Shown here piece by piece: positions 1-64,000 of a DNA stretch of 64,000 bases. The notes beneath the pieces were generated by a model. The model did not search any database and was not told the origin of the DNA. It saw only the letters and a list, made by a program, of their open reading frames with translations. The first letter of the stretch is position 1, and every line of letters begins with the position of its first letter. The translations under genes were made by a program, and so were the position numbers. This DNA comes from Cupriavidus pauculus (GTDB lineage Bacteria > Pseudomonadota > Gammaproteobacteria > Burkholderiales > Burkholderiaceae). Location of the stretch: assembly GCF_008693385.1 (NCBI RefSeq), contig NZ_CP044065.1:1488001-1552000 (forward strand), given 5' to 3'.

Positions 1-941
1 ATCGGATACCGCATGCTCAGCTTGCGGCCATCGAGGTCGATCTGCACGCCGCGCGCCTGGCCCTCCTGAGGCAGGAATTCCGAGTACGGGAACGAAGAGC
101 CGACCATCAGCAACGTATCGCACTCGCTCATCAGCTGCCAGCTGGCACGTGTCCCGAGCAGGCCGATACTGCCCGTGACATAAGGCAGGTCATCGGGCAA
201 GACCGCCTTGCCGAGCAGCGCCTTGGCGACGCCCGCGCCAAGCCGCTCCGCCACGGCGATCACTTCGTCGGTGGCGCCGAGCGCGCCCGCCCCGACGAGC
301 ATCGCGACCTTCTTGCCGCCGTTGAGCACGGCCGCGGCGCGCGCGAGCGTCTCGGCATCGGGCACCACGCGCGGCTTGACGTAGCCGACGCCGCTATGCA
401 CGGTGCCATGCTCTGCCGGCGGCGTGGGTACGGCGTCCATCTCCTGCACATCGTTCGGCAGGATCACACAGGTGACGGTACGCTGGTCGAGTGCAATACG
501 TAGCGCCCGATCGACGAGATGCCGGACCTGCCCCGGCGTCACGGCCATCTGCACATATTCGTGCGCGACATCCTTGAACAGCGACAGCAGGTCGACTTCC
601 TGCTGATAATCGCCGCCCAGCGCGGCAAGGCGCTGTTGCCCGATCAGGCAAACCACGGGCTGGTGATCGGCCTTGGCGTCGTAGAGTCCATTGAGCAGGT
701 GGATCGCGCCGGGCCCCGACGTGGCCATGCAGACGCCGACCTCCCCGGAAAATTTGGCGTGCGCGCAAGCCATCATGGCCGCGCTTTCCTCGTGACGCAC
801 CTGAATCAGCCTCGGCCCGTCTTTCCGCGCCCGGTCGAGCGCGCCGAGCATGCCGTTGATCCCATCGCCGGGATAGCCATAGATGCGTCCGATGCCCCAG
901 GCACGCAGCCGCTCGAGAATGAAATCTGCCACGGTGGCCAT
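1..941 (-). CDS. TPP-dependent oxidase, 3' end outside window
   Basis: Minus-strand reading frame from an ATG at 941 with a GAGGGG ribosome site just upstream; about 313 residues are visible and the gene leaves the window at its 3' end. The product starts MATVADFILERLRAWG and contains GYPGDGINGM, RHEESAAMMACAHAK (the glutamate that activates the TPP aminopyrimidine) and ATSGPGAIHLLNGLYDAK, the N-terminal Pyr domain of the acetolactate synthase/pyruvate oxidase (PoxB) family. The middle domain (GKKVAMLVGAGALG) begins near residue 208. Family members decarboxylate a 2-oxo acid and pass electrons to FAD or a quinone, or condense two molecules. I read it as a PoxB-like oxidase rather than biosynthetic IlvB because of the GYPGDGINGM start, but the diagnostic C-terminal half is missing. 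Confidence 0.85.
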   Translation of the reverse strand, partial: MATVADFILERLRAWGIGRIYGYPGDGINGMLGALDRARKDGPRLIQVRHEESAAMMACAHAKFSGEVGVCMATSGPGAIHLLNGLYDAKADHQPVVCLIGQQRLAALGGDYQQEVDLLSLFKDVAHEYVQMAVTPGQVRHLVDRALRIALDQRTVTCVILPNDVQEMDAVPTPPAEHGTVHSGVGYVKPRVVPDAETLARAAAVLNGGKKVAMLVGAGALGATDEVIAVAERLGAGVAKALLGKAVLPDDLPYVTGSIGLLGTRASWQLMSECDTLLMVGSSFPYSEFLPQEGQARGVQIDLDGRKLSMRYP

Positions 942-999
942 GTGGAACCCCTCAGAAAAGCCGTCAGCGATGCGGAGATTGGTAGCGTGCGCGGGCGCT

Positions 1000-1020
1000 C
1001 TTTACACGCAGGGGGTAAAG
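1000..1020. promoter_or_regulatory. Inverted repeat upstream of TPP oxidase
   Basis: CTTTAC at 1000-1005 and GTAAAG at 1015-1020 form a perfect 6-bp inverted repeat with 9 bp between the arms. It lies about 60 bp upstream of the minus-strand start at 941, in the 222-bp gap after the hydrolase gene. It could be an operator or a weak hairpin; no U-run follows. Function is inferred from position only. Confidence 0.25.
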
Positions 1021-1163
1021 ATTGCCCGTCTCCGCCGCCGGCGGCCCGGCAGGGGAAGCGTCGCGGCGGCTCACCAACCGGATGCCGAACATCGGTGCGA
1101 AATGCATGCCATGTCCGGCCTGCGCTTCCGCCGCGTCGTGTAGACGCGTGCGTGGGGCGGGGC

Positions 1164-2084
1164 CTATGTGGCGGCCCAGCCGTGCACCTCGAGCACCGCA
1201 TCGGCAAACGCTTCCGGCGCCTCCTGCGGCAGGTTGTGACCCGCGTTCTCGACCAGGCGGCGCTGATGGCGCCCCGTGAAGCGGCTCAGGTTGGCCTGAT
1301 TGTTGGCCTGATCGTTGGCCTGATTGCCCGCGGGTGGCATGACGCCGTCGGCGCCACCGTCCATCGTGATCGCGGGTACCGTGATCGATGGGCTGGCCGC
1401 GAGGCGGCGCTCGATGTCGTCGTAGCGCGGGTCGCCTTCCACGAGGCCGAAGCGGTGACGGTAGGAATGCACGACGACGTCGACGAAATCGGGATTGTTG
1501 AACGACGCGGCCGAGCGCGCGAAGGTGTCTTCCGCGAAATGCCACGTGGGCGACCACAGGGACCAGAGCAGACGGCAGAACTCGCGCCGGTTCTCGCCGA
1601 GTCCGGCACGGCCCCGTTCGCCGTGGAGGTAGTACTGATACCAGAGCCGGTACTCCTGCTCCGGCTTCAGCGGCTGCATGGCGGTGGCCAGATGCTGGAT
1701 GTTGTAGCCGTTGACCGAAACCAGCCCCTGCACGCGCGACGGATAGAGCGCCGCCACGATGCACGCCGCGCGGCCGCCCCAGTCGTATCCGCCCAGACAG
1801 GCCCGATCGATCCGCAATCCATCGAGCAGCGCAAGCAGGTCGGCGCCCAGCGCCGCCTGTTGGCCGGAACGTGGGGTGTCCGCCGAGAGGAAGCGCGTGG
1901 GGCCGTATCCGCGCAGGTATGGCCGGATGACTCTCGCGCCCTGACGCGTGAGGCGCGGCACCACATCGTCGTACGTGTGGATGTCGTACGGGAACCCATG
2001 TAGCAAGACGACCGGCCATCCGCCCGCATCGCCCTGTTCGTCATAAGCGATATCCAGCAGATCGGTTTGGATATGTCTGAGCAT
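1164..2084 (-). CDS. Alpha/beta hydrolase, epoxide hydrolase-like
   Basis: 306-residue alpha/beta hydrolase. The start at 2084 (MLRHIQTDLLDIAYDEQG) is preferred over an upstream ATG because AGGAGG lies 5 nt before it. The oxyanion region is LLHGFPYDIHTYDDVV, and the nucleophile elbow GYDWGG near residue 108 carries Asp instead of Ser, as in soluble epoxide hydrolases and haloalkane dehalogenases. The distal His is in VENAGHNLPQE near the C-terminus. Asp nucleophiles form a covalent alkyl-enzyme ester, so an epoxide or halide substrate is more likely than an ordinary ester. Residues around 255-268 are a short NQAN/DQAN/NQAN repeat from a 12-bp tandem repeat. The gene lies 23 bp downstream of the catalase-like gene on the same strand, probably one operon. 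Confidence 0.85.
   Translation of the reverse strand: MLRHIQTDLLDIAYDEQGDAGGWPVVLLHGFPYDIHTYDDVVPRLTRQGARVIRPYLRGYGPTRFLSADTPRSGQQAALGADLLALLDGLRIDRACLGGYDWGGRAACIVAALYPSRVQGLVSVNGYNIQHLATAMQPLKPEQEYRLWYQYYLHGERGRAGLGENRREFCRLLWSLWSPTWHFAEDTFARSAASFNNPDFVDVVVHSYRHRFGLVEGDPRYDDIERRLAASPSITVPAITMDGGADGVMPPAGNQANDQANNQANLSRFTGRHQRRLVENAGHNLPQEAPEAFADAVLEVHGWAAT
1291..1326. repeat. Three 12-bp tandem units inside hydrolase
   Basis: Three near-identical 12-bp units (TTGGCCTGATTG type) lie in frame within the alpha/beta hydrolase gene and encode a repeated N-Q-A-N/D motif just before the C-terminal catalytic His region. A multiple-of-three unit lets copy number change without frameshift. Confidence 0.7.
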
Positions 2085-2107
2085 GACGCCTCCTGCTCGC
2101 GCGGCCC

Positions 2108-3187
2108 TCAGCCATGCATCGGGCACTGGTTGAAGCGCTCACGGAAGTCGGCGGAGGCCTCGTACACGTGCTTGCGCACGCGCATGATACCGCCGAGCGG
2201 GCGGTGCGCGGCCAGGCCATGCCACGGATTGAACGACATGCAGTCGTCGATCGCCGTGACGCGCGACTCGGCCCACGTATCCTGCGGCTGCGCGCGAATG
2301 CGTGCCACGGTCAGGTAGGGACTGGTGTCCTCATCCCACTCGACCGACGCATCCTCGATGGGCATCGCCTCCGCGCTGGTGGCCAGCTGCACGCGGACTT
2401 CCCATTCCGCGCCCTGCCGCGCGAAGAATGCGTGAACGGCCTCGCGCAAGGCGTCGGGATGATCGCGCAACGCGATGCGCGCATCGGCCAGCGCCGCAAT
2501 CTCCGGAGACACCGGTGTCAGGCTGAGCTTTGCGTAATACGGGCCGTACAGCACCGGCACGCAGGTATAGAACGTTTCGCCGAGGATATGCGTGGGCGGA
2601 TGGCCGCCCAGGCTTTTCAGCGTCGCGCTTTCGCCGCCGACCGCTTCGATCGCATGCTCGACGCCGCGCAGCATTGCCGAGAGCGCCTTTTTCGCGCGCG
2701 GTGCGCGGTCCGTCGTCTTGGCCAGCAGACTCAGGTTCGCGAGCAGCTTCGCCGGGGTCGCGGCGGAAAAAGCCGGTGCATTCACCATGACGAAGTTCTG
2801 CGTCGCCCTGCCCTCGCTGCCCGGCAACCGCTCACCGGACACATCGCTGACCTTGATGGCCAGTCCGCGCGGGGTCGAGACGCTGTCGTCGAGAATATCG
2901 CCGGGATTCGTGGAGAGCCGCATGACCACCGGATACAGGCCGGGCTTTGCAAACAGGCCGTGCGCGAGTTCGGGCGGCAGGCCCTCGAGGATCTCGATCT
3001 CGCCATCGAGCACGCCATGGCATTTCGCATGCACGCTGCGCACGGCGTACCCGTAGTCACGCGCGGTCGTCTGCTGGATCTCGTGCAGCACCTCCATCAG
3101 CTTGATCACCGTCGTAGCCTCGTCCTCCGGCACCTGTTCGAAGCTGGGGTCGAAGGGAAGCGGGCGGATGGGAAACGGGGCGGACAT
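2108..3187 (-). CDS. Catalase-family heme protein
   Basis: 359 residues from the ATG at 3187 (MSAPFPIRPLPFDPSF); a longer in-frame ATG at 3226 is less likely. It belongs to the catalase-like heme clade shorter than true catalases (about 480 residues or more). Recognisable are AKCHGVLDGEIEILEGLP, VVMRLSTNPGD and STPRGLAIKV, the counterparts of the catalase distal-His and Arg regions, and FNPWHGLAAHRPLGG near the C-terminus. The protein ends QCPMHG, a Cys-Pro-Met-His tail found again on the TDO-family protein at 50215. Small catalase-like proteins may act as organic peroxidases; the true substrate is unknown. It heads a two-gene unit with the downstream epoxide-hydrolase-like gene. Confidence 0.85.
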   Translation of the reverse strand: MSAPFPIRPLPFDPSFEQVPEDEATTVIKLMEVLHEIQQTTARDYGYAVRSVHAKCHGVLDGEIEILEGLPPELAHGLFAKPGLYPVVMRLSTNPGDILDDSVSTPRGLAIKVSDVSGERLPGSEGRATQNFVMVNAPAFSAATPAKLLANLSLLAKTTDRAPRAKKALSAMLRGVEHAIEAVGGESATLKSLGGHPPTHILGETFYTCVPVLYGPYYAKLSLTPVSPEIAALADARIALRDHPDALREAVHAFFARQGAEWEVRVQLATSAEAMPIEDASVEWDEDTSPYLTVARIRAQPQDTWAESRVTAIDDCMSFNPWHGLAAHRPLGGIMRVRKHVYEASADFRERFNQCPMHG

Positions 3188-3469
3188 GGAGGCTCCAGGC
3201 GGAATCGGATCGTCACGGGAACGCAATCTTCATTCCAGCGGCGCGCGTTACCTGCCGCGGCGATGGCCGCCCCGCGCGCACGCAGCATTTACATCGGCCG
3301 ATCGGGATTTGCCGGTACGTTTTGCTCGACCTGGCCACTGGCGCCTTCCCCTCCCCCGTTCCAGTTCGCGGAACATCCATGCGAATCCGCGCGCGTCGCC
3401 CAGAATCGTTTCAGGCCGCAATGACGGTCTGGCGATCGCTGTCTGGCGGTCCATGACAAGGAGACGACA

Positions 3470-4181
3470 ATGACGATAACCCTGCGACGCGCGCTCGCTC
3501 GCGCACCGGCTGCTGCAGGCGCTGGTGGACGAGCGTTATGTCGTGCGGGTGCCGCCGGCCAGCTACACCGTGTCCATCAAGCTGTGGGAACTGGGATCGG
3601 CGGCTCTCTGGAGCTTCGACCTGCGGCGGCATGCCGACGCGCTGATGGAAGCGCTGATGCAATCCACGGGCGAGTCGGTGCACCTCTCCGTACTGGACGG
3701 ACGCGAGGTCGTGTACGTCCACAAGGTGGAATGCCCGAACCCGATTCGCGCGTATAGCCAGATCGGCGGGCGCGCGCAGGCGCATTGCGTGGCGACGGGC
3801 AAGGCCATGCTGGCGTTTCGCAATCCGCAGTGGTTCGCCGAGATCGCGCATGACCTCACCGCCGCCACGCCGCGCACGATTACCGACCCCGACGGATTCC
3901 AGCAGGAAATGCAGCGCGTGCGCCGCGCGGGCTATGCGATCAACCGCGGGGAATGGCGCCCTGGCGTGAACGGCCTGGCGGCCCCCATCTTCGACGGCAC
4001 CGGCGCCGTCATCGCCGCCATCGGTATCTCGGGGCCCGATACGCGGCTGCGCATGGCACGGTTGCGGGACCTGACGACGCCGGTGCGCGAAGCCGCGGAG
4101 CAACTCTCGACGGAGCTCGGCGAAATCGGCCCCCACGCGTCGTTGATGCGCGTCACCAACCATTGGGGCGCGCTGGGGTAA
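3470..4181 (+). pseudogene. IclR-family regulator lacking its HTH domain
   Basis: The frame ending at 4181 encodes a complete IclR effector domain (ALMQSTGESVHLSVLDG, VATGKAMLAF, INRGEWRPGVNGLAAPIFDG). The fragment LAHRLLQALVDERYVVR ahead of it matches only the last part of the IclR winged HTH; a stop codon lies just upstream in that frame at 3477. An ATG at 3470 with a strong AAGGAG site reads a different frame that does not join the effector domain. The simplest explanation is a deletion of roughly 40-50 codons with loss of frame, leaving the original start signal but no DNA-binding domain. A GTG at 3525 could give a 218-residue domain-only protein. It would once have regulated a neighbour, possibly the divergent catalase-like operon. 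Confidence 0.75.
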
Positions 4182-4214
4182 TCGACGTAAGCCGTCGTGT
4201 CACCAGTCATGTTT

Positions 4215-4233
4215 GCAAATAAGAACAATTCTC
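4215..4233. promoter_or_regulatory. Probable Fur box of the fec operon
   Basis: The 19-mer GCAAATAAGAACAATTCTC matches 12 of 19 positions of the Fur consensus GATAATGATAATCATTATC by eye. It lies about 40 bp before fecI in an AT-rich island. Iron-repressed transcription of fecI is the usual arrangement for this module. Confidence 0.5.
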
Positions 4234-4273
4234 GATATCATCCGTCGCTCAGCACCGCCCCGGGTTCACGGCC

Positions 4274-4762
4274 ATGTCGACCACCATTCGCGTTCTGTAC
4301 GAGGACAACCATGACTGGCTCTGCCAGTGGTTGCGTCGTCGGCTCGATTGCAGCGAAGAGGCGCTCGACCTGGCCCAGGACACCTTTCTGCGCCTGCTGC
4401 GCAAGCCCGACGACGTGCCCGGGATCAAGGAGCCGCGCGCGTTCCTGACGACCGTGGCGCGTGGGCTGCTCAACGACCACTGGCGGCGGCGTTCGCTCGA
4501 ACAGGCGTGGCTGGAGGCCCTTGCGGCCTTGCCCGTCGAAGTCGCCATCTCCCCCGAGAATCTCGTGTCGATGCAGCAGGAGTTGCAGCAGCTGGACGCC
4601 ATGCTTGCCACGCTCGCGCCGCAGGCACGCGAAGTCTTCGTGCTGTCGCAGCTGGAAGGCCTGACCTACGTGCAGATTGCCGAGCGCACCCGGCTCAGCG
4701 ACCGGACCGTCAAGCGGTACATGGCGCAGGGCTTCGAGCTCTGCCTGACGCTCCTCCACTGA
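4274..4762 (+). CDS. fecI: ECF sigma factor, FecI type
   Basis: 162-residue extracytoplasmic-function sigma factor. Region 2 includes ALDLAQDTFLRLLR and region 4 includes LEGLTYVQIAERTRLSDRTV, the HTH that reads the -35 element. Its length is typical of FecI. FecI directs RNA polymerase to the promoter of the outer-membrane receptor gene when FecR passes on the ligand signal from the receptor. It is followed directly by fecR and then by fecA, the canonical order, and is preceded by a probable Fur box. The ATG at 4274 starts MSTTIRVLYEDNHDWLC; no strong ribosome site is visible. Confidence 0.93.
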   Translation: MSTTIRVLYEDNHDWLCQWLRRRLDCSEEALDLAQDTFLRLLRKPDDVPGIKEPRAFLTTVARGLLNDHWRRRSLEQAWLEALAALPVEVAISPENLVSMQQELQQLDAMLATLAPQAREVFVLSQLEGLTYVQIAERTRLSDRTVKRYMAQGFELCLTLLH

Positions 4763-4783
4763 TTGCCGCGGTACCGACCTGCC

Positions 4784-5806
4784 GTGTCCCCCTCCGATTC
4801 CTCTCCCGCGCTGGATCCCGCCATCATTCGCGAAGCGGCGAACTGGCTCGTGCGGCTGCATTCCGGCGAGGCAGGCCCCGCGGAGCTCGAAGCGTTCGAG
4901 CGCTGGCGCCGGACCGGGCCCGATCACGAACGGGCCTGGGAGCGCGCCGAGCGGCTCAGCGCCAAGTTCGGCGCGGTGTCGCCCGCGCTGGGCGTGCCCG
5001 TGCTGACGCGTCGCGATGCCACCCACCGCGCATCCAACCGCCGCGCGGTCCTGAAAACGCTGGCCGTGCTCGGCGTGCTGGCACCGGCCGGCTGGCTTGG
5101 CGCCCGCCTGTGGGCAGACGAAGCAGGCGACGTCTATCACGCCGCCGTGGGCGAGCATCGGCGCATCGCGCTTGCCGATCGCAGCGTCGTCCAGCTGAAC
5201 ACCGCGACCCACCTCGCCGTGCACTACGCCGACGACGCTCGGGTCCTGCATTTGCGGCAGGGCGAGATCTATATCGAGACGGCTCCGGACTTCCGCAGCC
5301 CCGCACGCCCGTTCCTCGTCGATACGCGGCAAGGGCGCCTGCGGGCGCTGGGGACGCGCTTTACGGTCAGGGCACTGGCGACCGGCGGCCAACCGGTGAC
5401 CGCGCTGACCGTCCTCGAGCATCGTGTCGAGATCTCGCTCAAGGCCACGGGCGAACGCCGGATCGTCGGGGCGGGCGAGACGGCCCGCTTCTCCGACCGC
5501 GCGTTCGAGTCGGTGGAACGGACAAGCCCCGATGCCGGCCCGACGGCGCCGGTGTCTGCCGACGCGCCCGGCTGGACGCGGGGCATGCTGCAGGCGGACG
5601 ACATGCGGCTGGACGCGTTCGTCGCCGAACTGTCGCGCTATCGCAGCGGCATCGTGCGCTGCGATCCGGAAGTGGCCGGGATCAAGGTGTCTGGCGTCTT
5701 CATGCTCGGGGACACCGACCATATCCTCGACATCATCGGGCAGACACTGCCGGTGCGCGTGGTCCGGCGGACCGGTTACTGGGTGACCGTGACAGCTGCT
5801 TCCTGA
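4784..5806 (+). CDS. fecR: FecR-type anti-sigma/sigma regulator
   Basis: Inner-membrane sigma regulator of about 340 residues. The cytoplasmic N-terminus has the FecR/DUF4880 motif (REAANWLVRLHSGEAGPAEL, FERWRRTGPDHERAWERAE). One membrane segment (TLAVLGVLAPAGWLGARL) follows near residue 90, then the periplasmic FecR domain (GEHRRIALADRSVVQLNTAT, LHLRQGEIYIET, GTRFTVRAL) and a C-terminal STN-like contact region. I prefer the GTG at 4784; a TTG at 4763 directly after the fecI stop is an alternative. It is translationally close to fecI and should relay the signal of loaded FecA to FecI. Confidence 0.9.
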   Translation: MSPSDSSPALDPAIIREAANWLVRLHSGEAGPAELEAFERWRRTGPDHERAWERAERLSAKFGAVSPALGVPVLTRRDATHRASNRRAVLKTLAVLGVLAPAGWLGARLWADEAGDVYHAAVGEHRRIALADRSVVQLNTATHLAVHYADDARVLHLRQGEIYIETAPDFRSPARPFLVDTRQGRLRALGTRFTVRALATGGQPVTALTVLEHRVEISLKATGERRIVGAGETARFSDRAFESVERTSPDAGPTAPVSADAPGWTRGMLQADDMRLDAFVAELSRYRSGIVRCDPEVAGIKVSGVFMLGDTDHILDIIGQTLPVRVVRRTGYWVTVTAAS

Positions 5807-5900
5807 GGATTTTTTTCCTTTTTTGTTCGACGCCGTGTCCCCTTTTGCTGTCGTCGTTCGGCATATGGGGCATTGACGAAGGACATGAAGAGGAAACGAA

Positions 5901-8363
5901 GTGGTGCCGTCGGAATTTGAAGTCATCGAGAACACTGCCGGGCGCAAAACCGCCTGTCGCAACACTGCCGGTCGCAACACTGCCCGCCGTTTTGCCCTGA
6001 CCGCCATCGCGGCCTGCATCACCGCCGGCGCCGCCACGCACGCGCCGCGTGCCCACGCGCAAGCCGCGGTACAGGAAGCGCGCGACTACCGGATTCCCGC
6101 CGGCCCCCTCGCCTCCGCCCTCTCCGCCTTCGCCCGCGACACCGGCGTCACGGTCGCGTTTCGCCCCGAAGATACGGCCGGCCTGACGACCGGGGGGCTG
6201 CAGGGCCGGTACACGGCGACGGAAGGCCTGACCGCGTTGCTGGCGGGTACGCGCCTGCGCGCGGTGCCGCAGGCGCGCGAAGGGTTTGTGATTCAGGGAA
6301 GCCCCTCATCCGCACCGTCAGCGGCAGCCACGCGCGCGCAGGTCGACATCGACAACGATCCGCTGCAGAACGCGCCCACGCTCGAAGCGATCACCGTCAG
6401 CGGCGACTGGCTCGGCACCGGGCTGGAGAACAGCGTCCAGACCTTCGGCGGCGCGCGGACGCTGGTCAAGCGGGACGAGATCCAGAACAGCGGCGCCACG
6501 AATATCGGCGACGTCCTGCGGCGCATTCCGGGCGTCCAGATCAGCGGCAGCACGAGCGCCACCGGCGCCTCGGTGGGCCTGCACGTGGGCATTCGCGGCC
6601 TGAATCCGCGCAATTCGTTCCGCTCGACGATGCTGATCGACGGCATTCCGCTGGCCATGGCGCCATATGGCCAGCCTAACCTCGTGATGTCGCCCGTCAG
6701 TTCGGGCAATCTGGATTCCATCGACGTGGTGCGCGGCGGCGGCGCGGTGCGCTACGGCCCGCAGAACGTCGGCGGCATCATCAACTTCAAGACGCGCGCG
6801 GTGCCGACCACACCGGGCCTGACCGCGGACGGTTCGCTGCGCTACAACGCCTATGGCCATGGCGGCACGAACCGGCAGTACAGCGCGTTTGCCGGCACGC
6901 AGACGGACTACGGCCTGGGCGTCGCGGTGCTGTATTCGGGTCTCGATGGCCAGCAATGGCGCGATGGCAGCCACGACAACTACAACGACCTCGCCGTGAA
7001 GTGGCGCTATGAGATCAGCCCGACGTCCGAGGTCTACGGCAAGTTCTCGCACTACGACGTCAAGTCGATGACGCCGGGCGGCCTGACCGTGGCCCAGTAT
7101 CGGCAGAACCCGTTCCAGAACACGCATCCGACGGACTCGTGGCGCGGCGACCGCAATCAGGTCGATATCGGCTATGTGAATTCAATCTCGGACACGCAGG
7201 AGTTCGAGATCCGCAGCTACTATTACGAGAGTTCGCGCAAGAGTTCGCTGATCAATCCGGCGCAGGGCCGCAACGATTTTCAGCCGCGCGACAATCAGGT
7301 GGTGGGCGTGGAGCCGCGCTATACGCAGCGCCTGCAATGGGGCCCGACCACGCACGACGTGACGATCGGCTATCGGTATATCCACGAGTCGGGTACCGAC
7401 ACGCGCTATGCCACGTCGCTGACCACGGGCAATCAGATCGGCGTCTCGCAGATCTTCGACAACGGCACGAACGCGCACTCCATCTACCTCGATGACCGCA
7501 TCGCGTATGACCGCTGGCGCATCACGCCCGGTATCCGCTACGAGAAGATCAACAGCGACCGGCAGCCGAGCGGCACCACCGACGACACGCCGTTCCACGT
7601 CGGCAACAGCCGCGCGCTGCCCTCGCTGAACGTCTCGTACCTCGTCAGCGACAAGTTCACGCTCTATACCTCGTACAGCACGTCGTTTGGCGCGGTCCAG
7701 TACACGCAGCTGAACTCGATGTCCGCGACGAATCCGCTGAAGCCCGAAGTGGCCAAGACCGTCGAGATCGGGGGCCGCTACAACGGCGATCAGCTGCATT
7801 CCGAACTGACGCTGTTCGATCTGCGCTTCGACAACCAGATTCTGTCGATTCCCGGCACGAATCCGGCCGTGTTCCGCAACCTCGGCGCGACGAACCACAA
7901 TGGCGTGGAGTTCGCCGTCGACTACGACTTCGACCGGTCGGGCTTTCTGGCGGGCCTGAATCTCTACGCCAACTACACGTATGTGCGCGCGATCCAGAAG
8001 TCCGGGGAGTTCGATGGCAACGACGTGCCCTTCTACTCGCGGCAGACGGCGACGTGGGGGGGACGCTATACGCGCCAGAGCTGGACACTCAACGTGTTTG
8101 CCACGGTGCAGAGCAGCCAGTACTCGGACACCGCCAACACCGTGCAGGAATCGGCGGACGCGCTCAATGGCCGCGTGCCGGGGTTCAGTGTGTGGAACGC
8201 GCAGGTGAGCTACAAGATTCCGGGCCGCAAGAACAGCGACCTCGCGTTTGGCGTGAACAACCTGTTCGATCACCGCTACCACACGCGTAACGTCGATACC
8301 AATGGCGGCCGGATGGTCGGCGCGCCGCGGATGTTCTACGTGCAGGCGCGGCTCGCGTACTGA
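5901..8363 (+). CDS. fecA: TonB-dependent ferric citrate receptor, FecA-like
   Basis: 820-residue outer-membrane receptor starting at a GTG with AGAGGA upstream. After the signal peptide (cleavage near AHA-QA, residue 54) comes the STN signalling domain (YRIPAGPLASALSAFARDTG, GLQGRYTATEGLTALLAGT) that contacts FecR. Then follow the plug (GVQISGSTSATGASVGLHVG, IDVVRGGGAVRYGPQNVGG) and a 22-strand barrel ending in aromatic-rich ARLAY. The plug is strikingly like E. coli FecA (GLHVGIRGL, APYGQP, VRGGGAVRYGPQ). It takes up ferric dicitrate, or a similar hydroxycarboxylate chelate, using TonB energy. The N-terminal region contains an in-frame 15-bp repeat. No fecBCDE transporter follows; the next gene is convergent and begins at the next base. 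Confidence 0.93.
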   Translation: MVPSEFEVIENTAGRKTACRNTAGRNTARRFALTAIAACITAGAATHAPRAHAQAAVQEARDYRIPAGPLASALSAFARDTGVTVAFRPEDTAGLTTGGLQGRYTATEGLTALLAGTRLRAVPQAREGFVIQGSPSSAPSAAATRAQVDIDNDPLQNAPTLEAITVSGDWLGTGLENSVQTFGGARTLVKRDEIQNSGATNIGDVLRRIPGVQISGSTSATGASVGLHVGIRGLNPRNSFRSTMLIDGIPLAMAPYGQPNLVMSPVSSGNLDSIDVVRGGGAVRYGPQNVGGIINFKTRAVPTTPGLTADGSLRYNAYGHGGTNRQYSAFAGTQTDYGLGVAVLYSGLDGQQWRDGSHDNYNDLAVKWRYEISPTSEVYGKFSHYDVKSMTPGGLTVAQYRQNPFQNTHPTDSWRGDRNQVDIGYVNSISDTQEFEIRSYYYESSRKSSLINPAQGRNDFQPRDNQVVGVEPRYTQRLQWGPTTHDVTIGYRYIHESGTDTRYATSLTTGNQIGVSQIFDNGTNAHSIYLDDRIAYDRWRITPGIRYEKINSDRQPSGTTDDTPFHVGNSRALPSLNVSYLVSDKFTLYTSYSTSFGAVQYTQLNSMSATNPLKPEVAKTVEIGGRYNGDQLHSELTLFDLRFDNQILSIPGTNPAVFRNLGATNHNGVEFAVDYDFDRSGFLAGLNLYANYTYVRAIQKSGEFDGNDVPFYSRQTATWGGRYTRQSWTLNVFATVQSSQYSDTANTVQESADALNGRVPGFSVWNAQVSYKIPGRKNSDLAFGVNNLFDHRYHTRNVDTNGGRMVGAPRMFYVQARLAY
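5934..5990. repeat. 15-bp in-frame repeat in fecA leader
   Basis: About four imperfect 15-bp units (ACTGCCGGTCGCAAC type) encode TAGRK-TACRN-TAGRN-TARR, lengthening the positively charged n-region of the FecA signal peptide. The unit keeps the frame. Confidence 0.65.
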
Positions 8364-9740
8364 TCAGGCCCGCGACACCTGCTGCCGGCGCTGCAGCCGC
8401 ATGGCACTGAAACCGCAGCCCAGCAGCGCGGTGCCCCCGCCGATCCACAGTGCCATGACCGGGCCGCCCGCCGCCCATGTGTGAAAGCACTGCGCCACGA
8501 GCGCGGCGCCGATGGTTTGTCCCATCAACCGCGAGATGGCCACGATACCGCTCGCGCCGCCGCTGCGGCCCGGCGGCGCATTGCCCATGATCGCGCGCAT
8601 ATTGGGCGCCTGAAACAGCCCGAACCCCATGCCGCAGATGGCCAGCCGCAGCGCGATATCCGCTTCCGACGCGTGAACGGGCACCAGCGCCAGCGACCAC
8701 ATGCCGGCCGCGAGTACGGCGAGGCCCGCGCTGCAGAGTACCCCCGGCGAGAAGCGCCCGCCGTCGCTCAGCGGCGCGACGAGCGCCGCCATGATCGCCA
8801 CGACGAGCGGCCATGCGGCGAGGACGAACCCCGTGCGAACCACGGTGATGCCGAGCGTGCCCTGCAGGAAGAACGGCAGCGACACCAGCGCGAGCGATTG
8901 CGTGGCGAAGGCGCAGACCGACGTCAGCGACGAGAAGCCGATCGACCGCATCGCCAGCAGATCCACGGCCAGAATCGGCGCGGGATGCCCGCGTTGCAGG
9001 CGTAGCAGCGAAAGCAGCAGCACACCTGCCGCCGCAACGAACAGCCATGCGAGGACCGGCGCGCCGCCATTCTCCACGAGGCAAAGCCCGAGCGTCAGCA
9101 GCCCCAGGAACGCCGTGCAGAGCATGGCCGGCGCCGCTTCGAAACGGTGCCCAGCCTGCACGCCGCCTGGCAGATAGCGCCACGCCAGCGCAATGGTCGG
9201 GATCGCGAGCGGCACGTTGATCAGGAACAGCCAGTGCCAGCTGGCGACGGACAGCACCGCCGATGCGACCACAGGCCCAAGCGTAAAGCCGATGGCGACG
9301 ACCAGCGCATGCGCGCCCAGCCCCCGGCCCAGCATATGCGGCGGATAGATGTGCCGGACCACCGCCGCCGCCACGCTCGACATGGCTGCGGCACCCACGC
9401 CTTGCAACGCGCGCCCGAGTATCAGCACCCACAACGCCGGTGCGCCACCGCAAATGGCGGACGCGATGGCGAACAGCGCGACACCGCCCGCAAACACGGT
9501 CTTGTACCCGACGCGCTCGCCCAGCGAGGCAAACGGCAGCAGCATCGCGATCATCGCGATCTGGTAGGCGTTGGCGACCCAGATGATCGTGGCATCGCTG
9601 GCGCGGAGGCTTTCGGCGATCTGCGGAAGCGCGGTATTGGCGACGGTCGTATCCAGCGAGGCCAGGATCGATGCGCACATCAGCGCGGCCATGGCGATAC
9701 GTCGTGCGCGGGCGGGAATCGGGGGGTCTTGTGGCGTCAT
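8364..9740 (-). CDS. MFS exporter, DHA2 (EmrB/QacA-like)
   Basis: 458-residue major facilitator of the 14-segment drug:H+ antiporter family. Visible motifs are LDTTVANTALPQIAESL (motif D1 of TMS1), LGERVGYKTVFAGGV (motif A loop) and LGRALQGVGAAAMSS with TLGPVVASAVLSVASWHWLF (motif C and following). It is divergent from the LysR gene at 9817 and is probably regulated by it. It is likely to export a small toxic compound, substrate unknown. The stop codon abuts the convergent fecA stop. Confidence 0.9.
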   Translation of the reverse strand: MTPQDPPIPARARRIAMAALMCASILASLDTTVANTALPQIAESLRASDATIIWVANAYQIAMIAMLLPFASLGERVGYKTVFAGGVALFAIASAICGGAPALWVLILGRALQGVGAAAMSSVAAAVVRHIYPPHMLGRGLGAHALVVAIGFTLGPVVASAVLSVASWHWLFLINVPLAIPTIALAWRYLPGGVQAGHRFEAAPAMLCTAFLGLLTLGLCLVENGGAPVLAWLFVAAAGVLLLSLLRLQRGHPAPILAVDLLAMRSIGFSSLTSVCAFATQSLALVSLPFFLQGTLGITVVRTGFVLAAWPLVVAIMAALVAPLSDGGRFSPGVLCSAGLAVLAAGMWSLALVPVHASEADIALRLAICGMGFGLFQAPNMRAIMGNAPPGRSGGASGIVAISRLMGQTIGAALVAQCFHTWAAGGPVMALWIGGGTALLGCGFSAMRLQRRQQVSRA

Positions 9741-9798
9741 GATGCGTCGATCATCCCGCCGGAGTAATATCTACGTCCAATATTGTTTTGACGATGAT

Positions 9799-9817
9799 TG
9801 ATACATCGCAGGTATCA
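9799..9817. promoter_or_regulatory. LysR-type operator overlapping lysR start codon
   Basis: TGATAC-N7-GTATCA is a perfect 6-bp dyad containing the LysR T-N11-A pattern. It lies in the 76-bp divergent gap, and its last base is the A of the LysR start codon. Binding here would block initiation of the regulator itself and could control the divergent exporter. Confidence 0.5.
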
Positions 9818-10704
9818 TGGATCTGCGCCGACTCCGCTATTTCGTCGTTCTGGCCGAGACGCTTCACTTCAGCCGCGCCGCGGCGCGGCTCAATATCGCC
9901 CAGCCGCCGCTGAGCCACCAGATCAAGGTGCTCGAGGAAGAGCTGGATGCGAAGCTGTTCGAGCGCAGCAACCGGCGCGTCGAGCTGACGCCCGCCGGCA
10001 AGGCGCTGCTGCCCGAAGCGCTCGCGCTGCTTGCGCAAGCCGACCGCGCTAGCGGCATCGCGGCCAGCGTGCAGCGTGGCGAGCTCGGCGAATTGCGTGT
10101 GGGCTTTACCAGCGGTGCGGCGCTCACGGACGTCATTCCGCGCCTCATCCTTGCCTTCCGGCAGCGGCGCCCCGGCGTGCGCGTGCGCATCGAGGAGATG
10201 ACCACGCAGGCGCAGCTGGTGGCGATGCTCGAGCGGCGGATCGATATCGCATTTATCCGGAGCGCGCAGGCGCCCGACCTGCCGCCGACGCTCGGTGCCA
10301 TGCGACTGTTCGAGGACGCGCTGGTCGTAGCGCTGCCGCCGAAGCATCCGCTTTCGGCCGGCAGCGGCCCGCTGTCCGTGAGCGCGCTGGCCAACGAGGA
10401 ATTCGTGATATTCCCCCCCGAGAGCGGCACTGGCGTGTTCGAGCAGATCGTCTGGCTCTGCCGCCTGTCGGGCTTTGCGCCCCGCGTGGTGCAGGAAGCG
10501 CTGACCGCCGTCACCATCGTGGGCCTCGTCGCGGCGGGCCTCGGCATCGCATTGGTACCCGCGTCGTTCAGGCGCGTCGCGGTGACGGGCGTGTCCTATC
10601 GCCGGCTGCGCAACAAGGAAGCGAAGTCGGCGATGTGGATGGTCTTTCGGACCGGGACCGTATCGGAGCAGGAGCGGGCGTTCCGGGAACTCGCGGGGGC
10701 CTGA
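9817..10704 (+). CDS. LysR-family transcriptional regulator
   Basis: 295 residues. The N-terminal winged HTH (MDLRRLRYFVVLAETLHFSR, NIAQPPLSHQIKVLEEELDA) is followed by the periplasmic-binding-like effector domain (GELRVGFTSGAALTDVIPRL, ALPPKHPLS, GLGIALVPAS). The MDLRRLRYFV start and overall pattern are of the BenM/CatM-like LysR branch, though the ligand cannot be read from sequence. It is divergent from the DHA2 exporter, its likely target, and has a dyad overlapping its own start codon. Confidence 0.92.
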   Translation: MDLRRLRYFVVLAETLHFSRAAARLNIAQPPLSHQIKVLEEELDAKLFERSNRRVELTPAGKALLPEALALLAQADRASGIAASVQRGELGELRVGFTSGAALTDVIPRLILAFRQRRPGVRVRIEEMTTQAQLVAMLERRIDIAFIRSAQAPDLPPTLGAMRLFEDALVVALPPKHPLSAGSGPLSVSALANEEFVIFPPESGTGVFEQIVWLCRLSGFAPRVVQEALTAVTIVGLVAAGLGIALVPASFRRVAVTGVSYRRLRNKEAKSAMWMVFRTGTVSEQERAFRELAGA

Positions 10705-10719
10705 TTGCCCGTCGGCGCC

Positions 10720-11883
10720 TCAGAAGAAGTGCCGTACCCCGACGCGCACCACCACCTGATCGGGACCCGATGCGACGTTCGCCGCGCCGGCCACGTACGC
10801 GGCGTCCAGCACGCTGTCCGTCTTGTCGCCGCTCACGTGCTGATACACGGTCTGCAGATACACGTCCGTGCGCCTGGAGAAGATATAGTCCGCCATCAGG
10901 CCGACCGAGTGATAGACCGGATGCTTCTCGCCCGACGTGGCATCGACCGTCGCGCGCGTGTAGGCGTACATGGCGCCGAACCAGTATGAACGGGTCGGCT
11001 GGTACTTGATGTTGGCCTCGACGTTCTGGAAGCGCAGTGCCGCGAGCGTGCCCGCGGCCGGCGCGATATCGCCGACATATGCGGAACCGCGCGGGTCGGC
11101 CACATCGGTTTGCGCGTACGAGACGCCGATCTGGAACTTGCCGATCTCGTAGGCCCCACCCGCGCCCCAGATCCTGAGCTTGCTGCCCGCGAGATTCTGG
11201 TCCGCGCCGTTGTCGAGCGCGCCATAGGATGTCGCCGATGGGCTGTCCGCCTGCAGGTACGCGGCGGCCAGCGTCAGGCCACCGGTCGCATACTGCGCGC
11301 CGCCGCTGAACACGCGGTTGTTCGAGAACTTCGCGTCCTCGCTGAGCCCGACCATGCCGCCGAACTTGAGGCCGCCCAGCGCCGGGCTTGTGTACTTCAC
11401 CGCGTTGTTGACGCGGAACGTGTTGATGAGGTTGTCGTTGTCGTACGGGTGCGCGAACATGTAGCCGCCCCACGTACCGCCGGCCGTCGTTTGCGCGAGA
11501 TAGTCCACCACCGAGTCGTACTGCCGCCCGAGCGTGACCGCGCCCCAGCGCGCGTCGTTCACGCCGACGAATGCCTGACGGCCGAACAATGCGCCGCCCT
11601 GGTACGCGCGGCCGTTGTCGACGTCGAAGCCATTCTCGAGCTGGAACAGCGCCTGCGTGCCGCCGCCCAGATCCTCGGTGCCCTTGAGGCCCCAGCGGCT
11701 GCCATGCGGGAACCCGCTGGCCATGGCCACCTGGCTGTGGCCGCCGACGTTGCTGGTGTAGTTGATGCCTTCATCGATCACGCCATAGAGCGTGACACCA
11801 CTCTGCGCCGAGGCAGACGTCGTGGCAGTGAAAAGCGCTGCCATGCACAGCCATCGTGTGCGTGTGTCTCTCTCGGTAATCAT
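10720..11883 (-). CDS. Gram-negative porin
   Basis: 387-residue trimeric porin of the beta-proteobacterial type (Porin_4/OmpC-like). The start at 11883 (MITERDTRTRWLC) has AGGAAG 7 nt upstream; a longer ATG at 11907 lacks this. A signal peptide ends at ASAQS, followed by the standard first strand GVTLYGVIDEGINYTSN. Also visible are GSRWGLKGTEDLGGGTQALF, FGRQAFVGV and the terminal VGVRHFF with Phe as last residue, the BAM recognition signal. It forms a diffusion channel for small solutes. It ends 15 bp from the convergent LysR gene. Confidence 0.93.
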   Translation of the reverse strand: MITERDTRTRWLCMAALFTATTSASAQSGVTLYGVIDEGINYTSNVGGHSQVAMASGFPHGSRWGLKGTEDLGGGTQALFQLENGFDVDNGRAYQGGALFGRQAFVGVNDARWGAVTLGRQYDSVVDYLAQTTAGGTWGGYMFAHPYDNDNLINTFRVNNAVKYTSPALGGLKFGGMVGLSEDAKFSNNRVFSGGAQYATGGLTLAAAYLQADSPSATSYGALDNGADQNLAGSKLRIWGAGGAYEIGKFQIGVSYAQTDVADPRGSAYVGDIAPAAGTLAALRFQNVEANIKYQPTRSYWFGAMYAYTRATVDATSGEKHPVYHSVGLMADYIFSRRTDVYLQTVYQHVSGDKTDSVLDAAYVAGAANVASGPDQVVVRVGVRHFF

Positions 11884-12241
11884 GGGAACTTCCTGATCGG
11901 GGTACATGGCCCCGGCGCGGACTGCAGGTCGTCTGGCTCGAACGTGTCGATGTCAGTGCGGCAGCGCGGCCGACAATGCGGCCGATGGCACCGGGATGAA
12001 GCGCGGCACGCGGGTCACCGCCGCCACGTTTCCGCGCGGGATGCCGGCATTGCGCGCCGCTTGACCGAAGCCCACTATCCGCGCGGTTTGCGCGGGGGTT
12101 CACGCCGTTGACGGCTCAGTGGCGCGCCGGGCGTGAACAGGAACTTCGTCCCGCGGCAAGGGTGCCGCGAGAATGCAAAAGAGCTGCACAAGGCAGCCCC
12201 GAAGGTGAGGGAGTATACCAAAGAGGCACGGAACAGCCCCA
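11884..12241. other. 358-bp intergenic region upstream of porin
   Basis: No convincing gene. It contains GTTCACGCC at 12098-12106 and GGCGTGAAC at 12130-12138, a perfect 9-bp inverted repeat with 23 bp between arms. On the minus strand a short open stretch ends at a stop near 11953 (GFGQAARNAGIPRGNVAAVT in translation). It may be the end of a lost gene, but I do not recognise it. The porin promoter must lie here, on the minus strand. Confidence 0.4.
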
Positions 12242-13156
12242 TCATGTGCCCAGATGACTCGCAAGATAATCGATCAGCGCCCGTACCTTCGAAGGCAAAA
12301 AACGGTTGGGCGGATAGAGCAGCCACACCGGGCCCATATACGCGCGTGCCTCGAACGTCCAGTCGTCGAGCACCTGCACGAGCTGGCCATCGCGCAACGC
12401 ATCGGCCATCGCAAAATCCGGCAGGGCGGCTATGCCGATGTCGTGCAGCGCCGCATCGAGCCGCGCGCTGACGTCGTTGGCGATATAACGCCCTTTCACC
12501 TCCACCGACTGCGTCTCGGTTCCGCGCCGGAAGGTCCATCGATTGTCGTCCACGGTTTCGCCGAGGAACAGGCATTCGTGATGCCGCAGATCCTGCGGCG
12601 CGGACGGTGTGCCCCGCGCCGCGAGATAGGCCGGCGATGCGCATAGCAGCCAGCGCGCGACGCCGAGTTGCCGCGCGGCCAGGCCCAGCGGCGGCGTATC
12701 CGTCAATCGGATCACGAGGTCCACGTCCTCCCGTAACGGATCGATCTCGCGGTCCACGAACATCAGTTGCACGTCGATCTCCGGCCAGCGGCGCAGAAAC
12801 CCGGGCAGCAGCGGATGAATGACCGACCTTGCATACGAGATCGGCGCGCTGAGGCTCACCCTGCCCTGCGGCGCGCTCACGAGATTGCCCGCGACATCCA
12901 CCGCGCCGGACGCCGCGCCGAGCATGTCGCGGCAATGGCGATACACCTGCGCGCCCGCGTCCGTCAGCCGCACGCTGCGCGTGGAGCGCTCGAGTAGTCG
13001 CATGCCAAGCGCTTGCTCCAGCCGCTTGATTTGCCGGCTGATCGTCGATGGCGTGCTGCCGAGCTGCCTGGCGGCCTCGGAAAAGTTACCGGCTTCGACG
13101 ACGCGGGCGAACGTGGCCATATCGGGGAGCAACGCAAAAAACTCGCTGGGATGCAT
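12242..13156 (-). CDS. LysR-family transcriptional regulator
   Basis: 304 residues from the ATG at 13156 (MHPSEFFALLPDMATFARVV); 27 further in-frame residues upstream look non-coding. The HTH is FSEAARQLGSTPSTISRQIK. The effector domain contains GRVSLSAPISYARSVIHPLL and FVDREIDPLREDVDLVIRLT, typical of the CrgA/DsdC-like LysR branch often found next to transporters. It is divergent from the EamA exporter gene at 13273, the likely target. Confidence 0.9.
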   Translation of the reverse strand: MHPSEFFALLPDMATFARVVEAGNFSEAARQLGSTPSTISRQIKRLEQALGMRLLERSTRSVRLTDAGAQVYRHCRDMLGAASGAVDVAGNLVSAPQGRVSLSAPISYARSVIHPLLPGFLRRWPEIDVQLMFVDREIDPLREDVDLVIRLTDTPPLGLAARQLGVARWLLCASPAYLAARGTPSAPQDLRHHECLFLGETVDDNRWTFRRGTETQSVEVKGRYIANDVSARLDAALHDIGIAALPDFAMADALRDGQLVQVLDDWTFEARAYMGPVWLLYPPNRFLPSKVRALIDYLASHLGT

Positions 13157-13272
13157 GATGGGGCGCTTTATTTGTGCATCGGGAGCATAGATGCTTTTCC
13201 GAATGACCCGATTATATTTCTCCGCGCAATACCCCACAATCCGGGCGTTCGATCGTCAAGCCGAGGCCCGCC

Positions 13273-14238
13273 ATGTCCGCCCCCAACCGTCTGCTCTGGA
13301 TTTCCGACCTGATGCTGCTCGCCGTCGCCGTGGTCTGGGGTACCAGCTATGGCGTCGCCAAAATCGCGCTCGCGTTCTATCCCGTGCTGGGATTGCTGGC
13401 GCTGCGGTTCGGCATCACGTTTATCGTGCTGTCGCCGGCGTTGCGCGCGCTGCGGGGCGTGACCCCTTCCACGATCGCGGGCGCGATCCTGTGCGGCGTC
13501 CTGCTGCTGGGCATCTTTCTGGCGGAGACCTATGGCGTGGCCAACACGCACGCCTCGAATGCCGCGTTCCTGATCAGCCTGTGCGTCGTGCTGACGCCGC
13601 TCGTCGAATGGGCGATGCTGCGCCGGCGGCCCACCGCGATGGACTGGATCGCCGTGGCACTGTCGCTCGCCGGGGCCGCGATGGTCACCGGCGGCGTGCT
13701 CGTGCCGACCGGCGGCGATGCGCTGATCCTGCTCGCGGCCATGCTCCGCGCCATCGTGGTCTGCGTGACCAAGCGCGTGATGCGCGATTCGACGCTCGCG
13801 CCATTGACGGTCACCGCGATCCAGGCCGGCACGGTGGCCCTCGGCAGTCTCGTCGTCGCACTGGCGATCGTCCGGCAACCGTTGCCACCGCTGCCCGCGT
13901 TTGCTGGCCATGGCGCGTTCTGGCTCGCCATCGCCTATCTGGTCATTGCCTGCACGCTGTTCGCGTTCTTCGCGCAGAACTATGCGGTCAAGCGCAGCAG
14001 CCCGACGCGCGTGGCGCTGCTGATGGGCGGCGAACCGGCGTTCGGCGCGTTGTTCGCCTACCTCTGGCTCGGCGAGCAGTTGTCGGGCTGGGCATGGTGC
14101 GGCGGCGGGCTGATGGTGCTCGCCTCGTTGCTGGCCACGGTGCAATGGCCGGCCCCGGCTAACGCTTCGACGGCTAGTGCGTCGAAGGCTAGTGCGTCAA
14201 AGGCTAATGCGTCAACACATCGACCGCGCCAGGCGTGA
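13273..14238 (+). CDS. EamA-family (DMT) exporter
   Basis: 321-residue inner-membrane protein with ten hydrophobic segments in two EamA repeats (LMLLAVAVVWGTSYGVAKIA at the N-terminus; GEPAFGALFAYLWLGEQLSG in the second repeat). Members export amino acids or metabolites. The C-terminus is unusual: after QWPAPA it carries ANAST-ASASK-ASASK-ANAST from a 15-bp tandem repeat, and the last 35 bp overlap the convergent LysR gene. The divergent LysR at 13156 is its probable regulator. Confidence 0.9.
   Translation: MSAPNRLLWISDLMLLAVAVVWGTSYGVAKIALAFYPVLGLLALRFGITFIVLSPALRALRGVTPSTIAGAILCGVLLLGIFLAETYGVANTHASNAAFLISLCVVLTPLVEWAMLRRRPTAMDWIAVALSLAGAAMVTGGVLVPTGGDALILLAAMLRAIVVCVTKRVMRDSTLAPLTVTAIQAGTVALGSLVVALAIVRQPLPPLPAFAGHGAFWLAIAYLVIACTLFAFFAQNYAVKRSSPTRVALLMGGEPAFGALFAYLWLGEQLSGWAWCGGGLMVLASLLATVQWPAPANASTASASKASASKANASTHRPRQA
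14158..14217. repeat. Four 15-bp tandem units at EamA 3' end
   Basis: Units at 14158, 14173, 14188 and 14203 (GCTAGTGCGTCGAAG type) are in frame in the EamA gene and encode A-N/S-A-S-T/K. Each unit contains CTA, which reads TAG on the other strand, and the copy at 14204-14206 is the stop of the convergent LysR gene. Repeat number can change without damaging either gene. Confidence 0.75.
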
Positions 14239-15109
14239 CCATCTCGATAAAGGCGCGCATATACCCGCGGATGAAATGGTCGCCGCGCAGGCTGAAATGC
14301 GCCTGCGACGGCGGAAACACATCGCCCATGTCGATGATCGCCAGATCCGTATCGCGCGCGGGATCCACAGCCACGCGCTGCACGATCGCCACGCCGAGCC
14401 CCGCCGCCACATAGGCCTTGATGACATTGACGTCGGTCGCGCGCACCACCACGCGCGGTTCCAGCCCCTGCCGCTGGAACGCGCGCTGCACGACCCATCC
14501 CGAGTTGAACGATTCGTCGTACGTCACGAGCGGATACTGCGCGATGTCCTCGATCTTCACGCGTCGCCTGCGCAGCAGCGGATGGCCGAGCGGCACGATC
14601 AGGCAGCGTGAGAACGCATAGGCCTCGGCGGTAACCAGCCCCTCCGGCGTCGCGCGCGGCAGCGTCGAGAGTCCCAGATCGACGGCGCCCTCGATGACCC
14701 ATCGCACGATCTCGCCCGGCGGCCCCTGCATGACCTCGAGGTTCACGGCCGGGTACTCGGCCGTGAAGCGCCGCACGACATCGAGCAGCGCATAGCGCGC
14801 GTGGATATGCGTGGTGCCCACGCGCAGCGTGCCGCTGTTGGCCTCGCGATCCGCCTGCGCCAGCGTGGTCATGGCCTGCGTGTCGTTGAGCACGCGACGG
14901 GACAGCACCGCCGCCTCCCTGCCCCCATCGGTCAGCCCCACGAGACGGTTCCCGCGCCGCACGAACAGATCGACCCCCAGTTCCATCTCGAGCGAGCGAA
15001 TGAGCTTGCTCACGGCCGGCTGCGTCGTATGCAGGGCCTCTGCCGCGCGCGACACGCTGAGCTGATGGTTCAGCACCGCCTGCAGGCAGCGCAATTGCTG
15101 CAACGTCAT
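14204..15109 (-). CDS. LysR-family regulator, CysB-like
   Basis: 301 residues starting MTLQQLRCLQAVLNHQLSVS, a CysB/Cbl-like N-terminus with HTH AEALHTTQPAVSKLIRSLEM. The effector domain includes SGTLRVGTTHIHARYALLDV and GGAVIVQ-like C-terminal elements (GLGVAIVQRVAVDPARDTDL). It is divergent from the lyase/Bug/enolase-superfamily operon starting at 15215 and probably regulates it. Its 3' end overlaps the convergent EamA gene by 35 bp. Confidence 0.9.
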   Translation of the reverse strand: MTLQQLRCLQAVLNHQLSVSRAAEALHTTQPAVSKLIRSLEMELGVDLFVRRGNRLVGLTDGGREAAVLSRRVLNDTQAMTTLAQADREANSGTLRVGTTHIHARYALLDVVRRFTAEYPAVNLEVMQGPPGEIVRWVIEGAVDLGLSTLPRATPEGLVTAEAYAFSRCLIVPLGHPLLRRRRVKIEDIAQYPLVTYDESFNSGWVVQRAFQRQGLEPRVVVRATDVNVIKAYVAAGLGVAIVQRVAVDPARDTDLAIIDMGDVFPPSQAHFSLRGDHFIRGYMRAFIEMVTPGAVDVLTH

Positions 15110-15161
15110 ATCATGCCTTTTTGGTAATGATTGTCTACAAACATGTCATTTTACAGAATGA
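15110..15161. promoter_or_regulatory. Candidate LysR operator region
   Basis: The 105-bp divergent gap holds two dyads: ATCAT (15110-15114) with ATGAT (15127-15131), and TCATT-TTACAG-AATGA (15146-15161). The two share the ATCATT/AATGAT half-site, as expected for a LysR recognition and activation pair. Assignment is by position and symmetry only. Confidence 0.35.
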
Positions 15162-15214
15162 TCGGGGATGGCCAGAATGGCTCGCATCGATAACGATCTC
15201 CGCCCCTCCCCGCC

Positions 15215-16579
15215 ATGACCTCCAGCGTGTTCGACCAGCCGCTCCAGCAACACATGTGGACCACCGATGCGATGCATGCGGTGTTCGCTGAAACGAACCG
15301 CATCCAGAAGTGGCTCGACCTCGAGGCCGCGCTCGCAATCGAGCAGGCCGCGCTCGGCATCATTCCCGAATCCGCCGCGCGCGAAATCGCGCGCCAGGCC
15401 GACGTGGCCAATATCGACCTGCGTGCACTGGCCGGCGAGATGCGCCGGACGCGGCATCCGGTCGTCCCCGCGGTGCGCGCCTTGCAGCAATGCTGCGCCG
15501 AGGGCCACGGCGAGTTCGTGCATTTCGGCCCCACGTCGCAGGACGTGTACGACACCGGCATGGTGTTGCAGGTCCGGCAGGCACACGACCTGCTGATGCG
15601 CGATCTGATCGCCGTGGGCCGCGAGCTGTATCGGCTGGCGCGTGCCCATCGCGATACCGCGATGGCGGGCCGGACGCATTCCGTGCAGGCGCTGCCCATC
15701 ACGTTCGGCCACAAATGCGCGATCTGGCTGTCCGAGGTGGAGCGGCATCACGACCGGATGCGCGCGCTGGAAGCCCGCACGTTCGTGGGCCAGCTCGTGG
15801 GTGCGGTAGGCACGCAGGCATCGTTCGGCCCGCACGCGGCCGTCCTGCAGCGCAGGGTGATGGCACGGCTCGGCCTCGGCGTCGCGGACATCAGCTGGCA
15901 GCCCGCACGCGACCGGCTCTGCGAATACGTGAGCGTGCTCGGCATGATCGGCGGCACGCTCGGCAAGATCGCCAACGAGATCATGAACCTCTCGGGCGAT
16001 GAAGTGGGCGAACTCGCGGAGCCGTTCCACGACGGCAAGGTGGGCTCCTCGACGATGCCGCACAAGCGAAACCCCGCCGTGGTGGAGACCGTGGTGACAC
16101 TGAGCCGCGCGATCCGCTGCAGCGTGGCCATGATGCTCGATGCGCAGATGGGCGAGCACGAGCGCGATGTCTCCGCCGTGCGGCTCGAATGGAAGGCCTT
16201 GCCCGAGGCCTGCATGATGGCCCATGCGATGCTCGAGATGATGCGCGAGGCACTGTCCGGCCTCGGCGTGGACCGCGAACGCATGCGCGGCAACCTCGAC
16301 CTGCTCGGCGGCTTTCTGATGTCCGAACGCGTGATGTTCGCGCTCGCCGAAGCCGTCGGCAAGCAGACCGCGCACGAGCGCGTGTATGCGGCCGCGATGG
16401 CGGGCGTGGAAGGCGGCCGCACGTTCGAGCAGGCCCTCAACGACGACCCCGTCATTCGCGATGCGCTGACGCCCGCACGCCTGGCGGCGTTGCTCGACCC
16501 CACGACGTATGTCGGCCATGCGCCGGACATCGTCGATGCCCTGCTCGCCAAGACAGACGAGCGCCGCTGGCTGGAATGA
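15215..16579 (+). CDS. Adenylosuccinate lyase/fumarase-superfamily lyase
   Basis: 454 residues of the argininosuccinate lyase/fumarase/adenylosuccinate lyase superfamily. Conserved blocks are HFGPTSQDVYDTGMVLQVR, AMAGRTHSVQALPITFGHK and the signature GSSTMPHKRNP, whose flexible loop holds the catalytic serine. The family removes or adds an amine or carbon leaving group across a fumarate-like double bond, or lactonises muconates. Purine biosynthesis is unlikely in this setting; its neighbours (Bug receptor, mandelate-racemase-type enzyme, LysR) point to carboxylic acid catabolism, as in 3-carboxymuconate cycloisomerase-like paralogues. Substrate unknown. Confidence 0.88.
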   Translation: MTSSVFDQPLQQHMWTTDAMHAVFAETNRIQKWLDLEAALAIEQAALGIIPESAAREIARQADVANIDLRALAGEMRRTRHPVVPAVRALQQCCAEGHGEFVHFGPTSQDVYDTGMVLQVRQAHDLLMRDLIAVGRELYRLARAHRDTAMAGRTHSVQALPITFGHKCAIWLSEVERHHDRMRALEARTFVGQLVGAVGTQASFGPHAAVLQRRVMARLGLGVADISWQPARDRLCEYVSVLGMIGGTLGKIANEIMNLSGDEVGELAEPFHDGKVGSSTMPHKRNPAVVETVVTLSRAIRCSVAMMLDAQMGEHERDVSAVRLEWKALPEACMMAHAMLEMMREALSGLGVDRERMRGNLDLLGGFLMSERVMFALAEAVGKQTAHERVYAAAMAGVEGGRTFEQALNDDPVIRDALTPARLAALLDPTTYVGHAPDIVDALLAKTDERRWLE

Positions 16580-16621
16580 ACGCGGCACGGCCGCAACATA
16601 ACGACAAAGGAGACCCCCACC

Positions 16622-17602
16622 ATGAAACGCATCACCGCGCTGTTTGCCGGCACATTGGCCGCCACGCTGCTAGGCGCGCTGCCGCTGGCGGCGCACTCGG
16701 AGACCTATCCCGACAAGCCCATTCGCCTCGTCGTGCCCTACCCCGTGGGCGGCGGCGGCGACACGCTTGCGCGGCCGCTGGCCCTGTATCTGTCGCAGCG
16801 CCTCGGCCAGCAGGTGGTCGTCGACAACCGCGGCGGCGCCAACGGCAATATCGGCATGGACATGGTGGCCAAGGCGCCCAGCGACGGCTACACGCTGGAA
16901 CTCGCGCTCACGTCGCAACTGGCCGTGAACCAGAGCCTGTATCGGCAACTGCCCTACGACCCGATCAAGGATTTCGCGCCGATCTCGCTGGTGGCGTCGG
17001 CGCCGTACTTCCTCGTCGTCCATCCTTCGGTGCCGGCGAAGACTCTCAAGGAGTTCATCGCGCTGGCCAAGGCGAATCCGGGCAAGTACACATACGGTTC
17101 CTCCGGCAACGGCAGCGGCCCGCATCTGTCGATGGAACTGCTGAAGTCGATGGCCGGCATCGACCTCATGCACGTGCCGTTCCGTGGCACGGGCCCGGCG
17201 TTGCCGGCATTGCTGTCCGGACAGGTCAGCGTGATGTTCGTGAGCTATGGCGTGGGCGCGCAGCAGATCAAGGCGGGCAAGCTGCGCGTGCTGGCGGTCT
17301 CCACGGACAAGCGCGCGGCCTCGATGCCCGAGGTGCCGACGATCGCCGAGGCCGGGCTGCCCGGATATGCGTCGGGCGTCTGATATGCGCTGCTCGCGCC
17401 GCGCGGCACGCCGCAGTCGATTGTCGACCGCCTGGCGACCGAGTTGTCCAACTCTGGCAATAGCGCCGATTTCCGCAAGCGGCTGCAGAGCGACGGCATC
17501 GTGCCCATCGGTTCTTCGCCAGCCGATCTCGCTGCGTATATCCAATCCGAAAGCGTGAAGTGGGCGGAGATCGTCAAGCGCTCGGGTACCCATATCGACT
17601 GA
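16622..17602 (+). pseudogene. Bug/TctC-type receptor with in-frame stop
   Basis: A full-length 326-codon Bug-family periplasmic receptor is readable from 16622 (AAGGAG site upstream) to 17602, but a TGA at 17381-17383 interrupts it after GYASGV. The same frame continues YALLAPRGTPQSIVDRLATE and ends SVKWAEIVKRSGTHID, exactly where the family has a Trp (GVWYALLAP), so the change looks like TGG to TGA. N-terminal features are intact: signal peptide to AHS-ET, YPDKPIRLVVPYPVGGGGDT and VVDNRGGANGNIGMD. As written it would give a 253-residue protein without the C-terminal lobe helices, probably non-functional. Bug proteins bind carboxylates for TctAB transporters. Confidence 0.85.
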
Positions 17603-17615
17603 TCCGTTCCCCTTA

Positions 17616-17650
17616 CACGACTCACGACCCACGACCCACGACCCACGACA
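17616..17650. repeat. Five heptamer repeats at a translation start
   Basis: Five tandem copies of CACGACC (first CACGACT, last CACGACA) run from 17616 to 17650, ending 2 bp before the ATG of the enolase-superfamily gene. They occupy the position where a ribosome binding site is expected, and no purine-rich SD sequence is visible. The unit is not a multiple of three but lies outside the coding sequence, so slippage would change spacing or leader length only. Confidence 0.85.
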
Positions 17651-17652
17651 CC

Positions 17653-18762
17653 ATGAAGATCGAACGCATCGAAGCCATCGCGATCAGCATTCCGCTCAAC
17701 AAGACGTTCTCCGGGAGTTCCTATCAGGTGACCCATCGCGCCACGGTGGTCACGCGCATCCATACGGAGAGCGGCCTGGTCAGCGAGATCTACAACGGCG
17801 ACGAGCGCGAGCACGGCGCGGAGATCGCCCGCATTATCGAGGAGGAGATGGCGCCGCTGCTCGTCGGCGACTCCATCTTCGCGTGGGAACGCAGCTGGGA
17901 GAAACTGTTCCGCATGACCATCCGCGCGGCCCACCGGCCGCTCGTGATGCAGGCAATTGCCTGTGTGGACGCGGCGATCTGGGACCTGATGGGCAAGGCG
18001 CTCGGCGTCAACGTCTGCCGCCTGCTTGGCGGCTATCGCGAAGAGGTGCCCATCATTGCCATCGCCGGCTACTACCTGCCCGGCAAGACGCCGCGCGATC
18101 TCGCGCCCGAGATGGAATGGCTGCGCTCGGTCGGCATGGCCGGCTGCAAGGTCAAGGTCGGTGGCGCCACGCCCGAGGTCGATGCCGAGCGCGTGCGTTA
18201 TGCCCGCGAAGGCGGCGGCGCGGACTTTCTGATCGCGGTGGACGCCAATCGGGGCTGGAGCGTCGAAGAGGCGAGCCGCTTCGCGCGGCTGGTCGAACCG
18301 TACGACATCGCGTGGTTCGAGGAACCGTGCCACTGGCATGACGACGCGCGTGGCATGGCGCAGGTACGGCGGGCCACGTCGATTCCGATCAACGCCGGGC
18401 AGAGCGAGGTCAGCGGCGCGGGCATTCGCCGCCTGCTCGACGCGAGCGCGGTCGATATCGTGAACTTCGACGCATCCGAGGGGGGCGGCATTACCGAGTG
18501 GCGCCGCGTGGCTGCGGCGTGCGCGCTACAGGGCGTACGCATGGCCCATCACGAGGAGCCGCAGATCGCCTCCCATATGATCGGCGCGGTGCCGCACGGC
18601 ATCTGCGTGGAGTGCTTCCCCGACCCCGACCGCGACCCGATCTTCCCCGGCATGTGGGTCAATCCGCCGAAGATCCACGAAGGCATTCTGTCGATTCCGC
18701 AGGGGCCGGGGTTCGACGTGCGGCTCGACTGGGACATGATTCGTCGCTATCGGATCAACTGA
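17653..18762 (+). CDS. Mandelate racemase-type enolase superfamily enzyme
   Basis: 369 residues from the ATG at 17653 (MKIERIEAIAISIPLNKTFS). The active-site set of the mandelate racemase subgroup is complete: the KxK motif GCKVKVGG (Lys166/Lys168), metal ligands Asp197 (VDANRGW), Glu223 (WFEEP) and Glu252 (NAGQSE), and the Asp273-His300 dyad (FDASEGGG, MAHHEEPQ). Spacing of the dyad is as in mandelate racemase. These enzymes abstract the proton alpha to a carboxylate, giving racemases, acid-sugar dehydratases or cycloisomerases; substrate cannot be fixed. It follows the lyase and the broken Bug receptor, with the heptamer array where its ribosome site should be. Confidence 0.92.
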   Translation: MKIERIEAIAISIPLNKTFSGSSYQVTHRATVVTRIHTESGLVSEIYNGDEREHGAEIARIIEEEMAPLLVGDSIFAWERSWEKLFRMTIRAAHRPLVMQAIACVDAAIWDLMGKALGVNVCRLLGGYREEVPIIAIAGYYLPGKTPRDLAPEMEWLRSVGMAGCKVKVGGATPEVDAERVRYAREGGGADFLIAVDANRGWSVEEASRFARLVEPYDIAWFEEPCHWHDDARGMAQVRRATSIPINAGQSEVSGAGIRRLLDASAVDIVNFDASEGGGITEWRRVAAACALQGVRMAHHEEPQIASHMIGAVPHGICVECFPDPDRDPIFPGMWVNPPKIHEGILSIPQGPGFDVRLDWDMIRRYRIN

Positions 18763-18766
18763 ACCG

Positions 18767-21316
18767 TCAGTGGGTCCGCGCCAGCTGATCGGCGAGAAAA
18801 CGCGCGGTCTGGCTGTCCGCGCTTTTCACAATTTTCGCTGGCGGTCCGCACACCACGATCCTGCCGCCCGCATCGCCCGCGCCGGGGCCGATGTCGAGTA
18901 CCCAGTCGGCCTGGGCGGCCACACGCATGTCGTGCTCCACGACGACCACGGTATTGCCGTTGTCCACGAGACCCTGCAACTGCACGAGCAGCCGGTCCAC
19001 GTCGGCCGGGTGGAGCCCGTTCGTCGGCTCGTCGAGCACGTACAGCGTGTCGCCGCGATGCGCGCGCTGCAGTTCGGTGGCGAGCTTGATCCGCTGGGCT
19101 TCGCCGCCCGAGAGCTCGGTGGCCGGCTGGCCCAGCCGCAGATAGCCAAGCCCGATATCGCGCAGCACGGCCAGCGACTTCATCGCCTGCGCCTCGTCCG
19201 CGAAGACCTCGCAGGCCGCATCGACGGTCAGGTCGAGGACCTGCGCGATATTGCGCCCCTGCCATTCGATCTCGATCGTCTGCGGCTTGTAGCGCGTGCC
19301 GTGGCACGTCGAGCATGGCGCATAGACACTCGGCAGAAACAGCAACTCCACGCTGACGAAGCCCTCGCCCTCGCAGGTCGGGCAGCGTCCCTGCGCGACG
19401 TTGAACGAGAAGCGACCGGGCGTGTAGCGTCGCTTGCGTGCCGCGGGCGTCTCGGCGAACAGCTTGCGCACGACGTCGAACAGGCCGGTGTACGTGGCCA
19501 GATTCGATCGCGGCGTACGGCCGATTGGCTTCTGGTCGACGCGCACGAGGCGCCGGATGTTTTCCATGCCCTCGGCGATATGGCCGTGCGTCGGCACCTC
19601 GGCCGCGGGCAGCAGGCCGCCCTCGCCCGCCTGTTCCTCGTCCTCCGCGGGATCGACAATCTTGCCGAGGTATCGGCCGACAAGTTCGGGCAATGCCTGA
19701 CTGATGAGGCTCGATTTGCCCGAGCCCGACAGGCCCGTCACCACGGTGAAGCAGCCGAGCGGGATGGCCGCATCGACGTTGTGCAGGTTGTTGCGCGAGA
19801 CGCGCGCCAGCTTGAGCCACGCACTGGCGGCCCGCGGCTCGCGCGCAACGGGTGCTTGCTCGTCGAACAGATAGCGGGCCGTGTGCGAGGCGGCAATGTT
19901 GGCCAGACCGTCGGGCGTGCCGCTGTAGAGTACGCAACCGCCGCCCTCGCCCGCGGCCGGTCCGACATCGACGATCCAGTCCGCGCTGCGCACGGTCTGC
20001 ATATCGTGCTCGACCACGAACAGCGAGTTGCCGCTGGCCTTCAGGCGCTGCAGCGCGCGCAGCAACGCCTCGCCATCGGCCGGATGCAGCCCCGCCGACG
20101 GTTCGTCGAGCACATACACCACGCCGAAGAGTTGCGACGATAGCTGCGTGGCCAGCCGCAGGCGCTGCAGTTCGCCCGACGATAGCGTCGGCGTGCTACG
20201 GTCGAGCGACAGGTAGCCCAGGCCGAGATCGGTCAGCGCGGACAGGCGTTCGAGCAGTTCCTCCGCAATGCGCTGCGCCGCGAGACGCTTCTCTTCGGTG
20301 CCCGTCGCGGCATGCGTGCCCGTGGCGACTCCCTCCATGATTTCGGCCACGCGAGCGAGCGGCAGATGCGAGAACGCGGCGATATCGAGTCCGGCGAACG
20401 TGACGGTCAGCGCGGCCGGCTTGAGCCGCTTGCCATGGCAGAGCGGACAGTCGCTACCCACCATGTATTGCGCCACGCGCTTCTTCATCAGCGCGCTCTG
20501 GGTATTCGCGAAGGTCTGCAGCACATAGCGCCGCGCGCCCGTGAACGTGCCCTGATAGCTCGGCTCCATCTTCTGCTTCAGCGCCGCGCGCACCTCTTTC
20601 GGGGTAAAGCCGGCGTAGACGGGAACCGTGGGCTGCTCGTCGGTGAAGAGGATCCAGTCGCGGTCCTTCTTCGGCAGATCCCGCCAGGGCTTGTCGATGT
20701 CATAGCCAAGCGTGACGAGAATATCGCGCAGGTTCTGGCCGTGCCATGCGGGCGGCCATGCGGCAATGGCGCGGTCGCGGATCGACAGCGAATCGTCGGG
20801 CACCATCGATTGCTCGGTCACGTCGTAGACGCGGCCCAGGCCGTGGCATTGCGGACACGCGCCCTGTGGCGTGTTCGGCGAGAAATCCTCGGCGTACAGC
20901 ATCGGCTGCTTCGCGGGATACTTGCCGACGCGCGAGTACAGCATGCGGATGTGGCTGGACAGCGTGGTGATGCTGCCCACGGTGGAGCGCGCGTTCGGCG
21001 TGCCGCGCTGCTGCTGCAGGGCGACGGCGGGCGGCAGTCCTTCGATGGCATCGACATCGGGCACGCCGACCTGATCGATCAGCCGGCGCGCATACGGCGC
21101 GACCGATTCGAAGTAGCGCCGCTGCGCCTCGGCGTACAGCGTGCCGAAGGCCAGCGACGACTTGCCCGAGCCGGACACGCCGGTGAATACGACGAGCGCG
21201 TCGCGTGGAATATCCACATCCACGTTCTTCAGATTGTGCTCGCGCGCGCCGCGCACGCGCACCATGCCCGCGGCGCCTGCCGCGATGGCCGTTCTGGAAG
21301 GAAGGGGACGGGTCAT
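18767..21316 (-). CDS. uvrA2: UvrA2-type ABC ATPase (no UvrB-binding domain)
   Basis: 849 residues from the ATG at 21316 ([20 protein letters not shown]). It has two ABC modules: Walker [14 protein letters not shown] and [17 protein letters not shown], signatures [15 protein letters not shown] and [15 protein letters not shown], and zinc modules CPQCHGLG and CPTCEGEG...CSTCHGTR. Canonical UvrA (about 940 residues) has a UvrB-binding domain between the first Walker A region and the first zinc motif. Here [11 protein letters not shown] runs almost straight into [12 protein letters not shown], so that domain is absent. This is the UvrA2/DrrC-like class linked to DNA-damage tolerance and self-resistance rather than classic excision. 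Four bases separate its stop from the convergent gene. Confidence 0.9.
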
Positions 21317-21576
21317 GGCTGCGGGCTCGGTGATGGGTGCGCCTTGGCCTTGCGGGCCTCCATCATGCCACGGATGTTCAATGCAGCGAGCGCAAATTGC
21401 AACGTGACCAACGCATAGGCGGACGTATGCAATCCCCACACGACCCACATCAGGTTACTGGCCAGAAATACCCAGAAGCCGATCCTGCGCCGCCCCGCCC
21501 CGCGCGAGCCGACAAGCCACGTCGCCGCCACGGTCACGGCCATTGCCGGCCACTGGATGATGTTTAGCCAGTCCAA
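21313..21576 (-). CDS. Small membrane protein, TTG start
   Basis: 87 residues beginning at a TTG (21576) preceded by GGGAGAGG at proper spacing: [14 protein letters not shown] when the first codon is read as Met. Two or three hydrophobic segments follow ([46 protein letters not shown]) and then a charged tail. It is a common small integral membrane protein type of unknown function. The last 4 bp overlap the uvrA2 start, suggesting coupling. The open frame continues upstream into the decayed GNAT gene, but the ribosome site supports a separate start here. Confidence 0.7.
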
Positions 21577-21990
21577 GACCTCTCCCTTCAGCCGGCATCG
21601 ATGCCGATAGCCTTCAGGGAAGCAATGTCCGTTCCAGTCGCGTGGGCTGCCAGCGCACTGTTGGTGGATTCGACGTGCTGACCGCCTTGCCGCACGCGTC
21701 GGCATCAGGCTGATGTCGATCACATGCAGCCGGTCCGGCAGCAATTGCAGATAGAGACGCCCGGCCGGCTCGCCATCGTGCAGGGCCAGCAGGAACCGCG
21801 CATCGGGGTACGCGAGGTAGGCACGTTGCTGCGCGGCGAACTGCGATTGCAGGAAGATCGATTGCTGAGCCGCGCTCCAGCCCGTCATGCGCATCTCCGC
21901 CTCGCGCGTCGAGGCATATAGCCGCGCGAGGAACGGGCGATCGTCGTCGGCGATCGCCCGCAACGTGATGCCAGGGAATGCGGCGGCCAT
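21577..21990 (-). pseudogene. GNAT acetyltransferase remnant
   Basis: The start is a good GNAT N-terminus: MAAAFPGITLRAIADDDRPF, RLYASTREAEMRMTGWSAAQ, GRLYLQLLPDRLHVIDISLM. After LMPT the acetyl-CoA loop (R/QxxGxG/A) should follow, but the frame turns into unrelated, Arg-rich sequence. Pieces of the missing part can be seen in other frames (GKAVS, then HVESTNSAL), implying at least a deletion and a small indel. The frame then runs into the small membrane protein. Its ATG overlaps the stop of the tail-collar remnant as TGATG. A tail-collar/GNAT pairing is common in intact loci of this type. Confidence 0.7.
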
Positions 21991-22448
21991 CAGCTCCTTG
22001 GCGGGAAGTTGCCCGACAGCGCGATGCAGAAGCGCAGGGCAAGGTTGGGCTGACGGTTCTCGTGCGCCATGCTGGCGCCCGTCGCGGCGATCATCGTCGG
22101 GGCGAGCGTCGTCATGACCGGTGCCGGCGAATCCGTCACCGACAGATACGCCCGGTTGTTGCGCACCTGGAAGCGCGCAGGCAGGCGCCCCGCCGGCTCC
22201 GGCGTGGACGGGCGCACGTTGTCTACGTTGGCCGGGTGCGTGTGCACGGGCATCTCGTCAGGCAGCAGCGTCACGCTGTTCGTGCCGCGCGGGTCGTTCA
22301 GCTGGCTCGCGACAGGACCCGACACCGCGCAGCGGCCGCCGCCCGCATTGCCGCATTCCATCGCGTGCAGCGCGAACGCGGAGCCCTGCGGCGCATTCGC
22401 ATAGAGCGGCTGGCCCGGACCGGTGACTGTCATTTCCGGCAAATTCAC
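21990..22448 (-). pseudogene. Tail-collar (microcystin-dependent type) protein, 5' truncated
   Basis: 152 residues open from a GTG at 22448. The C-terminal half is characteristic of phage tail-collar/MdpB-like proteins: SVTLLPDEMPVHTHPANVDN, ATGASMAHENRQPNLALRFC and the terminus IALSGNFPPRS. The N-terminal collar motif (GWxxCDGQLL, LLGTTYGGDG) is absent and the sequence upstream carries stops in every frame that could restore it, so the gene looks decayed. It could still be expressed as a C-terminal fragment. Confidence 0.65.
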
Positions 22449-22668
22449 TGTCGGCTAAATCGCACGGTCGCCATCCTTCGGTAGGGTTCCGCTGCTGTTT
22501 TACGTGCGCGCACGCGTGTTTTCGTCTATGTTTCCGCTCTGTAAGCAGAAGCGCACAAAAAGATAAATATCAAAAATGTAATTTCTTCGACCGCGTGGGC
22601 CATACGGGGGCTCACCGAAGAAAAAAGACGGGCAGCCTGCCTGCGAGCGGGCATTAGGGAGAATCGGG
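22449..22668. promoter_or_regulatory. AT-rich leader of the autotransporter
   Basis: 220-bp gap between the tail-collar remnant and the autotransporter. It contains a 12-bp palindrome CGTGCGCGCACG at 22503-22514 and an AT-rich stretch (about 22550-22590) that is the likeliest promoter region. AGGGAGA precedes the TTG start at 22669. Confidence 0.35.
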
Positions 22669-25600
22669 TTGGTTACGCTAGTCAAATTTGCGGACAGGAC
22701 GCTTGCCGTCCGTCGCTTTCTACTGGGCGCGCTCGCGCTGTTTCTGGCCCTGCTGGCACCGCAGGCTTACGCCAAGCCCTGCACGATCAACGTCAGCGCG
22801 CAGTCCTCACCGACAAAGACGGTCTACGAGTTCAACGCCACCGATAACTCGACGTGCGACAACGGGCTCGGCGACGGCGCGTACTGGGGCATCGCGGACA
22901 GCTCGGCGGGATTTGCCAACAATGGTTCCGAAGACACGTACGTGACGACGACCAATAACGGCAGGCTCTACATCTTCAGTGGCACGATTCCGGGCAGCTC
23001 GAACCCCGGCAAGATCCAGTCGGGCTTCGTCTACTACCCGCCGGCCGGCTTTGTCGGCACCGACAGCGGTACCTTCTACACGCAGAACACGGCCGGTGGA
23101 CCCTGGATCCCCAACGGCGTGGTCAACTTCATCGTGCCGGCCGGCGCGAGCGCGCCAACCGTAACCAACGTCTCGCCGAACTCCGGTGCGTCGGCCGGCG
23201 GCACGGCGATCACGGTGACGGGCACGAACTTCACCGGGGCCACGAGCGTGACTGTCGGTGGTGTCAATGCATCGGCGCTGTCCGTCGTCAATGCCAGCAC
23301 CATCACGGCCACCACGCCTTCCGGCGCGGCCGGCACGGTCGACGTGCGCGTCACCACGCCGAGCGGTACCAGTGCCATCAATGCGGGCGCGAAGTTCACC
23401 TACATCGCCTCCAATCCCCCGATTGCTTCGTCGTCGTCCGCCAGCGTGGCGTACAACAGCGGCGCCAACCCGATCACGCTCGCGCTGTCGGGCGGTGCCG
23501 CGACGCAGATCAATCTGATCAGTCCCGCGAGCCATGGCACGCTCATCGTCTCGGGTACCAACGTCACCTATCAACCGAACACCGGTTACGCGGGCCCGGA
23601 CAGCTTTATCTATACGGCCAGCAACGGGGCGGGCATATCGAGTCCCGCCACCGTGTCGATCACCGTGGGCACGGCGACGATCACGTACGCACCGTCCAGT
23701 CCGACGATGGCCACGGCCGGTGTCGCCTACAGCGGCAGTGTCGCCGGTGCCAGTGGCGGCGCGACACCCTACAGGTACACGATCGCCTCGGGCGCCTTGC
23801 CGAGCGGGCTCGTGCTGAACACGAACGGGTCCATCACGGGCACGCCGCGGGCCATCGGCAGCTTTACGTTCCAGGTCACGGTCACCGACAGCAGCACCGG
23901 GGTCGGTCCGTTCTCCGTGACGAGCGGTACGCTGACGCTGAACGTCGCGGCGCCGACGCTGTCGATGTCGCCTGCCCCCGGCCCCATGGCCGGGTCCGTC
24001 GGCGTCGCCTTCTCGCAGACATTCTCGCCGTCGGGCGGCACATCGCCCTATTCGTTTTCGCTGAGCGTGACGGGCGGCACGATGCCGTCAGGCATGACCT
24101 TCAATACGGCCACGGGCGTCCTGTCCGGTACGCCGACCTCGGCAGGCACCATGTCGTTCAATATCAGGGCCACCGACAGCACCGGCGGCGGCAGCTTCAG
24201 CATCACGAACAGCTACGCGCTGACGGTCACGGCGCCCACGGTCATCGTCTCGCCGCCCTCGCTGACGAATCCGCAGGCGGGCGTGTCGAACACCCAGACG
24301 GTGACCGCAAGCGGCGGCACGGCGCCTTACTCCTTCGTCGTCTCCAGCGGCGCGCTGCCACCGGGCATGACGCTGAATGGCAGCGGCCAGTTGTCCGGCA
24401 CGCCGACGGCGGTCGGCACGTTCAACTTCTCGATCCGCGCGGCCGACAACAACGGGTTCACCGGCGATCAGTCCTACTCGCTTACGGTCTCCGCGCCCGC
24501 GCTGGGCCTCGCACCGGGCTCCCTCGGCAACGGCGTCGCGGGCACCGCATACAGCCAGACCTTCACCGGATCCGGCGGCACCGCGCCGTACACGTTCGCG
24601 ATGACGGGCACGCTGCCGGCAGGCATGTCGATGAACACCGCCGGGGTGTTGTCGGGCACGCCGACGGCCACGGGGTCGTACCCGATCTCGGTCTCCGCAA
24701 CGGATTCCACCACCGGTACCGGCGCGCCATACGCAGTGACCCGCAACTACACGCTGGTCGTCGTGGCGGGCGGCGTGACCATCAGCCCGGGCTCTCTGAC
24801 GAACCCGTCCGTGGGCGTCGGCTATAGCCAGACCGTCACGGCGGCTGGCGGCATTGCCCCGTACACGTATGCGATCTCCGCGGGCGCGCTGCCCGCTGGC
24901 CTGTCGCTGAGCACCGGCGGGGTGTTGTCCGGCACGCCCACCGCGGGCGGCACGTTCAACTTCACGGTGCAGGCGACGGACAGCACCACGGGTGGCGGAC
25001 CCGCCGTCGGCACTCAGGCCTACACGCTCAACGTCGGCGCGCCGACGATCGCCATCGCGCCCGCGACGCTGCCGGCGCCCACGATCGGCACCGCGTATTC
25101 GCAGACCGTTACCGCGAGCGGTAGCGTGGCGCCCTATCACTTCTCCATCAGCAGCGGCACGCTGCCGGTGGGGCTCGTGCTGAGTCCGGGCGGCGTCATC
25201 TCCGGGAGCACCAGTGCGGCGGGCAGCTACAGCTTCACGGTCCGTGCGACGGACAGCTCGACCGGATCGGGTCCTTACAGCAACACGCAGATTTATACGT
25301 TCACGATCGGCGCGCCGACCATCGCCCTGAATCCGGCCACGCTGCCCGACCCGGCCGTGGGCATCGCCTACAACCAGACGATGACGGCCAGCGGCGGCAT
25401 CGGGCCCTACACGTACTCGGTATCGTCCGGCACGCTGCCGGCCGGGTTGTCGCTCAATGCGAGCACCGGGGCGATCACCGGCACGCCGACGGCAATGGGT
25501 ACGAGCACATTCTCGATCAAGGCGACCGACAGCAGCACCGGCACGGGCGCACCGTTCAGCGCGACGCGCAACTTCACGCTGAACACGACGCAGACCGTGC

Positions 25601-27552
25601 CTACCGCCCCGCCGGTTTCGGCCACGACGGGTTCCAACGCGCCGGTCACGATCGCGGCCGCCGCCAACGCGACCAACGGGCCGTTCACGGGCGTGTCCAT
25701 CGTCTCGCCGCCGGCCACGGGCACGGCGCGGGTCGAGGGCCTCAATATCGTCTACACGCCGGCGGCATCGAGCGCGGGCGTGGTGACCTTCAGCTACGCG
25801 CTGCTCAACGCCGCGGGCGCGTCGGCACCGGTGCTGGTGAGCATCACGGTGACGCCGGTGCCGATTCCGATCGCGCAACGCCAGGCCATTACCGCGTCTG
25901 GCAAGGAAGTGGTCATCGATCTCACGGAAGGCGCGACGGGCGGTCCGTTCATCGGCGCGGCGATCATTTCGGTGTCGCCGTCCAATGCCGGCACGGCCGT
26001 GCTCGCCGCGGCCGCGCCCAAGCAGACCGCATCGGCCTCCGCGGAAGGCTCGGCCAGGCAGTTGTCGGCGGGCCAGACCTATACCGTCACGTACACGCCG
26101 GCGGCCGCGTTCGCGGGCACGGCGGTCATCACCTACACGATCAGCAACGCCTCGGCGACCTCCTCGCCGGCCGCGCTGCAGATCTCGGTGGCACCGCGGC
26201 GCGATCCCTCGACGGACCCCGATGTCTCGGGCCTGATCAACGCGCAGATCCAGGCCGCGCGGCGTTTCGCGACGGCGCAGATCGCGAACTACAACCAACG
26301 TCTGGAACGTCTGCATGCCAATGGGCGCGCGGCCTTCACGAACAACCTCACCATCGTGATGCCTTCCGCGCAGGGCAACGCACAGCAGCAATGCCAGGAC
26401 CTGCAGAGCCTGTCCGCGCGCGATGCCTGCCAGCGTGGCGTGTCCACGCAGACCACGAGCCGCAACAACCGCGGATCGGGCGGCAGCGCGTTCGGCACGA
26501 GCGGTCTTGCGGCGGGTACGACGAGCGCATCGGATACCTCGGGATCGGCGGACAGCGCCGCGGCGGGCAATGCGGGCAGCGGCACGGCCGAAGGCGGCCT
26601 CGGCAGGCTGGCCGCGGGCACGCTGCTGGCCGCGCTGCCGGGCTCGCCCGATGGACTCGCGGGCCTCTCCGGTGCGCCCGATCTTCCCGGCGCGGACGCC
26701 ACGGGACCGAACCCCGACGACGCGCGGCTCGCGTTCTGGACCGCGGGCAGTGTGGACTTCGGCTTCGCCAATATCGGCACGCAGCGCTCGGGCTTCCGCT
26801 TCACCACGGGCGGCGTGACGGTGGGCGCGGATTACCGCGTGTCCGACCAGCTGACGGTCGGCGCGGGCTTTGGCTATGGACGTGACGGCACCGATATCGG
26901 TTCGTTCGGCACGCATAGCAGCGGCGATTCGTACAGCATCGCGCTCTACGGCAGCTATCGTCCCACGCCGTCGTACTTCGTTGACGGTGTGGCGGGCGCG
27001 GGCCTGTTGCGCTTCGACTCGCGCCGCTGGGTGACCGACGAGGCCGCGTTCGCGAATGGCCAGCGCGACGGCCATCAGCTGTTCGCCTCGCTGTCCACGG
27101 GTTACGAGTACCGGACCGACACGTGGCTGTTCTCGCCGTACGCGCGGATGCTGGTTGCGGAGAGCAAGCTCGATCCGTTCTCGGAGTCGGGCGCGGGCCT
27201 CGGCGCCCTCACGTACTTCGGGCAGACCGTGACCACCGTGTCCGGCGCGCTGGGCCTGCGCACGGAGTTCGCGAAGGAAACGCGCTACGGCATCTTCCTG
27301 CCGTTCGCGCGCGTCGAGTACCAGCACGACTTCGAAGGCCAGAGCGCGGCCAACCTCGCGTATGCCGACCTGGCCAGCGCGGGACCCGCGTACACGGTCT
27401 ACGGCACACCGTTCGGCCGCGATCGCATCCAGGTCGGGCTCGGGGCCAAGCTGCGGACCAAGACGCTGACGTTCGGCCTCGACTACAACGTGCTGTTCGG
27501 CATGAGCGGGCTGCAGCAAGGCGTGCGCCTGACGTTCACCGCGCCGTTCTGA
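22669..27552 (+). CDS. Ig-repeat autotransporter adhesin
   Basis: 1627-residue surface protein, TTG start with AGGGAGA upstream. Signal peptide (FLLGALALFLALLAPQAYA, cleavage before KPC). An IPT/TIG domain (about 162-246, TVTNVSPNSGASAGGTAITV) and one Ig-like domain (about 252-332) come first. Then come seven putative-Ig (He_PIG) repeats of about 90 residues (336-975) with the motif GxAYSQTVTASGGxAPYxxxI..GxLPxGLxL..TGxLSGTPT. Two further Ig-like domains, an Ala/Gly/Ser-rich linker (about 1230-1340) and a C-terminal autotransporter barrel (about 1355-1627) ending LTFTAPF complete it. It probably displays the Ig stalk outside the cell for adhesion. It stands alone beside a decayed tail-collar/GNAT pair. 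Confidence 0.9.
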   Translation: MVTLVKFADRTLAVRRFLLGALALFLALLAPQAYAKPCTINVSAQSSPTKTVYEFNATDNSTCDNGLGDGAYWGIADSSAGFANNGSEDTYVTTTNNGRLYIFSGTIPGSSNPGKIQSGFVYYPPAGFVGTDSGTFYTQNTAGGPWIPNGVVNFIVPAGASAPTVTNVSPNSGASAGGTAITVTGTNFTGATSVTVGGVNASALSVVNASTITATTPSGAAGTVDVRVTTPSGTSAINAGAKFTYIASNPPIASSSSASVAYNSGANPITLALSGGAATQINLISPASHGTLIVSGTNVTYQPNTGYAGPDSFIYTASNGAGISSPATVSITVGTATITYAPSSPTMATAGVAYSGSVAGASGGATPYRYTIASGALPSGLVLNTNGSITGTPRAIGSFTFQVTVTDSSTGVGPFSVTSGTLTLNVAAPTLSMSPAPGPMAGSVGVAFSQTFSPSGGTSPYSFSLSVTGGTMPSGMTFNTATGVLSGTPTSAGTMSFNIRATDSTGGGSFSITNSYALTVTAPTVIVSPPSLTNPQAGVSNTQTVTASGGTAPYSFVVSSGALPPGMTLNGSGQLSGTPTAVGTFNFSIRAADNNGFTGDQSYSLTVSAPALGLAPGSLGNGVAGTAYSQTFTGSGGTAPYTFAMTGTLPAGMSMNTAGVLSGTPTATGSYPISVSATDSTTGTGAPYAVTRNYTLVVVAGGVTISPGSLTNPSVGVGYSQTVTAAGGIAPYTYAISAGALPAGLSLSTGGVLSGTPTAGGTFNFTVQATDSTTGGGPAVGTQAYTLNVGAPTIAIAPATLPAPTIGTAYSQTVTASGSVAPYHFSISSGTLPVGLVLSPGGVISGSTSAAGSYSFTVRATDSSTGSGPYSNTQIYTFTIGAPTIALNPATLPDPAVGIAYNQTMTASGGIGPYTYSVSSGTLPAGLSLNASTGAITGTPTAMGTSTFSIKATDSSTGTGAPFSATRNFTLNTTQTVPTAPPVSATTGSNAPVTIAAAANATNGPFTGVSIVSPPATGTARVEGLNIVYTPAASSAGVVTFSYALLNAAGASAPVLVSITVTPVPIPIAQRQAITASGKEVVIDLTEGATGGPFIGAAIISVSPSNAGTAVLAAAAPKQTASASAEGSARQLSAGQTYTVTYTPAAAFAGTAVITYTISNASATSSPAALQISVAPRRDPSTDPDVSGLINAQIQAARRFATAQIANYNQRLERLHANGRAAFTNNLTIVMPSAQGNAQQQCQDLQSLSARDACQRGVSTQTTSRNNRGSGGSAFGTSGLAAGTTSASDTSGSADSAAAGNAGSGTAEGGLGRLAAGTLLAALPGSPDGLAGLSGAPDLPGADATGPNPDDARLAFWTAGSVDFGFANIGTQRSGFRFTTGGVTVGADYRVSDQLTVGAGFGYGRDGTDIGSFGTHSSGDSYSIALYGSYRPTPSYFVDGVAGAGLLRFDSRRWVTDEAAFANGQRDGHQLFASLSTGYEYRTDTWLFSPYARMLVAESKLDPFSESGAGLGALTYFGQTVTTVSGALGLRTEFAKETRYGIFLPFARVEYQHDFEGQSAANLAYADLASAGPAYTVYGTPFGRDRIQVGLGAKLRTKTLTFGLDYNVLFGMSGLQQGVRLTFTAPF

Positions 27553-27557
27553 CGCGA

Positions 27558-27592
27558 CCTGCCTCGCTGCCTGCCTCGCTGCCTGCGTCGCT
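27558..27592. repeat. 12-bp tandem repeat after autotransporter
   Basis: Two exact and one partial copy of CCTGCCTCGCTG lie just after the autotransporter stop codon. They are non-coding and of unknown role. Confidence 0.7.
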
Positions 27593-27599
27593 TTCGGCG

Positions 27600-27628
27600 A
27601 TACTCTCTGCCTGAACAGCAGAGAGTAT
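27600..27628. promoter_or_regulatory. Perfect 11-bp hairpin before araC gene
   Basis: ATACTCTCTGC (27600-27610), loop CTGAACA, and GCAGAGAGTAT (27618-27628) form a perfect 11-bp stem. There is no U-run, so it is a poor intrinsic terminator; it lies 14 bp before the AraC start at 27643. It may act as a terminator hairpin for the autotransporter, an operator, or a translation-control stem. Confidence 0.5.
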
Positions 27629-27642
27629 TGGCCGGACGGCAG

Positions 27643-28548
27643 ATGGAAGAACAGGGTTCGAGTTGGGAGTTCTCCGCGCACATGCACGCGGAGGTCACGC
27701 AGACGATCGTCAGCCACGCGCTGCCTTACGCGCCCATCGGCATCTCGCGGGTCCGTAGCACGCGGCGCAACTCCGGCCTGACGGACCCGTACGAGCGCGA
27801 ACCCTCGTACCTCGTCGTCCTGCAACTGCGTCCGTTCGGCGAGCAGAACCTGTGGCTCGCCGGCCGGGCCGCGCCGCACGTGCCGTTCGACGCCGGGTCG
27901 CTGGCCATCTACGATCTCGAGCGCAACTGGGTGGCGGACCTCATCGGCGAGTACGACTGCATGCAGTTCTATATCCCGCAGTCCGCGCTCGACGAAACCG
28001 CGAACGATCTCGGCACCCGTCCCGTTCAGCGCCTGCACTGCCCGCCTCATCTGGCGACGCCCGATCCCGTCGTCCACCACCTGAGCCGGGCATTGCTGCC
28101 CGCGCTCGCGCATCCGGAGCAGGCCTCGACGCTGTTCGTCGATCATATGGCGCTCGCGCTGCGGGCCCATCTGGTCCAGTCGTACGGCGGCGTGCACGTG
28201 CCGTCACGCCGCGTCTACCCGGGCCTGTCGCCGTGGCAGGAGCGGACGGCGAAAGAGCTGATCCTGGCCAACCTCCACGGCGAGATCTCGCTCGACACGC
28301 TCGCGCGCGCCTGCCGGTTGTCCCGGGCGCACTTCGCCAAGGCCTTCCGCGCCTCCATGGGCATGCCGCCCCATCGCTGGATGGTGCTGCAGCGGGTCGA
28401 GCTGGCAAAGCACTACCTCGCCAGAGGGACGATGCCGCTTGGGGAGATCGCCCAGATGTGCGGTTTCGCCGACCAGAGCCATTTCACGCGGACGTTCGGA
28501 CGGGTCGTGGGCGCGGCGCCCGCGGCATGGCGGCGGGTCAATCGCTGA
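27643..28548 (+). CDS. AraC-family transcriptional regulator
   Basis: 301 residues from the ATG at 27643 (MEEQGSSWEFSAHMHAEVTQ); a TTG 15 bp upstream is a weaker choice. The C-terminal double HTH is clear: ISLDTLARACRLSRAHFAKA, then PLGEIAQMCGFADQSHFTRT and FGRVVGAAPAAWRR. The N-terminal domain (residues 1-180) is an AraC-type ligand or dimerisation domain without recognisable specificity. It precedes the aryl-polyene operon by about 400 bp on the same strand and is a candidate regulator of it or of the autotransporter. Confidence 0.88.
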   Translation: MEEQGSSWEFSAHMHAEVTQTIVSHALPYAPIGISRVRSTRRNSGLTDPYEREPSYLVVLQLRPFGEQNLWLAGRAAPHVPFDAGSLAIYDLERNWVADLIGEYDCMQFYIPQSALDETANDLGTRPVQRLHCPPHLATPDPVVHHLSRALLPALAHPEQASTLFVDHMALALRAHLVQSYGGVHVPSRRVYPGLSPWQERTAKELILANLHGEISLDTLARACRLSRAHFAKAFRASMGMPPHRWMVLQRVELAKHYLARGTMPLGEIAQMCGFADQSHFTRTFGRVVGAAPAAWRRVNR

Positions 28549-28954
28549 CATTTGCGCGGGCGATCGGAATTAACCCGAATGGAATAAATTGCGACCACAA
28601 ATCCAGTCGCAATGAAGTCGCAAAAACCCTAATTGTTGTCCACCCCACGCGAGTTGTAACGCCAGTCTACGTTGCGGGTGCGCCACTTCAACCCCCGTTC
28701 ATATTCATCGAACGTCGCTTATCTTCCGAATCGTCGGTGCCCTGTGAACGTTGGTGCATCGAGGGCTGGCGGTTTTCGTCATATTTAGACAAGCATTTTT
28801 GCCACAGTAACAACATTTTCGACTTTGGCACGGTGTCGATTGAGTAAAATGGCGCCCCACGCTTCCGCCATAACCCCTTGTTCCACCGTTATTTGCCGTT
28901 GATTCGCATCATGATTCGCTGCGGAAACCGTCCGTTCCAGGGGTGCCACCCACA
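28549..28954. promoter_or_regulatory. Promoter region of the aryl-polyene operon
   Basis: About 400 bp, clearly AT-richer than its surroundings and without a gene. TGCCACAGT (28800-28808) and ACTTTGGCA (28822-28830) form a 9-bp inverted repeat with one mismatch and a 13-bp spacer. TTGGCA (28825-28830) and TAAAAT (28845-28850) resemble promoter hexamers, but their spacing (14 bp) is short. This is the only sizeable gap before 19 tightly packed genes, so the main promoter should be here. Confidence 0.5.
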
Positions 28955-29704
28955 ATGACGCCGCAGTTCGCCATTCGCGGCTGGTCGGCATGGGCCGGCG
29001 GGCTGGATACCCCCGAGGCATGGCGCGCGTGGAGCCAGGCGCCGGTCCTGCCGCCGGCGGCCCCGCAGGTGCCGGCGCTCGCGGAAGTCGCGCCGATGCT
29101 GCGGCGGCGCGTGCCGCCGCTTGGGCGCGTGGCGCTCGCGCCCGTTTATGCCGTGGATGAAGCACGCGAGGTGGGCGAAGCAGGCCCCGTGCCGGCCGTC
29201 TTCTGTTCGCGGCACGGCGATACGCAACGGCTGGTGCCGATGCTGAACGAACTGGCGGCGGCAGCGCCGCTGTCGCCGACCGCGTTCGGCCTGTCCGTCC
29301 ACAACGCGATTGGCGCGATCCGCTCGATCGACCTGGCGGACCGCACCAACCTGCTCGCGCTTTCCGCGGGACGCGATACGGTGGAGACGGCGGTGTTCGA
29401 GTGCTGCAGCCTGCTGGCGGATGGCGCCGCCGAGGTGCTGCTGGCGTATTACGAAGCGCCGCTGGCCGCGCCCTACGCGCCGTTCGTGGACGAACCGGAG
29501 GCGTTGTACGCGTGGTGCTGGCGCCTTGCCCTGCCCGCCGAAGGCGAGCCGCACTACACGCTGGCGCCGACGGACGAGGCGCCGGTCGAAACGGCCTCAG
29601 GCCTGCCGCATGGGCTCGACGTGCTGCGGTTCGTGCTGGCCGGTGACGATTCGCTGACCCATCGCGGCGAAAACACGATGTGGAAGTGGAAATTTCATGA
29701 CTGA
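28955..29704 (+). CDS. apeC: Beta-ketoacyl synthase chain length factor, ApeC-like
   Basis: 249 residues of the beta-ketoacyl-synthase-like, N-terminal-type family (PF13723-like) that serves as chain length factor in aryl-polyene systems. Visible: FAIRGWSAWAGGLDTPEAWR, PAVFCSRHGDTQRLVPMLNE, SPTAFGLSVHNAIGAIRSID. It keeps the thiolase-like N-terminal fold but lacks the ketosynthase Cys-His-His set, as expected of a CLF that pairs with the active KS. It is the first gene of the operon; the ATG at 28955 follows GGGGTG. Its last 8 bp overlap the next gene. Confidence 0.85.
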   Translation: MTPQFAIRGWSAWAGGLDTPEAWRAWSQAPVLPPAAPQVPALAEVAPMLRRRVPPLGRVALAPVYAVDEAREVGEAGPVPAVFCSRHGDTQRLVPMLNELAAAAPLSPTAFGLSVHNAIGAIRSIDLADRTNLLALSAGRDTVETAVFECCSLLADGAAEVLLAYYEAPLAAPYAPFVDEPEALYAWCWRLALPAEGEPHYTLAPTDEAPVETASGLPHGLDVLRFVLAGDDSLTHRGENTMWKWKFHD

Positions 29705-30482
29705 GCATCTGATGCCGCTAGAACGTGCGTGGCGTACCTGTGCCACGGGCCTGTGCTTCTCCAGCTTCGGGCTCGGTGGACTGCTGCTGCGCGTGCTCGT
29801 GTTTCCGGTGCTCGCGCTGCTACCGTGGAGCGCCACGCGCCGCAAGCGCATCTGCAAGGATGTGGTGCATTACGCATTCCGGCTGTTCGTCTGGCTGATG
29901 TGCACGTCCGGCGTCATCCGCTGCGAAGTGCGCAATGCCGAGCGCCTGCGTCGGCAAGGCCTGCTGATCGTGGCCAACCATCCATCGCTCGTGGATGTGG
30001 TGCTGCTGATCGCGCTGACGCGCCGCACCGATTGCGTGGTCAAGGCCGCGCTGGCGGACAACCCGTTCACGCGCGGACCGGTCAGGGCGACGGGCTACGT
30101 GCTCAACGATTCGGGCGTGACGATGGTGCAGGGTTGCATCGACTCGCTGCGCGCGGGCAACAACCTGCTCATCTTCCCCGAGGGCACACGCACGCCCGCC
30201 GACGGCCAGATCCGGCTGCAGCGCGGCGTGGCGAACATCGCCGTGCGCGGCGGGTTCGATCTGACACCGGTGGTGATCCGTTGCGCGCCACCGCTGCTTC
30301 GCAAGGGCGACAAGTGGTATCGCGTCCCGGTGCGCCGGCCGCGGTTCGTGGTCGACGTGCAGGAGGATCTCGATCCCACTCAGTTTTTCGCCGCCGGCGC
30401 CGATGATGCAATGGCGGTGCGCGCCGTGACGCACGCACTGACAGAATATTTTTCCAGGGAGGTACGCCGTGGAGGCGCTTGA
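29697..30482 (+). CDS. Lysophospholipid acyltransferase-family protein, ApeD-like
   Basis: 261-residue PlsC-family acyltransferase. The catalytic NHxxxxD box is ANHPSLVDVVLL, and the glycerol-phosphate/acceptor motif is FPEGTRTPADG. One or two hydrophobic segments lie at residues 25-45 and 60-80. In aryl-polyene loci this enzyme is thought to attach the polyene acyl chain to a membrane-anchored acceptor. It overlaps the CLF gene by 8 bp and runs 14 bp into the first ACP gene. Confidence 0.88.
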   Translation: MTEHLMPLERAWRTCATGLCFSSFGLGGLLLRVLVFPVLALLPWSATRRKRICKDVVHYAFRLFVWLMCTSGVIRCEVRNAERLRRQGLLIVANHPSLVDVVLLIALTRRTDCVVKAALADNPFTRGPVRATGYVLNDSGVTMVQGCIDSLRAGNNLLIFPEGTRTPADGQIRLQRGVANIAVRGGFDLTPVVIRCAPPLLRKGDKWYRVPVRRPRFVVDVQEDLDPTQFFAAGADDAMAVRAVTHALTEYFSREVRRGGA

Positions 30483-30750
30483 ACAAGAAATCAAGGAACT
30501 GATCGTGACGTCGCTGGCGCTTGAGGAAGTCGCCCCGGCGGACATCGATACGCATGCACCATTGTTCATTGAAGGGCTCGGGCTCGATTCGATCGATGCG
30601 CTGGAACTGGGACTGGCGCTGCAGAAGCGTTTCGGCGTGACGATGAGCGGCGACAAGGACGAGGTCCGCGCGCGCTTCGCGAGCGTGGCGGCCCTTGCCG
30701 CCTTTGTGAGCGCCCATCGCAACGAACGCTCCGAGAGCCAGGCGGCCTGA
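30469..30750 (+). CDS. apeE: Acyl carrier protein, ApeE-like
   Basis: 93-residue ACP. GTG start with GGGAGGT 7 nt upstream, within the end of the acyltransferase gene. The phosphopantetheine site is GLGLDSIDALELG, Ser41. It carries growing chain or aryl starter as a thioester; the PPTase at 43263 should activate it. Confidence 0.9.
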   Translation: MEALEQEIKELIVTSLALEEVAPADIDTHAPLFIEGLGLDSIDALELGLALQKRFGVTMSGDKDEVRARFASVAALAAFVSAHRNERSESQAA

Positions 30751-30787
30751 ACCGCCCGGCACCCCCGACACTATCCAGCTGGCAGGC

Positions 30788-31057
30788 ATGGCCATGACTC
30801 ACGACGAAATCTTCGCGCGGATCTCCGCGGTGCTCCAGGACTCCTTCGAGATCGATGCGGACCGCATCCGACCCGACGCGCGCCTGTATGAAGACCTCGA
30901 CATCGACAGCATCGACGCGGTGGACCTTCTGGTGAAACTGAAACCGATGCTCGACAAGCCCCTGAAGCCCGAGCACTTCAAGTCCGTCCGTACCATTCAG
31001 GACGTGGTGGAAGCGCTTGCGCTGCTGATCGACTCCGATACTTCCGCGACGGCCTGA
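30788..31057 (+). CDS. apeF: Acyl carrier protein, ApeF-like
   Basis: 89-residue second ACP with site DLDIDSIDAVDL, Ser41. An internal ATG at 30794 is an alternative start. Two ACPs side by side are diagnostic of aryl-polyene loci, one probably holding the starter and the other the extender units. The stop overlaps the next gene as TGATG. Confidence 0.9.
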   Translation: MAMTHDEIFARISAVLQDSFEIDADRIRPDARLYEDLDIDSIDAVDLLVKLKPMLDKPLKPEHFKSVRTIQDVVEALALLIDSDTSATA

Positions 31058-31617
31058 TGTCGTGGCGCAAGATCGGCCTGGTAGCGATGACGCTCTGCTA
31101 CCCGGTTGTCGTCTATGTGGGGCTCCAGTACTGGCCGCCCCGCATCGTGGCGCTCTTCCTGATCGCCATGCTGGTGCTGCGCCTCGCCACCGGCAGGCAG
31201 GCCGGCGCGCGCGCGATGGCGCTGGCCGCCGGCGCCGTGGCGCTCGTGGTGTTCGCCTCGGGCGACGCGATGCCGCTCAAGCTCTATCCCGTCTTTATCA
31301 ATGCGCTGATGCTCGCGCTCTTCGGCTGGAGCCTGTGGCATCCGCCGACCGTGGTCGAACGTATCGCACGTCTGCGGGAACCGGATTTGCCGCCGGCCGG
31401 CGTGGCCTACACGCGCAAGGTCACGGTTGCGTGGTGCGTGTTCTTCTGCTGCAACGGCGCCATGGCGCTGCTGACTGCGCTGTTTGCCGATGACGCCACG
31501 TGGGCGCTCTATAACGGCGCGATCGCCTATGTGCTGATCGGCACCATGTTCGGTGGCGAGTGGCTCGTGCGGCGCCGCGTCATGGCGGGGAACGGGCAAA
31601 GGAATGGACATGCCTGA
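31057..31617 (+). CDS. Polytopic membrane protein of the APE locus
   Basis: 186 residues with about five hydrophobic segments (LVAMTLCYPVVVYVGLQYW, IVALFLIAMLVLRLA, MALAAGAVALVVFASG, VAWCVFFCCNGAMALLTALF, AIAYVLIGTMFGGEWLV). It corresponds to the COG4648-type membrane protein found between the ACPs and the ligase in aryl-polyene clusters (ApeG position). Function is unknown; membrane assembly of the synthase or export are possibilities. Confidence 0.8.
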   Translation: MSWRKIGLVAMTLCYPVVVYVGLQYWPPRIVALFLIAMLVLRLATGRQAGARAMALAAGAVALVVFASGDAMPLKLYPVFINALMLALFGWSLWHPPTVVERIARLREPDLPPAGVAYTRKVTVAWCVFFCCNGAMALLTALFADDATWALYNGAIAYVLIGTMFGGEWLVRRRVMAGNGQRNGHA

Positions 31618-33370
31618 GGTGCGAACGACGGACGGCGCGTGGCGCGGTGTGCGCGGCGCGATGGGCGCGCTCGCACGGCGGACCGCTCACGGCCACGCGC
31701 AAGACCCGACGCAAGACCCGACGCAAGACCCGACGCAATCCGCCTCGCTCCTCGCGAGCACGGCCGCGTGGCGCGCGGTATTCGCCGCGGCGCCGGGCCG
31801 CCGGTGGGCCCTGTACATCGAGTCGCCGCAAGAATTTGCCGCGGCCCTGTTCGGCGCATGGCACGCAGGCAAGCACGTCGTACTGCCGGGCGACCTCCGC
31901 GCCGATACGCTCGATGCGCTGCGCGCGCATACCGATGGCTGGGCCGGCGAGATGCCGGGCGGCCTTGTGCCCTCCCCCTCGACGGCGTCGCCGGCATATG
32001 GCTACCCCCCGCTGGACTGGCCCCCGCTGCCCGAGGACGCGGGCATCACGCTGTTTACGTCGGGCTCCACCGGCACGCCGACCGCGATCGAGAAGCGGCT
32101 TGCACAGCTGGACGCCGAGACGGCCACGCTGCAAGCCGCATTCGGCGCGCGCCTCGCCGCCGACGCGCAAGTGCTCGCCACCGTTTCGCATCAGCATATC
32201 TATGGGCTGCTGTTCTGCGTGCTGTGGCCGCTTGCCGCGGGCAGGCCGCTGCCCGATGACCGATTGGCGTTCAACGAGGAACTCGTGACGCGCTGCGGTG
32301 CGATGCCGCGGACGGCCGTGCTTGTCACGAGCCCCGCCCATCTGCGCCGGTTGCCCGAAGGGCTCGACTGGGGACCCGTGCGCGAGCGCGTCGGCGCGGT
32401 GTTCTCTTCCGGCGGGCCACTGCCGCCCGCCGCGGCCGACGACGCGCTGCGGCAACTGGGCCAGTCGCCGATCGAAGTCTTCGGCAGTTCCGAGACCGGC
32501 GGCATCGCGTGGCGCCAGCGCGCCGCGCATGGCGACCGCTGGGCGCCGCTGCCGGGCGTCGCATGGCGCATCGAGGAGCGCTTCCTCGCGGTACGTTCTC
32601 CGCATCTGCCCGACGACGGCTGGTACGTCTGCCCGGACCTCGCCTACGCCGACGCGGACGACAGCTTCGTGCTGCAGGGCCGCGCCGATCGCGTCGCGAA
32701 GATCGAGGAAAAGCGTATCTCGCTGACCGCCATCGAGCAGGCGCTCGTGGCATCTCCATGGGTACGCGACGCGCGCGTGCTGCTGATGGACCTGCCCGTC
32801 GGCACGCGCGTGGCCGCGGCACTTGCATTGACCGACGAAGGCGATGCCGCGCTGGCGGAACGCGGCCGCGCGGCATGGATTGCCGCGCTCAAGGCATCGC
32901 TGGCCGGCAGCGTCGACCCGCTCGCCGTGCCGCGCCGCTGGCATGCCACGCGCGACGACCTGCCCGCCAATACCCAGGGCAAGACGACCGACGCCGCGTT
33001 GCGGGACCTGTTCCGGCAGACGCTGCCGTCCGTGACCTGGATCGAACGCGAACCCTGCAAGGCCGCGGCGATGCTCGACGTGCATGCGCATCTGGCCGTG
33101 TTCGACGGGCACTTTCCCGGCGCGCCGATCGTGCCCGGTGTCGCCCAGGTCGACTGGGTCATGACACTGGCCCCGCAGGCGCTGCCCGTGCCGTCGCGCA
33201 CCGCGTTCATGCGGCTCGACGTGCTGAAGTTCCAGGGCATCATTCGCCCGGGCATGCAGGTACGGATGGACCTCGAATGGCATGCGGACAAGCATGCGCT
33301 GGCCTTCCGCCTGACCTCCGACGCGGGCCCGCACGCGAGCGGGCGCGTCGCATTCCGGAGCCCCGCATGA
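31610..33370 (+). CDS. Acyl-ACP ligase fused to dehydratase (ApeH-ApeI)
   Basis: 586 residues. The ATG at 31610 sits 6-7 nt after AAAGGA and overlaps the previous stop. The first part is an ANL-family adenylating ligase: TLFTSGSTGTPTAIEK (P-loop), FGSSETGGIAWR, LQGRADRVAKIEEKRISLTA. The last 110 residues are a hotdog dehydratase (LAVFDGHFPGAPIVPGVAQV, His in FDGHFPG). So the starter ligase and the second 3-hydroxyacyl-ACP dehydratase of aryl-polyene biosynthesis are one polypeptide here. The N-terminal region has an in-frame repeat (QDPT three times). Confidence 0.88.
   Translation: MPEVRTTDGAWRGVRGAMGALARRTAHGHAQDPTQDPTQDPTQSASLLASTAAWRAVFAAAPGRRWALYIESPQEFAAALFGAWHAGKHVVLPGDLRADTLDALRAHTDGWAGEMPGGLVPSPSTASPAYGYPPLDWPPLPEDAGITLFTSGSTGTPTAIEKRLAQLDAETATLQAAFGARLAADAQVLATVSHQHIYGLLFCVLWPLAAGRPLPDDRLAFNEELVTRCGAMPRTAVLVTSPAHLRRLPEGLDWGPVRERVGAVFSSGGPLPPAAADDALRQLGQSPIEVFGSSETGGIAWRQRAAHGDRWAPLPGVAWRIEERFLAVRSPHLPDDGWYVCPDLAYADADDSFVLQGRADRVAKIEEKRISLTAIEQALVASPWVRDARVLLMDLPVGTRVAAALALTDEGDAALAERGRAAWIAALKASLAGSVDPLAVPRRWHATRDDLPANTQGKTTDAALRDLFRQTLPSVTWIEREPCKAAAMLDVHAHLAVFDGHFPGAPIVPGVAQVDWVMTLAPQALPVPSRTAFMRLDVLKFQGIIRPGMQVRMDLEWHADKHALAFRLTSDAGPHASGRVAFRSPA
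31700..31735. repeat. Three 12-bp units in the ligase gene
   Basis: Three exact copies of CAAGACCCGACG encode QDPT-QDPT-QDPT in the poorly conserved N-terminus of the ligase-dehydratase. Confidence 0.85.
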
Positions 33371-34119
33371 CCGCCGCAGCCGACTTCCGCCCCGTGGTGC
33401 TGGTGCCCGTGTACAACCACGAACGCGCGATCGGTGCGATGGTCGATGCCATCCTCGCGCATCCCGTGCCGTGCCTGCTGATCGACGATGGCAGCAGCGC
33501 ATCCTGCGCGGCGGTGCTGCGCGACCTCGCGGCACGCGCCGACGGCCGTGTGACGCTGATTCGCCTCCCGCGCAACCAGGGCAAGGGCGCGGCCGTGATG
33601 GCAGGCTTCGATGCCGCATGGCAGGCGGGCTATACGCACGCCCTGCAGATCGACGCCGATGGCCAGCACGATGCCGACTGCATTCCGGCGTTCTTCGACC
33701 TCGCGCGGCGCCACCCCGAGGCGATCGTATGCGGCACGCCGCTCTACGACGCATCGGTGCCGCGCGGACGGCTGATCGGCCGGTATGTCACGCACGTCTG
33801 GGTCTGGGTGCATACGCTCTCTTTCGCCATCCGCGATTCGATGTGCGGGCTGCGTGTCTATCCGCTTGCCGCGGTGGTGCCGCTCACGCGCACGACGCGC
33901 ATCGGCCCGCGCATGGAGTTCGACACCGAGGTGCTCGTGCATCTGGTGTGGCGCGGCATCTCCGTGCTGAATATCGCCACGCCCGTGACCTATCCGAGCG
34001 ATGGCGTTTCGCACTTCCGCATGTGGCGCGACAACGTGCGCATCTCGTGGATGCATACGCGACTGTTCTTCGGCATGCTCGGCAGGCTGCCGATGCTGCT
34101 CGCGCGCAAGCTCGCCTGA
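33367..34119 (+). CDS. Family 2 glycosyltransferase
   Basis: 250 residues starting at an ATG that overlaps the previous stop (ATGA). GT-A features: VVLVPVYNHERAIGAMVDAI, LLIDDGSS (first Asp motif), QIDADGQHD (DxD-like metal site). A C-terminal hydrophobic stretch follows (MLGRLPMLLARKLA). In aryl-polyene loci a glycosyltransferase domain is linked with an acyltransferase (ApeJ position); here the two are separate adjacent genes. It probably builds or modifies the glycolipid anchor of the polyene. Confidence 0.88.
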   Translation: MTAAADFRPVVLVPVYNHERAIGAMVDAILAHPVPCLLIDDGSSASCAAVLRDLAARADGRVTLIRLPRNQGKGAAVMAGFDAAWQAGYTHALQIDADGQHDADCIPAFFDLARRHPEAIVCGTPLYDASVPRGRLIGRYVTHVWVWVHTLSFAIRDSMCGLRVYPLAAVVPLTRTTRIGPRMEFDTEVLVHLVWRGISVLNIATPVTYPSDGVSHFRMWRDNVRISWMHTRLFFGMLGRLPMLLARKLA

Positions 34120-34138
34120 GCACACGGAGACGACGGCC

Positions 34139-35101
34139 ATGCGATCCCTTGCCCCCGACAACCTCGCTGCCTCGCGGGATGGCGCGCGCCATTGGAGCCG
34201 CATTGGGGAAGCGACGTGCGTATGGGGTATCTGGTGGCTCTATGCCGTGCATCGCGTGCTGGGCCGCTCGGTCTTCCGCGTGGCCCTCTATCCGGTGGTG
34301 ATGTACTACTGGCTGGCACGGCCGGTGGCGCGACGCGCGTCGCTGGACTATCTGCGCCGGCTGCATCGGACTGCGGGCGACCACGTCGTACCCGGGGCGC
34401 GGCATACGTTGCGGCACCTGTACGCGTTCGCCGAGACGCTGCTCGACAAGCTGCTGGCCATCAGCGGCCGCTATCCGTTCGAGAACGTCGCGCGCGAAGG
34501 GGTCGAGGTGCTCGAGCGCCAGCTGGACACCGGGCGTGGCGGCATCATCGTCACCGCGCATATGGGGTGCCTCGAACTCTGCCGCGCGCTCGCGCAGAAG
34601 CGCGCGGGACTGCGGCTGACCGTGCTCGTGCACACCGCGCATGCGCAGCGGTTCAACCGCATGCTGTCGCGGCTCGATGCCGACAGCACGCTGCAGTTGC
34701 TGCAGATCGACGACATCACGCCGGCGACCGCGCAGCAACTGGCCGATCGTGTGAACGCGGGCGAGTTTGTGGCCATCGCGGGCGATCGTATTCCCGTCCA
34801 CGGTGGACGCACGGTCACCGTGCCGTTTCTCGGCGCGCCCGCGCAGTTTCCGATCGGTCCATACGTGCTGGCCGCGCTGCTCGACTGCCCGTTGTTCGCG
34901 ATGGGATGCATCCGGCAGGGCGACGGCCATCTGCTCCGCTTTACCGAACTGGCGCGCGAAGTGGCCCTGCCCCGCGCGCGGCGCACCGAAGCCCTGGCCC
35001 ATCATGCGAGCGCCTATGCCGCATGGCTGGAGGGGCTGCTGGTGCAGTCGCCATACGACTGGTTCAACTTCTACGACTTCTGGGCAAGCCCGAACCCATG
35101 A
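34139..35101 (+). CDS. LpxL/HtrB-like acyltransferase
   Basis: 320 residues of the lipid A late-acyltransferase superfamily. The HxxxxD/E-type box is TAHMGCLELCRAL, preceded by GGIIVTAHMG, and a second block is AIAGDRIPVHGGRTVTVPFL. An N-terminal hydrophobic stretch (VWGIWWLYAVHRVLG) anchors it in the inner membrane. Probably transfers an acyl chain to the glycolipid carrier of the aryl polyene. Its stop overlaps the thioesterase start as ATGA. Confidence 0.87.
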   Translation: MRSLAPDNLAASRDGARHWSRIGEATCVWGIWWLYAVHRVLGRSVFRVALYPVVMYYWLARPVARRASLDYLRRLHRTAGDHVVPGARHTLRHLYAFAETLLDKLLAISGRYPFENVAREGVEVLERQLDTGRGGIIVTAHMGCLELCRALAQKRAGLRLTVLVHTAHAQRFNRMLSRLDADSTLQLLQIDDITPATAQQLADRVNAGEFVAIAGDRIPVHGGRTVTVPFLGAPAQFPIGPYVLAALLDCPLFAMGCIRQGDGHLLRFTELAREVALPRARRTEALAHHASAYAAWLEGLLVQSPYDWFNFYDFWASPNP

Positions 35102-35514
35102 ACCCAGTACTGAGTCACGACATTACGCTGAGCCCCGCGTTCCACGACCTCGATCCGATGAACGTGGTGTGGCACGGCAACTATGCCCGCTACGTCGAGC
35201 TGGCGCGTACCGCCCTGCTCCAGAAGTTCGGGTATGACTACCCCGCCATGCGCGACTCGGGCTATGCATGGCCCGTGGTCGACCTGCGTCTGCGCTATGT
35301 GCGGCCGATCGTCTATGGCCAGAGCGTCACGGTTCGCGCGACGATCGTCGAATGGGAGCATCGGCTCAAGATCGATTACCTGCTGCGCGATGCCGCCACG
35401 GGCGAGCGCCTGACCAAGGGCTACTCGGTGCAGGTCGCCGTCGATATGCAGACCGGCGAGATGTGCTACGAGTGCCCGCCGGTGCTGTGGGAGCGGCTGG
35501 GAGTGAAGCCATGA
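35098..35514 (+). CDS. Hotdog acyl thioesterase, ApeK-like
   Basis: 138-residue 4-hydroxybenzoyl-CoA thioesterase-family protein: HDLDPMNVVWHGNYARYVEL holds the catalytic Asp, LRLRYVRPIVYGQSVTVRA is the hotdog helix-strand. It would hydrolyse acyl-ACP or acyl-CoA, either off-loading the polyene or clearing stalled chains. ATGA overlaps at both ends. Confidence 0.9.
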   Translation: MNPVLSHDITLSPAFHDLDPMNVVWHGNYARYVELARTALLQKFGYDYPAMRDSGYAWPVVDLRLRYVRPIVYGQSVTVRATIVEWEHRLKIDYLLRDAATGERLTKGYSVQVAVDMQTGEMCYECPPVLWERLGVKP

Positions 35515-36173
35515 GCCGGATCGTCGACCGCCGCGCGATCGTGCTGGCGATGACCGCGTGCGTTGCTTTCGCGGGGACGGGCACGCTCGCCGTGGCAGCG
35601 GAGAAGACGTCCGGAAAAGGCCCCGACACGCTGCACGACATCACCGCGCGGCTCTCGGATGCACCGGTCATTCGCGGCCGCTTCGAGCAACGGCGGCAGT
35701 TGGCGGGATTCGCCACGCCCCTCGTATCGAAGGGCGACTTCGTGCTCGCGCGCGAGCACGGGCTCGCGTGGACCACGCGCGAACCGGTGGCGTCGAGCCT
35801 CGTCGTCACCCCGACGCAGCTCGTCGTGCGCGGTGCCGATGGACAGGTGCAGCAGCGCATGGCGGCCGACAATCAGCCCGCAATGCGGATTCTGGGCGAA
35901 TCGATGGTCGCGCTGCTGCGCGGCGACTTTTCGTCGCTGCTGCCGCGCTTCAGTGTGGACGCGCGCAAGACGGGCAAGGACGGCTGGGCCTTGACGCTCA
36001 CGCCGACGGATGCGGGAATCCGCCGCGCGTTCACGCGCATCGACCTGTCCGGCGACCGCTTCGTGCGCAGCATCCGCATGGATGAGGCCGGCGGCGATAC
36101 CACGCAGATCCGGCTGATCGATCCCACCGCGTCACCGCAACTTTCCGCGGCGGAGGCACAGCGTTTTGAGTAA
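35511..36173 (+). CDS. LolA-like outer-membrane lipoprotein carrier protein
   Basis: 220 residues with a signal peptide (IVLAMTACVAFAGTGTLAVA) followed by a LolA-type fold: IRGRFEQRRQLAGFATPLVS, GDFVLAREHGLAWTT, ALTLTPTDAGIRRAFTRIDL. LolA proteins ferry lipidated cargo across the periplasm; a dedicated copy in this locus probably moves the lipid-linked polyene toward the outer membrane. It is coupled to the MMPL exporter (8-bp overlap). Confidence 0.87.
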   Translation: MSRIVDRRAIVLAMTACVAFAGTGTLAVAAEKTSGKGPDTLHDITARLSDAPVIRGRFEQRRQLAGFATPLVSKGDFVLAREHGLAWTTREPVASSLVVTPTQLVVRGADGQVQQRMAADNQPAMRILGESMVALLRGDFSSLLPRFSVDARKTGKDGWALTLTPTDAGIRRAFTRIDLSGDRFVRSIRMDEAGGDTTQIRLIDPTASPQLSAAEAQRFE

Positions 36174-38544
36174 GCCGATTCACCACGCCTCCGCCGGTGT
36201 TGCCGATACCGGGGCAAGTGCCCTGGTGCCGATGTCCCCGTTCGCGCGGGTGCTCGCGGTCCTCTGGCTGCTGGCCGTGCTCGCGCTCGGCTGGCATCAG
36301 GCGAATTTCTGGCGCGACGGGCGCGTCGATACCGACATCATGGCCCTGCTGCCGTCGAGCGAGCGCACGGCCACGGCGGACCGCGTGCTGCGGCAGCTCG
36401 CCGAGGATGTCTCGCGCGAGGTCGTGGTGCTCGTCGGGGCCCCGGACTGGCAGGCGGCACGCCACGCGGCGGACGGCATTCGCGCGGTCACGGGCGCGCA
36501 TCCCGAACTGCTCAAGCCCATCGACAAGCTCGGCACGTTCGACCTCGATGCGGCGCTGGCGTTCTATCGGCCATGGCGCGGCCGGCTGCTGACCGACGCG
36601 CAACGCGCGCAACTGACCCACGCCGATGCCGATGCGTTGTCGCAGCAGGCACTGGCCCGCCTCTATCAGATTTCTTCGGGCTCCGCGCTCACGGGCTGGG
36701 CTGCGGATCCGCTCGGCCTCTGGCAGGACTGGTGGCTTGCGCGCGCGGACGTGACGCGCGTGCGCGAGCGCGACGGGCTGCCTTCGTTCACCGCCGACGG
36801 CATGCAGTGGATTCTGCTCACGTACCGCATTGGCAAGCCCGCGTTTTCGGTCGGGGGCGACACCGACTATGGCGACCTCCTTGCCGCGGCGGAAGCCCGC
36901 GCGCGGCGGGACAACGCGGGCGTTCGCGTGGTATCGGCCGGCATTCCGCTGCATGCGGAAGCGGCGGCGGCGCGCGCGAGCTTCGAGATCAACGTGATCG
37001 GTTTCGGTTCGCTGGCCGCGGTGCTGCTGCTGGTCTGGCTGGCATTTCGTTCGATGCGCCCGATCGTGCTGGTGGCGCTGTCGCTCGCCATTGGCACCGC
37101 GGCCGCGATTTCGGTGACGGCCATCGTGTTCGATCGCGTGCATCTGATCACGCTCGTGTTCGGTGCCAGCCTGGTCGGAGTGGCGGAAGACTACGGCATT
37201 CATTACTTCGTGACGCGGCAGGCCAATGGCAACCGCTCGCCGGCCAGCACGATGCGGCTGCTGCTGCCGGGCATGGCGCTCGCGCTTTCGACGAGCGTCG
37301 TAGCCTATCTGGCGCTCGGCGTGGCGCCGTTCCCCGGCCTGCGGCAGATGGCGCTGTTCTCGGCGGTCGGTCTCGTTGCCGCGTTCCTGACCGTGGTGCT
37401 CTGGTTTCCGCTCCTCGACCGCGGCCGCCTGCGCCCGACGCGGATGTCCGAATGGCTGACGCGCGGGCTTGCGCGCTGGCCGCGCGCTCGCATGGACCGG
37501 CCCACGCTTATCGCCGGGGCGGCGCTGGTGGTCTTTATCGTGAGCGGCCTGCTGCAGGTGCGCGTGGTGGACGATGTGCGGCAGTTGCAGAACTCGCCCG
37601 CGCATCTGGTCGATGCGCAGCGCACGGTCGGCCGTCTGCTCGGCAGCCCGAGTCCGACGCAGTTTCTGCTGGTGCGCGGTGCTTCGCCCGATCAGGTGCT
37701 CGAGCGCGAAGAAGCCGTGAAATCGCGGCTGCGCGGGCTGGTTGCGCAGGGTCGTCTCGATGGTGTCATCGCCTTGTCCGACTGGGTGCCCTCGGCTGCC
37801 ACGCAGCGTGCCGATGCCGCGCTGACGGGGCCGCTCGAGGAAGCGGTGCGCGAGCGGGTGGCCAAGGCCTTGCGCACGACGCGCGTGGCCATGCCGTCGG
37901 ACGATGCGCAGCCGAACGATGTCCTGACGCTGTCGGCCTGGCTGGCGAGCCCGGTGTCGGCGGCGCTGCGGCATCTGTGGCTGGGCCGTGAAGGTCATTC
38001 GACAGGGCCCTATGCCAGCGTGGTGCTGCTGCGCGGTCTGGCGGACCCGGCTGCCGCGAGCGCGGTGGAGGCGGCGGTGTCGGGGTCGCCCGGGGTCGAG
38101 TATGCCGATCGCATTGCCGATCTCACCGGTCTGCTCCATCACTATCGGGTGCTGATGACGTGGCTGCTGCTGGCCGGGGCGGTCGCGGTGTCGGTGCTGC
38201 TTGCGTGGCGTTATGGCCGGGCCTCGTGGCGCGCGCTTGTGCCGACGTTGCTGGCGGGCCTGTGCAGTGTGGCGTTGCTCGGGTGGCTGCAGGTGCCGCT
38301 TCAGCTGTTTCCTGTACTGGCGCTTGCGTTGCTGCTTGGCGTGGGGGTGGACTATGGCATCTTCCTGCTGGAGCATCCGGGGGATGGGGTGTCGTGGACG
38401 GCGATCGTGCTTGGCGCGGCGAGCACGCTGCTGGCTTTCGGGCTGCTTGCGCTGTCCTCGACGCCCGCGCTGCACGCGTTCGGCGTGACCATGCTTGCGG
38501 GGGTGGGGGCGGTGTGGGCGTTGTCACCGTGGTTCCGGCCATGA
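36166..38544 (+). CDS. MMPL/RND-family exporter
   Basis: 792-residue RND-superfamily protein with a TTG start (CGGAGG upstream) inside the end of the LolA gene; an ATG 22 codons later is an alternative. Two halves, each with one N-terminal membrane helix, a large periplasmic loop and a five-helix bundle (FGSLAAVLLLVWLAFRSMRP, LVGVAEDYGIHYFVTR; second half LLLAGAVAVSVLLAWRYGRA, LLLGVGVDYGIFLLEHPGDG). The GxxxDYG pairs carry the proton-relay Asp of MMPL proteins. It should export the polyene lipid from the inner membrane. Confidence 0.9.
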   Translation: MSKPIHHASAGVADTGASALVPMSPFARVLAVLWLLAVLALGWHQANFWRDGRVDTDIMALLPSSERTATADRVLRQLAEDVSREVVVLVGAPDWQAARHAADGIRAVTGAHPELLKPIDKLGTFDLDAALAFYRPWRGRLLTDAQRAQLTHADADALSQQALARLYQISSGSALTGWAADPLGLWQDWWLARADVTRVRERDGLPSFTADGMQWILLTYRIGKPAFSVGGDTDYGDLLAAAEARARRDNAGVRVVSAGIPLHAEAAAARASFEINVIGFGSLAAVLLLVWLAFRSMRPIVLVALSLAIGTAAAISVTAIVFDRVHLITLVFGASLVGVAEDYGIHYFVTRQANGNRSPASTMRLLLPGMALALSTSVVAYLALGVAPFPGLRQMALFSAVGLVAAFLTVVLWFPLLDRGRLRPTRMSEWLTRGLARWPRARMDRPTLIAGAALVVFIVSGLLQVRVVDDVRQLQNSPAHLVDAQRTVGRLLGSPSPTQFLLVRGASPDQVLEREEAVKSRLRGLVAQGRLDGVIALSDWVPSAATQRADAALTGPLEEAVRERVAKALRTTRVAMPSDDAQPNDVLTLSAWLASPVSAALRHLWLGREGHSTGPYASVVLLRGLADPAAASAVEAAVSGSPGVEYADRIADLTGLLHHYRVLMTWLLLAGAVAVSVLLAWRYGRASWRALVPTLLAGLCSVALLGWLQVPLQLFPVLALALLLGVGVDYGIFLLEHPGDGVSWTAIVLGAASTLLAFGLLALSSTPALHAFGVTMLAGVGAVWALSPWFRP

Positions 38545-39155
38545 GGCGGGCGACGCTGCTTGCCCTCCTCGTCCCGGCATGGCTGGCCGCTTGCGCGGGC
38601 CCGGCCGGACCGGGCTCGGCCGCGCCCATGGCCTCGACACCTGGCGCACCCCCTGGGGCTCCCATGCCCGTGCCGCTGCTGCGGTTGCCGCCCGCCTCGC
38701 TGGGCCGTGCGCTGACGCTGCAGCAATCGATCTCCGCGGACTTCATGCACGCAGGCCGGCGCGAGCATCGCGAGCTGCAGGTTCTGCTCGAAGCCAACGC
38801 CCGGCACACGCGGCTTGCCGCGATAGGCGGTGGGCAGGTGCTCGCGCGCCTCGACTGGGATGGCGCGGATCTGCGCATCACGCGCTCCCCGTGGACGCCC
38901 GATACCGTGCAACCCGAGCGCATCCTCAGCGACCTCCAGCTATCCGTATGGCCCGCCGAGGCGATTCGTGGCGCGCTGCCGCAGGGCTGGACCCTCGACG
39001 ACGCGCCCGCGCAGCGGCGTCTGCGCCAGGGCGACGAGGTCGTGGTGGACATTCGCTATCCCGACCCCGCCACCACGTTGATCGAGCAGCGCCGCGATGG
39101 CTATCGGCTGACCATCCGCACGTTGCCCGCTGCCATTTCCGGAGCCGACCAATGA
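38541..39155 (+). CDS. DUF3261-type lipoprotein
   Basis: 204 residues. The lipobox LAAC (MRRATLLALLVPAWLAAC) predicts a lipoprotein with Cys18 as first mature residue. The rest matches the DUF3261 proteins that follow the MMPL gene in aryl-polyene loci (HRELQVLLEANARHTRLAAI, LSDLQLSVWPAEAIRGALP). A role in receiving or anchoring the polyene at the outer membrane is inferred from context. ATGA overlaps with both neighbours. Confidence 0.82.
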   Translation: MRRATLLALLVPAWLAACAGPAGPGSAAPMASTPGAPPGAPMPVPLLRLPPASLGRALTLQQSISADFMHAGRREHRELQVLLEANARHTRLAAIGGGQVLARLDWDGADLRITRSPWTPDTVQPERILSDLQLSVWPAEAIRGALPQGWTLDDAPAQRRLRQGDEVVVDIRYPDPATTLIEQRRDGYRLTIRTLPAAISGADQ

Positions 39156-40342
39156 CCGCTTTTCTCGATACCGTCGGCGTGACCTGCGCACTGGGCCGCG
39201 GCCGCGACGCCGTGCGCGATGCGATGTGGAAGACCGACCTCGCCGGCATCGGCGAAGTCACCGACCGCTACAGCACGGGGCGGCCACTGCTGCTTGGCAC
39301 GGTGCCAGACCTCTCTGACGACGCTTCGCTTGCGAGCGCGCTGCCCGATGCGTATCGCAGCCGCAACAACATGATGCTGCTCGACGCGCTGTCGCAGATC
39401 CGCGAAACCGTGGACGCCGCCATCGCGCGTGTCGGCCCCGCGCGCGTCGCCGTGATCATCGGCACCAGCACCTCCGGCATCCACGAAGGGGAACGCGCGA
39501 TCCAGCATCTGTCCCGGCACGGCACGCTGCCCGCTTCCTATCACTATGGACAGCAGGAACTTGGCTCGCCGGCCCTGCTGCTGGCAAAGGTCCTCGGCAC
39601 GCGCGGCCCCGCCTATGCGATCTCCACCGCGTGCTCCTCCGGCGCCAAGGCCATGGCCGCCGGCGCGCGGCTGCTGCGCCACGGCCTGGCCGACATCGTG
39701 CTGGCCGGCGGCGTCGACACGCTGTGCGCGTTCACGGTGGCCGGCTTCTCGGCGCTGGAATCGGTCAGCGCCGCACGCTGCAACCCGCTGTCCGCGAACC
39801 GCAACGGCATCAACCTCGGCGAAGGCGCGGCCCTGTTCCTCATGTCGCGCGAGGCAGGCCCGGTACGGCTGGCCGGATGGGGCGAATCGTCGGACGCCCA
39901 CCATGTCTCCGCGCCCGACCCGCAAGGCGAAGGCGCGCGCCTCGCGATGCGGCAGGCGATCGCCACCGCCGGCATCGAGCCGAACGCCATCGACTACGTG
40001 AATCTGCACGGCACCGCGACGCCCGCCAACGACGTCATGGAAGCGCATGCGGTCGCCGACCTGCTCGGCACCGATGTGCCCGTCAGCTCGACCAAACCGC
40101 TGACCGGCCATACGCTGGCGGCGGCCGGCGCCGTCGAGGCGGCCCTGATGTGGCTGACGATAGCGGGAAATCCGCGCGGGCAGTTGCCCCCGCACTGGTG
40201 GGATGGCGCCGCCGACGGCGCGCTGCCGGCGCTGCACGTCGCGGAACCCGGTGGCACGCTCGGCCGCGCGCCGCGCTACGTGCTGAGCAACTCGTTCGCG
40301 TTCGGCGGCAGCAATTGCACGCTGGTCATGGGTGCCGCATGA
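39152..40342 (+). CDS. apeO: Beta-ketoacyl-ACP synthase, ApeO-like
   Basis: 396-residue ketosynthase with a full active site: Cys161 in AISTACSSGAKAMAAG, His in VNLHGTATPANDVMEA and His in TKPLTGHTLAAAGAVE. It catalyses decarboxylative Claisen condensation of malonyl-ACP with the growing polyene. In this locus type the ApeO-type KS pairs with the chain length factor encoded by the first gene. Coupled by ATGA overlaps to the lipoprotein and dehydratase genes. Confidence 0.92.
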   Translation: MTAFLDTVGVTCALGRGRDAVRDAMWKTDLAGIGEVTDRYSTGRPLLLGTVPDLSDDASLASALPDAYRSRNNMMLLDALSQIRETVDAAIARVGPARVAVIIGTSTSGIHEGERAIQHLSRHGTLPASYHYGQQELGSPALLLAKVLGTRGPAYAISTACSSGAKAMAAGARLLRHGLADIVLAGGVDTLCAFTVAGFSALESVSAARCNPLSANRNGINLGEGAALFLMSREAGPVRLAGWGESSDAHHVSAPDPQGEGARLAMRQAIATAGIEPNAIDYVNLHGTATPANDVMEAHAVADLLGTDVPVSSTKPLTGHTLAAAGAVEAALMWLTIAGNPRGQLPPHWWDGAADGALPALHVAEPGGTLGRAPRYVLSNSFAFGGSNCTLVMGAA

Positions 40343-40818
40343 TGACGTCGAACCTTCCACCGCCCAACGCGCTACCCCCGGTGCGCGAGGTCGTCCCGCA
40401 CGGCGGGGCCATGCTGCTGCTCGACGCGCTGGTGTTCGCCGATGACGCGCAATGCATCGCGCGCGCCGAAGTCCGCGCCACGCAGCTGTTCGCCGACGCC
40501 GGCGGCATGCCGGCATGGGTCGGCATCGAGTACATGGCGCAAACTATCGCCGCATGGTCCGGCATGCGGGACCGGCGCGACGGCAAGCCGCCCGGCATGG
40601 GCTTCCTGCTCGGTTCCCGCCGCTATGAATGCGACCTGTCGCACTTTCCCGTGGGCTGCACGCTGACCGTCAGCGTACGGCCCGAACTGATCGGCGACAA
40701 CGGTCTTGGCCAGTTTGCGTGCCGCATCGACATGGACGGCCGCGAAGTGGCGCGCGCGAACGTTTCCGTTTTCCAGCCTGCGGATGCGCGGGCGTTTCTG
40801 CAAGGACAAGAGGTATGA
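40339..40818 (+). CDS. apeP: 3-hydroxyacyl-ACP dehydratase, ApeP-like
   Basis: 159-residue hotdog protein. VVPHGGAMLLLDALVF holds the catalytic His of the FabA/FabZ type; WVGIEYMAQTIAAWSG is the central helix with the paired acidic residue. It removes water from 3-hydroxyacyl-ACP to set each double bond; it probably forms a heterodimer with the dehydratase domain fused to the ligase at 31610. Confidence 0.88.
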   Translation: MMTSNLPPPNALPPVREVVPHGGAMLLLDALVFADDAQCIARAEVRATQLFADAGGMPAWVGIEYMAQTIAAWSGMRDRRDGKPPGMGFLLGSRRYECDLSHFPVGCTLTVSVRPELIGDNGLGQFACRIDMDGREVARANVSVFQPADARAFLQGQEV

Positions 40819-41546
40819 GCAATCCCACGGTTCTGGTCACGGGATCGTCGCGCGGCATCGGCCGCGCCATCGCGCTGCGCCTGGCCCGCGAAGGCTACGA
40901 CGTGGCCATCCACTGCCGTTCGCGCCGCGATGAAGCGGAATCGGTGGCCGACGCGGCGCGCGCGTGCGGCCGCAAGGCTCGCGTGCTGAGCTTCGATGTT
41001 TCGCAGCGCGAGGAAACCTCGCGCGTGCTGCTGGCCGACATCGAGGCGCACGGCATGTACTACGGCGTGGTCTGCAATGCGGGCATCGCGCGCGACGCGG
41101 CGTTTCCGGCGATGACGGGCGAGGAATGGGACGATGTGGTCCACACCAACCTCGACGCGTTCTACAACGTGCTGAACCCGCTGGTCATGCCGATGGTCCA
41201 GCGCCGCCAGCCTGGCCGCATCGTCACGCTGTCCTCGGTGTCGGGCCTCGTGGGCAATCGCGGCCAGACCAACTACAGCGCGGCCAAGGCCGGCATCATC
41301 GGCGCCACCAAGGCACTCGCGATCGAACTGGCCAAGCGCGACATCACGGTGAACTGCGTGGCGCCGGGCCTGATCGACACCGATATGGTGGAGCCGCACG
41401 TGCGCGAGGAAGCGTTGCGCATGATCCCGGCGCGCCGGCTCGGCTCGCCCGACGAGGTGGCGGCGACGGTCGCCTTCCTGATGTCGCGCGACGCGGGCTA
41501 CATCACGCGCCAGGTGATCTCGGTCAACGGGGGGATGTTCGGATGA
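40815..41546 (+). CDS. apeQ: 3-oxoacyl-ACP reductase, ApeQ/FabG-like
   Basis: 243-residue short-chain dehydrogenase. NAD(P) motif LVTGSSRGIGRAIAL, NAG motif VCNAGIARD, catalytic Ser in VTLSSVSGLVG, YxxxK in NYSAAKAGIIGATKA, and PGLIDTDM. Reduces 3-oxoacyl-ACP to 3-hydroxyacyl-ACP in each polyene extension round. ATGA overlaps on both sides. Confidence 0.92.
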   Translation: MSNPTVLVTGSSRGIGRAIALRLAREGYDVAIHCRSRRDEAESVADAARACGRKARVLSFDVSQREETSRVLLADIEAHGMYYGVVCNAGIARDAAFPAMTGEEWDDVVHTNLDAFYNVLNPLVMPMVQRRQPGRIVTLSSVSGLVGNRGQTNYSAAKAGIIGATKALAIELAKRDITVNCVAPGLIDTDMVEPHVREEALRMIPARRLGSPDEVAATVAFLMSRDAGYITRQVISVNGGMFG

Positions 41547-42781
41547 AGCGCGTCGTCGTGACAGGTGCGGGCGCCATCTCGGCGCTCGGCAATGACTGGG
41601 CCGCGGTGCGCCAGTCGCTCGCCTCCGGCCGCAACACCGTGGTGCGCATGGCCGACTGGGATGACATCAAGGGCCTCAACACGCGGCTGGGCGCGCCGGT
41701 ACCGGAACTCACGCTGCCGCCCCACTACACGCGCAAGGCCACGCGCTCGATGGGCAAGGTGGCCTTGATGTCCGTGCTGGCGAGCGAAACCGCGCTGCGG
41801 GAAGCGGGGCTGCTCGGCCATCCGCTGGTATCGGGCGGCAAGCTTGGCATCGCCTACGGCTCGTCCACGGGCACGCCCGAGGCCGTTGCCGATTTCGGCC
41901 GCATGCGCACGGAGCGCACGACCGAGGACATCAGCGCGACGACGTATATCCGCATGATGCCGCATACCACGGCCGTGAACATCGGCGTGTTCTTCGGCAT
42001 TACCGGACGCATCGTCACCACGTCGAGCGCATGCACGTCGGGCAGCCAGGGCATCGGCTACGCATACGAGGCGATTCGCAGCGGGCGGCAGATCGCCATG
42101 CTGGCCGGCGGCGCCGAGGAACTCGATGCCACGGAAGCCGCGGTCTTCGACACGCTCTTCGCCACGAGCACGCGCAACGATGCGCCCGAGACCACGCCGC
42201 GCCCGTTCGATAGCGAACGCGACGGGCTCGTGCTAGGCGAAGGCGCCGCCACGCTGGTGCTCGAGGAACTCGAGCATGCACGCGCACGCGGCGCGCGCAT
42301 CCTGGCCGAGATCGTCGGCTTCGGCACCAATAGCGACGGTGCCCATGTGACCCAGCCCAAGGCCGACACGATGGCCGTGGCGATGCGCCTGGCGCTGGAA
42401 GACGCCGCGCTCGACGCGGGTCGCATCGGGTATATCAACGCGCATGGCACCGCCACCGACCATGGAGACATTGCCGAGTCGCACGCCACCCACGCGGTGT
42501 TCGGCGCGGGCGTGCCCGTGAGCACGCTCAAGAGCTATATCGGCCATACGCTCGGCGCCTGCGGCGCGCTGGAAGCGTGGATGACCATCGAGATGATGCG
42601 CGACGGATGGTTCGCGCCGAACCTCAACCTGCGCACGCCCGACCCGCGCTGCGCGGAACTCGACTACATCATGCATGCGCCGCGCGAACTCGACACCGAG
42701 TACGTGATGAGCAACAACTTCGCATTCGGCGGCATCAACACGTCGCTGATCTTCCGCCGCTGGAACGAAGATACCGAGTGA
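41543..42781 (+). CDS. apeR: FabF-type ketosynthase, ApeR-like
   Basis: 412-residue KAS II-type ketosynthase with intact Cys164 (VTTSSACTSGSQGIGYAYEA), NAHGTATDHGDIAESH and SYIGHTLGACGALEAW. It is longer and more FabF-like than the ApeO-type enzyme at 39152. In aryl-polyene systems the second KS is thought to start or support elongation. It is the last gene of the core biosynthetic block. Confidence 0.92.
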   Translation: MKRVVVTGAGAISALGNDWAAVRQSLASGRNTVVRMADWDDIKGLNTRLGAPVPELTLPPHYTRKATRSMGKVALMSVLASETALREAGLLGHPLVSGGKLGIAYGSSTGTPEAVADFGRMRTERTTEDISATTYIRMMPHTTAVNIGVFFGITGRIVTTSSACTSGSQGIGYAYEAIRSGRQIAMLAGGAEELDATEAAVFDTLFATSTRNDAPETTPRPFDSERDGLVLGEGAATLVLEELEHARARGARILAEIVGFGTNSDGAHVTQPKADTMAVAMRLALEDAALDAGRIGYINAHGTATDHGDIAESHATHAVFGAGVPVSTLKSYIGHTLGACGALEAWMTIEMMRDGWFAPNLNLRTPDPRCAELDYIMHAPRELDTEYVMSNNFAFGGINTSLIFRRWNEDTE

Positions 42782-42813
42782 AATCCCATATCAACCAATA
42801 ACAAGGTCCATCG

Positions 42814-43263
42814 ATGAAACTCACGGCTTCCCTGCTCACCGCCGCAACCTGTGCCGCCGCACTGCTGGCCTCGCCCGCTCACGCGCGCGACACCAGGTAC
42901 ATGCTGCCGCTCAAGGACGTACTGTCGATGCCCGAGGCAAAAGACAAGCTGGACCCGTCGTTCCGCTTCTTCCTGGCGGGTCAGACCACGCCGCCCGTGC
43001 TCGAGCGCTTCGACTCCGGCGTGACGAACCGCAAGACCAACGGCGTGGGCAAGAGCGACGAGGATGGCTGCCGCTGGGCCGCGCTGTCCGCGCTGGTCGC
43101 GCTGCAGGACACCGCCAAGTCCAAGGGCGCCAACGCAGTGATCGATATCGTCAGCTACTACAAGAAGAACGAGGTGACGAATCCCGCGGAGTACGAATGC
43201 CATGCCGGCGCGGTCGTGGTCGGCGTCGCGCTCAAGGGCACGTACGCGAAACTGGGACAGTAA
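42814..43263 (+). CDS. Small periplasmic protein of the APE locus
   Basis: 149 residues with signal peptide (LLTAATCAAALLASPAHA, cleavage before RDT). The mature part (DTRYMLPLKDVLSMPEAKDK, ALQDTAKSKGANAVIDIVSY, CHAGAVVVGVALKG) resembles the YbjQ-like proteins sometimes misnamed excinuclease ATPase subunit. Two Cys (DGCRW, YECHAG) could form a disulfide. Function unknown; position suggests a role in periplasmic handling of the polyene. Its stop overlaps the PPTase start (TAATG). Confidence 0.75.
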   Translation: MKLTASLLTAATCAAALLASPAHARDTRYMLPLKDVLSMPEAKDKLDPSFRFFLAGQTTPPVLERFDSGVTNRKTNGVGKSDEDGCRWAALSALVALQDTAKSKGANAVIDIVSYYKKNEVTNPAEYECHAGAVVVGVALKGTYAKLGQ

Positions 43264-43958
43264 TGACCATCCGGATCCGCCATGGGAGCGTGGCGGCGCT
43301 TGCCGAGCAGGCGCCGTCGCCTTCCACATGGATGTCCGAGAGCGAATGCGCGCGGGTGCGGTCGACCCATGCCGCAACGCGCCGCGCGCAGTTCATCGCG
43401 GGGCGATGGCTGGCGCGCGTGCTGCTGTCGGAGGCCATGGGCGGATCATGGCACGACTGGACGCTGACGGCCGAAGACGATGCGCCGCCGCGCGTGTCGG
43501 GTCCCGCCACCGCTTCCGCCTTTCCCTCCGCCACGCTGTCGCTGTCGCACAGCGGCGACCTCGTCGCGTGCGCGCTCGGCACCGCGCCGCTCGGTATCGA
43601 CGTGGAGGCCTGCACGCCGCGCAAGGGGCTCGATGCGCTCTACGATGCCGTCACGACCGCAGACGAGCGGCGGGCCCTGGCCGCGCATCTGGGCACCGAC
43701 ACGCTGCAATGCTTCCTCCACGCATGGACGCTCAAGGAGGCCGGTCTCAAGCGCGAAGGCGACGGCCTCTTCGCCACCATGCTGGGCCACGCCCTGCAGC
43801 TCGAGGCGGCCACCGATCCCCCGCGGGCCAATGCCTGCACGTGGCAACTGGACGGTCACGTACTCGCCCTCAGCGCCGAGGCGCTGGGCACCTGCACCCT
43901 CCCCGGCTTTCCCCCGCCGCGCTACTGGAAGCTCGCGCGGCACACGTCTTCCCGCTGA
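43263..43958 (+). CDS. 4'-phosphopantetheinyl transferase, Sfp type
   Basis: 231 residues. LSLSHSGDLVACAL, LGIDVEACTPRKG (Mg-binding Asp/Glu) and FLHAWTLKEAGLKREGDG are the three Sfp/AcpT motifs. It converts apo-ACPs to holo form; the two ACPs of the operon are the obvious clients. Starts at TAATG overlap with the preceding stop. Confidence 0.9.
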   Translation: MTIRIRHGSVAALAEQAPSPSTWMSESECARVRSTHAATRRAQFIAGRWLARVLLSEAMGGSWHDWTLTAEDDAPPRVSGPATASAFPSATLSLSHSGDLVACALGTAPLGIDVEACTPRKGLDALYDAVTTADERRALAAHLGTDTLQCFLHAWTLKEAGLKREGDGLFATMLGHALQLEAATDPPRANACTWQLDGHVLALSAEALGTCTLPGFPPPRYWKLARHTSSR

Positions 43959-43961
43959 ATC

Positions 43962-45527
43962 ATGTCTGAAATCACCGTACCCGACCTTCCCGACAACACC
44001 GTCACGCCTTCGCAGGTCGTCTTCGACGGTACACCGCTCGCGATCGAGGCGATCGTCGCGCTCGCGCGCCGCGAGGCCACGGCCGTGCTGTCCGATGCGC
44101 CGGACTTCCGCGCGCGCATCACGCGCGGTATGGCGTTTCTCGATCAGCTGCTCGAGGAAGATGGCCGCATCTATGGCGTGACGACGGGCTACGGGGACTC
44201 GTGCGAAACCGCGGTGCCCGTGGACCGCGCATGGGAACTACCCGTGCATCTGTACACGTTCCACGGCTGCGGGCTCGGGCGGCTGCTGGAAGCGGACGAG
44301 ACGCGCGCCGTGCTCGCGGCACGGCTGGCGTCGCTGTGTCAGGGTTATTCGGCGGTCAGCCCGGCGCTGCTCGAACAACTCGCCGCGTTCCTCGCGCATG
44401 ACGTGCTGCCCTGCATTCCGGCCGAAGGCTCGGTGGGCGCAAGCGGCGACCTCACGCCGCTGTCGTACGTCGCGGCCGCGTTGTGCGGCGAGCGCGAGGT
44501 CGTCTACGCGGGACGGCGCCAGCCGGCGGCCGAGGCGCTTGCGGCAATCGGCCGCGCGCCGCTGCGGCTGCGGCCCAAGGAAGCGCTGGCGATCATGAAC
44601 GGCACCGCCGTGATGACGGGCCTGGCCTGCCTCGCATGGTCGCGCGCCGCGCATCTTGCCGCGCTCTCCGCCACGCTGACCGCCGGTGCGGTCGCGGCGG
44701 TCGATGGCAATCCCTATCACTATGACGAGACGCTGTTCCGTGCCAAGCCGCATCCCGGGCAGTTGCGCGCCGCCGCGCGTATCCGCACGCTGCTCGGCGA
44801 TTCGCGCGCGCCGCGCCATGCGAGCCGTCTGCAGGACCGCTATTCGCTGCGGTGCGCGCCGCATGTCATCGGCGTGCTCGAAGACGCGCTCGACTGGTCG
44901 CGCCGATGGATCGAAACCGAGCTGAACAGCGCGAACGACAATCCGCTAGTGGATCCGGACGAGCAGCGCGTGCTGCATGGCGGCCATTTCTACGGCGGCC
45001 ATGTCGCGCTGGCCATGGATGCGCTCAAGACGGCGGTGGCCAGCGTGGCGGATCTGATGGACCGCCAGTTGGCGACGCTCGTCGATACGCGCTACAACAA
45101 TGGCCTGCCCGCGAACCTGTCGGGCGCCACCGGCGACGAGGCGCCGCTGAACCATGGGCTGAAGGCCGTGCAGATCGGCGCGTCCGCGTGGACGGCGGAG
45201 GCGTTGAAGCTGACCATGCCGGCGACCGCGTTCTCGCGCTCGACCGAGTGCCACAACCAGGACAAGGTCAGCATGGGCACGATCGCGAGCCGCGATTGCC
45301 TGCGGGTGCTGGAGCTGACGGAACAGGTGGCGGCCGCGATGCTTGTGGCCGTGCGTCAGGGCATCGGGCTACGCCTGAAGATGGGTGGTGCGCTGCCGCA
45401 GCCGCTGCAGCCGTTCTTCTCGCGGCTCGAGGCCGCGATTCCGCTGCTGACGCGGGACCGGGCCCTCGAATCCGAGCTTCGCGCGCTGCTGGCGCAGATG
45501 CGCGCGGGCCGCTGGCAGGACGCTTAA
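43962..45527 (+). CDS. Aromatic amino acid ammonia-lyase (HAL/PAL/TAL family)
   Basis: 521 residues with the Ala160-Ser161-Gly162 triad that forms the MIO cofactor (GSVGASGDLTPLSYVAAAL), catalytic Tyr71 (IYGVTTGYGD) and NNPL-type NSANDNPLVD. The residues that choose between His, Phe and Tyr fall at Phe100-His101 (HLYTFHGCGLG), not a standard TAL (HL), PAL (FL) or HAL (SH) pair. Located 3 bp after the PPTase gene, it should make the cinnamate- or coumarate-type aryl acid that primes the polyene. It is not accompanied by hutU or hutI, so histidine catabolism is unlikely. Confidence 0.88.
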   Translation: MSEITVPDLPDNTVTPSQVVFDGTPLAIEAIVALARREATAVLSDAPDFRARITRGMAFLDQLLEEDGRIYGVTTGYGDSCETAVPVDRAWELPVHLYTFHGCGLGRLLEADETRAVLAARLASLCQGYSAVSPALLEQLAAFLAHDVLPCIPAEGSVGASGDLTPLSYVAAALCGEREVVYAGRRQPAAEALAAIGRAPLRLRPKEALAIMNGTAVMTGLACLAWSRAAHLAALSATLTAGAVAAVDGNPYHYDETLFRAKPHPGQLRAAARIRTLLGDSRAPRHASRLQDRYSLRCAPHVIGVLEDALDWSRRWIETELNSANDNPLVDPDEQRVLHGGHFYGGHVALAMDALKTAVASVADLMDRQLATLVDTRYNNGLPANLSGATGDEAPLNHGLKAVQIGASAWTAEALKLTMPATAFSRSTECHNQDKVSMGTIASRDCLRVLELTEQVAAAMLVAVRQGIGLRLKMGGALPQPLQPFFSRLEAAIPLLTRDRALESELRALLAQMRAGRWQDA

Positions 45528-45655
45528 TCCTCGCGGCAACTGCCGTCGGCACAGCCGTCGCGCGACTCGCGCGGCGGATAGAGCGGATAGCGCAGCGCCG
45601 CATAGATCAGGACGACGACGCCCGCGGCGGTGATCCAGTCGAGCAGATCCTTCAT
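45524..45655 (-). CDS. 43-residue membrane peptide
   Basis: Minus-strand frame of 44 codons with ATG at 45655 and GGAG about 8 nt upstream. The peptide starts MKDLLDWITAAGVVVLIYAA, one clear membrane segment, then RYPLYPPRESRDG and a tail with two Cys (GCADGSCRED). Its stop overlaps the stop of the ammonia-lyase on the other strand. Length, ribosome site and a membrane helix with charged flanks support a real small protein; function unknown. Confidence 0.55.
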   Translation of the reverse strand: MKDLLDWITAAGVVVLIYAALRYPLYPPRESRDGCADGSCRED

Positions 45656-45693
45656 GATGCCGGCTCCATGAGGGTGTGCCTTCAGTCTAGGCG

Positions 45694-45728
45694 CTCGCGG
45701 ACATCGCGGGAACGATCGATTCCGCGAG
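45694..45728. terminator. Possible hairpin after metQ-like gene
   Basis: CTCGCGGA (45694-45701) and TCCGCGAG (45721-45728) are perfect 8-bp inverted arms with a 19-bp loop, 19 bp beyond the minus-strand stop of the MetQ-like gene. No U-run is seen. Confidence 0.25.
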
Positions 45729-45746
45729 AGCTTATGCGGATCGGGA

Positions 45747-46553
45747 TCAGAACGCCGGCAGAATCGCGCCCTTGAACTGCCTGTCGAGGAAATCCTTCAC
45801 TTCCTGCGACTGATACGCCGCAACCAGCGGCTTGACCCATGGCTTGTCCTTGTCCTGCGCGCGCACCGCGATCAGGTTCGCATACGGGCCGCGCAGGTCC
45901 TCGATCGCGATGGCATCGCGCGTCGGCGACAGGTTGGCCTTGACCGCGTAATCGGTATTGATCGATGCCGCGGCGAGGTCGCTCAGCGAACGCGGCAGGA
46001 TCGCCGAGTCCAGTTCGACGAACTTGAGCTTCTTCGGATTCGAGGCGATATCGAGCGGCGTGGCGTTCTTGCCCGCGGCGGTTTTCAGCGTGATCACGCC
46101 CTTGGCCTGCAGCAGCCGCAGCGCGCGATTACCGTTCGACGGATCGTTCTGGATACCGACCTTCGCGCCTTCCGGCAGGTCCGACAGCGACTTGTACTTG
46201 CTCGAGTAGAAACCCATCGGCGCTACGTAGGTCAGGCCCACATTGACGATCTTGTAGCGGCGCGCCTCGATCTGGCTGTCGAGGAACGGCTGGTGCTGAA
46301 AGCCGTTGGCGTCGAGATCGCCGGCATCGAGCGCGGCGTTCGGCTGCGCATAGTCGTTGAACTCGACGATGCGGATGTCCAACCCATTGCGCTTGGCCAC
46401 CGTACGCACGACCTCCCAGATCTGCGCGTCCGGCCCGCTCATCGTGCCGAGGCGGACGACCTGGTCGGCGGCGAGGGCCTGCGTGGCGGTCAGCGCCGCC
46501 AGCGCGGAAACAGCGGCGGCGGTGAACAGTTGGAACAAACGGCGGCGATGCAT
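45747..46553 (-). CDS. metQ: MetQ/NlpA-family ABC substrate-binding protein
   Basis: 268 residues from the ATG at 46553 (AGGAGCC upstream). Signal peptide (LFQLFTAAAVSALAALTATQ, cleavage near LAA-DQ); no lipobox Cys, so it appears secreted rather than lipidated. Family motifs: VVRLGTMSGPDAQIWEVVRT, ALDAGDLDANGFQHQPFLD, GAKVGIQNDPSNGNRALRLL. MetQ proteins deliver D/L-methionine or related compounds to MetNI. No metN or metI is adjacent, so it is an orphan here. Confidence 0.9.
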   Translation of the reverse strand: MHRRRLFQLFTAAAVSALAALTATQALAADQVVRLGTMSGPDAQIWEVVRTVAKRNGLDIRIVEFNDYAQPNAALDAGDLDANGFQHQPFLDSQIEARRYKIVNVGLTYVAPMGFYSSKYKSLSDLPEGAKVGIQNDPSNGNRALRLLQAKGVITLKTAAGKNATPLDIASNPKKLKFVELDSAILPRSLSDLAAASINTDYAVKANLSPTRDAIAIEDLRGPYANLIAVRAQDKDKPWVKPLVAAYQSQEVKDFLDRQFKGAILPAF

Positions 46554-46677
46554 GATGGCTCCTGTAGGGCGTTGTATTGGCTCGCCCCCGCGCGGGTGGC
46601 ACGAGGGCGTCACGGATGGTAAGGACGCTTACGCCATCAGGGAATGAATAAGTTCGGCTATCGATATGCGCCGTTTG

Positions 46678-47421
46678 TCATGCGTCGATGAACGACACGA
46701 ACTCTTCCAGTTCGAGCTTCGCCAGCCGCATATTGTTCTCGGGCACGCTGTTGTCGGCGTACCCCAGCGACATTCCCGCAATCACCATCTCTCCCTCGGG
46801 AATGCCGAGCTCCCGATGGAGCACCGTCGATTGCAGCGACCAGATCTGCTGGGGACAGGTGTCCAGCCCTTCGGACCGGGCGGCGAGCATGATGTTCTGC
46901 AGGAAGCAGCCGTAGCAGAGAAAGCTCGCCCACTCCAGCCGGCGATCCATGGTGAAGATCAGTCCGACCGGCGCATCGAAGAACCGGAACTGACGCTCGA
47001 CATCGCGTCGCCGCCCGGCGATATCGCTGCGAGGCACGCCCTGCGCATCGCCGAGCATCCCCCGGAACGTACTGAAGCGCGCATCGAACGGCGCCGGCAG
47101 GTTCGTGGGAAAGAACGGGTACTGCAGCGGCAGCGTCTCCGGATTCTCCCGATAGGCGGAGACCGCCGCCTCGGTGACGCGTTCACGAGCATGCCCCGTG
47201 ACCACGTAGCAACGCCAGGGCTGCGTATTGCTCGAGCTCGGCGCATGACTCGCCGCCGACAGGATGCCCCGTACCGTGGCCAGCGGGACGGGAGTATCGA
47301 GAAAGGCCCGCTTGCTGCGGCGCTCGCGCATCGTCGCCGCCACCAGTGCCGCCACGAGTGCCGCCGCATTGCCTGCCGACGCGACCGCCCCAATCTGCTT
47401 GTCCATCTCCATCATCTCCAT
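46678..47421 (-). CDS. Nitroreductase-family flavoprotein
   Basis: 247 residues. FMN-binding nitroreductase features: RERRSKRAFLDTPVPLATVR, ASHAPSSSNTQPWRCYVVTG and, near the C-terminus, GMSLGYADNSVPENN. The N-terminus MEMMEMDKQIGAVASAGNAA is variable with several possible ATGs; the first has TGGAGAG at suitable spacing. Members reduce nitroaromatics, quinones or enones with NAD(P)H. It is divergent from the maleylacetate reductase gene, so a link with the aromatic catabolic locus is possible. Confidence 0.88.
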   Translation of the reverse strand: MEMMEMDKQIGAVASAGNAAALVAALVAATMRERRSKRAFLDTPVPLATVRGILSAASHAPSSSNTQPWRCYVVTGHARERVTEAAVSAYRENPETLPLQYPFFPTNLPAPFDARFSTFRGMLGDAQGVPRSDIAGRRRDVERQFRFFDAPVGLIFTMDRRLEWASFLCYGCFLQNIMLAARSEGLDTCPQQIWSLQSTVLHRELGIPEGEMVIAGMSLGYADNSVPENNMRLAKLELEEFVSFIDA

Positions 47422-47692
47422 GGCATTACTCTCCAGTCGTGGTTGTCAGTGTGGTTGTGATTTCGCTTGTGCGTCTGGAGAAAAATCATAGACACATGGC
47501 ACGCGCTGAACAGATGGCAATGCTTGCATCCTGCGTCCAACATCCCTGAACGATGCACCGCCCCTGTGCCTGATGACGAGTGTAGTCGCGGCGTCCAGAT
47601 TCCTGAACGATATGTTCGCGAAAGCGGCGCGCACGGCCGAATCGGGATGCCCTATCTTGTCTCCGACACACATGGCACGAGGAGACGCCAAG
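47422..47692. promoter_or_regulatory. Divergent promoter region
   Basis: 271 bp between the nitroreductase and maleylacetate reductase genes. CCTGAACGAT occurs twice in the same orientation (about 57 bp apart, near 47546 and 47602), a possible regulator half-site pair. GAGGAG precedes the ATG at 47693. Confidence 0.3.
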
Positions 47693-48820
47693 ATGGACCA
47701 GTTGAAATGCCTGCCGCAGGATCATGTCGTGTGGGGACACGACATCCTGCGGCCCGTGGCCGCGTCGCTCGGCGACTATGGCCTGCGCCGCCCGATCGTC
47801 CTGACCGTGAACTTTTTGGAGGCGCTGCATCGCGCGTATCTCGCGCCCGCCATCGCGGACTGCGTCGGCGTATTCACGGGATTGCCCGCCCATGTGCCCG
47901 ACTTTGCCGTGGACGCGGCGTTGCGCGCATGCCGCGACGCGCGCGCGGAGTCCATCGTCGCGCTCGGGGGTGGCTCCGTGCTCGACGCCGCAAAGGCAGT
48001 GTCGGCGCGCCACTTCGCGGAGACGGGCCACCATCTGCCCATTGCCGCATTTCCGACGACGCTGTCCGGCTCCGAGTTCTCGCATTACTTCGGCGTGACG
48101 GAGACGGACGGCCCGCGCAAGTTCAAGCGCAGCTACGCCGTGCGGGAGACCGTGCCGAAGCTCGTCACGATCGACCCCCAGTTGATCGTCGACACCCCGC
48201 GCGAACTGCTGCTGAGCTCGGCGATCAAGGGCATCGATCATGCGATGGAAGGCATGCGCCGCGTCGGCACCGATCATCCGCACGCGATGCTCGCGGCGCG
48301 CGGCGTGGCGCGCTTTCTGGGCGTGCTGGAGCGATGGCCGAAACGCCTCGACACGCGCGCGGCGCTCGAGGCCGGCAACGTCTCGATGGACGATCTGCTG
48401 CAGCTCCAGCTCGGCGCCTGGCAGTGCTACTTCTATCCGGCGTCGGTCATCTACGGGCTCAGCCATCGCATCGGGCATATCCTCGGTGGCACGTTCGGCC
48501 TGCCCCATAGCGTGACGTCCTGCATCACGCTCGCCCCGGTGATTCGCGCATGCGCGGAAATCTACGGCGACAAGCTCGATATCTTCCGCACTTCGGCGAC
48601 CGGGGCGACCCGCGATACTACGGCGGAATGGCTGGCCGACCTCATCGCCGGACTGGTCGATACGCTCGATCTGCCAAGCCGGCTGCGCGGCTTCGAGATC
48701 CCGCGCGGCACGCTGCGCGAGGTCGCCTCGATGCTGGCGGAACACTACCCGGCGGAAGTGGGCGATCTTGGCGACGACGCCGCGCGCAAGCTGGAAGCGC
48801 TGCTGGAGGGCATGTGGTGA
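47693..48820 (+). CDS. Maleylacetate reductase (Fe-ADH family)
   Basis: 375 residues from the ATG at 47693 (GAGGAG upstream). Iron-containing alcohol dehydrogenase fold of the maleylacetate reductase branch: VALGGGSVLDAAKAVSA (NAD site), AFPTTLSGSEFSHYFGVT, ELLLSSAIKGIDHAMEG and SHRIGHILGGTFGLPHSVT. It reduces maleylacetate, or chloromaleylacetate with loss of chloride, to 3-oxoadipate, the exit of hydroquinone and chlorohydroquinone pathways (LinF/PcpE role). With the ring-cleavage dioxygenase at 52879 it gives a complete quinol-to-oxoadipate route. Stop overlaps the amidase start (TGATG). Confidence 0.88.
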   Translation: MDQLKCLPQDHVVWGHDILRPVAASLGDYGLRRPIVLTVNFLEALHRAYLAPAIADCVGVFTGLPAHVPDFAVDAALRACRDARAESIVALGGGSVLDAAKAVSARHFAETGHHLPIAAFPTTLSGSEFSHYFGVTETDGPRKFKRSYAVRETVPKLVTIDPQLIVDTPRELLLSSAIKGIDHAMEGMRRVGTDHPHAMLAARGVARFLGVLERWPKRLDTRAALEAGNVSMDDLLQLQLGAWQCYFYPASVIYGLSHRIGHILGGTFGLPHSVTSCITLAPVIRACAEIYGDKLDIFRTSATGATRDTTAEWLADLIAGLVDTLDLPSRLRGFEIPRGTLREVASMLAEHYPAEVGDLGDDAARKLEALLEGMW

Positions 48821-50187
48821 TGCGCGCGAACCCTGCATTGCCCGCCCCGGCCGACAGTCTGCGCGGGCTCCGCCACGCGCTCGTCACGCGCGAGATCACG
48901 GCCGTGGCACTGACGGAGCGTACGCTGCAAGCCGCGGAGGCGAGCCGGCAGGCCGTCAACGCGTTCGCCGCCATCGACTGGGACCGCGCGCTGCGGGCGG
49001 CCGCTGAAAGCGATCGCCGCTATGCCAATGGCACCGCGCGCGCGCTCGAAGGCCTGCCCATCGCGGTGAAGGATCTGATCGATACGCGCGGGATCGACAC
49101 CTGCTACGGCTCGTCCGCATACCTCGGTCATCGTCCCGCTGTCGATGCCGATGTCGTCCACGCGCTCGTGGACCGCGGCGCCATCGTCGTGGGCAAGACC
49201 ACCACGCACGAGTTCGCATGGGGCGTCACCACGTCGAGCGCGTACTTCGGCGACACGCGCAACCCGCTGGATCCGTCTCGTATTCCCGGCGGATCGAGCG
49301 GCGGCGCGGCCGCCGCCATCGCGCACGGCGCCGTGCCGGCGGGCCTGGGCACGGACACCGGCGGCTCCGTGCGTATTCCGGCCGCACTATGCGGCGTGGC
49401 CGGATTCAAGCCGACACACGATGCCCTGTCGACACGCGGCGTTTTTCCGCTCGCGCCCAGCTGCGACCACCTCGGCCTGCTCGGCCGCCACGTGGACGAT
49501 GTGCTCTGGCTCGCCAACGCGCTCCATATCGACGTGCCGGAAAGCGATGCATGGCTGTCCGCGCGGATCGGCGTCGTGCGCGAGATCGCGCCCGTGCCGC
49601 TCGCCCCCGACGTCGCCACGGCGTTCGATGCGGCCATGCAACGCCTCGCGCGCACGTTCGCCTGCATCGATATCGGCGCGCCCCGGCTGTTCGCGGGCGT
49701 CTTCGACGCCTTCGCGGCCATCGTGCTCGTGGAAGGCGGCATCGAACACTTCCGGCGCAACGGGTGGGATCGCATTGCAGCGCACTACGGTGCGGAAACG
49801 ATGGACCGCCTTCGCCGCGCGGAGCGTACGGACCTGCGCACGTATGGCGTCGCGCAGGACGTCCGCCGAGCCTTCACGGCACGCCTTCGCGACGCGATGG
49901 CCGGGGTGGACTACCTCGTACTGCCGACGTGTCCCTGCACGGCGCCGTCGCTTGGCGCCAGCGACGTGCGCATCGGCGAGTGGACCGGCACGGTCCGGGA
50001 GGCCCTCATGACATACACGGCGCCATTCAATATCGCGGGATTCCCCGCGATCTCCGTGCCGTTGCCGGCCGCAACCGGTGTGCTGCCGGCGGCATTACAG
50101 ATCGTCGCGCGGCCTGGCGACGACGGCGCGCTGCTCCAGATTGCCCAGCAGATCGAAACGCTGCTGGGCGAACGCATCGCCGCATGA
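48820..50187 (+). CDS. Amidase signature-family hydrolase
   Basis: 455 residues with the Ser-cisSer-Lys triad: Lys in GLPIAVKDLIDTRGID, the Ser-rich loop RIPGGSSGGAAAAIAHGAVP and GLGTDTGGSVRIPAALCGVA. ATG overlaps the previous stop, with GGAGGG upstream. Hydrolyses an amide (or releases an aromatic amine or acid from one). Placed between maleylacetate reductase and the TDO-family gene, it probably processes an amide-bearing substrate or intermediate of the locus, possibly the product of the TDO-like enzyme. Confidence 0.9.
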   Translation: MRANPALPAPADSLRGLRHALVTREITAVALTERTLQAAEASRQAVNAFAAIDWDRALRAAAESDRRYANGTARALEGLPIAVKDLIDTRGIDTCYGSSAYLGHRPAVDADVVHALVDRGAIVVGKTTTHEFAWGVTTSSAYFGDTRNPLDPSRIPGGSSGGAAAAIAHGAVPAGLGTDTGGSVRIPAALCGVAGFKPTHDALSTRGVFPLAPSCDHLGLLGRHVDDVLWLANALHIDVPESDAWLSARIGVVREIAPVPLAPDVATAFDAAMQRLARTFACIDIGAPRLFAGVFDAFAAIVLVEGGIEHFRRNGWDRIAAHYGAETMDRLRRAERTDLRTYGVAQDVRRAFTARLRDAMAGVDYLVLPTCPCTAPSLGASDVRIGEWTGTVREALMTYTAPFNIAGFPAISVPLPAATGVLPAALQIVARPGDDGALLQIAQQIETLLGERIAA

Positions 50188-50214
50188 CCACACCCCACCA
50201 GAGAGGAGAGCACG

Positions 50215-51096
50215 ATGAGCGAATCCGCATCCCCCGGCATCACACCGTCGGGACAGACCCCATACAGCGCGTGGATACAGACCGACGTGCTGCACACGCT
50301 GCAGACGCCCGTCAGCGACCATCCCGGCGAGCATGCATGGATTACCTCCGTACAGGTGTCCGAGCTTTACTGGATGCTGATCGTCCGCGAAATCCAGACC
50401 GCCCAGCAGCAACTGCGGCGCAACCAACTGTCCGGCGCCATCGAGACCCTGCGGCGCATCGTGGCCCACCACGAGCCGCTCAATACGACGTGGAAGTCCA
50501 TCGCATGGATGACGCCGGCCGATCTGCTGGCGATCCTGTCGCGCGCGGTGGCGAAGTATGGCAAGGACACGGCCTTGCAGGGATGGACGTATCGACAGAT
50601 GGTGTATTTGTTCGGCATCCGGCAGGCCGAGCATCTCCAGCACTTCGAGCCGCAGCCGGAACGCTGGCAGCAGCTGAATCAGGTGCTGGACACGCCTAGC
50701 CTCTATGACGATGTGCTGATGGCCCTCGATCGCGCGGGATTCGCGATACCGGCGCACGTGCGGGAGCGCGATTATCGCCAGCCCTATGCGCCGGACAAGG
50801 CCGTGGAGCGCGCGTGGCGCGACATCTATGCCGATGCCGGCGGGCATGTCCAGTTGCGAGGGCTCGGGGAAACGCTGGCCGACATCACGGAAGGATTCCT
50901 GGCCTGGAAGCACCTGCACCTGATGGCCACGCGCCGCACGTTCGGCCATCGCCCGGCGTACTTCGGCACCGAAGGCATCGCGTGGCTGCTGCCGACGATG
51001 GAAGAACTGCCGTTTCCCGAACTGTGGACCGCGCGCGGGATCATCGGCGACCCACCGGCCGGCTGCCCCATGCACAAGCCAGCGGGGCGCGCATGA
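50215..51096 (+). CDS. Tryptophan 2,3-dioxygenase-family heme protein
   Basis: 293 residues aligned over most of the TDO family: YSAWIQTDVLHTLQTPVSDH, VQVSELYWMLIVREIQTAQQ, TPSLYDDVLMALDRAGFAIP, and the heme region AWKHLHLMATRRTFGHRPAY with the likely proximal ligand His235. In TDO the distal His (His55 of Xanthomonas) precedes QVSEL; here that position is Val46. The carboxylate-binding Arg appears kept as Arg127 (TYRQMV). The protein ends GCPMHKPAGRA, a Cys-Pro heme-type motif. It probably oxygenates something other than tryptophan; no kynurenine genes are near. AGAGGAG precedes the ATG, and its stop overlaps the GST gene. Confidence 0.85.
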   Translation: MSESASPGITPSGQTPYSAWIQTDVLHTLQTPVSDHPGEHAWITSVQVSELYWMLIVREIQTAQQQLRRNQLSGAIETLRRIVAHHEPLNTTWKSIAWMTPADLLAILSRAVAKYGKDTALQGWTYRQMVYLFGIRQAEHLQHFEPQPERWQQLNQVLDTPSLYDDVLMALDRAGFAIPAHVRERDYRQPYAPDKAVERAWRDIYADAGGHVQLRGLGETLADITEGFLAWKHLHLMATRRTFGHRPAYFGTEGIAWLLPTMEELPFPELWTARGIIGDPPAGCPMHKPAGRA

Positions 51097-52163
51097 CGAT
51101 CGACGATCTGATGACGCTCGCGGCCGGCGCACGGGCCGCCATGGCGGATCCACGGCGATCCCATCTCGTGGGCGGCGCAACGGCACCCCATTCGCTTCAG
51201 AACTCGCCACCGCGCTTCGAACTATTCCACGCGGCCAGTTCGCTGTGTTCGCAGAAAGTGCGCACGGTCCTCGCGGAGAAGGCGTTGCCCTATCGTTCCA
51301 ACGACATGATGATCCTGAGCGCGATCCAGGGCGATCGCATCGTGCCGGCCGAACACTATTCGCCCGCCTACGTCAGGCTGCGCCTCCACGCCGGCCGCGA
51401 AATTGGCAAGCCGTTCGTCGATCGCTATACGGGGCGCACGTCGGTGGAGACCGAGGGGTTCGACCCGTGCGTCGTCCCGTTGCTGATCGACTACGAAGCC
51501 GGCCGCGTGATCGCGGACTCGCTGCGCATCTGCAGTTATCTCGATGGCTTGTCGCCCGCCCCGGTTCGGCTGATACCGGACGACGGCGCGGCACGCGATG
51601 CCGTGATGCGGCAGGCGGGTATCGTCGACCGCATTCCCAATGGCGCGCTGCTCTATGGCTTTCACCCGGACGCCGACCGTCGCCCCGCGGCACTCCGCGC
51701 GGTGATGGAAACCGTGTACGACGCCAAGATCCTCGCGCTGGAAGCGATGATCGATGCCAATGCCGACGATGCGGGACTGGCCGACGCCTATCGCGCCAAG
51801 ATCCTCAAGGAGCGCGGCGGCAAGGCCGTATCCCACGACGCGCGCTTCCAGCGCCAGACGCGCGAGCACGTCGCGGCGCTGCTGCGCGATCTGGAATGTA
51901 CGCTACCCAGCGCGGGCGCACCGTGGGTGACGGGGGCGAATTTCTCGCTGGCCGACGTGTTCTGGGGCGTCAACCTGACGCGGCTCGCGTATCTGGGGCT
52001 GGCCTCGATGTGGAACGATCTGCCTCTCGTGGCACGGTATGTCGAGGCGCTGGTGCGGCGGCCTTCCATCGCCGAGGAAGTCGTGCAGGCCACCATCGAA
52101 TCGCTGCCCCCCTCCGCGTATATGGATGTGCTGACGGGCGGGACCCGCATGACGCTTGCATGA
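51093..52163 (+). CDS. LinD-like glutathione S-transferase
   Basis: 356 residues, the unusual length of LinD-type reductive dehalogenases rather than the 200-230 of normal GSTs. Recalled LinD features present: RFELFHAASSLCSQKVRTVL with Ser50 and Cys52 at the PcpC Ser11/Cys13 positions, RTSVETEGFDPCVVPLLIDY, GRVIADSLRICSYLDGL and the C-terminal APWVTGANFSLADVFWGVNL. Such enzymes dechlorinate chlorohydroquinones with two glutathiones or isomerise maleyl compounds. It follows the TDO-like gene (ATGA overlap) and ends at a strong terminator. It could alternatively be a glutathionyl-hydroquinone enzyme. Confidence 0.83.
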   Translation: MTIDDLMTLAAGARAAMADPRRSHLVGGATAPHSLQNSPPRFELFHAASSLCSQKVRTVLAEKALPYRSNDMMILSAIQGDRIVPAEHYSPAYVRLRLHAGREIGKPFVDRYTGRTSVETEGFDPCVVPLLIDYEAGRVIADSLRICSYLDGLSPAPVRLIPDDGAARDAVMRQAGIVDRIPNGALLYGFHPDADRRPAALRAVMETVYDAKILALEAMIDANADDAGLADAYRAKILKERGGKAVSHDARFQRQTREHVAALLRDLECTLPSAGAPWVTGANFSLADVFWGVNLTRLAYLGLASMWNDLPLVARYVEALVRRPSIAEEVVQATIESLPPSAYMDVLTGGTRMTLA

Positions 52164-52182
52164 GCGATCGCGGGACGTAAAA

Positions 52183-52206
52183 AAGGGGCGCCACGTGGCG
52201 CCCCTT
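52183..52206. terminator. Bidirectional terminator, 24-bp palindrome
   Basis: A perfect 24-bp palindrome centred on CACGTG (AAGGGGCGCCAC and its complement) is flanked by an A-run on the left and a T-rich end on the right. It sits between the convergent GST and quinone reductase genes and can terminate both. Confidence 0.85.
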
Positions 52207-52224
52207 CTTCATAGGCCAGCGCAA

Positions 52225-52851
52225 TCAGGCGGCGACCGCCTCCGGCGCGCCATGCAGCGAGCGCGCGACTTCCGCGACCCGGCGGCCCTGGAAGCGCGCC
52301 ACCGCAAGCTGGTCCTCGTCGGGCATCAACGAATCCTGACGCGACACGTGCGTGGCGCCATACGGGGTGCCGGCCTTGAACATCGCGGCATCGGCATAGC
52401 CGAGCGGCACGATGATCAGACCCAGATGGGCCATCGGCGCGTAAATCGACAACAGCGTCGATTCGTTGCCCCCGTGCATCGACGACGTCGAGCCGAACAC
52501 CGATCCGATCTTGCCGTTGAGCTTCCCCTGGAACCACAGTCCGCCGAGTCCGTCGATAAAGGCCTTCAATTCCGAAGATATGGATCCGAAGCGCGTGGGC
52601 GTGCCGAACACGATCGCATCGGCCCATTCGACATCGGCCTCGGTCGGCGCTTCGTATTTTGCGTTCATCGCCGTGGCATTCTCGAGCCAGCCCGGCACCT
52701 GCCGCATGACCTCGGGGCCGACGAGCTCGCGCACGCGCCGCAGGCGCACCTCCGCGCCCGCCGCCAGCGCGCCCTCCGCGACGGCTCTGGCAAGCGCCTC
52801 CGTCGAGTGGTTACGCGAATAGAACGGGATTAGTACTTTCGTTTTCGACAT
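52225..52851 (-). CDS. wrbA: NAD(P)H:quinone oxidoreductase, WrbA type
   Basis: 208-residue flavodoxin-like protein from the ATG at 52851 (MSKTKVLIPFYSRNHSTEAL). FMN motifs: YSRNHSTEALA, FGTPTRFGSISSELKAFID and FGSTSSMHGGNESTL. WrbA enzymes reduce benzoquinones to hydroquinones by two electrons, avoiding semiquinone radicals. Directly downstream (27 bp) of the hydroquinone-cleaving dioxygenase, it would keep the aromatic pool reduced for ring cleavage, the role of a PcpD-like reductase. Confidence 0.92.
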   Translation of the reverse strand: MSKTKVLIPFYSRNHSTEALARAVAEGALAAGAEVRLRRVRELVGPEVMRQVPGWLENATAMNAKYEAPTEADVEWADAIVFGTPTRFGSISSELKAFIDGLGGLWFQGKLNGKIGSVFGSTSSMHGGNESTLLSIYAPMAHLGLIIVPLGYADAAMFKAGTPYGATHVSRQDSLMPDEDQLAVARFQGRRVAEVARSLHGAPEAVAA

Positions 52852-52878
52852 ATCAATTTCCAACGCACCAGAAAGGGG

Positions 52879-53829
52879 TTATACGGCAATGGGTTCGAGG
52901 CGGGACAGCAGTTCGTCCTTGCGTTCGGCGAGCCACGGCGGCAGCTGGAATTCCTCGCCGAAGTGGCCGGGCGGCTCGTCGATCGCGAAGCCGATATCGG
53001 TCGTGGCCGCTTCGAAAATCACCCCGCCGGGCATCTTGAAGTACATCGAACGGAAGTAGTTGCGGTTCACGGACTCCGACGTGTCGATGTAGCCGAGCCC
53101 CATGAACTTGTCCTTGAGCGTCATCTGCTCCGCCTCGCTGTCCACGGCGAACGCCACATGGTGGATCGTGCCTTCGCCATAGACGGAGGAGCCCTGCAGG
53201 CGGTCCGGTTCGTGAAAGAACTCGACGACCATGCCGGGGCCGCCCGTGTGGGTCTCGAAGCGGTAGTACGGGCCCGACTCGCCCGCCAGGCGAAAGCCGA
53301 TGGCCTCGCTCATGAATCGCACGGACTCGGCGACCTCGCGCAGCGACAGCGTGATGCTGTGCACGCCGCGCACCGCGTACGCCTGCGGCACGTTGTTCTC
53401 CACGCAGGCCGGACGCTTGTCGAGATCGGTCTCGACGAGGTCGAACTCGATGCCGCACGGATGGTAGAAGCGCTGGCGCCGCTCGTCGAAGCGCTCGACG
53501 ATATCGGCGTCGTAGCGGATGTTCATGGCATCGAAGCGGTGGCGCCAGAACTCGAGGGAGCCGCGCGGGACCGAGTAGTTGATCACGCGCACCTGCCCCG
53601 AACCGGGGCGCGCCATCACGCCGCGCTGGCGGAACGGGAACGACGTGACCAGGGTACCGGCATCGCCGTTGGCATTGCCGTAGTAGAGGTGATAGATCGG
53701 GTCCTCGCCATCGAGCAACACGGTCTTCTTGACGAGGCTCTGGCCGAGCAGCTTCACGTAGAAATCCACGTCCTCCTGGGCATGCCGGACGCCCGCAGTC
53801 AGGTGGTGGAATCCCTTGATTATCGACAT
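52879..53829 (-). CDS. Hydroquinone ring-cleavage dioxygenase, PcpA/LinE-like
   Basis: 316 residues from the ATG at 53829 (GGAGAAG upstream; a GTG 12 bp earlier is weaker). Two vicinal-oxygen-chelate modules: IKGFHHLTAGVRHAQEDVDF and TIHHVAFAVDSEAEQMTLKD. The Fe(II) ligands His8, His224 and Glu273 (GGVIFEAATTD) have the same spacing as I recall for PcpA (His11, His227, Glu276). It opens hydroquinones between a hydroxylated and a neighbouring carbon to give maleylacetate or its acyl halide. Transcribed with wrbA and divergent from the LysR gene. Confidence 0.88.
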   Translation of the reverse strand: MSIIKGFHHLTAGVRHAQEDVDFYVKLLGQSLVKKTVLLDGEDPIYHLYYGNANGDAGTLVTSFPFRQRGVMARPGSGQVRVINYSVPRGSLEFWRHRFDAMNIRYDADIVERFDERRQRFYHPCGIEFDLVETDLDKRPACVENNVPQAYAVRGVHSITLSLREVAESVRFMSEAIGFRLAGESGPYYRFETHTGGPGMVVEFFHEPDRLQGSSVYGEGTIHHVAFAVDSEAEQMTLKDKFMGLGYIDTSESVNRNYFRSMYFKMPGGVIFEAATTDIGFAIDEPPGHFGEEFQLPPWLAERKDELLSRLEPIAV

Positions 53830-53938
53830 TGTCTTCTCCACATTGAGTACGTCGCACAGAGACAGCCACCGGGCTCTCTCCTTTGCAACAGCTTAAGCAC
53901 TGGTGTGTATTTGGGAAGCATCGGAACGTGTACGCACG

Positions 53939-53955
53939 GTTCGGGAAAGCCGAAC
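53939..53955. promoter_or_regulatory. LysR-type operator between dioxygenase and lysR
   Basis: GTTCGG-GAAAG-CCGAAC, perfect 6-bp arms containing T-N11-A (TCGGGAAAGCCGA), lies in the 201-bp divergent gap about 75 bp before the LysR gene and 110 bp from the dioxygenase. This is the expected place for the recognition site of the adjacent LysR. Confidence 0.5.
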
Positions 53956-54030
53956 GATCGACCAAGGTTTTTCCCGATGCGTCCCGCGCGCGCGTGAAGT
54001 AAGATCGGTTCATCCACTCCCATAAAAGCC

Positions 54031-54942
54031 ATGCTGGATCTGAAGGACGTCTACTTCTTCGTGCAGGTCGTCGACCGCGGTGGCTTCACTTCGGCCGGCG
54101 AGATGCTTCGCCTGCCGAAATCCACGCTCAGCCATCGCGTGAAGGAACTTGAAGCCTCGCTCGGCGTGCGGCTGATCAACCGGACCTCGCGCCAGTTCGC
54201 GATGACCGAGGTCGGCATGGAGTTCTATCAGTACGCGATGGCGCTGCTGCGCAGCGCGGAGGTGGCCGAGGAGGCGATGCGGCAGCGGCTCGCGGAACCG
54301 AGTGGCGTGATCCGCGTGACGACAGCTGCGGAGATCGCCCAGTTCGCGCTACGCCATGTATTGCCGACGTTCCTGTCCGACAATCCCAAGGTCAGGATCG
54401 TGGAGACCGCGACCGATCGGGTGCTCGATATCGTGGGCGACGGCTTCGACCTCGCGATTCGCGGCCATACGGGGCAGTTGCAGGACTCCAACCTCGTGCA
54501 GCATCCGCTGGCGCGTGCGCCGTGGTACCTGTTCGCGGGCGCGGAGTATCTGCAGCGGATGCCCGCACCCCGCACGCCGGAGGAAATCGCCGCGCATGCG
54601 ACGATCGCCCTGTCGGGCAAGGGCGCACAGCAATGGAATCTGCAGGGTCCCGACAAGCGCACGGTGTCGATTCCCGTGGACCCGCGCTTTCAGAGCAACA
54701 GCCTGATCTCGCTGAAGGAGGCCGCGTGCGCGAATATCGGCATCGCGGCTTTGCCGGGCTATATCTGCCAGGCCGAGCTCAAGGCCGGCGAGCTACGGCA
54801 GGTCCTGCCGGAATGGATTGCCGCCGACGCGCGCATCACGGCGTTGATTCCTTACCGTACCGGGCTGCTGCCCGCCGTACGTACGCTCGTGGATTATCTG
54901 GCGGTGGTGTTGCCGAAGGTGACGGCATTCGACCGGAGCTAG
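54031..54942 (+). CDS. LysR-family regulator of the hydroquinone locus
   Basis: 303 residues. MLDLKDVYFFVQVVDRGGFT and LRLPKSTLSHRVKELEASLG form the HTH; the effector domain includes SGVIRVTTAAEIAQFALRHV and FDLAIRGHTGQLQDSNLVQH. The MLDLKDVYFFVQVVDRGGFT start resembles LinR/PcpR-type regulators. Divergent from the dioxygenase-wrbA pair with a clear LysR dyad between them. It may also control the convergent maleylacetate reductase operon. Confidence 0.88.
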   Translation: MLDLKDVYFFVQVVDRGGFTSAGEMLRLPKSTLSHRVKELEASLGVRLINRTSRQFAMTEVGMEFYQYAMALLRSAEVAEEAMRQRLAEPSGVIRVTTAAEIAQFALRHVLPTFLSDNPKVRIVETATDRVLDIVGDGFDLAIRGHTGQLQDSNLVQHPLARAPWYLFAGAEYLQRMPAPRTPEEIAAHATIALSGKGAQQWNLQGPDKRTVSIPVDPRFQSNSLISLKEAACANIGIAALPGYICQAELKAGELRQVLPEWIAADARITALIPYRTGLLPAVRTLVDYLAVVLPKVTAFDRS

Positions 54943-55042
54943 CGCGGTAATAACGTCCGGCAGCGCCGTAGGACGGCGACGGATATGCATGGACCTCGAA
55001 CCGGGAAATCATCGGGGTAACGCATCCCGCCGGAGATTCTTC

Positions 55043-55441
55043 ATGATGTTCCACCGCTTTCTCATCGGCTCGGCCGGATCCGATAGCGTGCAGGAAGTGC
55101 ATCTGATTCGCGCGCTGCCGCAGGACTGGGCGTGCCTCGCCCGCATCGATACGGGCATCCAGTCGCTGCGCGAGACCCGCCGCGATATCCCGCCCTACCT
55201 GCTGATCCACGATCGCGACTGGCAGCAGGCGTCGTTCCAGCCGGACAAGCTTATCCGCACCGCGCGCAAGTTCTCCTATGACTCGGTCAGCGAATTCGTC
55301 GATCTGCATCTGCGGCAGACCTTCCACGAGCACGCGCTCGCGGTATTGTCGCCCGCGTGGAATCCGACCGGCGTGACGCGCGCCATCACGCGCGCCGTGG
55401 CGCCGTCAGCCCGCCGCCGCCGCGCGCGCGTCGCGGCGTAG
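55043..55441 (+). CDS. Hypothetical protein
   Basis: 132 residues from the ATG at 55043, with GGAG 8 nt before it; a longer frame from 54989 lacks a site. Sequence: MMFHRFLIGSAGSDSVQEVH, PPYLLIHDRDWQQASFQPDK, LHLRQTFHEHALAVLSPAWN, with an Arg-rich tail. No signal peptide or membrane segment and no family I recognise. Its last 36 bp overlap the convergent GlxA-type regulator, so the Arg-rich tail may merely reflect that overlap. Confidence 0.6.
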   Translation: MMFHRFLIGSAGSDSVQEVHLIRALPQDWACLARIDTGIQSLRETRRDIPPYLLIHDRDWQQASFQPDKLIRTARKFSYDSVSEFVDLHLRQTFHEHALAVLSPAWNPTGVTRAITRAVAPSARRRRARVAA

Positions 55442-56356
55442 CGTTTGCGGAGACTCGCCAAAGGCGCGCTGGAAGGCCTCGCGCAGATGGCCCCGGTCCC
55501 GGAACCCCGTCTCGCGGGCAATCACTTCGAGCGAATGGCGGCCCCGTTCCACGAGATTGCGGGCCGTCTCGATACGGATGCGCTCGATCGCCCGCGCCGG
55601 CGACTCGCCGGTCTCCGCCTGGAACACGCGCTGGAACTGCCGCGTGCTCAGGTGCGCGGCATGTGCGAGATCGGCAACCCGTAGCGGCTTGCCGAGGTTC
55701 TGGCGCACGAACTCGAGCGCGACCTGCACCTTGTCCGACTTCGGTGCAAGCTTGAGCATCTCCGAATGCTGCGTTTGCCCGCCCGCGCGGCGGTGGTGCA
55801 TGACGAGCACGTGGGCCACCCGGTTCGCGACCTCGTGACCGAGGTCCTTCTCGACGATGCCGAGCGCGAGGTCCATCGCGGCCGTCAGGCCGGCCGAGGT
55901 CCAGATCGCGCCATCGACGATGAAAATGCGGTCGGCGTCCACTTTCGCCAGCGGGCAGCGCTGCTTCAATGCCTCCGCGAAGGCCCAGTGCGTGGTGGCG
56001 CGCCGGTTGTCGAGCACGCCCGCATCGCCGAGCGCGAAGGCGCCCGTGCACATGCCGACCACGCGGCGCGCGCGAACCGACGCTTCATGGATAAATGCCG
56101 CTTCGTCCGGATGCGTGGGGCGTCCGGTCGGATCGACGATCCCGCTGATCATCCAGGTGTCGGCATCGTCGATATTCGCCGGCAGCGTGCCGACCGACGC
56201 GCCGACCGACGAGCGCACCTCGCCGCCAGCCATCGAGTAATTGGTAACCTGATAGACGGGCTCGCGCGCGACGACGTTGGCGAACTCGAACACCGACTGC
56301 GTGCCCAGGGCCATCACCTGAAAGCCTTCCGTCAGCAAATACCCAATCCGATGCAT
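55406..56356 (-). CDS. GlxA-type AraC regulator (DJ-1/PfpI + HTH)
   Basis: 316 residues. N-terminal glutamine-amidotransferase-like DJ-1/PfpI domain (about 1-190: MHRIGYLLTEGFQVMALGTQ, VVGMCTGAFALGDAGVLDN with the nucleophile-elbow Cys), C-terminal AraC double HTH (LRVADLAHAAHLSTRQFQRV, SLEVIARETGFRDRGHLREA). GlxA/FtrA-type regulators often control amino acid, carnitine or betaine metabolism. Target unknown; it stands alone, divergent from the kinase-like gene. Confidence 0.9.
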   Translation of the reverse strand: MHRIGYLLTEGFQVMALGTQSVFEFANVVAREPVYQVTNYSMAGGEVRSSVGASVGTLPANIDDADTWMISGIVDPTGRPTHPDEAAFIHEASVRARRVVGMCTGAFALGDAGVLDNRRATTHWAFAEALKQRCPLAKVDADRIFIVDGAIWTSAGLTAAMDLALGIVEKDLGHEVANRVAHVLVMHHRRAGGQTQHSEMLKLAPKSDKVQVALEFVRQNLGKPLRVADLAHAAHLSTRQFQRVFQAETGESPARAIERIRIETARNLVERGRHSLEVIARETGFRDRGHLREAFQRAFGESPQTLRRDARAAAAG

Positions 56357-56460
56357 CTTTCCACCGCGCGCTACATGTCCGAGAAGCGGATTATAAATGT
56401 CGCGTGTAAATCCTGCATTTCACCGATCATGGGTGCTCGACATGCCCGAGGTTATTACCC

Positions 56461-57108
56461 ATGACCGCATCGCTACACGAACTGGGGCTGTCGCTTCTGC
56501 ACGATACGACCCCTCCCCTGACCTCGCTCACGCTGCTGGCCGCGGCAGGTCAGCGTTGGCTCGATGGCGACCGCCCCGCCATCGACGAGGCGCGGCAGTG
56601 TCTGACCGACATCGCCGCTCACACGCGACTGCTTACGGACCTGCTCCACGCGCTGGTCCATCTGGCGCCCGTCGCCATGCCGCCGGCTGCATTCGATCTG
56701 CGCGCGCTGCTGGAAGAGACGGCCGCCGAATGGCGACCCTTGCTCGCGCGGTCCTGCACACCGCTGCGGCTCGCATTGCCGCCGGAACCGGTGGAGATTC
56801 TCGGCAATGCCTGGCAACTGCGGCAGGTGCTGGTCCGCAGCCTTCATGCCGCCGCTTCCCTGCTGGCAGGTCCGGATGCGGGCGATGCCTTGCATCTCCG
56901 GCTGGAGGCCACGAATGCGCACGCCATCGTCTCGTTGGACCGTGCGGCCAGAACACGCACCGGTCTCGGAACCTGCGCCGCGATGATAGCGCCGGCCGAG
57001 CTGGCCGTGCTCGGCGCCGTGCTTCGCGTGCACGGCGCACGGATACTGCACGGCAATACCGCACCCGGCCAGCCGCCGCTCGCGTTTGTCTGGGACCGCG
57101 CGCCCTGA
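56461..57108 (+). CDS. Histidine kinase-like protein with degenerate ATP site
   Basis: 215 residues. HDTTPPLTSLTLLAAAGQRW matches the H-box (HELRTPL pattern, His14). GNAWQLRQVLVRSLHAAASL aligns with the N-box region, but the Mg-ATP-binding Asn of NLLxNA is missing (RSLHAA). GLGTCAAMIAPAELAVLGAV with VLRVHGARI resembles a worn G2/F-box, and PPLAFVWDRAP the usual C-terminal strand. No sensor, HAMP or membrane segment. It may be a phosphotransfer or pseudokinase core, or a decayed gene. No response regulator is adjacent. Confidence 0.55.
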   Translation: MTASLHELGLSLLHDTTPPLTSLTLLAAAGQRWLDGDRPAIDEARQCLTDIAAHTRLLTDLLHALVHLAPVAMPPAAFDLRALLEETAAEWRPLLARSCTPLRLALPPEPVEILGNAWQLRQVLVRSLHAAASLLAGPDAGDALHLRLEATNAHAIVSLDRAARTRTGLGTCAAMIAPAELAVLGAVLRVHGARILHGNTAPGQPPLAFVWDRAP

Positions 57109-57181
57109 GCTTCGGCCGACCCGTGGCGGAACACCTGTTTTGGGCTAGCATCGCGGGTGTCCCGATTCCGAGCCGAAGCCC

Positions 57182-58099
57182 ATGTCATCGTCCCTATCCG
57201 GTCCCGCGCGGCTTGCGCTGGCCGCCGCGTCCCTGATCGCGCTATCCACGCCCGCGTTCGCCGCAGGCACGGCAACGTCGATCGACAAGGTCCCCGGCAA
57301 GCTGACCACGCCCGAAGGGCGCGCCGTGTTCGATCGGGAGATTCGCGGTACACCGCAGGCGGACGGCTTCGGCACGCAATTGCCGGAAGGCTTCACGGCG
57401 GCGCAGTTGGTGCGCCAGATGGTGCCCGGCGCGAACCCCGCCGCGCTGGTGCTCGCCGGCGTCAAGCCATGGCCTGGACAGCCCGACCGGTATGTCGCCG
57501 TGGCATGCCTCGCCGAAACACCGGAGCGCGCCACGAACGAGCGCAAGTACTGGAAAGACCAGTGCCGTACCGATTCGACCGAAACATGGTTCGCGATCTT
57601 CGCGCGCGCGGCGGGCGAGGAACCGACGCTGATCGCGCGCACGACGGCACCGGTCCGGACGCCGACCGACTGGAACGGATCGAACCTCGACGCCCCGCAA
57701 GCCGTTGACGACGGCGGCGGCCCGCCCGAATCGTGGCTGCGCTTCGACCTCGCCGCCTACAAGCTCGGCGAAGGCCACCCCGCATTCGGCGTGCGCGCGG
57801 GCTGGAGCGAAGGCTACGCCGGTGGCGGCGCCTCGTTCGAGGCGCTCTACCTGTTCATGCAGGACGGCAAGACGCTGCGCGCCGTATTTGCCGCGCCGAT
57901 GTCCTTCATGAAGATGATTGCCGGAGACTGGAACAAGGACGGCACACGCAATCACGACGTCACCGACGGCAGCAATGTGCTCGTCGTCTCGGACCGCGCC
58001 ACCGCGGGCTACAGGGAGCTGCAACTGCGCGAGCGCAAGGGATCCTGGCGGAAGACCTATCGCTGGTCGGAGAAGGACGGCCTGTACGTGCCTCGATGA
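57182..58099 (+). CDS. Exported protein of unknown function
   Basis: 305 residues with a signal peptide (LALAAASLIALSTPAFA, cleavage before AGT). The mature part is a globular periplasmic protein (YVAVACLAETPERATNERKY, LRFDLAAYKLGEGHPAFGVR, APMSFMKMIAGDWNKDGTRN, YRWSEKDGLYVPR). It resembles uncharacterised beta-rich exported proteins of proteobacteria. No lipobox, no membrane anchor, no enzyme motif. It precedes the GntR gene by 85 bp. Confidence 0.75.
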   Translation: MSSSLSGPARLALAAASLIALSTPAFAAGTATSIDKVPGKLTTPEGRAVFDREIRGTPQADGFGTQLPEGFTAAQLVRQMVPGANPAALVLAGVKPWPGQPDRYVAVACLAETPERATNERKYWKDQCRTDSTETWFAIFARAAGEEPTLIARTTAPVRTPTDWNGSNLDAPQAVDDGGGPPESWLRFDLAAYKLGEGHPAFGVRAGWSEGYAGGGASFEALYLFMQDGKTLRAVFAAPMSFMKMIAGDWNKDGTRNHDVTDGSNVLVVSDRATAGYRELQLRERKGSWRKTYRWSEKDGLYVPR

Positions 58100-58120
58100 C
58101 CTTGCGTGGCGGCAGGCGCC

Positions 58121-58161
58121 TGTACGCATACACGCCTATGACGTACACCCTGCCCTATAAT
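58121..58161. promoter_or_regulatory. Promoter of the gntR gene
   Basis: A perfect -10 hexamer TATAAT lies at 58156-58161, 24 bp before the ATG at 58185; the leader is very short and no SD sequence is seen. TGTACG (58121-58126) and CGTACA (58142-58147) form a 6-bp inverted repeat covering the -35 zone, a possible autoregulatory site. Confidence 0.5.
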
Positions 58162-58184
58162 ACGGCGCGCTCCGTCCTCCACTC

Positions 58185-58964
58185 ATGCCCGCGACCCGCA
58201 CCGCTCCCCCGACCGACGACGATTCCACGCCGCTCTATATCCGCATTCGCGACGAACTGCGCGCGCGCATTCTCGACGGCAGCCATCCGCCGCGCAGCCA
58301 GATGCCATCGGAGAGCGAACTCCAGGAACGCTTCGGCGTCAGCCGCATCACGGTGCGCCAGGCACTCGGGCACCTCGAGCGCGAAGGCCTGATCTTCAAG
58401 AAGCATGGCAAGGGCTCGTTCGTTTCGCAGCCCAAGGCGTTCCAGAACGTGACGTCGCTGGAAGGCTTCGCGGAAGCGATGTCGCGCATGGGGCACGAGA
58501 TCGTCAATCGCGTCGTGTCGTTCGATATCGTTCCCGCGACGGCCGCCGTCGCGCACCGGCTGGAGATCGGCGAAGGCGAGCCGGTAACGGAGATTCATCG
58601 GGTCCGGCTGCTGAACCGCGCGCCCGTGTCCTACGAGGTCACGTATCTGCCCGAGCCGATCGGCCGCCAGCTTCAGCGCGCGGACCTCGTCACGCGCGAT
58701 ATCTTCCTGATTCTCGAGAACGACTGCGCGCTGCCGCTGGGCGCCGCAGACCTCGCGATCGACGCAGTCCTGGCCGACAAGGCGCTGGCGCGCGCGCTGG
58801 AAACCACCGAGGGCGCGCCGCTGCTGCGCATCGAGCGGCTGACGCACGATAGCGCCGGCCGCCCCATCGACTTCGAGTACCTGTACTTCCGCGGCGATAC
58901 GTTCCAGTACCGGCTGCGCATCGACCGCCAGCGCACGCGCGCGCGCCGCGCGGGCACCGCGTAG
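58185..58964 (+). CDS. GntR-family regulator, HutC subfamily
   Basis: 259 residues. The N-terminal GntR HTH is clear (TPLYIRIRDELRARILDGSH, PSESELQERFGVSRITVRQA, LEREGLIFKKHGKGSFVSQP). The C-terminal UTRA domain (about 95-245: VTEIHRVRLLNRAPVSYEVT, YLPEPIGRQL) binds the effector. HutC-type regulators bind palindromes of the form TTGT-N-ACAA; one lies at 59091-59106 before the flavoprotein operon, which it most likely represses. Confidence 0.9.
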   Translation: MPATRTAPPTDDDSTPLYIRIRDELRARILDGSHPPRSQMPSESELQERFGVSRITVRQALGHLEREGLIFKKHGKGSFVSQPKAFQNVTSLEGFAEAMSRMGHEIVNRVVSFDIVPATAAVAHRLEIGEGEPVTEIHRVRLLNRAPVSYEVTYLPEPIGRQLQRADLVTRDIFLILENDCALPLGAADLAIDAVLADKALARALETTEGAPLLRIERLTHDSAGRPIDFEYLYFRGDTFQYRLRIDRQRTRARRAGTA

Positions 58965-59090
58965 GCACCGTCGGGCGACATCCAGGCGACACCCAGGCGA
59001 CACCGCTCACGGCGCATATGCGCGCCGCGCACAAGCAAGCGCGAAACCATTCATTGGTGCCGCGACGCCGCACTCCTACAATCTGGTCCT

Positions 59091-59106
59091 ACTTGTTATA
59101 ACAAGT
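59091..59106. promoter_or_regulatory. Perfect 16-bp GntR/HutC operator
   Basis: ACTTGTTATAACAAGT is a perfect palindrome 16 bp before the flavoprotein ATG, matching the general HutC-type half-site (CTTGT...ACAAG). Its position between promoter and start fits repression of the downstream operon by the GntR regulator at 58185. Confidence 0.7.
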
Positions 59107-59122
59107 TGATCCCCACAGGACC

Positions 59123-60838
59123 ATGCAGACACACGAACTCGACTACGACATCGTCGTCATCGGCGGCGGCACGGCCGGCCCCATGGCGGCGATCAAGGCC
59201 AAGCAGCGCAATCCGGCGCTGCGCGTGCTGCTGCTCGACAAGGCGCACGTCAAGCGCAGCGGCGCCATCTCCATGGGGATGGACGGCCTGAACAACGCCG
59301 TGATCCCCGGCCACGCGACGCCGGAGCAGTACACGAAGGAGATCACGGTCGCCAACGACGGCATCGTGAACCAGGCCACCGTGCTCGCGTACGCGCGGCA
59401 CAGCTTCCGCACGATCGAGGAACTCGACCGCTGGGGCGTGAAGTTCGAGCGCGACGAAACGGGCGACTACGCCGTCCGCAAGGTCCATCACATGGGCGCC
59501 TATGTACTGCCGATGCCGGAAGGCCACGACGTCAAGAAGGTGCTCTATCGGCAACTGAAGCGCGCACGTGTCGAGGTCACCAACCGGATCGTCGCCACGC
59601 GGCTGCTGACGGGCCCCGCCGGCGAGGCCGCGGGCGTGATGGGGTTCGACTGCCGTACCGCGGATTTCCACGTGATACGCGCAAAAGCGGTCATCCTCTG
59701 CTGCGGCGCCGCGGGCCGCCTCGGCCTGCCCGCATCGGGCTACCTGATGGGCACGTACGAGAACCCGACCAATGCCGGCGACGGGTACGCCATGGCCTAT
59801 CACGCGGGGGCCGAACTGGCCAACCTCGAATGCTTCCAGATCAATCCGCTGATCAAGGACTACAACGGTCCCGCGTGCGCGTACGTCACGGGCCCGCTGG
59901 GCGGCTATACCGCGAACGGCAAGGGCGAACGGTTCATCGAGTGCGATTACTGGAGCGGCCAGATGATGTGGGAGTTCTATCAGGAACTCCAGAGCGGAAA
60001 TGGGCCAGTGTTCCTCAAGCTCGATCACCTCGCGGAAGAAACGATACAGAACATCGAGACGATCCTGCATACGAACGAGCGTCCGAGCCGCGGGCGCTTC
60101 CACGCGCGGCGCGGCAACGATTACCGCAAGCGCATGATCGAGATGCATATCTCGGAGATCGGCTTCTGCAGCGGCCATAGCGCTTCGGGCGTGTGGGTGA
60201 ACGAGCATGCGGCGACGTCCGTGCCGGGGCTGTACGCCGCGGGCGACATGGCCGCGGTACCGCACAACTACATGCTCGGTGCGTTCACCTACGGCTGGTT
60301 CGCCGGCGAGCAGGCCGCCGAGCGTGCCAGTGGCGGCGCCCTGCCCGCCATCGATCGCGCGCAGGTCGAAGCCGAACGCACACGCGTGCATGCGCCGTTG
60401 CATCGCGCGCACGGCCTGCCGCCCTCGCAGGTCGAGTACAAGCTGCGACGCTTCGTGAACGACTACCTGCAGCCGCCGAAGGTCACGCGGCGCATGGAGA
60501 TCGGGCTGCAGCGCTTTGCCGAAATCCGGGAGGACGTCGCGCAGTTGTCGGCCGCCAATCCGCACGAGCTGATGCGCGCGGCCGAGGTCTCCGTGATTCT
60601 CGACTGCGCGGAAATGGCGGCGCGCGCGTCGCTGTTCCGCACGGAGAGCCGCTGGGGCCTGTACCACTACCGCATCGACCATCCCGTACGCAATGACGAG
60701 GAATGGTTCTGCCATACGCATCTGAAGAAGGGCGAAGACGGCGCGATGACGTCGTTCAAGCGCCCCGTCGAACCGTACCTCGTGCCGCTCGACGCGAACG
60801 AACGCACCGCCTACTCGCGCCTGCGGGTCGCGGCCTAG
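59123..60838 (+). CDS. AprA/fumarate reductase-type flavoprotein
   Basis: 571 residues. FAD-binding N-terminus (YDIVVIGGGTAGPMAAIKAK), substrate-domain and second FAD blocks (GYLMGTYENPTNAGDGYAMA, PGLYAAGDMAAVPHNYMLGA, FTYGWFAGEQAAE). It belongs to the fumarate reductase/succinate dehydrogenase flavoprotein superfamily, and its pairing with a two-cluster ferredoxin is as in adenylylsulfate reductase AprAB. No sulfate-activation gene is near, so an AprA-like oxidoreductase of unknown substrate, supplied by the ABC importer downstream, is the safer reading. CAGGA precedes the ATG. Confidence 0.85.
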   Translation: MQTHELDYDIVVIGGGTAGPMAAIKAKQRNPALRVLLLDKAHVKRSGAISMGMDGLNNAVIPGHATPEQYTKEITVANDGIVNQATVLAYARHSFRTIEELDRWGVKFERDETGDYAVRKVHHMGAYVLPMPEGHDVKKVLYRQLKRARVEVTNRIVATRLLTGPAGEAAGVMGFDCRTADFHVIRAKAVILCCGAAGRLGLPASGYLMGTYENPTNAGDGYAMAYHAGAELANLECFQINPLIKDYNGPACAYVTGPLGGYTANGKGERFIECDYWSGQMMWEFYQELQSGNGPVFLKLDHLAEETIQNIETILHTNERPSRGRFHARRGNDYRKRMIEMHISEIGFCSGHSASGVWVNEHAATSVPGLYAAGDMAAVPHNYMLGAFTYGWFAGEQAAERASGGALPAIDRAQVEAERTRVHAPLHRAHGLPPSQVEYKLRRFVNDYLQPPKVTRRMEIGLQRFAEIREDVAQLSAANPHELMRAAEVSVILDCAEMAARASLFRTESRWGLYHYRIDHPVRNDEEWFCHTHLKKGEDGAMTSFKRPVEPYLVPLDANERTAYSRLRVAA

Positions 60839-60856
60839 CTCACAAGGAATCCAACC

Positions 60857-61102
60857 ATGGCCCTCGTACCCCGCGACGCGCAGACGCGCACCGCCGTTCC
60901 CGTGACGATCGACGAAGACAAGTGCATAGCCGACAAGGGCTGCACGGTCTGCATCGACGTCTGCCCGATGGATCTGCTTGCGGTGGATCCGGTCACCGGC
61001 AAGGCGTTCATGAAGTTCGACGAGTGCTGGTATTGCATGCCCTGCGAGCGCGATTGCCCGACCGGCGCCGTGCACGTCGACATTCCATATCTGTTGCGGT
61101 GA
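60857..61102 (+). CDS. Two [4Fe-4S] ferredoxin, AprB-like partner
   Basis: 81 residues with two cluster motifs: CIADKGCTVCIDVCP and CWYCMPCERDCPTGAV. AAGGA precedes the ATG, 18 bp after the flavoprotein stop. It would carry electrons to or from the flavoprotein. It is shorter than a true AprB (about 150 residues), lacking the C-terminal tail. Confidence 0.9.
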   Translation: MALVPRDAQTRTAVPVTIDEDKCIADKGCTVCIDVCPMDLLAVDPVTGKAFMKFDECWYCMPCERDCPTGAVHVDIPYLLR

Positions 61103-61167
61103 TTCCGCTGCGTGCACCGTACCGATTTCCCAATGCCCCCGCACCCATCGACTTCAAGGAACGCAAA

Positions 61168-62595
61168 ATGAAAGCGCTGCCCCTTCCCCTTACCCTTCCC
61201 CTGCGCGTCGCGCTGCTCCTCACGCTGACGCTGCCGGTTGCCCATGCGGAAACGATTCGCGTGGCACTCGGCACCCAGGACACGACGATCAACACCGCCA
61301 GCGGCGGGTTGCTCGTGCGCGAACTCAAGCTGCTCGAGAAGTACCTGCCTCGTGACGGCAAGTACAAGGATGCGGTCTATGACGTGCAGTGGAAGAACTT
61401 CACGAGCGGGGCGCCAATCACGAACGAGATGCTGGCCGGCAAGCTCGACTTCGGCTCGATGGCCGAGTTTCCGGGCGTGCTGAACGGCGTCGCGAACCAG
61501 AAGGCCGGCAAGGGCAGCATCTTCATCAATGTGCTGTCGGGCAGCACGCTTGGTAGCGGCAACGGCATCGTCGTGCCCAGCGATTCGCCGGCGCAATCGC
61601 TCGCGGACCTCAAGGGCAAGACCATTTCCGTGCCGTTCGCCTCCACGGCCCACGGCATGCTGCTGCGCGCCATCGCGGCACAGGGATGGGACCCCGAGCG
61701 CGACGTCAACATCATCACGCAGGCCCCGGAAGTGGCGGGCCCAGCGCTGCAGGCACGCAAGATCGACGCGCATGCGGACTTCGTGCCGTTTGCCGAGCTG
61801 TTCCCGTATCGCGGCTTTGCGCGCAAGATCCTCGACGGGGCACAGACGCAGACGCCCACGTTCCACGGTACGCTCGTACAGAAGGAATTCGCGCAGAAGT
61901 ATCCTGAGGTCGTGGTGGCGTACCTGCGCGCGACCATCGAGGCCAACCGGCTGCTGGCCGCCGAGCCCGAGAAGTACAGCGAGCTGATCGCGAAAGTGAC
62001 GGGCGTCGAGCCCGAAGTCAACTACCTGTTCCATGGTCCGCTCGGCCTGCAGACGCGGGACCTGACGTGGAAGCCCGAGTACCGCAAGGCCGTGCAGACC
62101 TCGTTCGACACGCTCAAGCTGCTCAAGCGCGCCGATGGGGACCTCGACGTCAACGCATTTATCGACGACAGCTTTGTGCGCGCCGCGTTCAAGGCGGAGA
62201 AGCTCGACTACGACGCCGCGCTGCGCGACTACGCACAACTGCCGCTCAAGGCGAACGATGCGGCCACCGGCAAGCGCATCGACCACTTCGACCGCGTGGC
62301 ACAGGTGTGGGTCAAGGGCGAAGCGCGCGTGCGCAGCTACGCGTCGCCCGAAGCCGCGGTGCAGGCGCTGGGCGCGTTGCAGCGCGACGGGAAGGAAGTC
62401 CGCGCGTTCTACGCACAGGACAGAGAGTCCGGCATCAAGCTGCTCGGCAACCAGGCATGGTTCACACGCGATGGCGAGGGCCGCCTCAACGCGTTCCTGC
62501 TGAAGGCGCGCGCGCAGGCATGGGCCAGCCAGCACGGTGGCCAGGTCATCGATTACGCGGCGGCGCGGCAACCGTCTGCACTCGCGGCACGCTAG
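61168..62595 (+). CDS. ABC substrate-binding protein with NosL-like tail
   Basis: 475 residues; ordinary taurine/sulfonate/nitrate-type binding proteins have 320-350. Signal peptide (ALLLTLTLPVAHA, cleavage before ETI). Binding-protein core to about residue 365: VQWKNFTSGAPITNEMLAGK, KLDFGSMAEFPGVLNGVANQ, DLKGKTISVPFASTAHGMLL. The extra 105 residues (about 371-475) have EVRAFYAQDRESGIKLLGNQ and KARAQAWASQHGGQVIDY, a pattern like NosL (W/F..D...G..L.N..AF....A..FA..HGG.V..F), but without the CGM copper motif. It should deliver an anion or sulfonate-like ligand to the permease and ATPase. Confidence 0.85.
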   Translation: MKALPLPLTLPLRVALLLTLTLPVAHAETIRVALGTQDTTINTASGGLLVRELKLLEKYLPRDGKYKDAVYDVQWKNFTSGAPITNEMLAGKLDFGSMAEFPGVLNGVANQKAGKGSIFINVLSGSTLGSGNGIVVPSDSPAQSLADLKGKTISVPFASTAHGMLLRAIAAQGWDPERDVNIITQAPEVAGPALQARKIDAHADFVPFAELFPYRGFARKILDGAQTQTPTFHGTLVQKEFAQKYPEVVVAYLRATIEANRLLAAEPEKYSELIAKVTGVEPEVNYLFHGPLGLQTRDLTWKPEYRKAVQTSFDTLKLLKRADGDLDVNAFIDDSFVRAAFKAEKLDYDAALRDYAQLPLKANDAATGKRIDHFDRVAQVWVKGEARVRSYASPEAAVQALGALQRDGKEVRAFYAQDRESGIKLLGNQAWFTRDGEGRLNAFLLKARAQAWASQHGGQVIDYAAARQPSALAAR

Positions 62596-62604
62596 GAGGG
62601 CACG

Positions 62605-63468
62605 ATGACGAGCCACGCCCTGCCTGGCACCTCCGGCAGCTCCGGCGCGCCGTCCGCCACGGCCACGCCCGCGGTTGCCGCGCGGCGCATTCGCCCGGCC
62701 CGCCTCGCGCTGCAGATCGCGTCGCTCGCGCTGTGCCTGCTGGGGTGGCACGTCGCGACTCGCTACCGGCTGCACTTCGGCGTGGTCACGTTCGAGAACG
62801 TGCCGACACCGTCCGAAACATTCGAGGCCGCCTGGACGCTGCTGCAGTCCCCGAAGCTGCTGCGCCATCTGGGCAGCAGCCTCTCGCGGGTCGGCTGGGG
62901 ATACCTGTCGGCGGCCGTGCTCGGCACGCTCGCCGGCCTGCTGATCGGCCGCTCCACGTGGATACGGCTCGGCCTGTTGCCGCCGCTCGAGGTATTGCGG
63001 CCCATTCCGGCCGTCGCTTGGATTCCGCTTGCGATCCTGATGTTTCCGTCATCCGAGGTGTCGATGATCTTCATCACGTTCACGGGCGCATTCTTTCCGA
63101 TCCTGCTCGGGGCCATTCATGGCGCCGAGTCGGTGGACCCGCGCCTCGTCGCCTCGGCGCGCAGCCTGGGTGCCGGCCAATGGTCCGTCCTGCGCGAAGT
63201 CGTGCTGCCCGGCGCCGCACAGGGCATCGTGACCGGACTCGCCATCGGCATGGGCACGTCGTGGTTCTGCCTCGTCACCGCGGAAATGATCTCGGGCCAG
63301 TTCGGCATCGGGTACTACACGTGGGAGTCGTACACCGTGCAGCGCTATCCCGACATCGTCGTCGGCATGCTGCTGATCGGCCTGCTCGGCATGGGCAGCA
63401 GCGCGCTGGTGCGCGTGGCGGGCCGGCTCGTCACGCCCTGGCTGGCGGTATCGGGGAGCGCGCGATGA
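62605..63468 (+). CDS. ABC permease, SsuC/TauC type
   Basis: 287 residues, about six membrane segments. The EAA loop is EVVLPGAAQGIVTGLAIGMG, typical of nitrate/sulfonate/taurine permeases; LASARSLGAGQWSVLREVVL precedes it. AGGAGG precedes the ATG. The N-terminal 25 residues are Ser/Ala/Pro-rich and variable. Its stop overlaps the ATPase start as ATGA. Confidence 0.92.
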   Translation: MTSHALPGTSGSSGAPSATATPAVAARRIRPARLALQIASLALCLLGWHVATRYRLHFGVVTFENVPTPSETFEAAWTLLQSPKLLRHLGSSLSRVGWGYLSAAVLGTLAGLLIGRSTWIRLGLLPPLEVLRPIPAVAWIPLAILMFPSSEVSMIFITFTGAFFPILLGAIHGAESVDPRLVASARSLGAGQWSVLREVVLPGAAQGIVTGLAIGMGTSWFCLVTAEMISGQFGIGYYTWESYTVQRYPDIVVGMLLIGLLGMGSSALVRVAGRLVTPWLAVSGSAR

Positions 63469-64000
63469 GCGGCCCCACGCATGACGCGCGCCAGGGTGCC
63501 GTGGCGCTCGACGGCCTTTCCATCGCGCTGGGCTCCGGCGCGCAACGCTTCACGGCGGTTCGCGATGTCAGCCTGTCGATCGCGCCCGGCGAATTCGTCT
63601 GCGTGCTCGGCCCGTCCGGCTGCGGCAAGTCCACGCTGCTGGGCGTGCTGGCCGGGCATATCGCGCCCGCCGCGGGACGCGCCACGCTGGATGGCACGCC
63701 GATCGACGGCCCGCATCCCGAACGTGGCATGGTATTCCAGCACCACACGCTGTTCCCGTGGCGCCGGACGATCGACAACGTGGCATTCGGACTCAAGATG
63801 CGCGGCGTGGGCCGCGAGGAACGTCGCCGCCGCAGCGCGGCCTTGCTCGGCCGCGTGGGCCTTGCCGATTTCGCCGATCGCTATCCGTCGCAGTTGTCGG
63901 GCGGCATGCAGCAGCGCGCGGAAATCGCCCGCGTGATGATCGGGGGTCCGCGCATCCTGCTGATGGATGAACCGTTCGGCGCGCTGGACGCGCAGACGCG
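63465..64000 (+). CDS. ABC ATPase, SsuB/TauB type, partial
   Basis: About 178 residues to the window edge. Walker A GPSGCGKSTL, Q-loop MVFQHHTLFPWRRTIDNVAF, signature LSGGMQQRAEIARVM, Walker B ILLMDEPFGALDAQT are all present. It completes the importer with the binding protein and permease; the 3' end lies outside the window. Confidence 0.93.
   Translation, partial: MSGPTHDARQGAVALDGLSIALGSGAQRFTAVRDVSLSIAPGEFVCVLGPSGCGKSTLLGVLAGHIAPAAGRATLDGTPIDGPHPERGMVFQHHTLFPWRRTIDNVAFGLKMRGVGREERRRRSAALLGRVGLADFADRYPSQLSGGMQQRAEIARVMIGGPRILLMDEPFGALDAQT

What the first reader, a model, noticed from the sequence alone, without database searches (positions are those of the whole stretch)
47693..54942. Hydroquinone catabolic locus built from LinD/LinE/LinF-like enzymes plus a TDO-family protein
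Within 7 kb lie a maleylacetate reductase, an amidase, a TDO-family heme protein, a 356-residue LinD-like GST, a quinone reductase, a PcpA/LinE-like dioxygenase with intact ligand spacing, and a LysR. Quinone reductase, then ring-cleavage dioxygenase, then maleylacetate reductase gives a full route from benzoquinone or hydroquinone to 3-oxoadipate, with the GST as possible dechlorinase or isomerase. The amidase and TDO-like protein are not part of the known lindane or pentachlorophenol pathways. They suggest an upstream amide- or indole-like substrate and possibly an undescribed pathway.
Basis: partly seen in the sequence, partly recalled or inferred. Interest (0 to 1): 0.75.

Follow-up and report, generated by a model that had tools for sequence, protein, structure and literature searches.

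The report
Nitrophenol-degradation cluster with orphan heme protein
This is a soil bacterium's gene cluster of a known type for breaking down nitrophenols through aminohydroquinone; its one unexplained gene, for an altered relative of the tryptophan-cleaving heme enzyme, travels with the cluster nearly everywhere it was looked for and probably has a job in the pathway that has not been assigned.

Summary
The seven genes are real; an eighth, a nitroreductase (46678-47421), lies just outside the given span. The set matches the published mnp (meta-nitrophenol) cluster of Cupriavidus: MnpA nitroreductase, MnpC dioxygenase, MnpD LinD-like GST, MnpE amidase, MnpF maleylacetate reductase, MnpR LysR (PMC5604080). 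So the amidase most likely acts after ring cleavage, on the amide made from aminohydroquinone; no upstream amide or indole substrate is needed. What remains is the TDO-like protein, which that paper does not mention. It keeps the heme-ligand histidine but lacks TDO's distal histidine in all 121 aligned rows. Among 249 family genomes it occurs in the same 11 as the MnpC-type dioxygenase, within 5 kb. It sits in a tight MAR-AMI-TDO-GST operon; a conserved dyad (CGTYCA-N6-TGRACG) precedes the operon and a detached TDO-GST pair in C. necator A5-1. One published step (hydroxylaminophenol to aminohydroquinone) has no gene in the cluster; one gene has no step. I propose that the TDO-like protein forms aminohydroquinone, as mutase or hydroxylase (about 0.4, untested). 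The published mutase MnpB, encoded elsewhere, argues against this. New member of a known kind, with one apparently overlooked component.

The parts
   Evidence: PF00881 E 1.3e-33; 71% to the C. pinatubonensis HN-2 nitroreductase; present in 38 of 40 loci
47534..47552 (.). imperfect second copy of the dyad (CGTCCA, 7-base spacer, TGAACG)
   Evidence: located
47592..47609 (.). operator-like dyad CGTCCAGATTCCTGAACG, about 100 bases before MAR; putative MnpR site
   Evidence: the one exact match in the window (which also lists 3 one-mismatch matches; about 1 match of either kind expected by chance)
47693..48820 (+). maleylacetate reductase, MnpF-like (375 aa), first gene of the operon
   Evidence: PF00465 E 1.3e-21; 62-78% in relatives
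48820..50187 (+). amidase, MnpE-like (455 aa); start overlaps the MAR stop (TGATG)
   Evidence: PF01425 E 3.9e-94; junction read; K84, GGSSGG and GGSVRIP blocks invariant in 38 of 38 rows, window included
50215..51096 (+). TDO-like heme protein of unassigned role (293 aa), 27 bases after AMI
   Evidence: TIGR03036 225.3 bits against a cut-off of 390.7; TDO fold; residues
51093..52163 (+). LinD/MnpD-like glutathione S-transferase (356 aa); ATGA overlap with the TDO-like gene
   Evidence: 41% to linD of Sphingobium
52225..52851 (-). WrbA-type NAD(P)H:quinone oxidoreductase (208 aa)
   Evidence: NF002999 194.7 bits, cut-off 141
52879..53841 (-). aminohydroquinone/hydroquinone dioxygenase, MnpC/LinE/PcpA-like; alternative ATG start at 53829
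   Evidence: 4huz E 2.9e-67; ligands H13, H228, E277 invariant in 37 of 37 rows; 81% to HN-2
53939..53955 (.). dyad GTTCGGGAAAGCCGAAC between dioxygenase and LysR; the same pattern lies in this interval in 5 other clusters
   Evidence: weak on its own: 17 of 100 shuffles of the window also had a match
54031..54942 (+). LysR-type regulator, MnpR-like (303 aa)
   Evidence: PF03466/PF00126; 67-92% in relatives

Best explanation
The locus is an mnp-type catabolic cluster for a meta-nitrophenol-like compound. Nitroreductase makes the hydroxylaminophenol. This becomes aminohydroquinone, which the WrbA protein may keep reduced. The MnpC-type dioxygenase cleaves the ring beside the amino-bearing carbon and leaves an amide. 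The amidase releases ammonia to give maleylacetate, and maleylacetate reductase gives 3-oxoadipate. The LinD-like GST is an accessory that removes chlorine from chlorinated analogues. The LysR protein controls the divergent operons. Shown here: gene content, conserved residues, synteny, operon structure and a shared operator-like dyad. Inferred from homology: every reaction. The TDO-like protein is a heme protein (by homology) that no longer has the TDO active site. Its most likely role, about 0.4 and untested, is to form aminohydroquinone, either by rearranging hydroxylaminophenol (a mutase) or by hydroxylating an aminophenol. The confidence below is for the pathway identity, not for the TDO-like step.
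For: Pathway: the published mnp cluster has the same families; C. pinatubonensis HN-2, of the same species as the model degrader JMP134, carries all eight genes, TDO-like included. TDO-like gene belongs: same 11 of 249 genomes as the MnpC-type dioxygenase, 1.0-4.7 kb apart; operon overlaps; 40 loci, 15 arrangements; a dyad within 2 mismatches before MAR in 24 of 24 and AMI in 11 of 11 leader regions (one AMI row is an artefact, so 10 of 10), against 42 of 685 shuffled regions, and a perfect copy before a detached TDO-GST pair in C. necator A5-1, whose 9.7 Mb genome has 3 exact sites. Kept without a close nitroreductase or this GST in Variovorax J2P1-59, so it goes with the ring-cleavage genes. 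Distal histidine absent in 121 of 121 rows.
Against: The published mutase is MnpB, encoded on another contig and induced 38- and 53-fold; I recall, not from a call, that the purified JMP134 mutase was colourless, needed no cofactor and resembled glutamine synthetase. The own genome has two glutamine-synthetase-family genes. No activity of any protein of this locus is known. The nitroreductase is 71-75% to HN-2's, so the true substrate may differ. The dyad is found before few detached TDO or GST genes (2 of 7, 3 of 16). In two Rhizobium plasmids the TDO-GST pair is 14-18 kb from the nearest other cluster gene, and in two others nitroreductase, LysR and WrbA occur without it.
Confidence: 0.85

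Rival explanations
1. The TDO-like protein is a heme enzyme for another step: oxidative clearance of side products (aminobenzoquinone, phenoxazinone-like dimers or glutathione adducts), working with the LinD-like GST. The rest of the pathway is as in the best explanation.
For: TDO-GST is a tight pair: ATGA overlap, a detached pair with its own dyad in C. necator A5-1, a pair apart from the other genes in two rhizobia; 14 of 22 plasmid records with a LinD-like GST also hold a TDO-like gene, the other 8 being annotated lindane linD.
Against: TDO-like genes persist with no such GST found anywhere in two genomes (E limit 1e-20), so the GST is not an obligate partner.
Confidence: 0.3
2. Upstream indole or anilide pathway: the TDO-like enzyme opens an indole and the amidase removes the acyl group.
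For: TDO fold and amidase are neighbours in one operon.
Against: The distal His and the GTGGS loop of TDO are replaced in the 121 rows (one gap in the loop); the amidase has a place in the mnp cluster; the nitroreductase is in the set.
Confidence: 0.05
3. The locus serves a natural aminohydroquinone-type or nitro compound of soil or plants rather than, or as well as, man-made nitrophenol. This does not exclude the best explanation for the steps.
For: Spread in soil, root and nodule bacteria, including a Sinorhizobium symbiotic plasmid; one set keeps the ring-cleavage genes without a close nitroreductase.
Against: No natural substrate is named by any search; the published inducers are nitrophenols.
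Confidence: 0.4
4. Chance grouping of unrelated catabolic genes.
For: None found.
Confidence: 0.01

Closest known systems
mnp cluster of Cupriavidus pinatubonensis JMP134 and Cupriavidus sp. CNP-8 (3-nitrophenol, 2-chloro-5-nitrophenol)
   Same: Nitroreductase, LinE-like dioxygenase, LinD-like GST, amidase, maleylacetate reductase and LysR; the JMP134-species strain HN-2 also has the TDO-like and WrbA genes in the block
   Different: Other gene order; 64-81% identity per protein to HN-2. The CNP-8 paper's text has no 'tryptophan', 'heme' or 'wrbA'; its Figure 4A and the deposited cluster could not be seen
Tryptophan 2,3-dioxygenase (CmTDO 2nox, XcTDO) and the heme-dependent aromatic oxygenase superfamily
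   Different: Distal His55 is V/A/C/G/M and GTGGS is rebuilt; about 30% identity to the genome's separate ordinary TDO
Lindane LinD/LinE/LinF and pentachlorophenol PcpA enzymes
   Same: Dioxygenase 40% to LinE with PcpA's metal ligands; GST 41% to LinD
   Different: The set includes nitroreductase, amidase and TDO-like protein, and the substrate most likely carries nitrogen
Comamonas testosteroni CNB-1 plasmid (chloronitrobenzene degradation, as I recall)
   Same: Nitroreductase 65-67% identical
   Different: No match to the TDO-like or other cluster genes in the 25 kb read; a small hydrophobic protein nearby, which I recall as the CnbB mutase

Membership tests
mnp (meta-nitrophenol/aminohydroquinone) cluster | MnpA-type nitroreductase | tested here: met
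   46678-47421, 71% to HN-2; JMP134's own sequence was not to hand
mnp (meta-nitrophenol/aminohydroquinone) cluster | LinE-like dioxygenase MnpC with its metal ligands | tested here: met
   81% to HN-2, H13/H228/E277
mnp (meta-nitrophenol/aminohydroquinone) cluster | MnpD GST, MnpE amidase, MnpF maleylacetate reductase, MnpR LysR | tested here: met
   66, 65, 64 and 76% to HN-2
mnp (meta-nitrophenol/aminohydroquinone) cluster | 3-hydroxylaminophenol mutase MnpB elsewhere in the genome | tested here: inconclusive
   Two glutamine-synthetase-family genes present; the MnpB sequence was not to hand
mnp (meta-nitrophenol/aminohydroquinone) cluster | Growth on, and induction by, nitrophenols | not testable with these tools
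   Needs the strain
Tryptophan 2,3-dioxygenase (TIGR03036) | Score over the curated cut-off | tested here: not met
   225.3 against 390.7 bits; it does pass the broader PF03301 (91.2 against 34.9)
Tryptophan 2,3-dioxygenase (TIGR03036) | Distal histidine (His55 in XcTDO) | tested here: not met
   V 97, A 17, C 5, G 1, M 1 of 121 rows; His in the genome's ordinary TDO
Tryptophan 2,3-dioxygenase (TIGR03036) | GTGGS loop near the substrate's amino group | tested here: not met
   A248-Y249-F250-G251 here; Y249 in 120 of 121 rows, one gap
Heme-dependent aromatic oxygenase superfamily | Helical fold and histidine heme ligand | tested here: met
Heme-dependent aromatic oxygenase superfamily | Heme bound and oxygen activated | not testable with these tools
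   Needs purified protein
Lindane pathway (lin) | LinD/LinE-type enzymes for chlorohydroquinones | tested here: inconclusive
   40-41% identity only; substrate range not testable here

The most novel reading that the evidence does not exclude
The TDO-like subfamily without distal histidine is the cluster's own hydroxylaminophenol mutase: a heme enzyme that binds the arylhydroxylamine nitrogen at the iron, helps the N-O bond to break and adds water at the ring, an enzymatic Bamberger rearrangement on a dioxygenase scaffold. The glutamine-synthetase-like MnpB (so recalled) would then be a secondary or misassigned activity.
Probability: 0.22. Interest if true: 0.8.

Novelty: new member of a known kind. 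Interest (0 to 1): 0.5.

Why it matters
The pathway itself is known. What the comparison adds is that a characterised pollutant pathway seems to have a conserved component that the one cluster paper I could read leaves out: a heme protein related to TDO, with a rebuilt active site, as constant in the family genomes as the ring-cleaving enzyme. If it forms aminohydroquinone, it would explain the one step with no gene in the cluster and add a new reaction to a heme superfamily known, as far as the papers seen here say, mainly for oxygenations. Either way a single deletion in JMP134 would test it.

Tried and rejected
Order-wide scan (399 genomes): only the own genome rang for either protein, so it adds nothing beyond the family scan. 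Nitroreductase as obligate partner of the TDO-like gene: dropped, because Variovorax J2P1-59 has no close one (best 37%). GST as obligate partner: dropped. An indole or anilide role: see rivals. A membrane-type hydroxylaminobenzene mutase elsewhere: the small CNB-1 protein found nothing at E 0.01 in the own genome nor at 0.001 in 39 genomes behind the loci (L017 left out as it lies in the same genome as L012); its identity as CnbB is recalled, neither Pfam nor NCBIfam names it, and the only positive control is itself, so this is weak. A model of the pocket with heme was not made.

Papers: searches (listings and abstract starts seen; one search was for the heme superfamily, 77 for CNB-1) showed no paper linking a TDO-like gene to this cluster; searches returned nothing. 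Four JMP134 papers looked up by DOI are not held (Schenzle 1999; Yin and Zhou 2010; Perez-Pantoja 2008; Yin 2010), so a mention there is not excluded. PMC4636328: passages only.

Limits of the counts: the 121 rows are the window plus the best 120 listed of 212 hits, one of them (P0001) listed at 100% identity to the window. In one search the AMI row of L046 is an artefact of a contig edge; regions before divergent genes overlap, relatives are not independent, and shuffles were of single bases. There the dyad is within 2 mismatches in 2 of 7 TDO, 3 of 16 GST, 19 of 31 NTR, 0 of 17 HQD and 0 of 30 LysR leaders. In one search exact dyads against the reversed-pattern control were: own 6/4, A5-1 3/5, C. 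pauculus 8/4, Variovorax J2P1-59 10/0, HN-2 5/1, C. campinensis 1/1, so most single sites elsewhere may be chance. In one search pairwise-distance correlations of TDO-like with the other seven proteins were 0.41 (AMI) to 0.75 (NTR) over 31 members, not specific to one partner.
Full report
WHAT IS THERE. The window lies in a 7.06 Mb, three-contig genome; the nearest relatives are Cupriavidus. The four plus-strand genes form a tight operon: the reductase stop and the amidase start overlap (TGATG), the TDO-like gene starts 27 bases after the amidase, and its stop overlaps the GST start (ATGA). Quinone reductase and dioxygenase form a second, minus-strand unit divergent from the LysR gene.

WHAT IT IS. 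PMC5604080 (outline, passages, and sections 3 and 24 read) describes the mnp cluster of Cupriavidus sp. CNP-8, found by comparison with JMP134: MnpA nitroreductase, MnpC LinE-like aminohydroquinone dioxygenase, MnpD GST with 40% identity to LinD, MnpE amidase, MnpF maleylacetate reductase and MnpR LysR, with the mutase MnpB on another contig. Its text holds no 'tryptophan', 'heme' or 'wrbA'; its figure could not be seen. C. pinatubonensis HN-2, the same species as JMP134, carries all of these in one block, TDO-like and WrbA genes included, in the order GST, TDO-like, amidase, reductase, LysR, nitroreductase, dioxygenase, WrbA. The JMP134 genome paper (PMC2842291, passages) names Reut_C5979 as a GST-type dehalogenase and Reut_C5984 as a nitroreductase, which fits that order if the block is the same; I did not have the JMP134 sequence. 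Identities of the window's proteins to HN-2 are 64-81%.

HOW IT PROBABLY WORKS. The CNP-8 paper proposes cleavage of aminohydroquinone between C1 and C2 to 6-amino-4-hydroxy-6-oxohexa-2,4-dienoic acid, an amide, and reports ammonium release from both nitrophenols. An amidase is then what the pathway needs next, giving maleylacetate for the reductase. That is inference from the paper's chemistry; in the text I read MnpE is named by BLAST only. The dioxygenase here keeps the three ligands and the nearby Arg260 and Tyr267 in 37 of 37 rows, and the amidase keeps its lysine and serine blocks in 38 of 38 (window included, short rows left out).

IS THE SET REAL. A search of GTDB genomes with the TDO-like protein gave 40 loci in Cupriavidus, Paraburkholderia, Variovorax, Pseudomonas, Massilia and one Burkholderiaceae strain without genus. 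At the thresholds, nitroreductase, reductase, dioxygenase and LysR are in 38 of 40, amidase, GST and WrbA in 37 of 40; L016, L046 and L031 lose genes at an end of the stretch held, and L012 is the detached pair. Gene order differs: 15 arrangements, partial ones included, the commonest with 10 loci. These loci were found by the TDO-like protein, so a second test was made without that bias: of 249 genomes of the family, 11 hold a TDO-like protein of 66% identity or more and 11 hold a dioxygenase of 81% or more. They are the same 11 genomes, all of the window's genus (11 of 30 there, 0 of 219 others), with the two genes 1.0 to 4.7 kb apart. The next-best matches listed are ordinary TDOs of 33% or less and dioxygenases of 43% or less. 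On plasmids, 14 of 22 records with a LinD-like GST also hold a TDO-like gene, and the other 8 are annotated linD; 16 of 19 with an MnpA-like nitroreductase of 60% or more hold one, the exceptions being two Rhizobium plasmids and Comamonas CNB-1.

REGULATION. Leader regions of the clusters share a dyad, CGTYCA-N6-TGRACG. It lies within two mismatches in 24 of 24 MAR leaders and 11 of 11 AMI leaders (10 of 10 without an artefact row), 19 of 31 NTR, 2 of 7 TDO, 3 of 16 GST, 0 of 17 HQD and 0 of 30 LysR, against 42 of 685 shuffled regions. Leaders of divergent genes overlap and the species are related, so these are not independent. The strongest case is C. necator A5-1: a second TDO-GST pair, 1.44 Mb from the cluster with the main nitroreductase copy (and about 0.2 Mb from a second, 71% nitroreductase copy), has an exact copy 161 bases upstream, in a genome with three exact copies in 9.7 Mb (five for the reversed control pattern). 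By my arithmetic, after the fact, the chance of one of three falling within 300 bases of that gene is about 1 in 10,000. In Variovorax J2P1-59 a second amidase copy also has the site. The window has one exact copy, at 47592-47609.

WHAT THE TDO-LIKE PROTEIN MAY DO. The published route has one step with no gene in the cluster (hydroxylaminophenol to aminohydroquinone), and the cluster has one gene with no published step. Variovorax J2P1-59 shows no close nitroreductase (best 37%) and no LinD-like GST (E limit 1e-20) in its genome yet keeps the TDO-like gene with the ring-cleavage genes, which fits a role next to aminohydroquinone. Two Rhizobium plasmids whose stretch lacks dioxygenase, reductase and amidase also lack the TDO-GST pair there, although they keep nitroreductase, LysR and WrbA, and neither plasmid is among the 22 with the GST. 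Against this stands the published MnpB, induced 38- and 53-fold, and my recollection that the purified mutase was colourless and glutamine-synthetase-like. I therefore put about 0.4 on an aminohydroquinone-forming role, 0.22 of it on a heme mutase, and 0.3 on a role in side-product clearance with the GST.

VERDICT. The pathway is known, so the locus is a new member of a known kind. The part worth following is the conserved, unassigned heme protein. I found no paper that gives it a role; the searches are listed under Tried and rejected, and the main subscription papers were not available.

Noticed in passing
window 43962-45527 (+): Aromatic amino acid lyase (PF00221, 527 bits) near a MetQ/NlpA lipoprotein gene at 45747-46613; among the 40 loci only one weak match (32%) turned up, so probably not part of the cluster.
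   Followed up: partly
L058 (Sinorhizobium medicae pSymA): An mnp-like set with TDO-like gene on a symbiotic plasmid typed as conjugative; its LinD-like GST gene lies in two annotated pieces in this strain.
   Followed up: partly
L065 29919-35147 (Rhizobium sp. BG4): The TDO-GST pair, apart from the other cluster genes, follows an Rrf2 regulator, a DUF1971 protein, a flavohemoglobin-like gene and a gene resembling the carboxymuconolactone-decarboxylase-family gene of L059.
   Followed up: no
L017 and L061, just after the TDO-like gene: A C-terminal remnant of the GST follows the TDO-like gene, while a full copy sits elsewhere (beside the amidase in L061, in the detached pair in A5-1), as if the GST had been duplicated and the old copy lost.
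   Followed up: no
L075 6130-7608 (Variovorax sp. J2P1-59): A second cluster-type amidase gene (65%) with its own exact dyad, on another contig.
   Followed up: no
window 55409-56356 (-) and 59123-60838 (+): An AraC/DJ-1-type regulator and a fumarate-reductase-like FAD protein downstream of the cluster, apparently unrelated.
   Followed up: no
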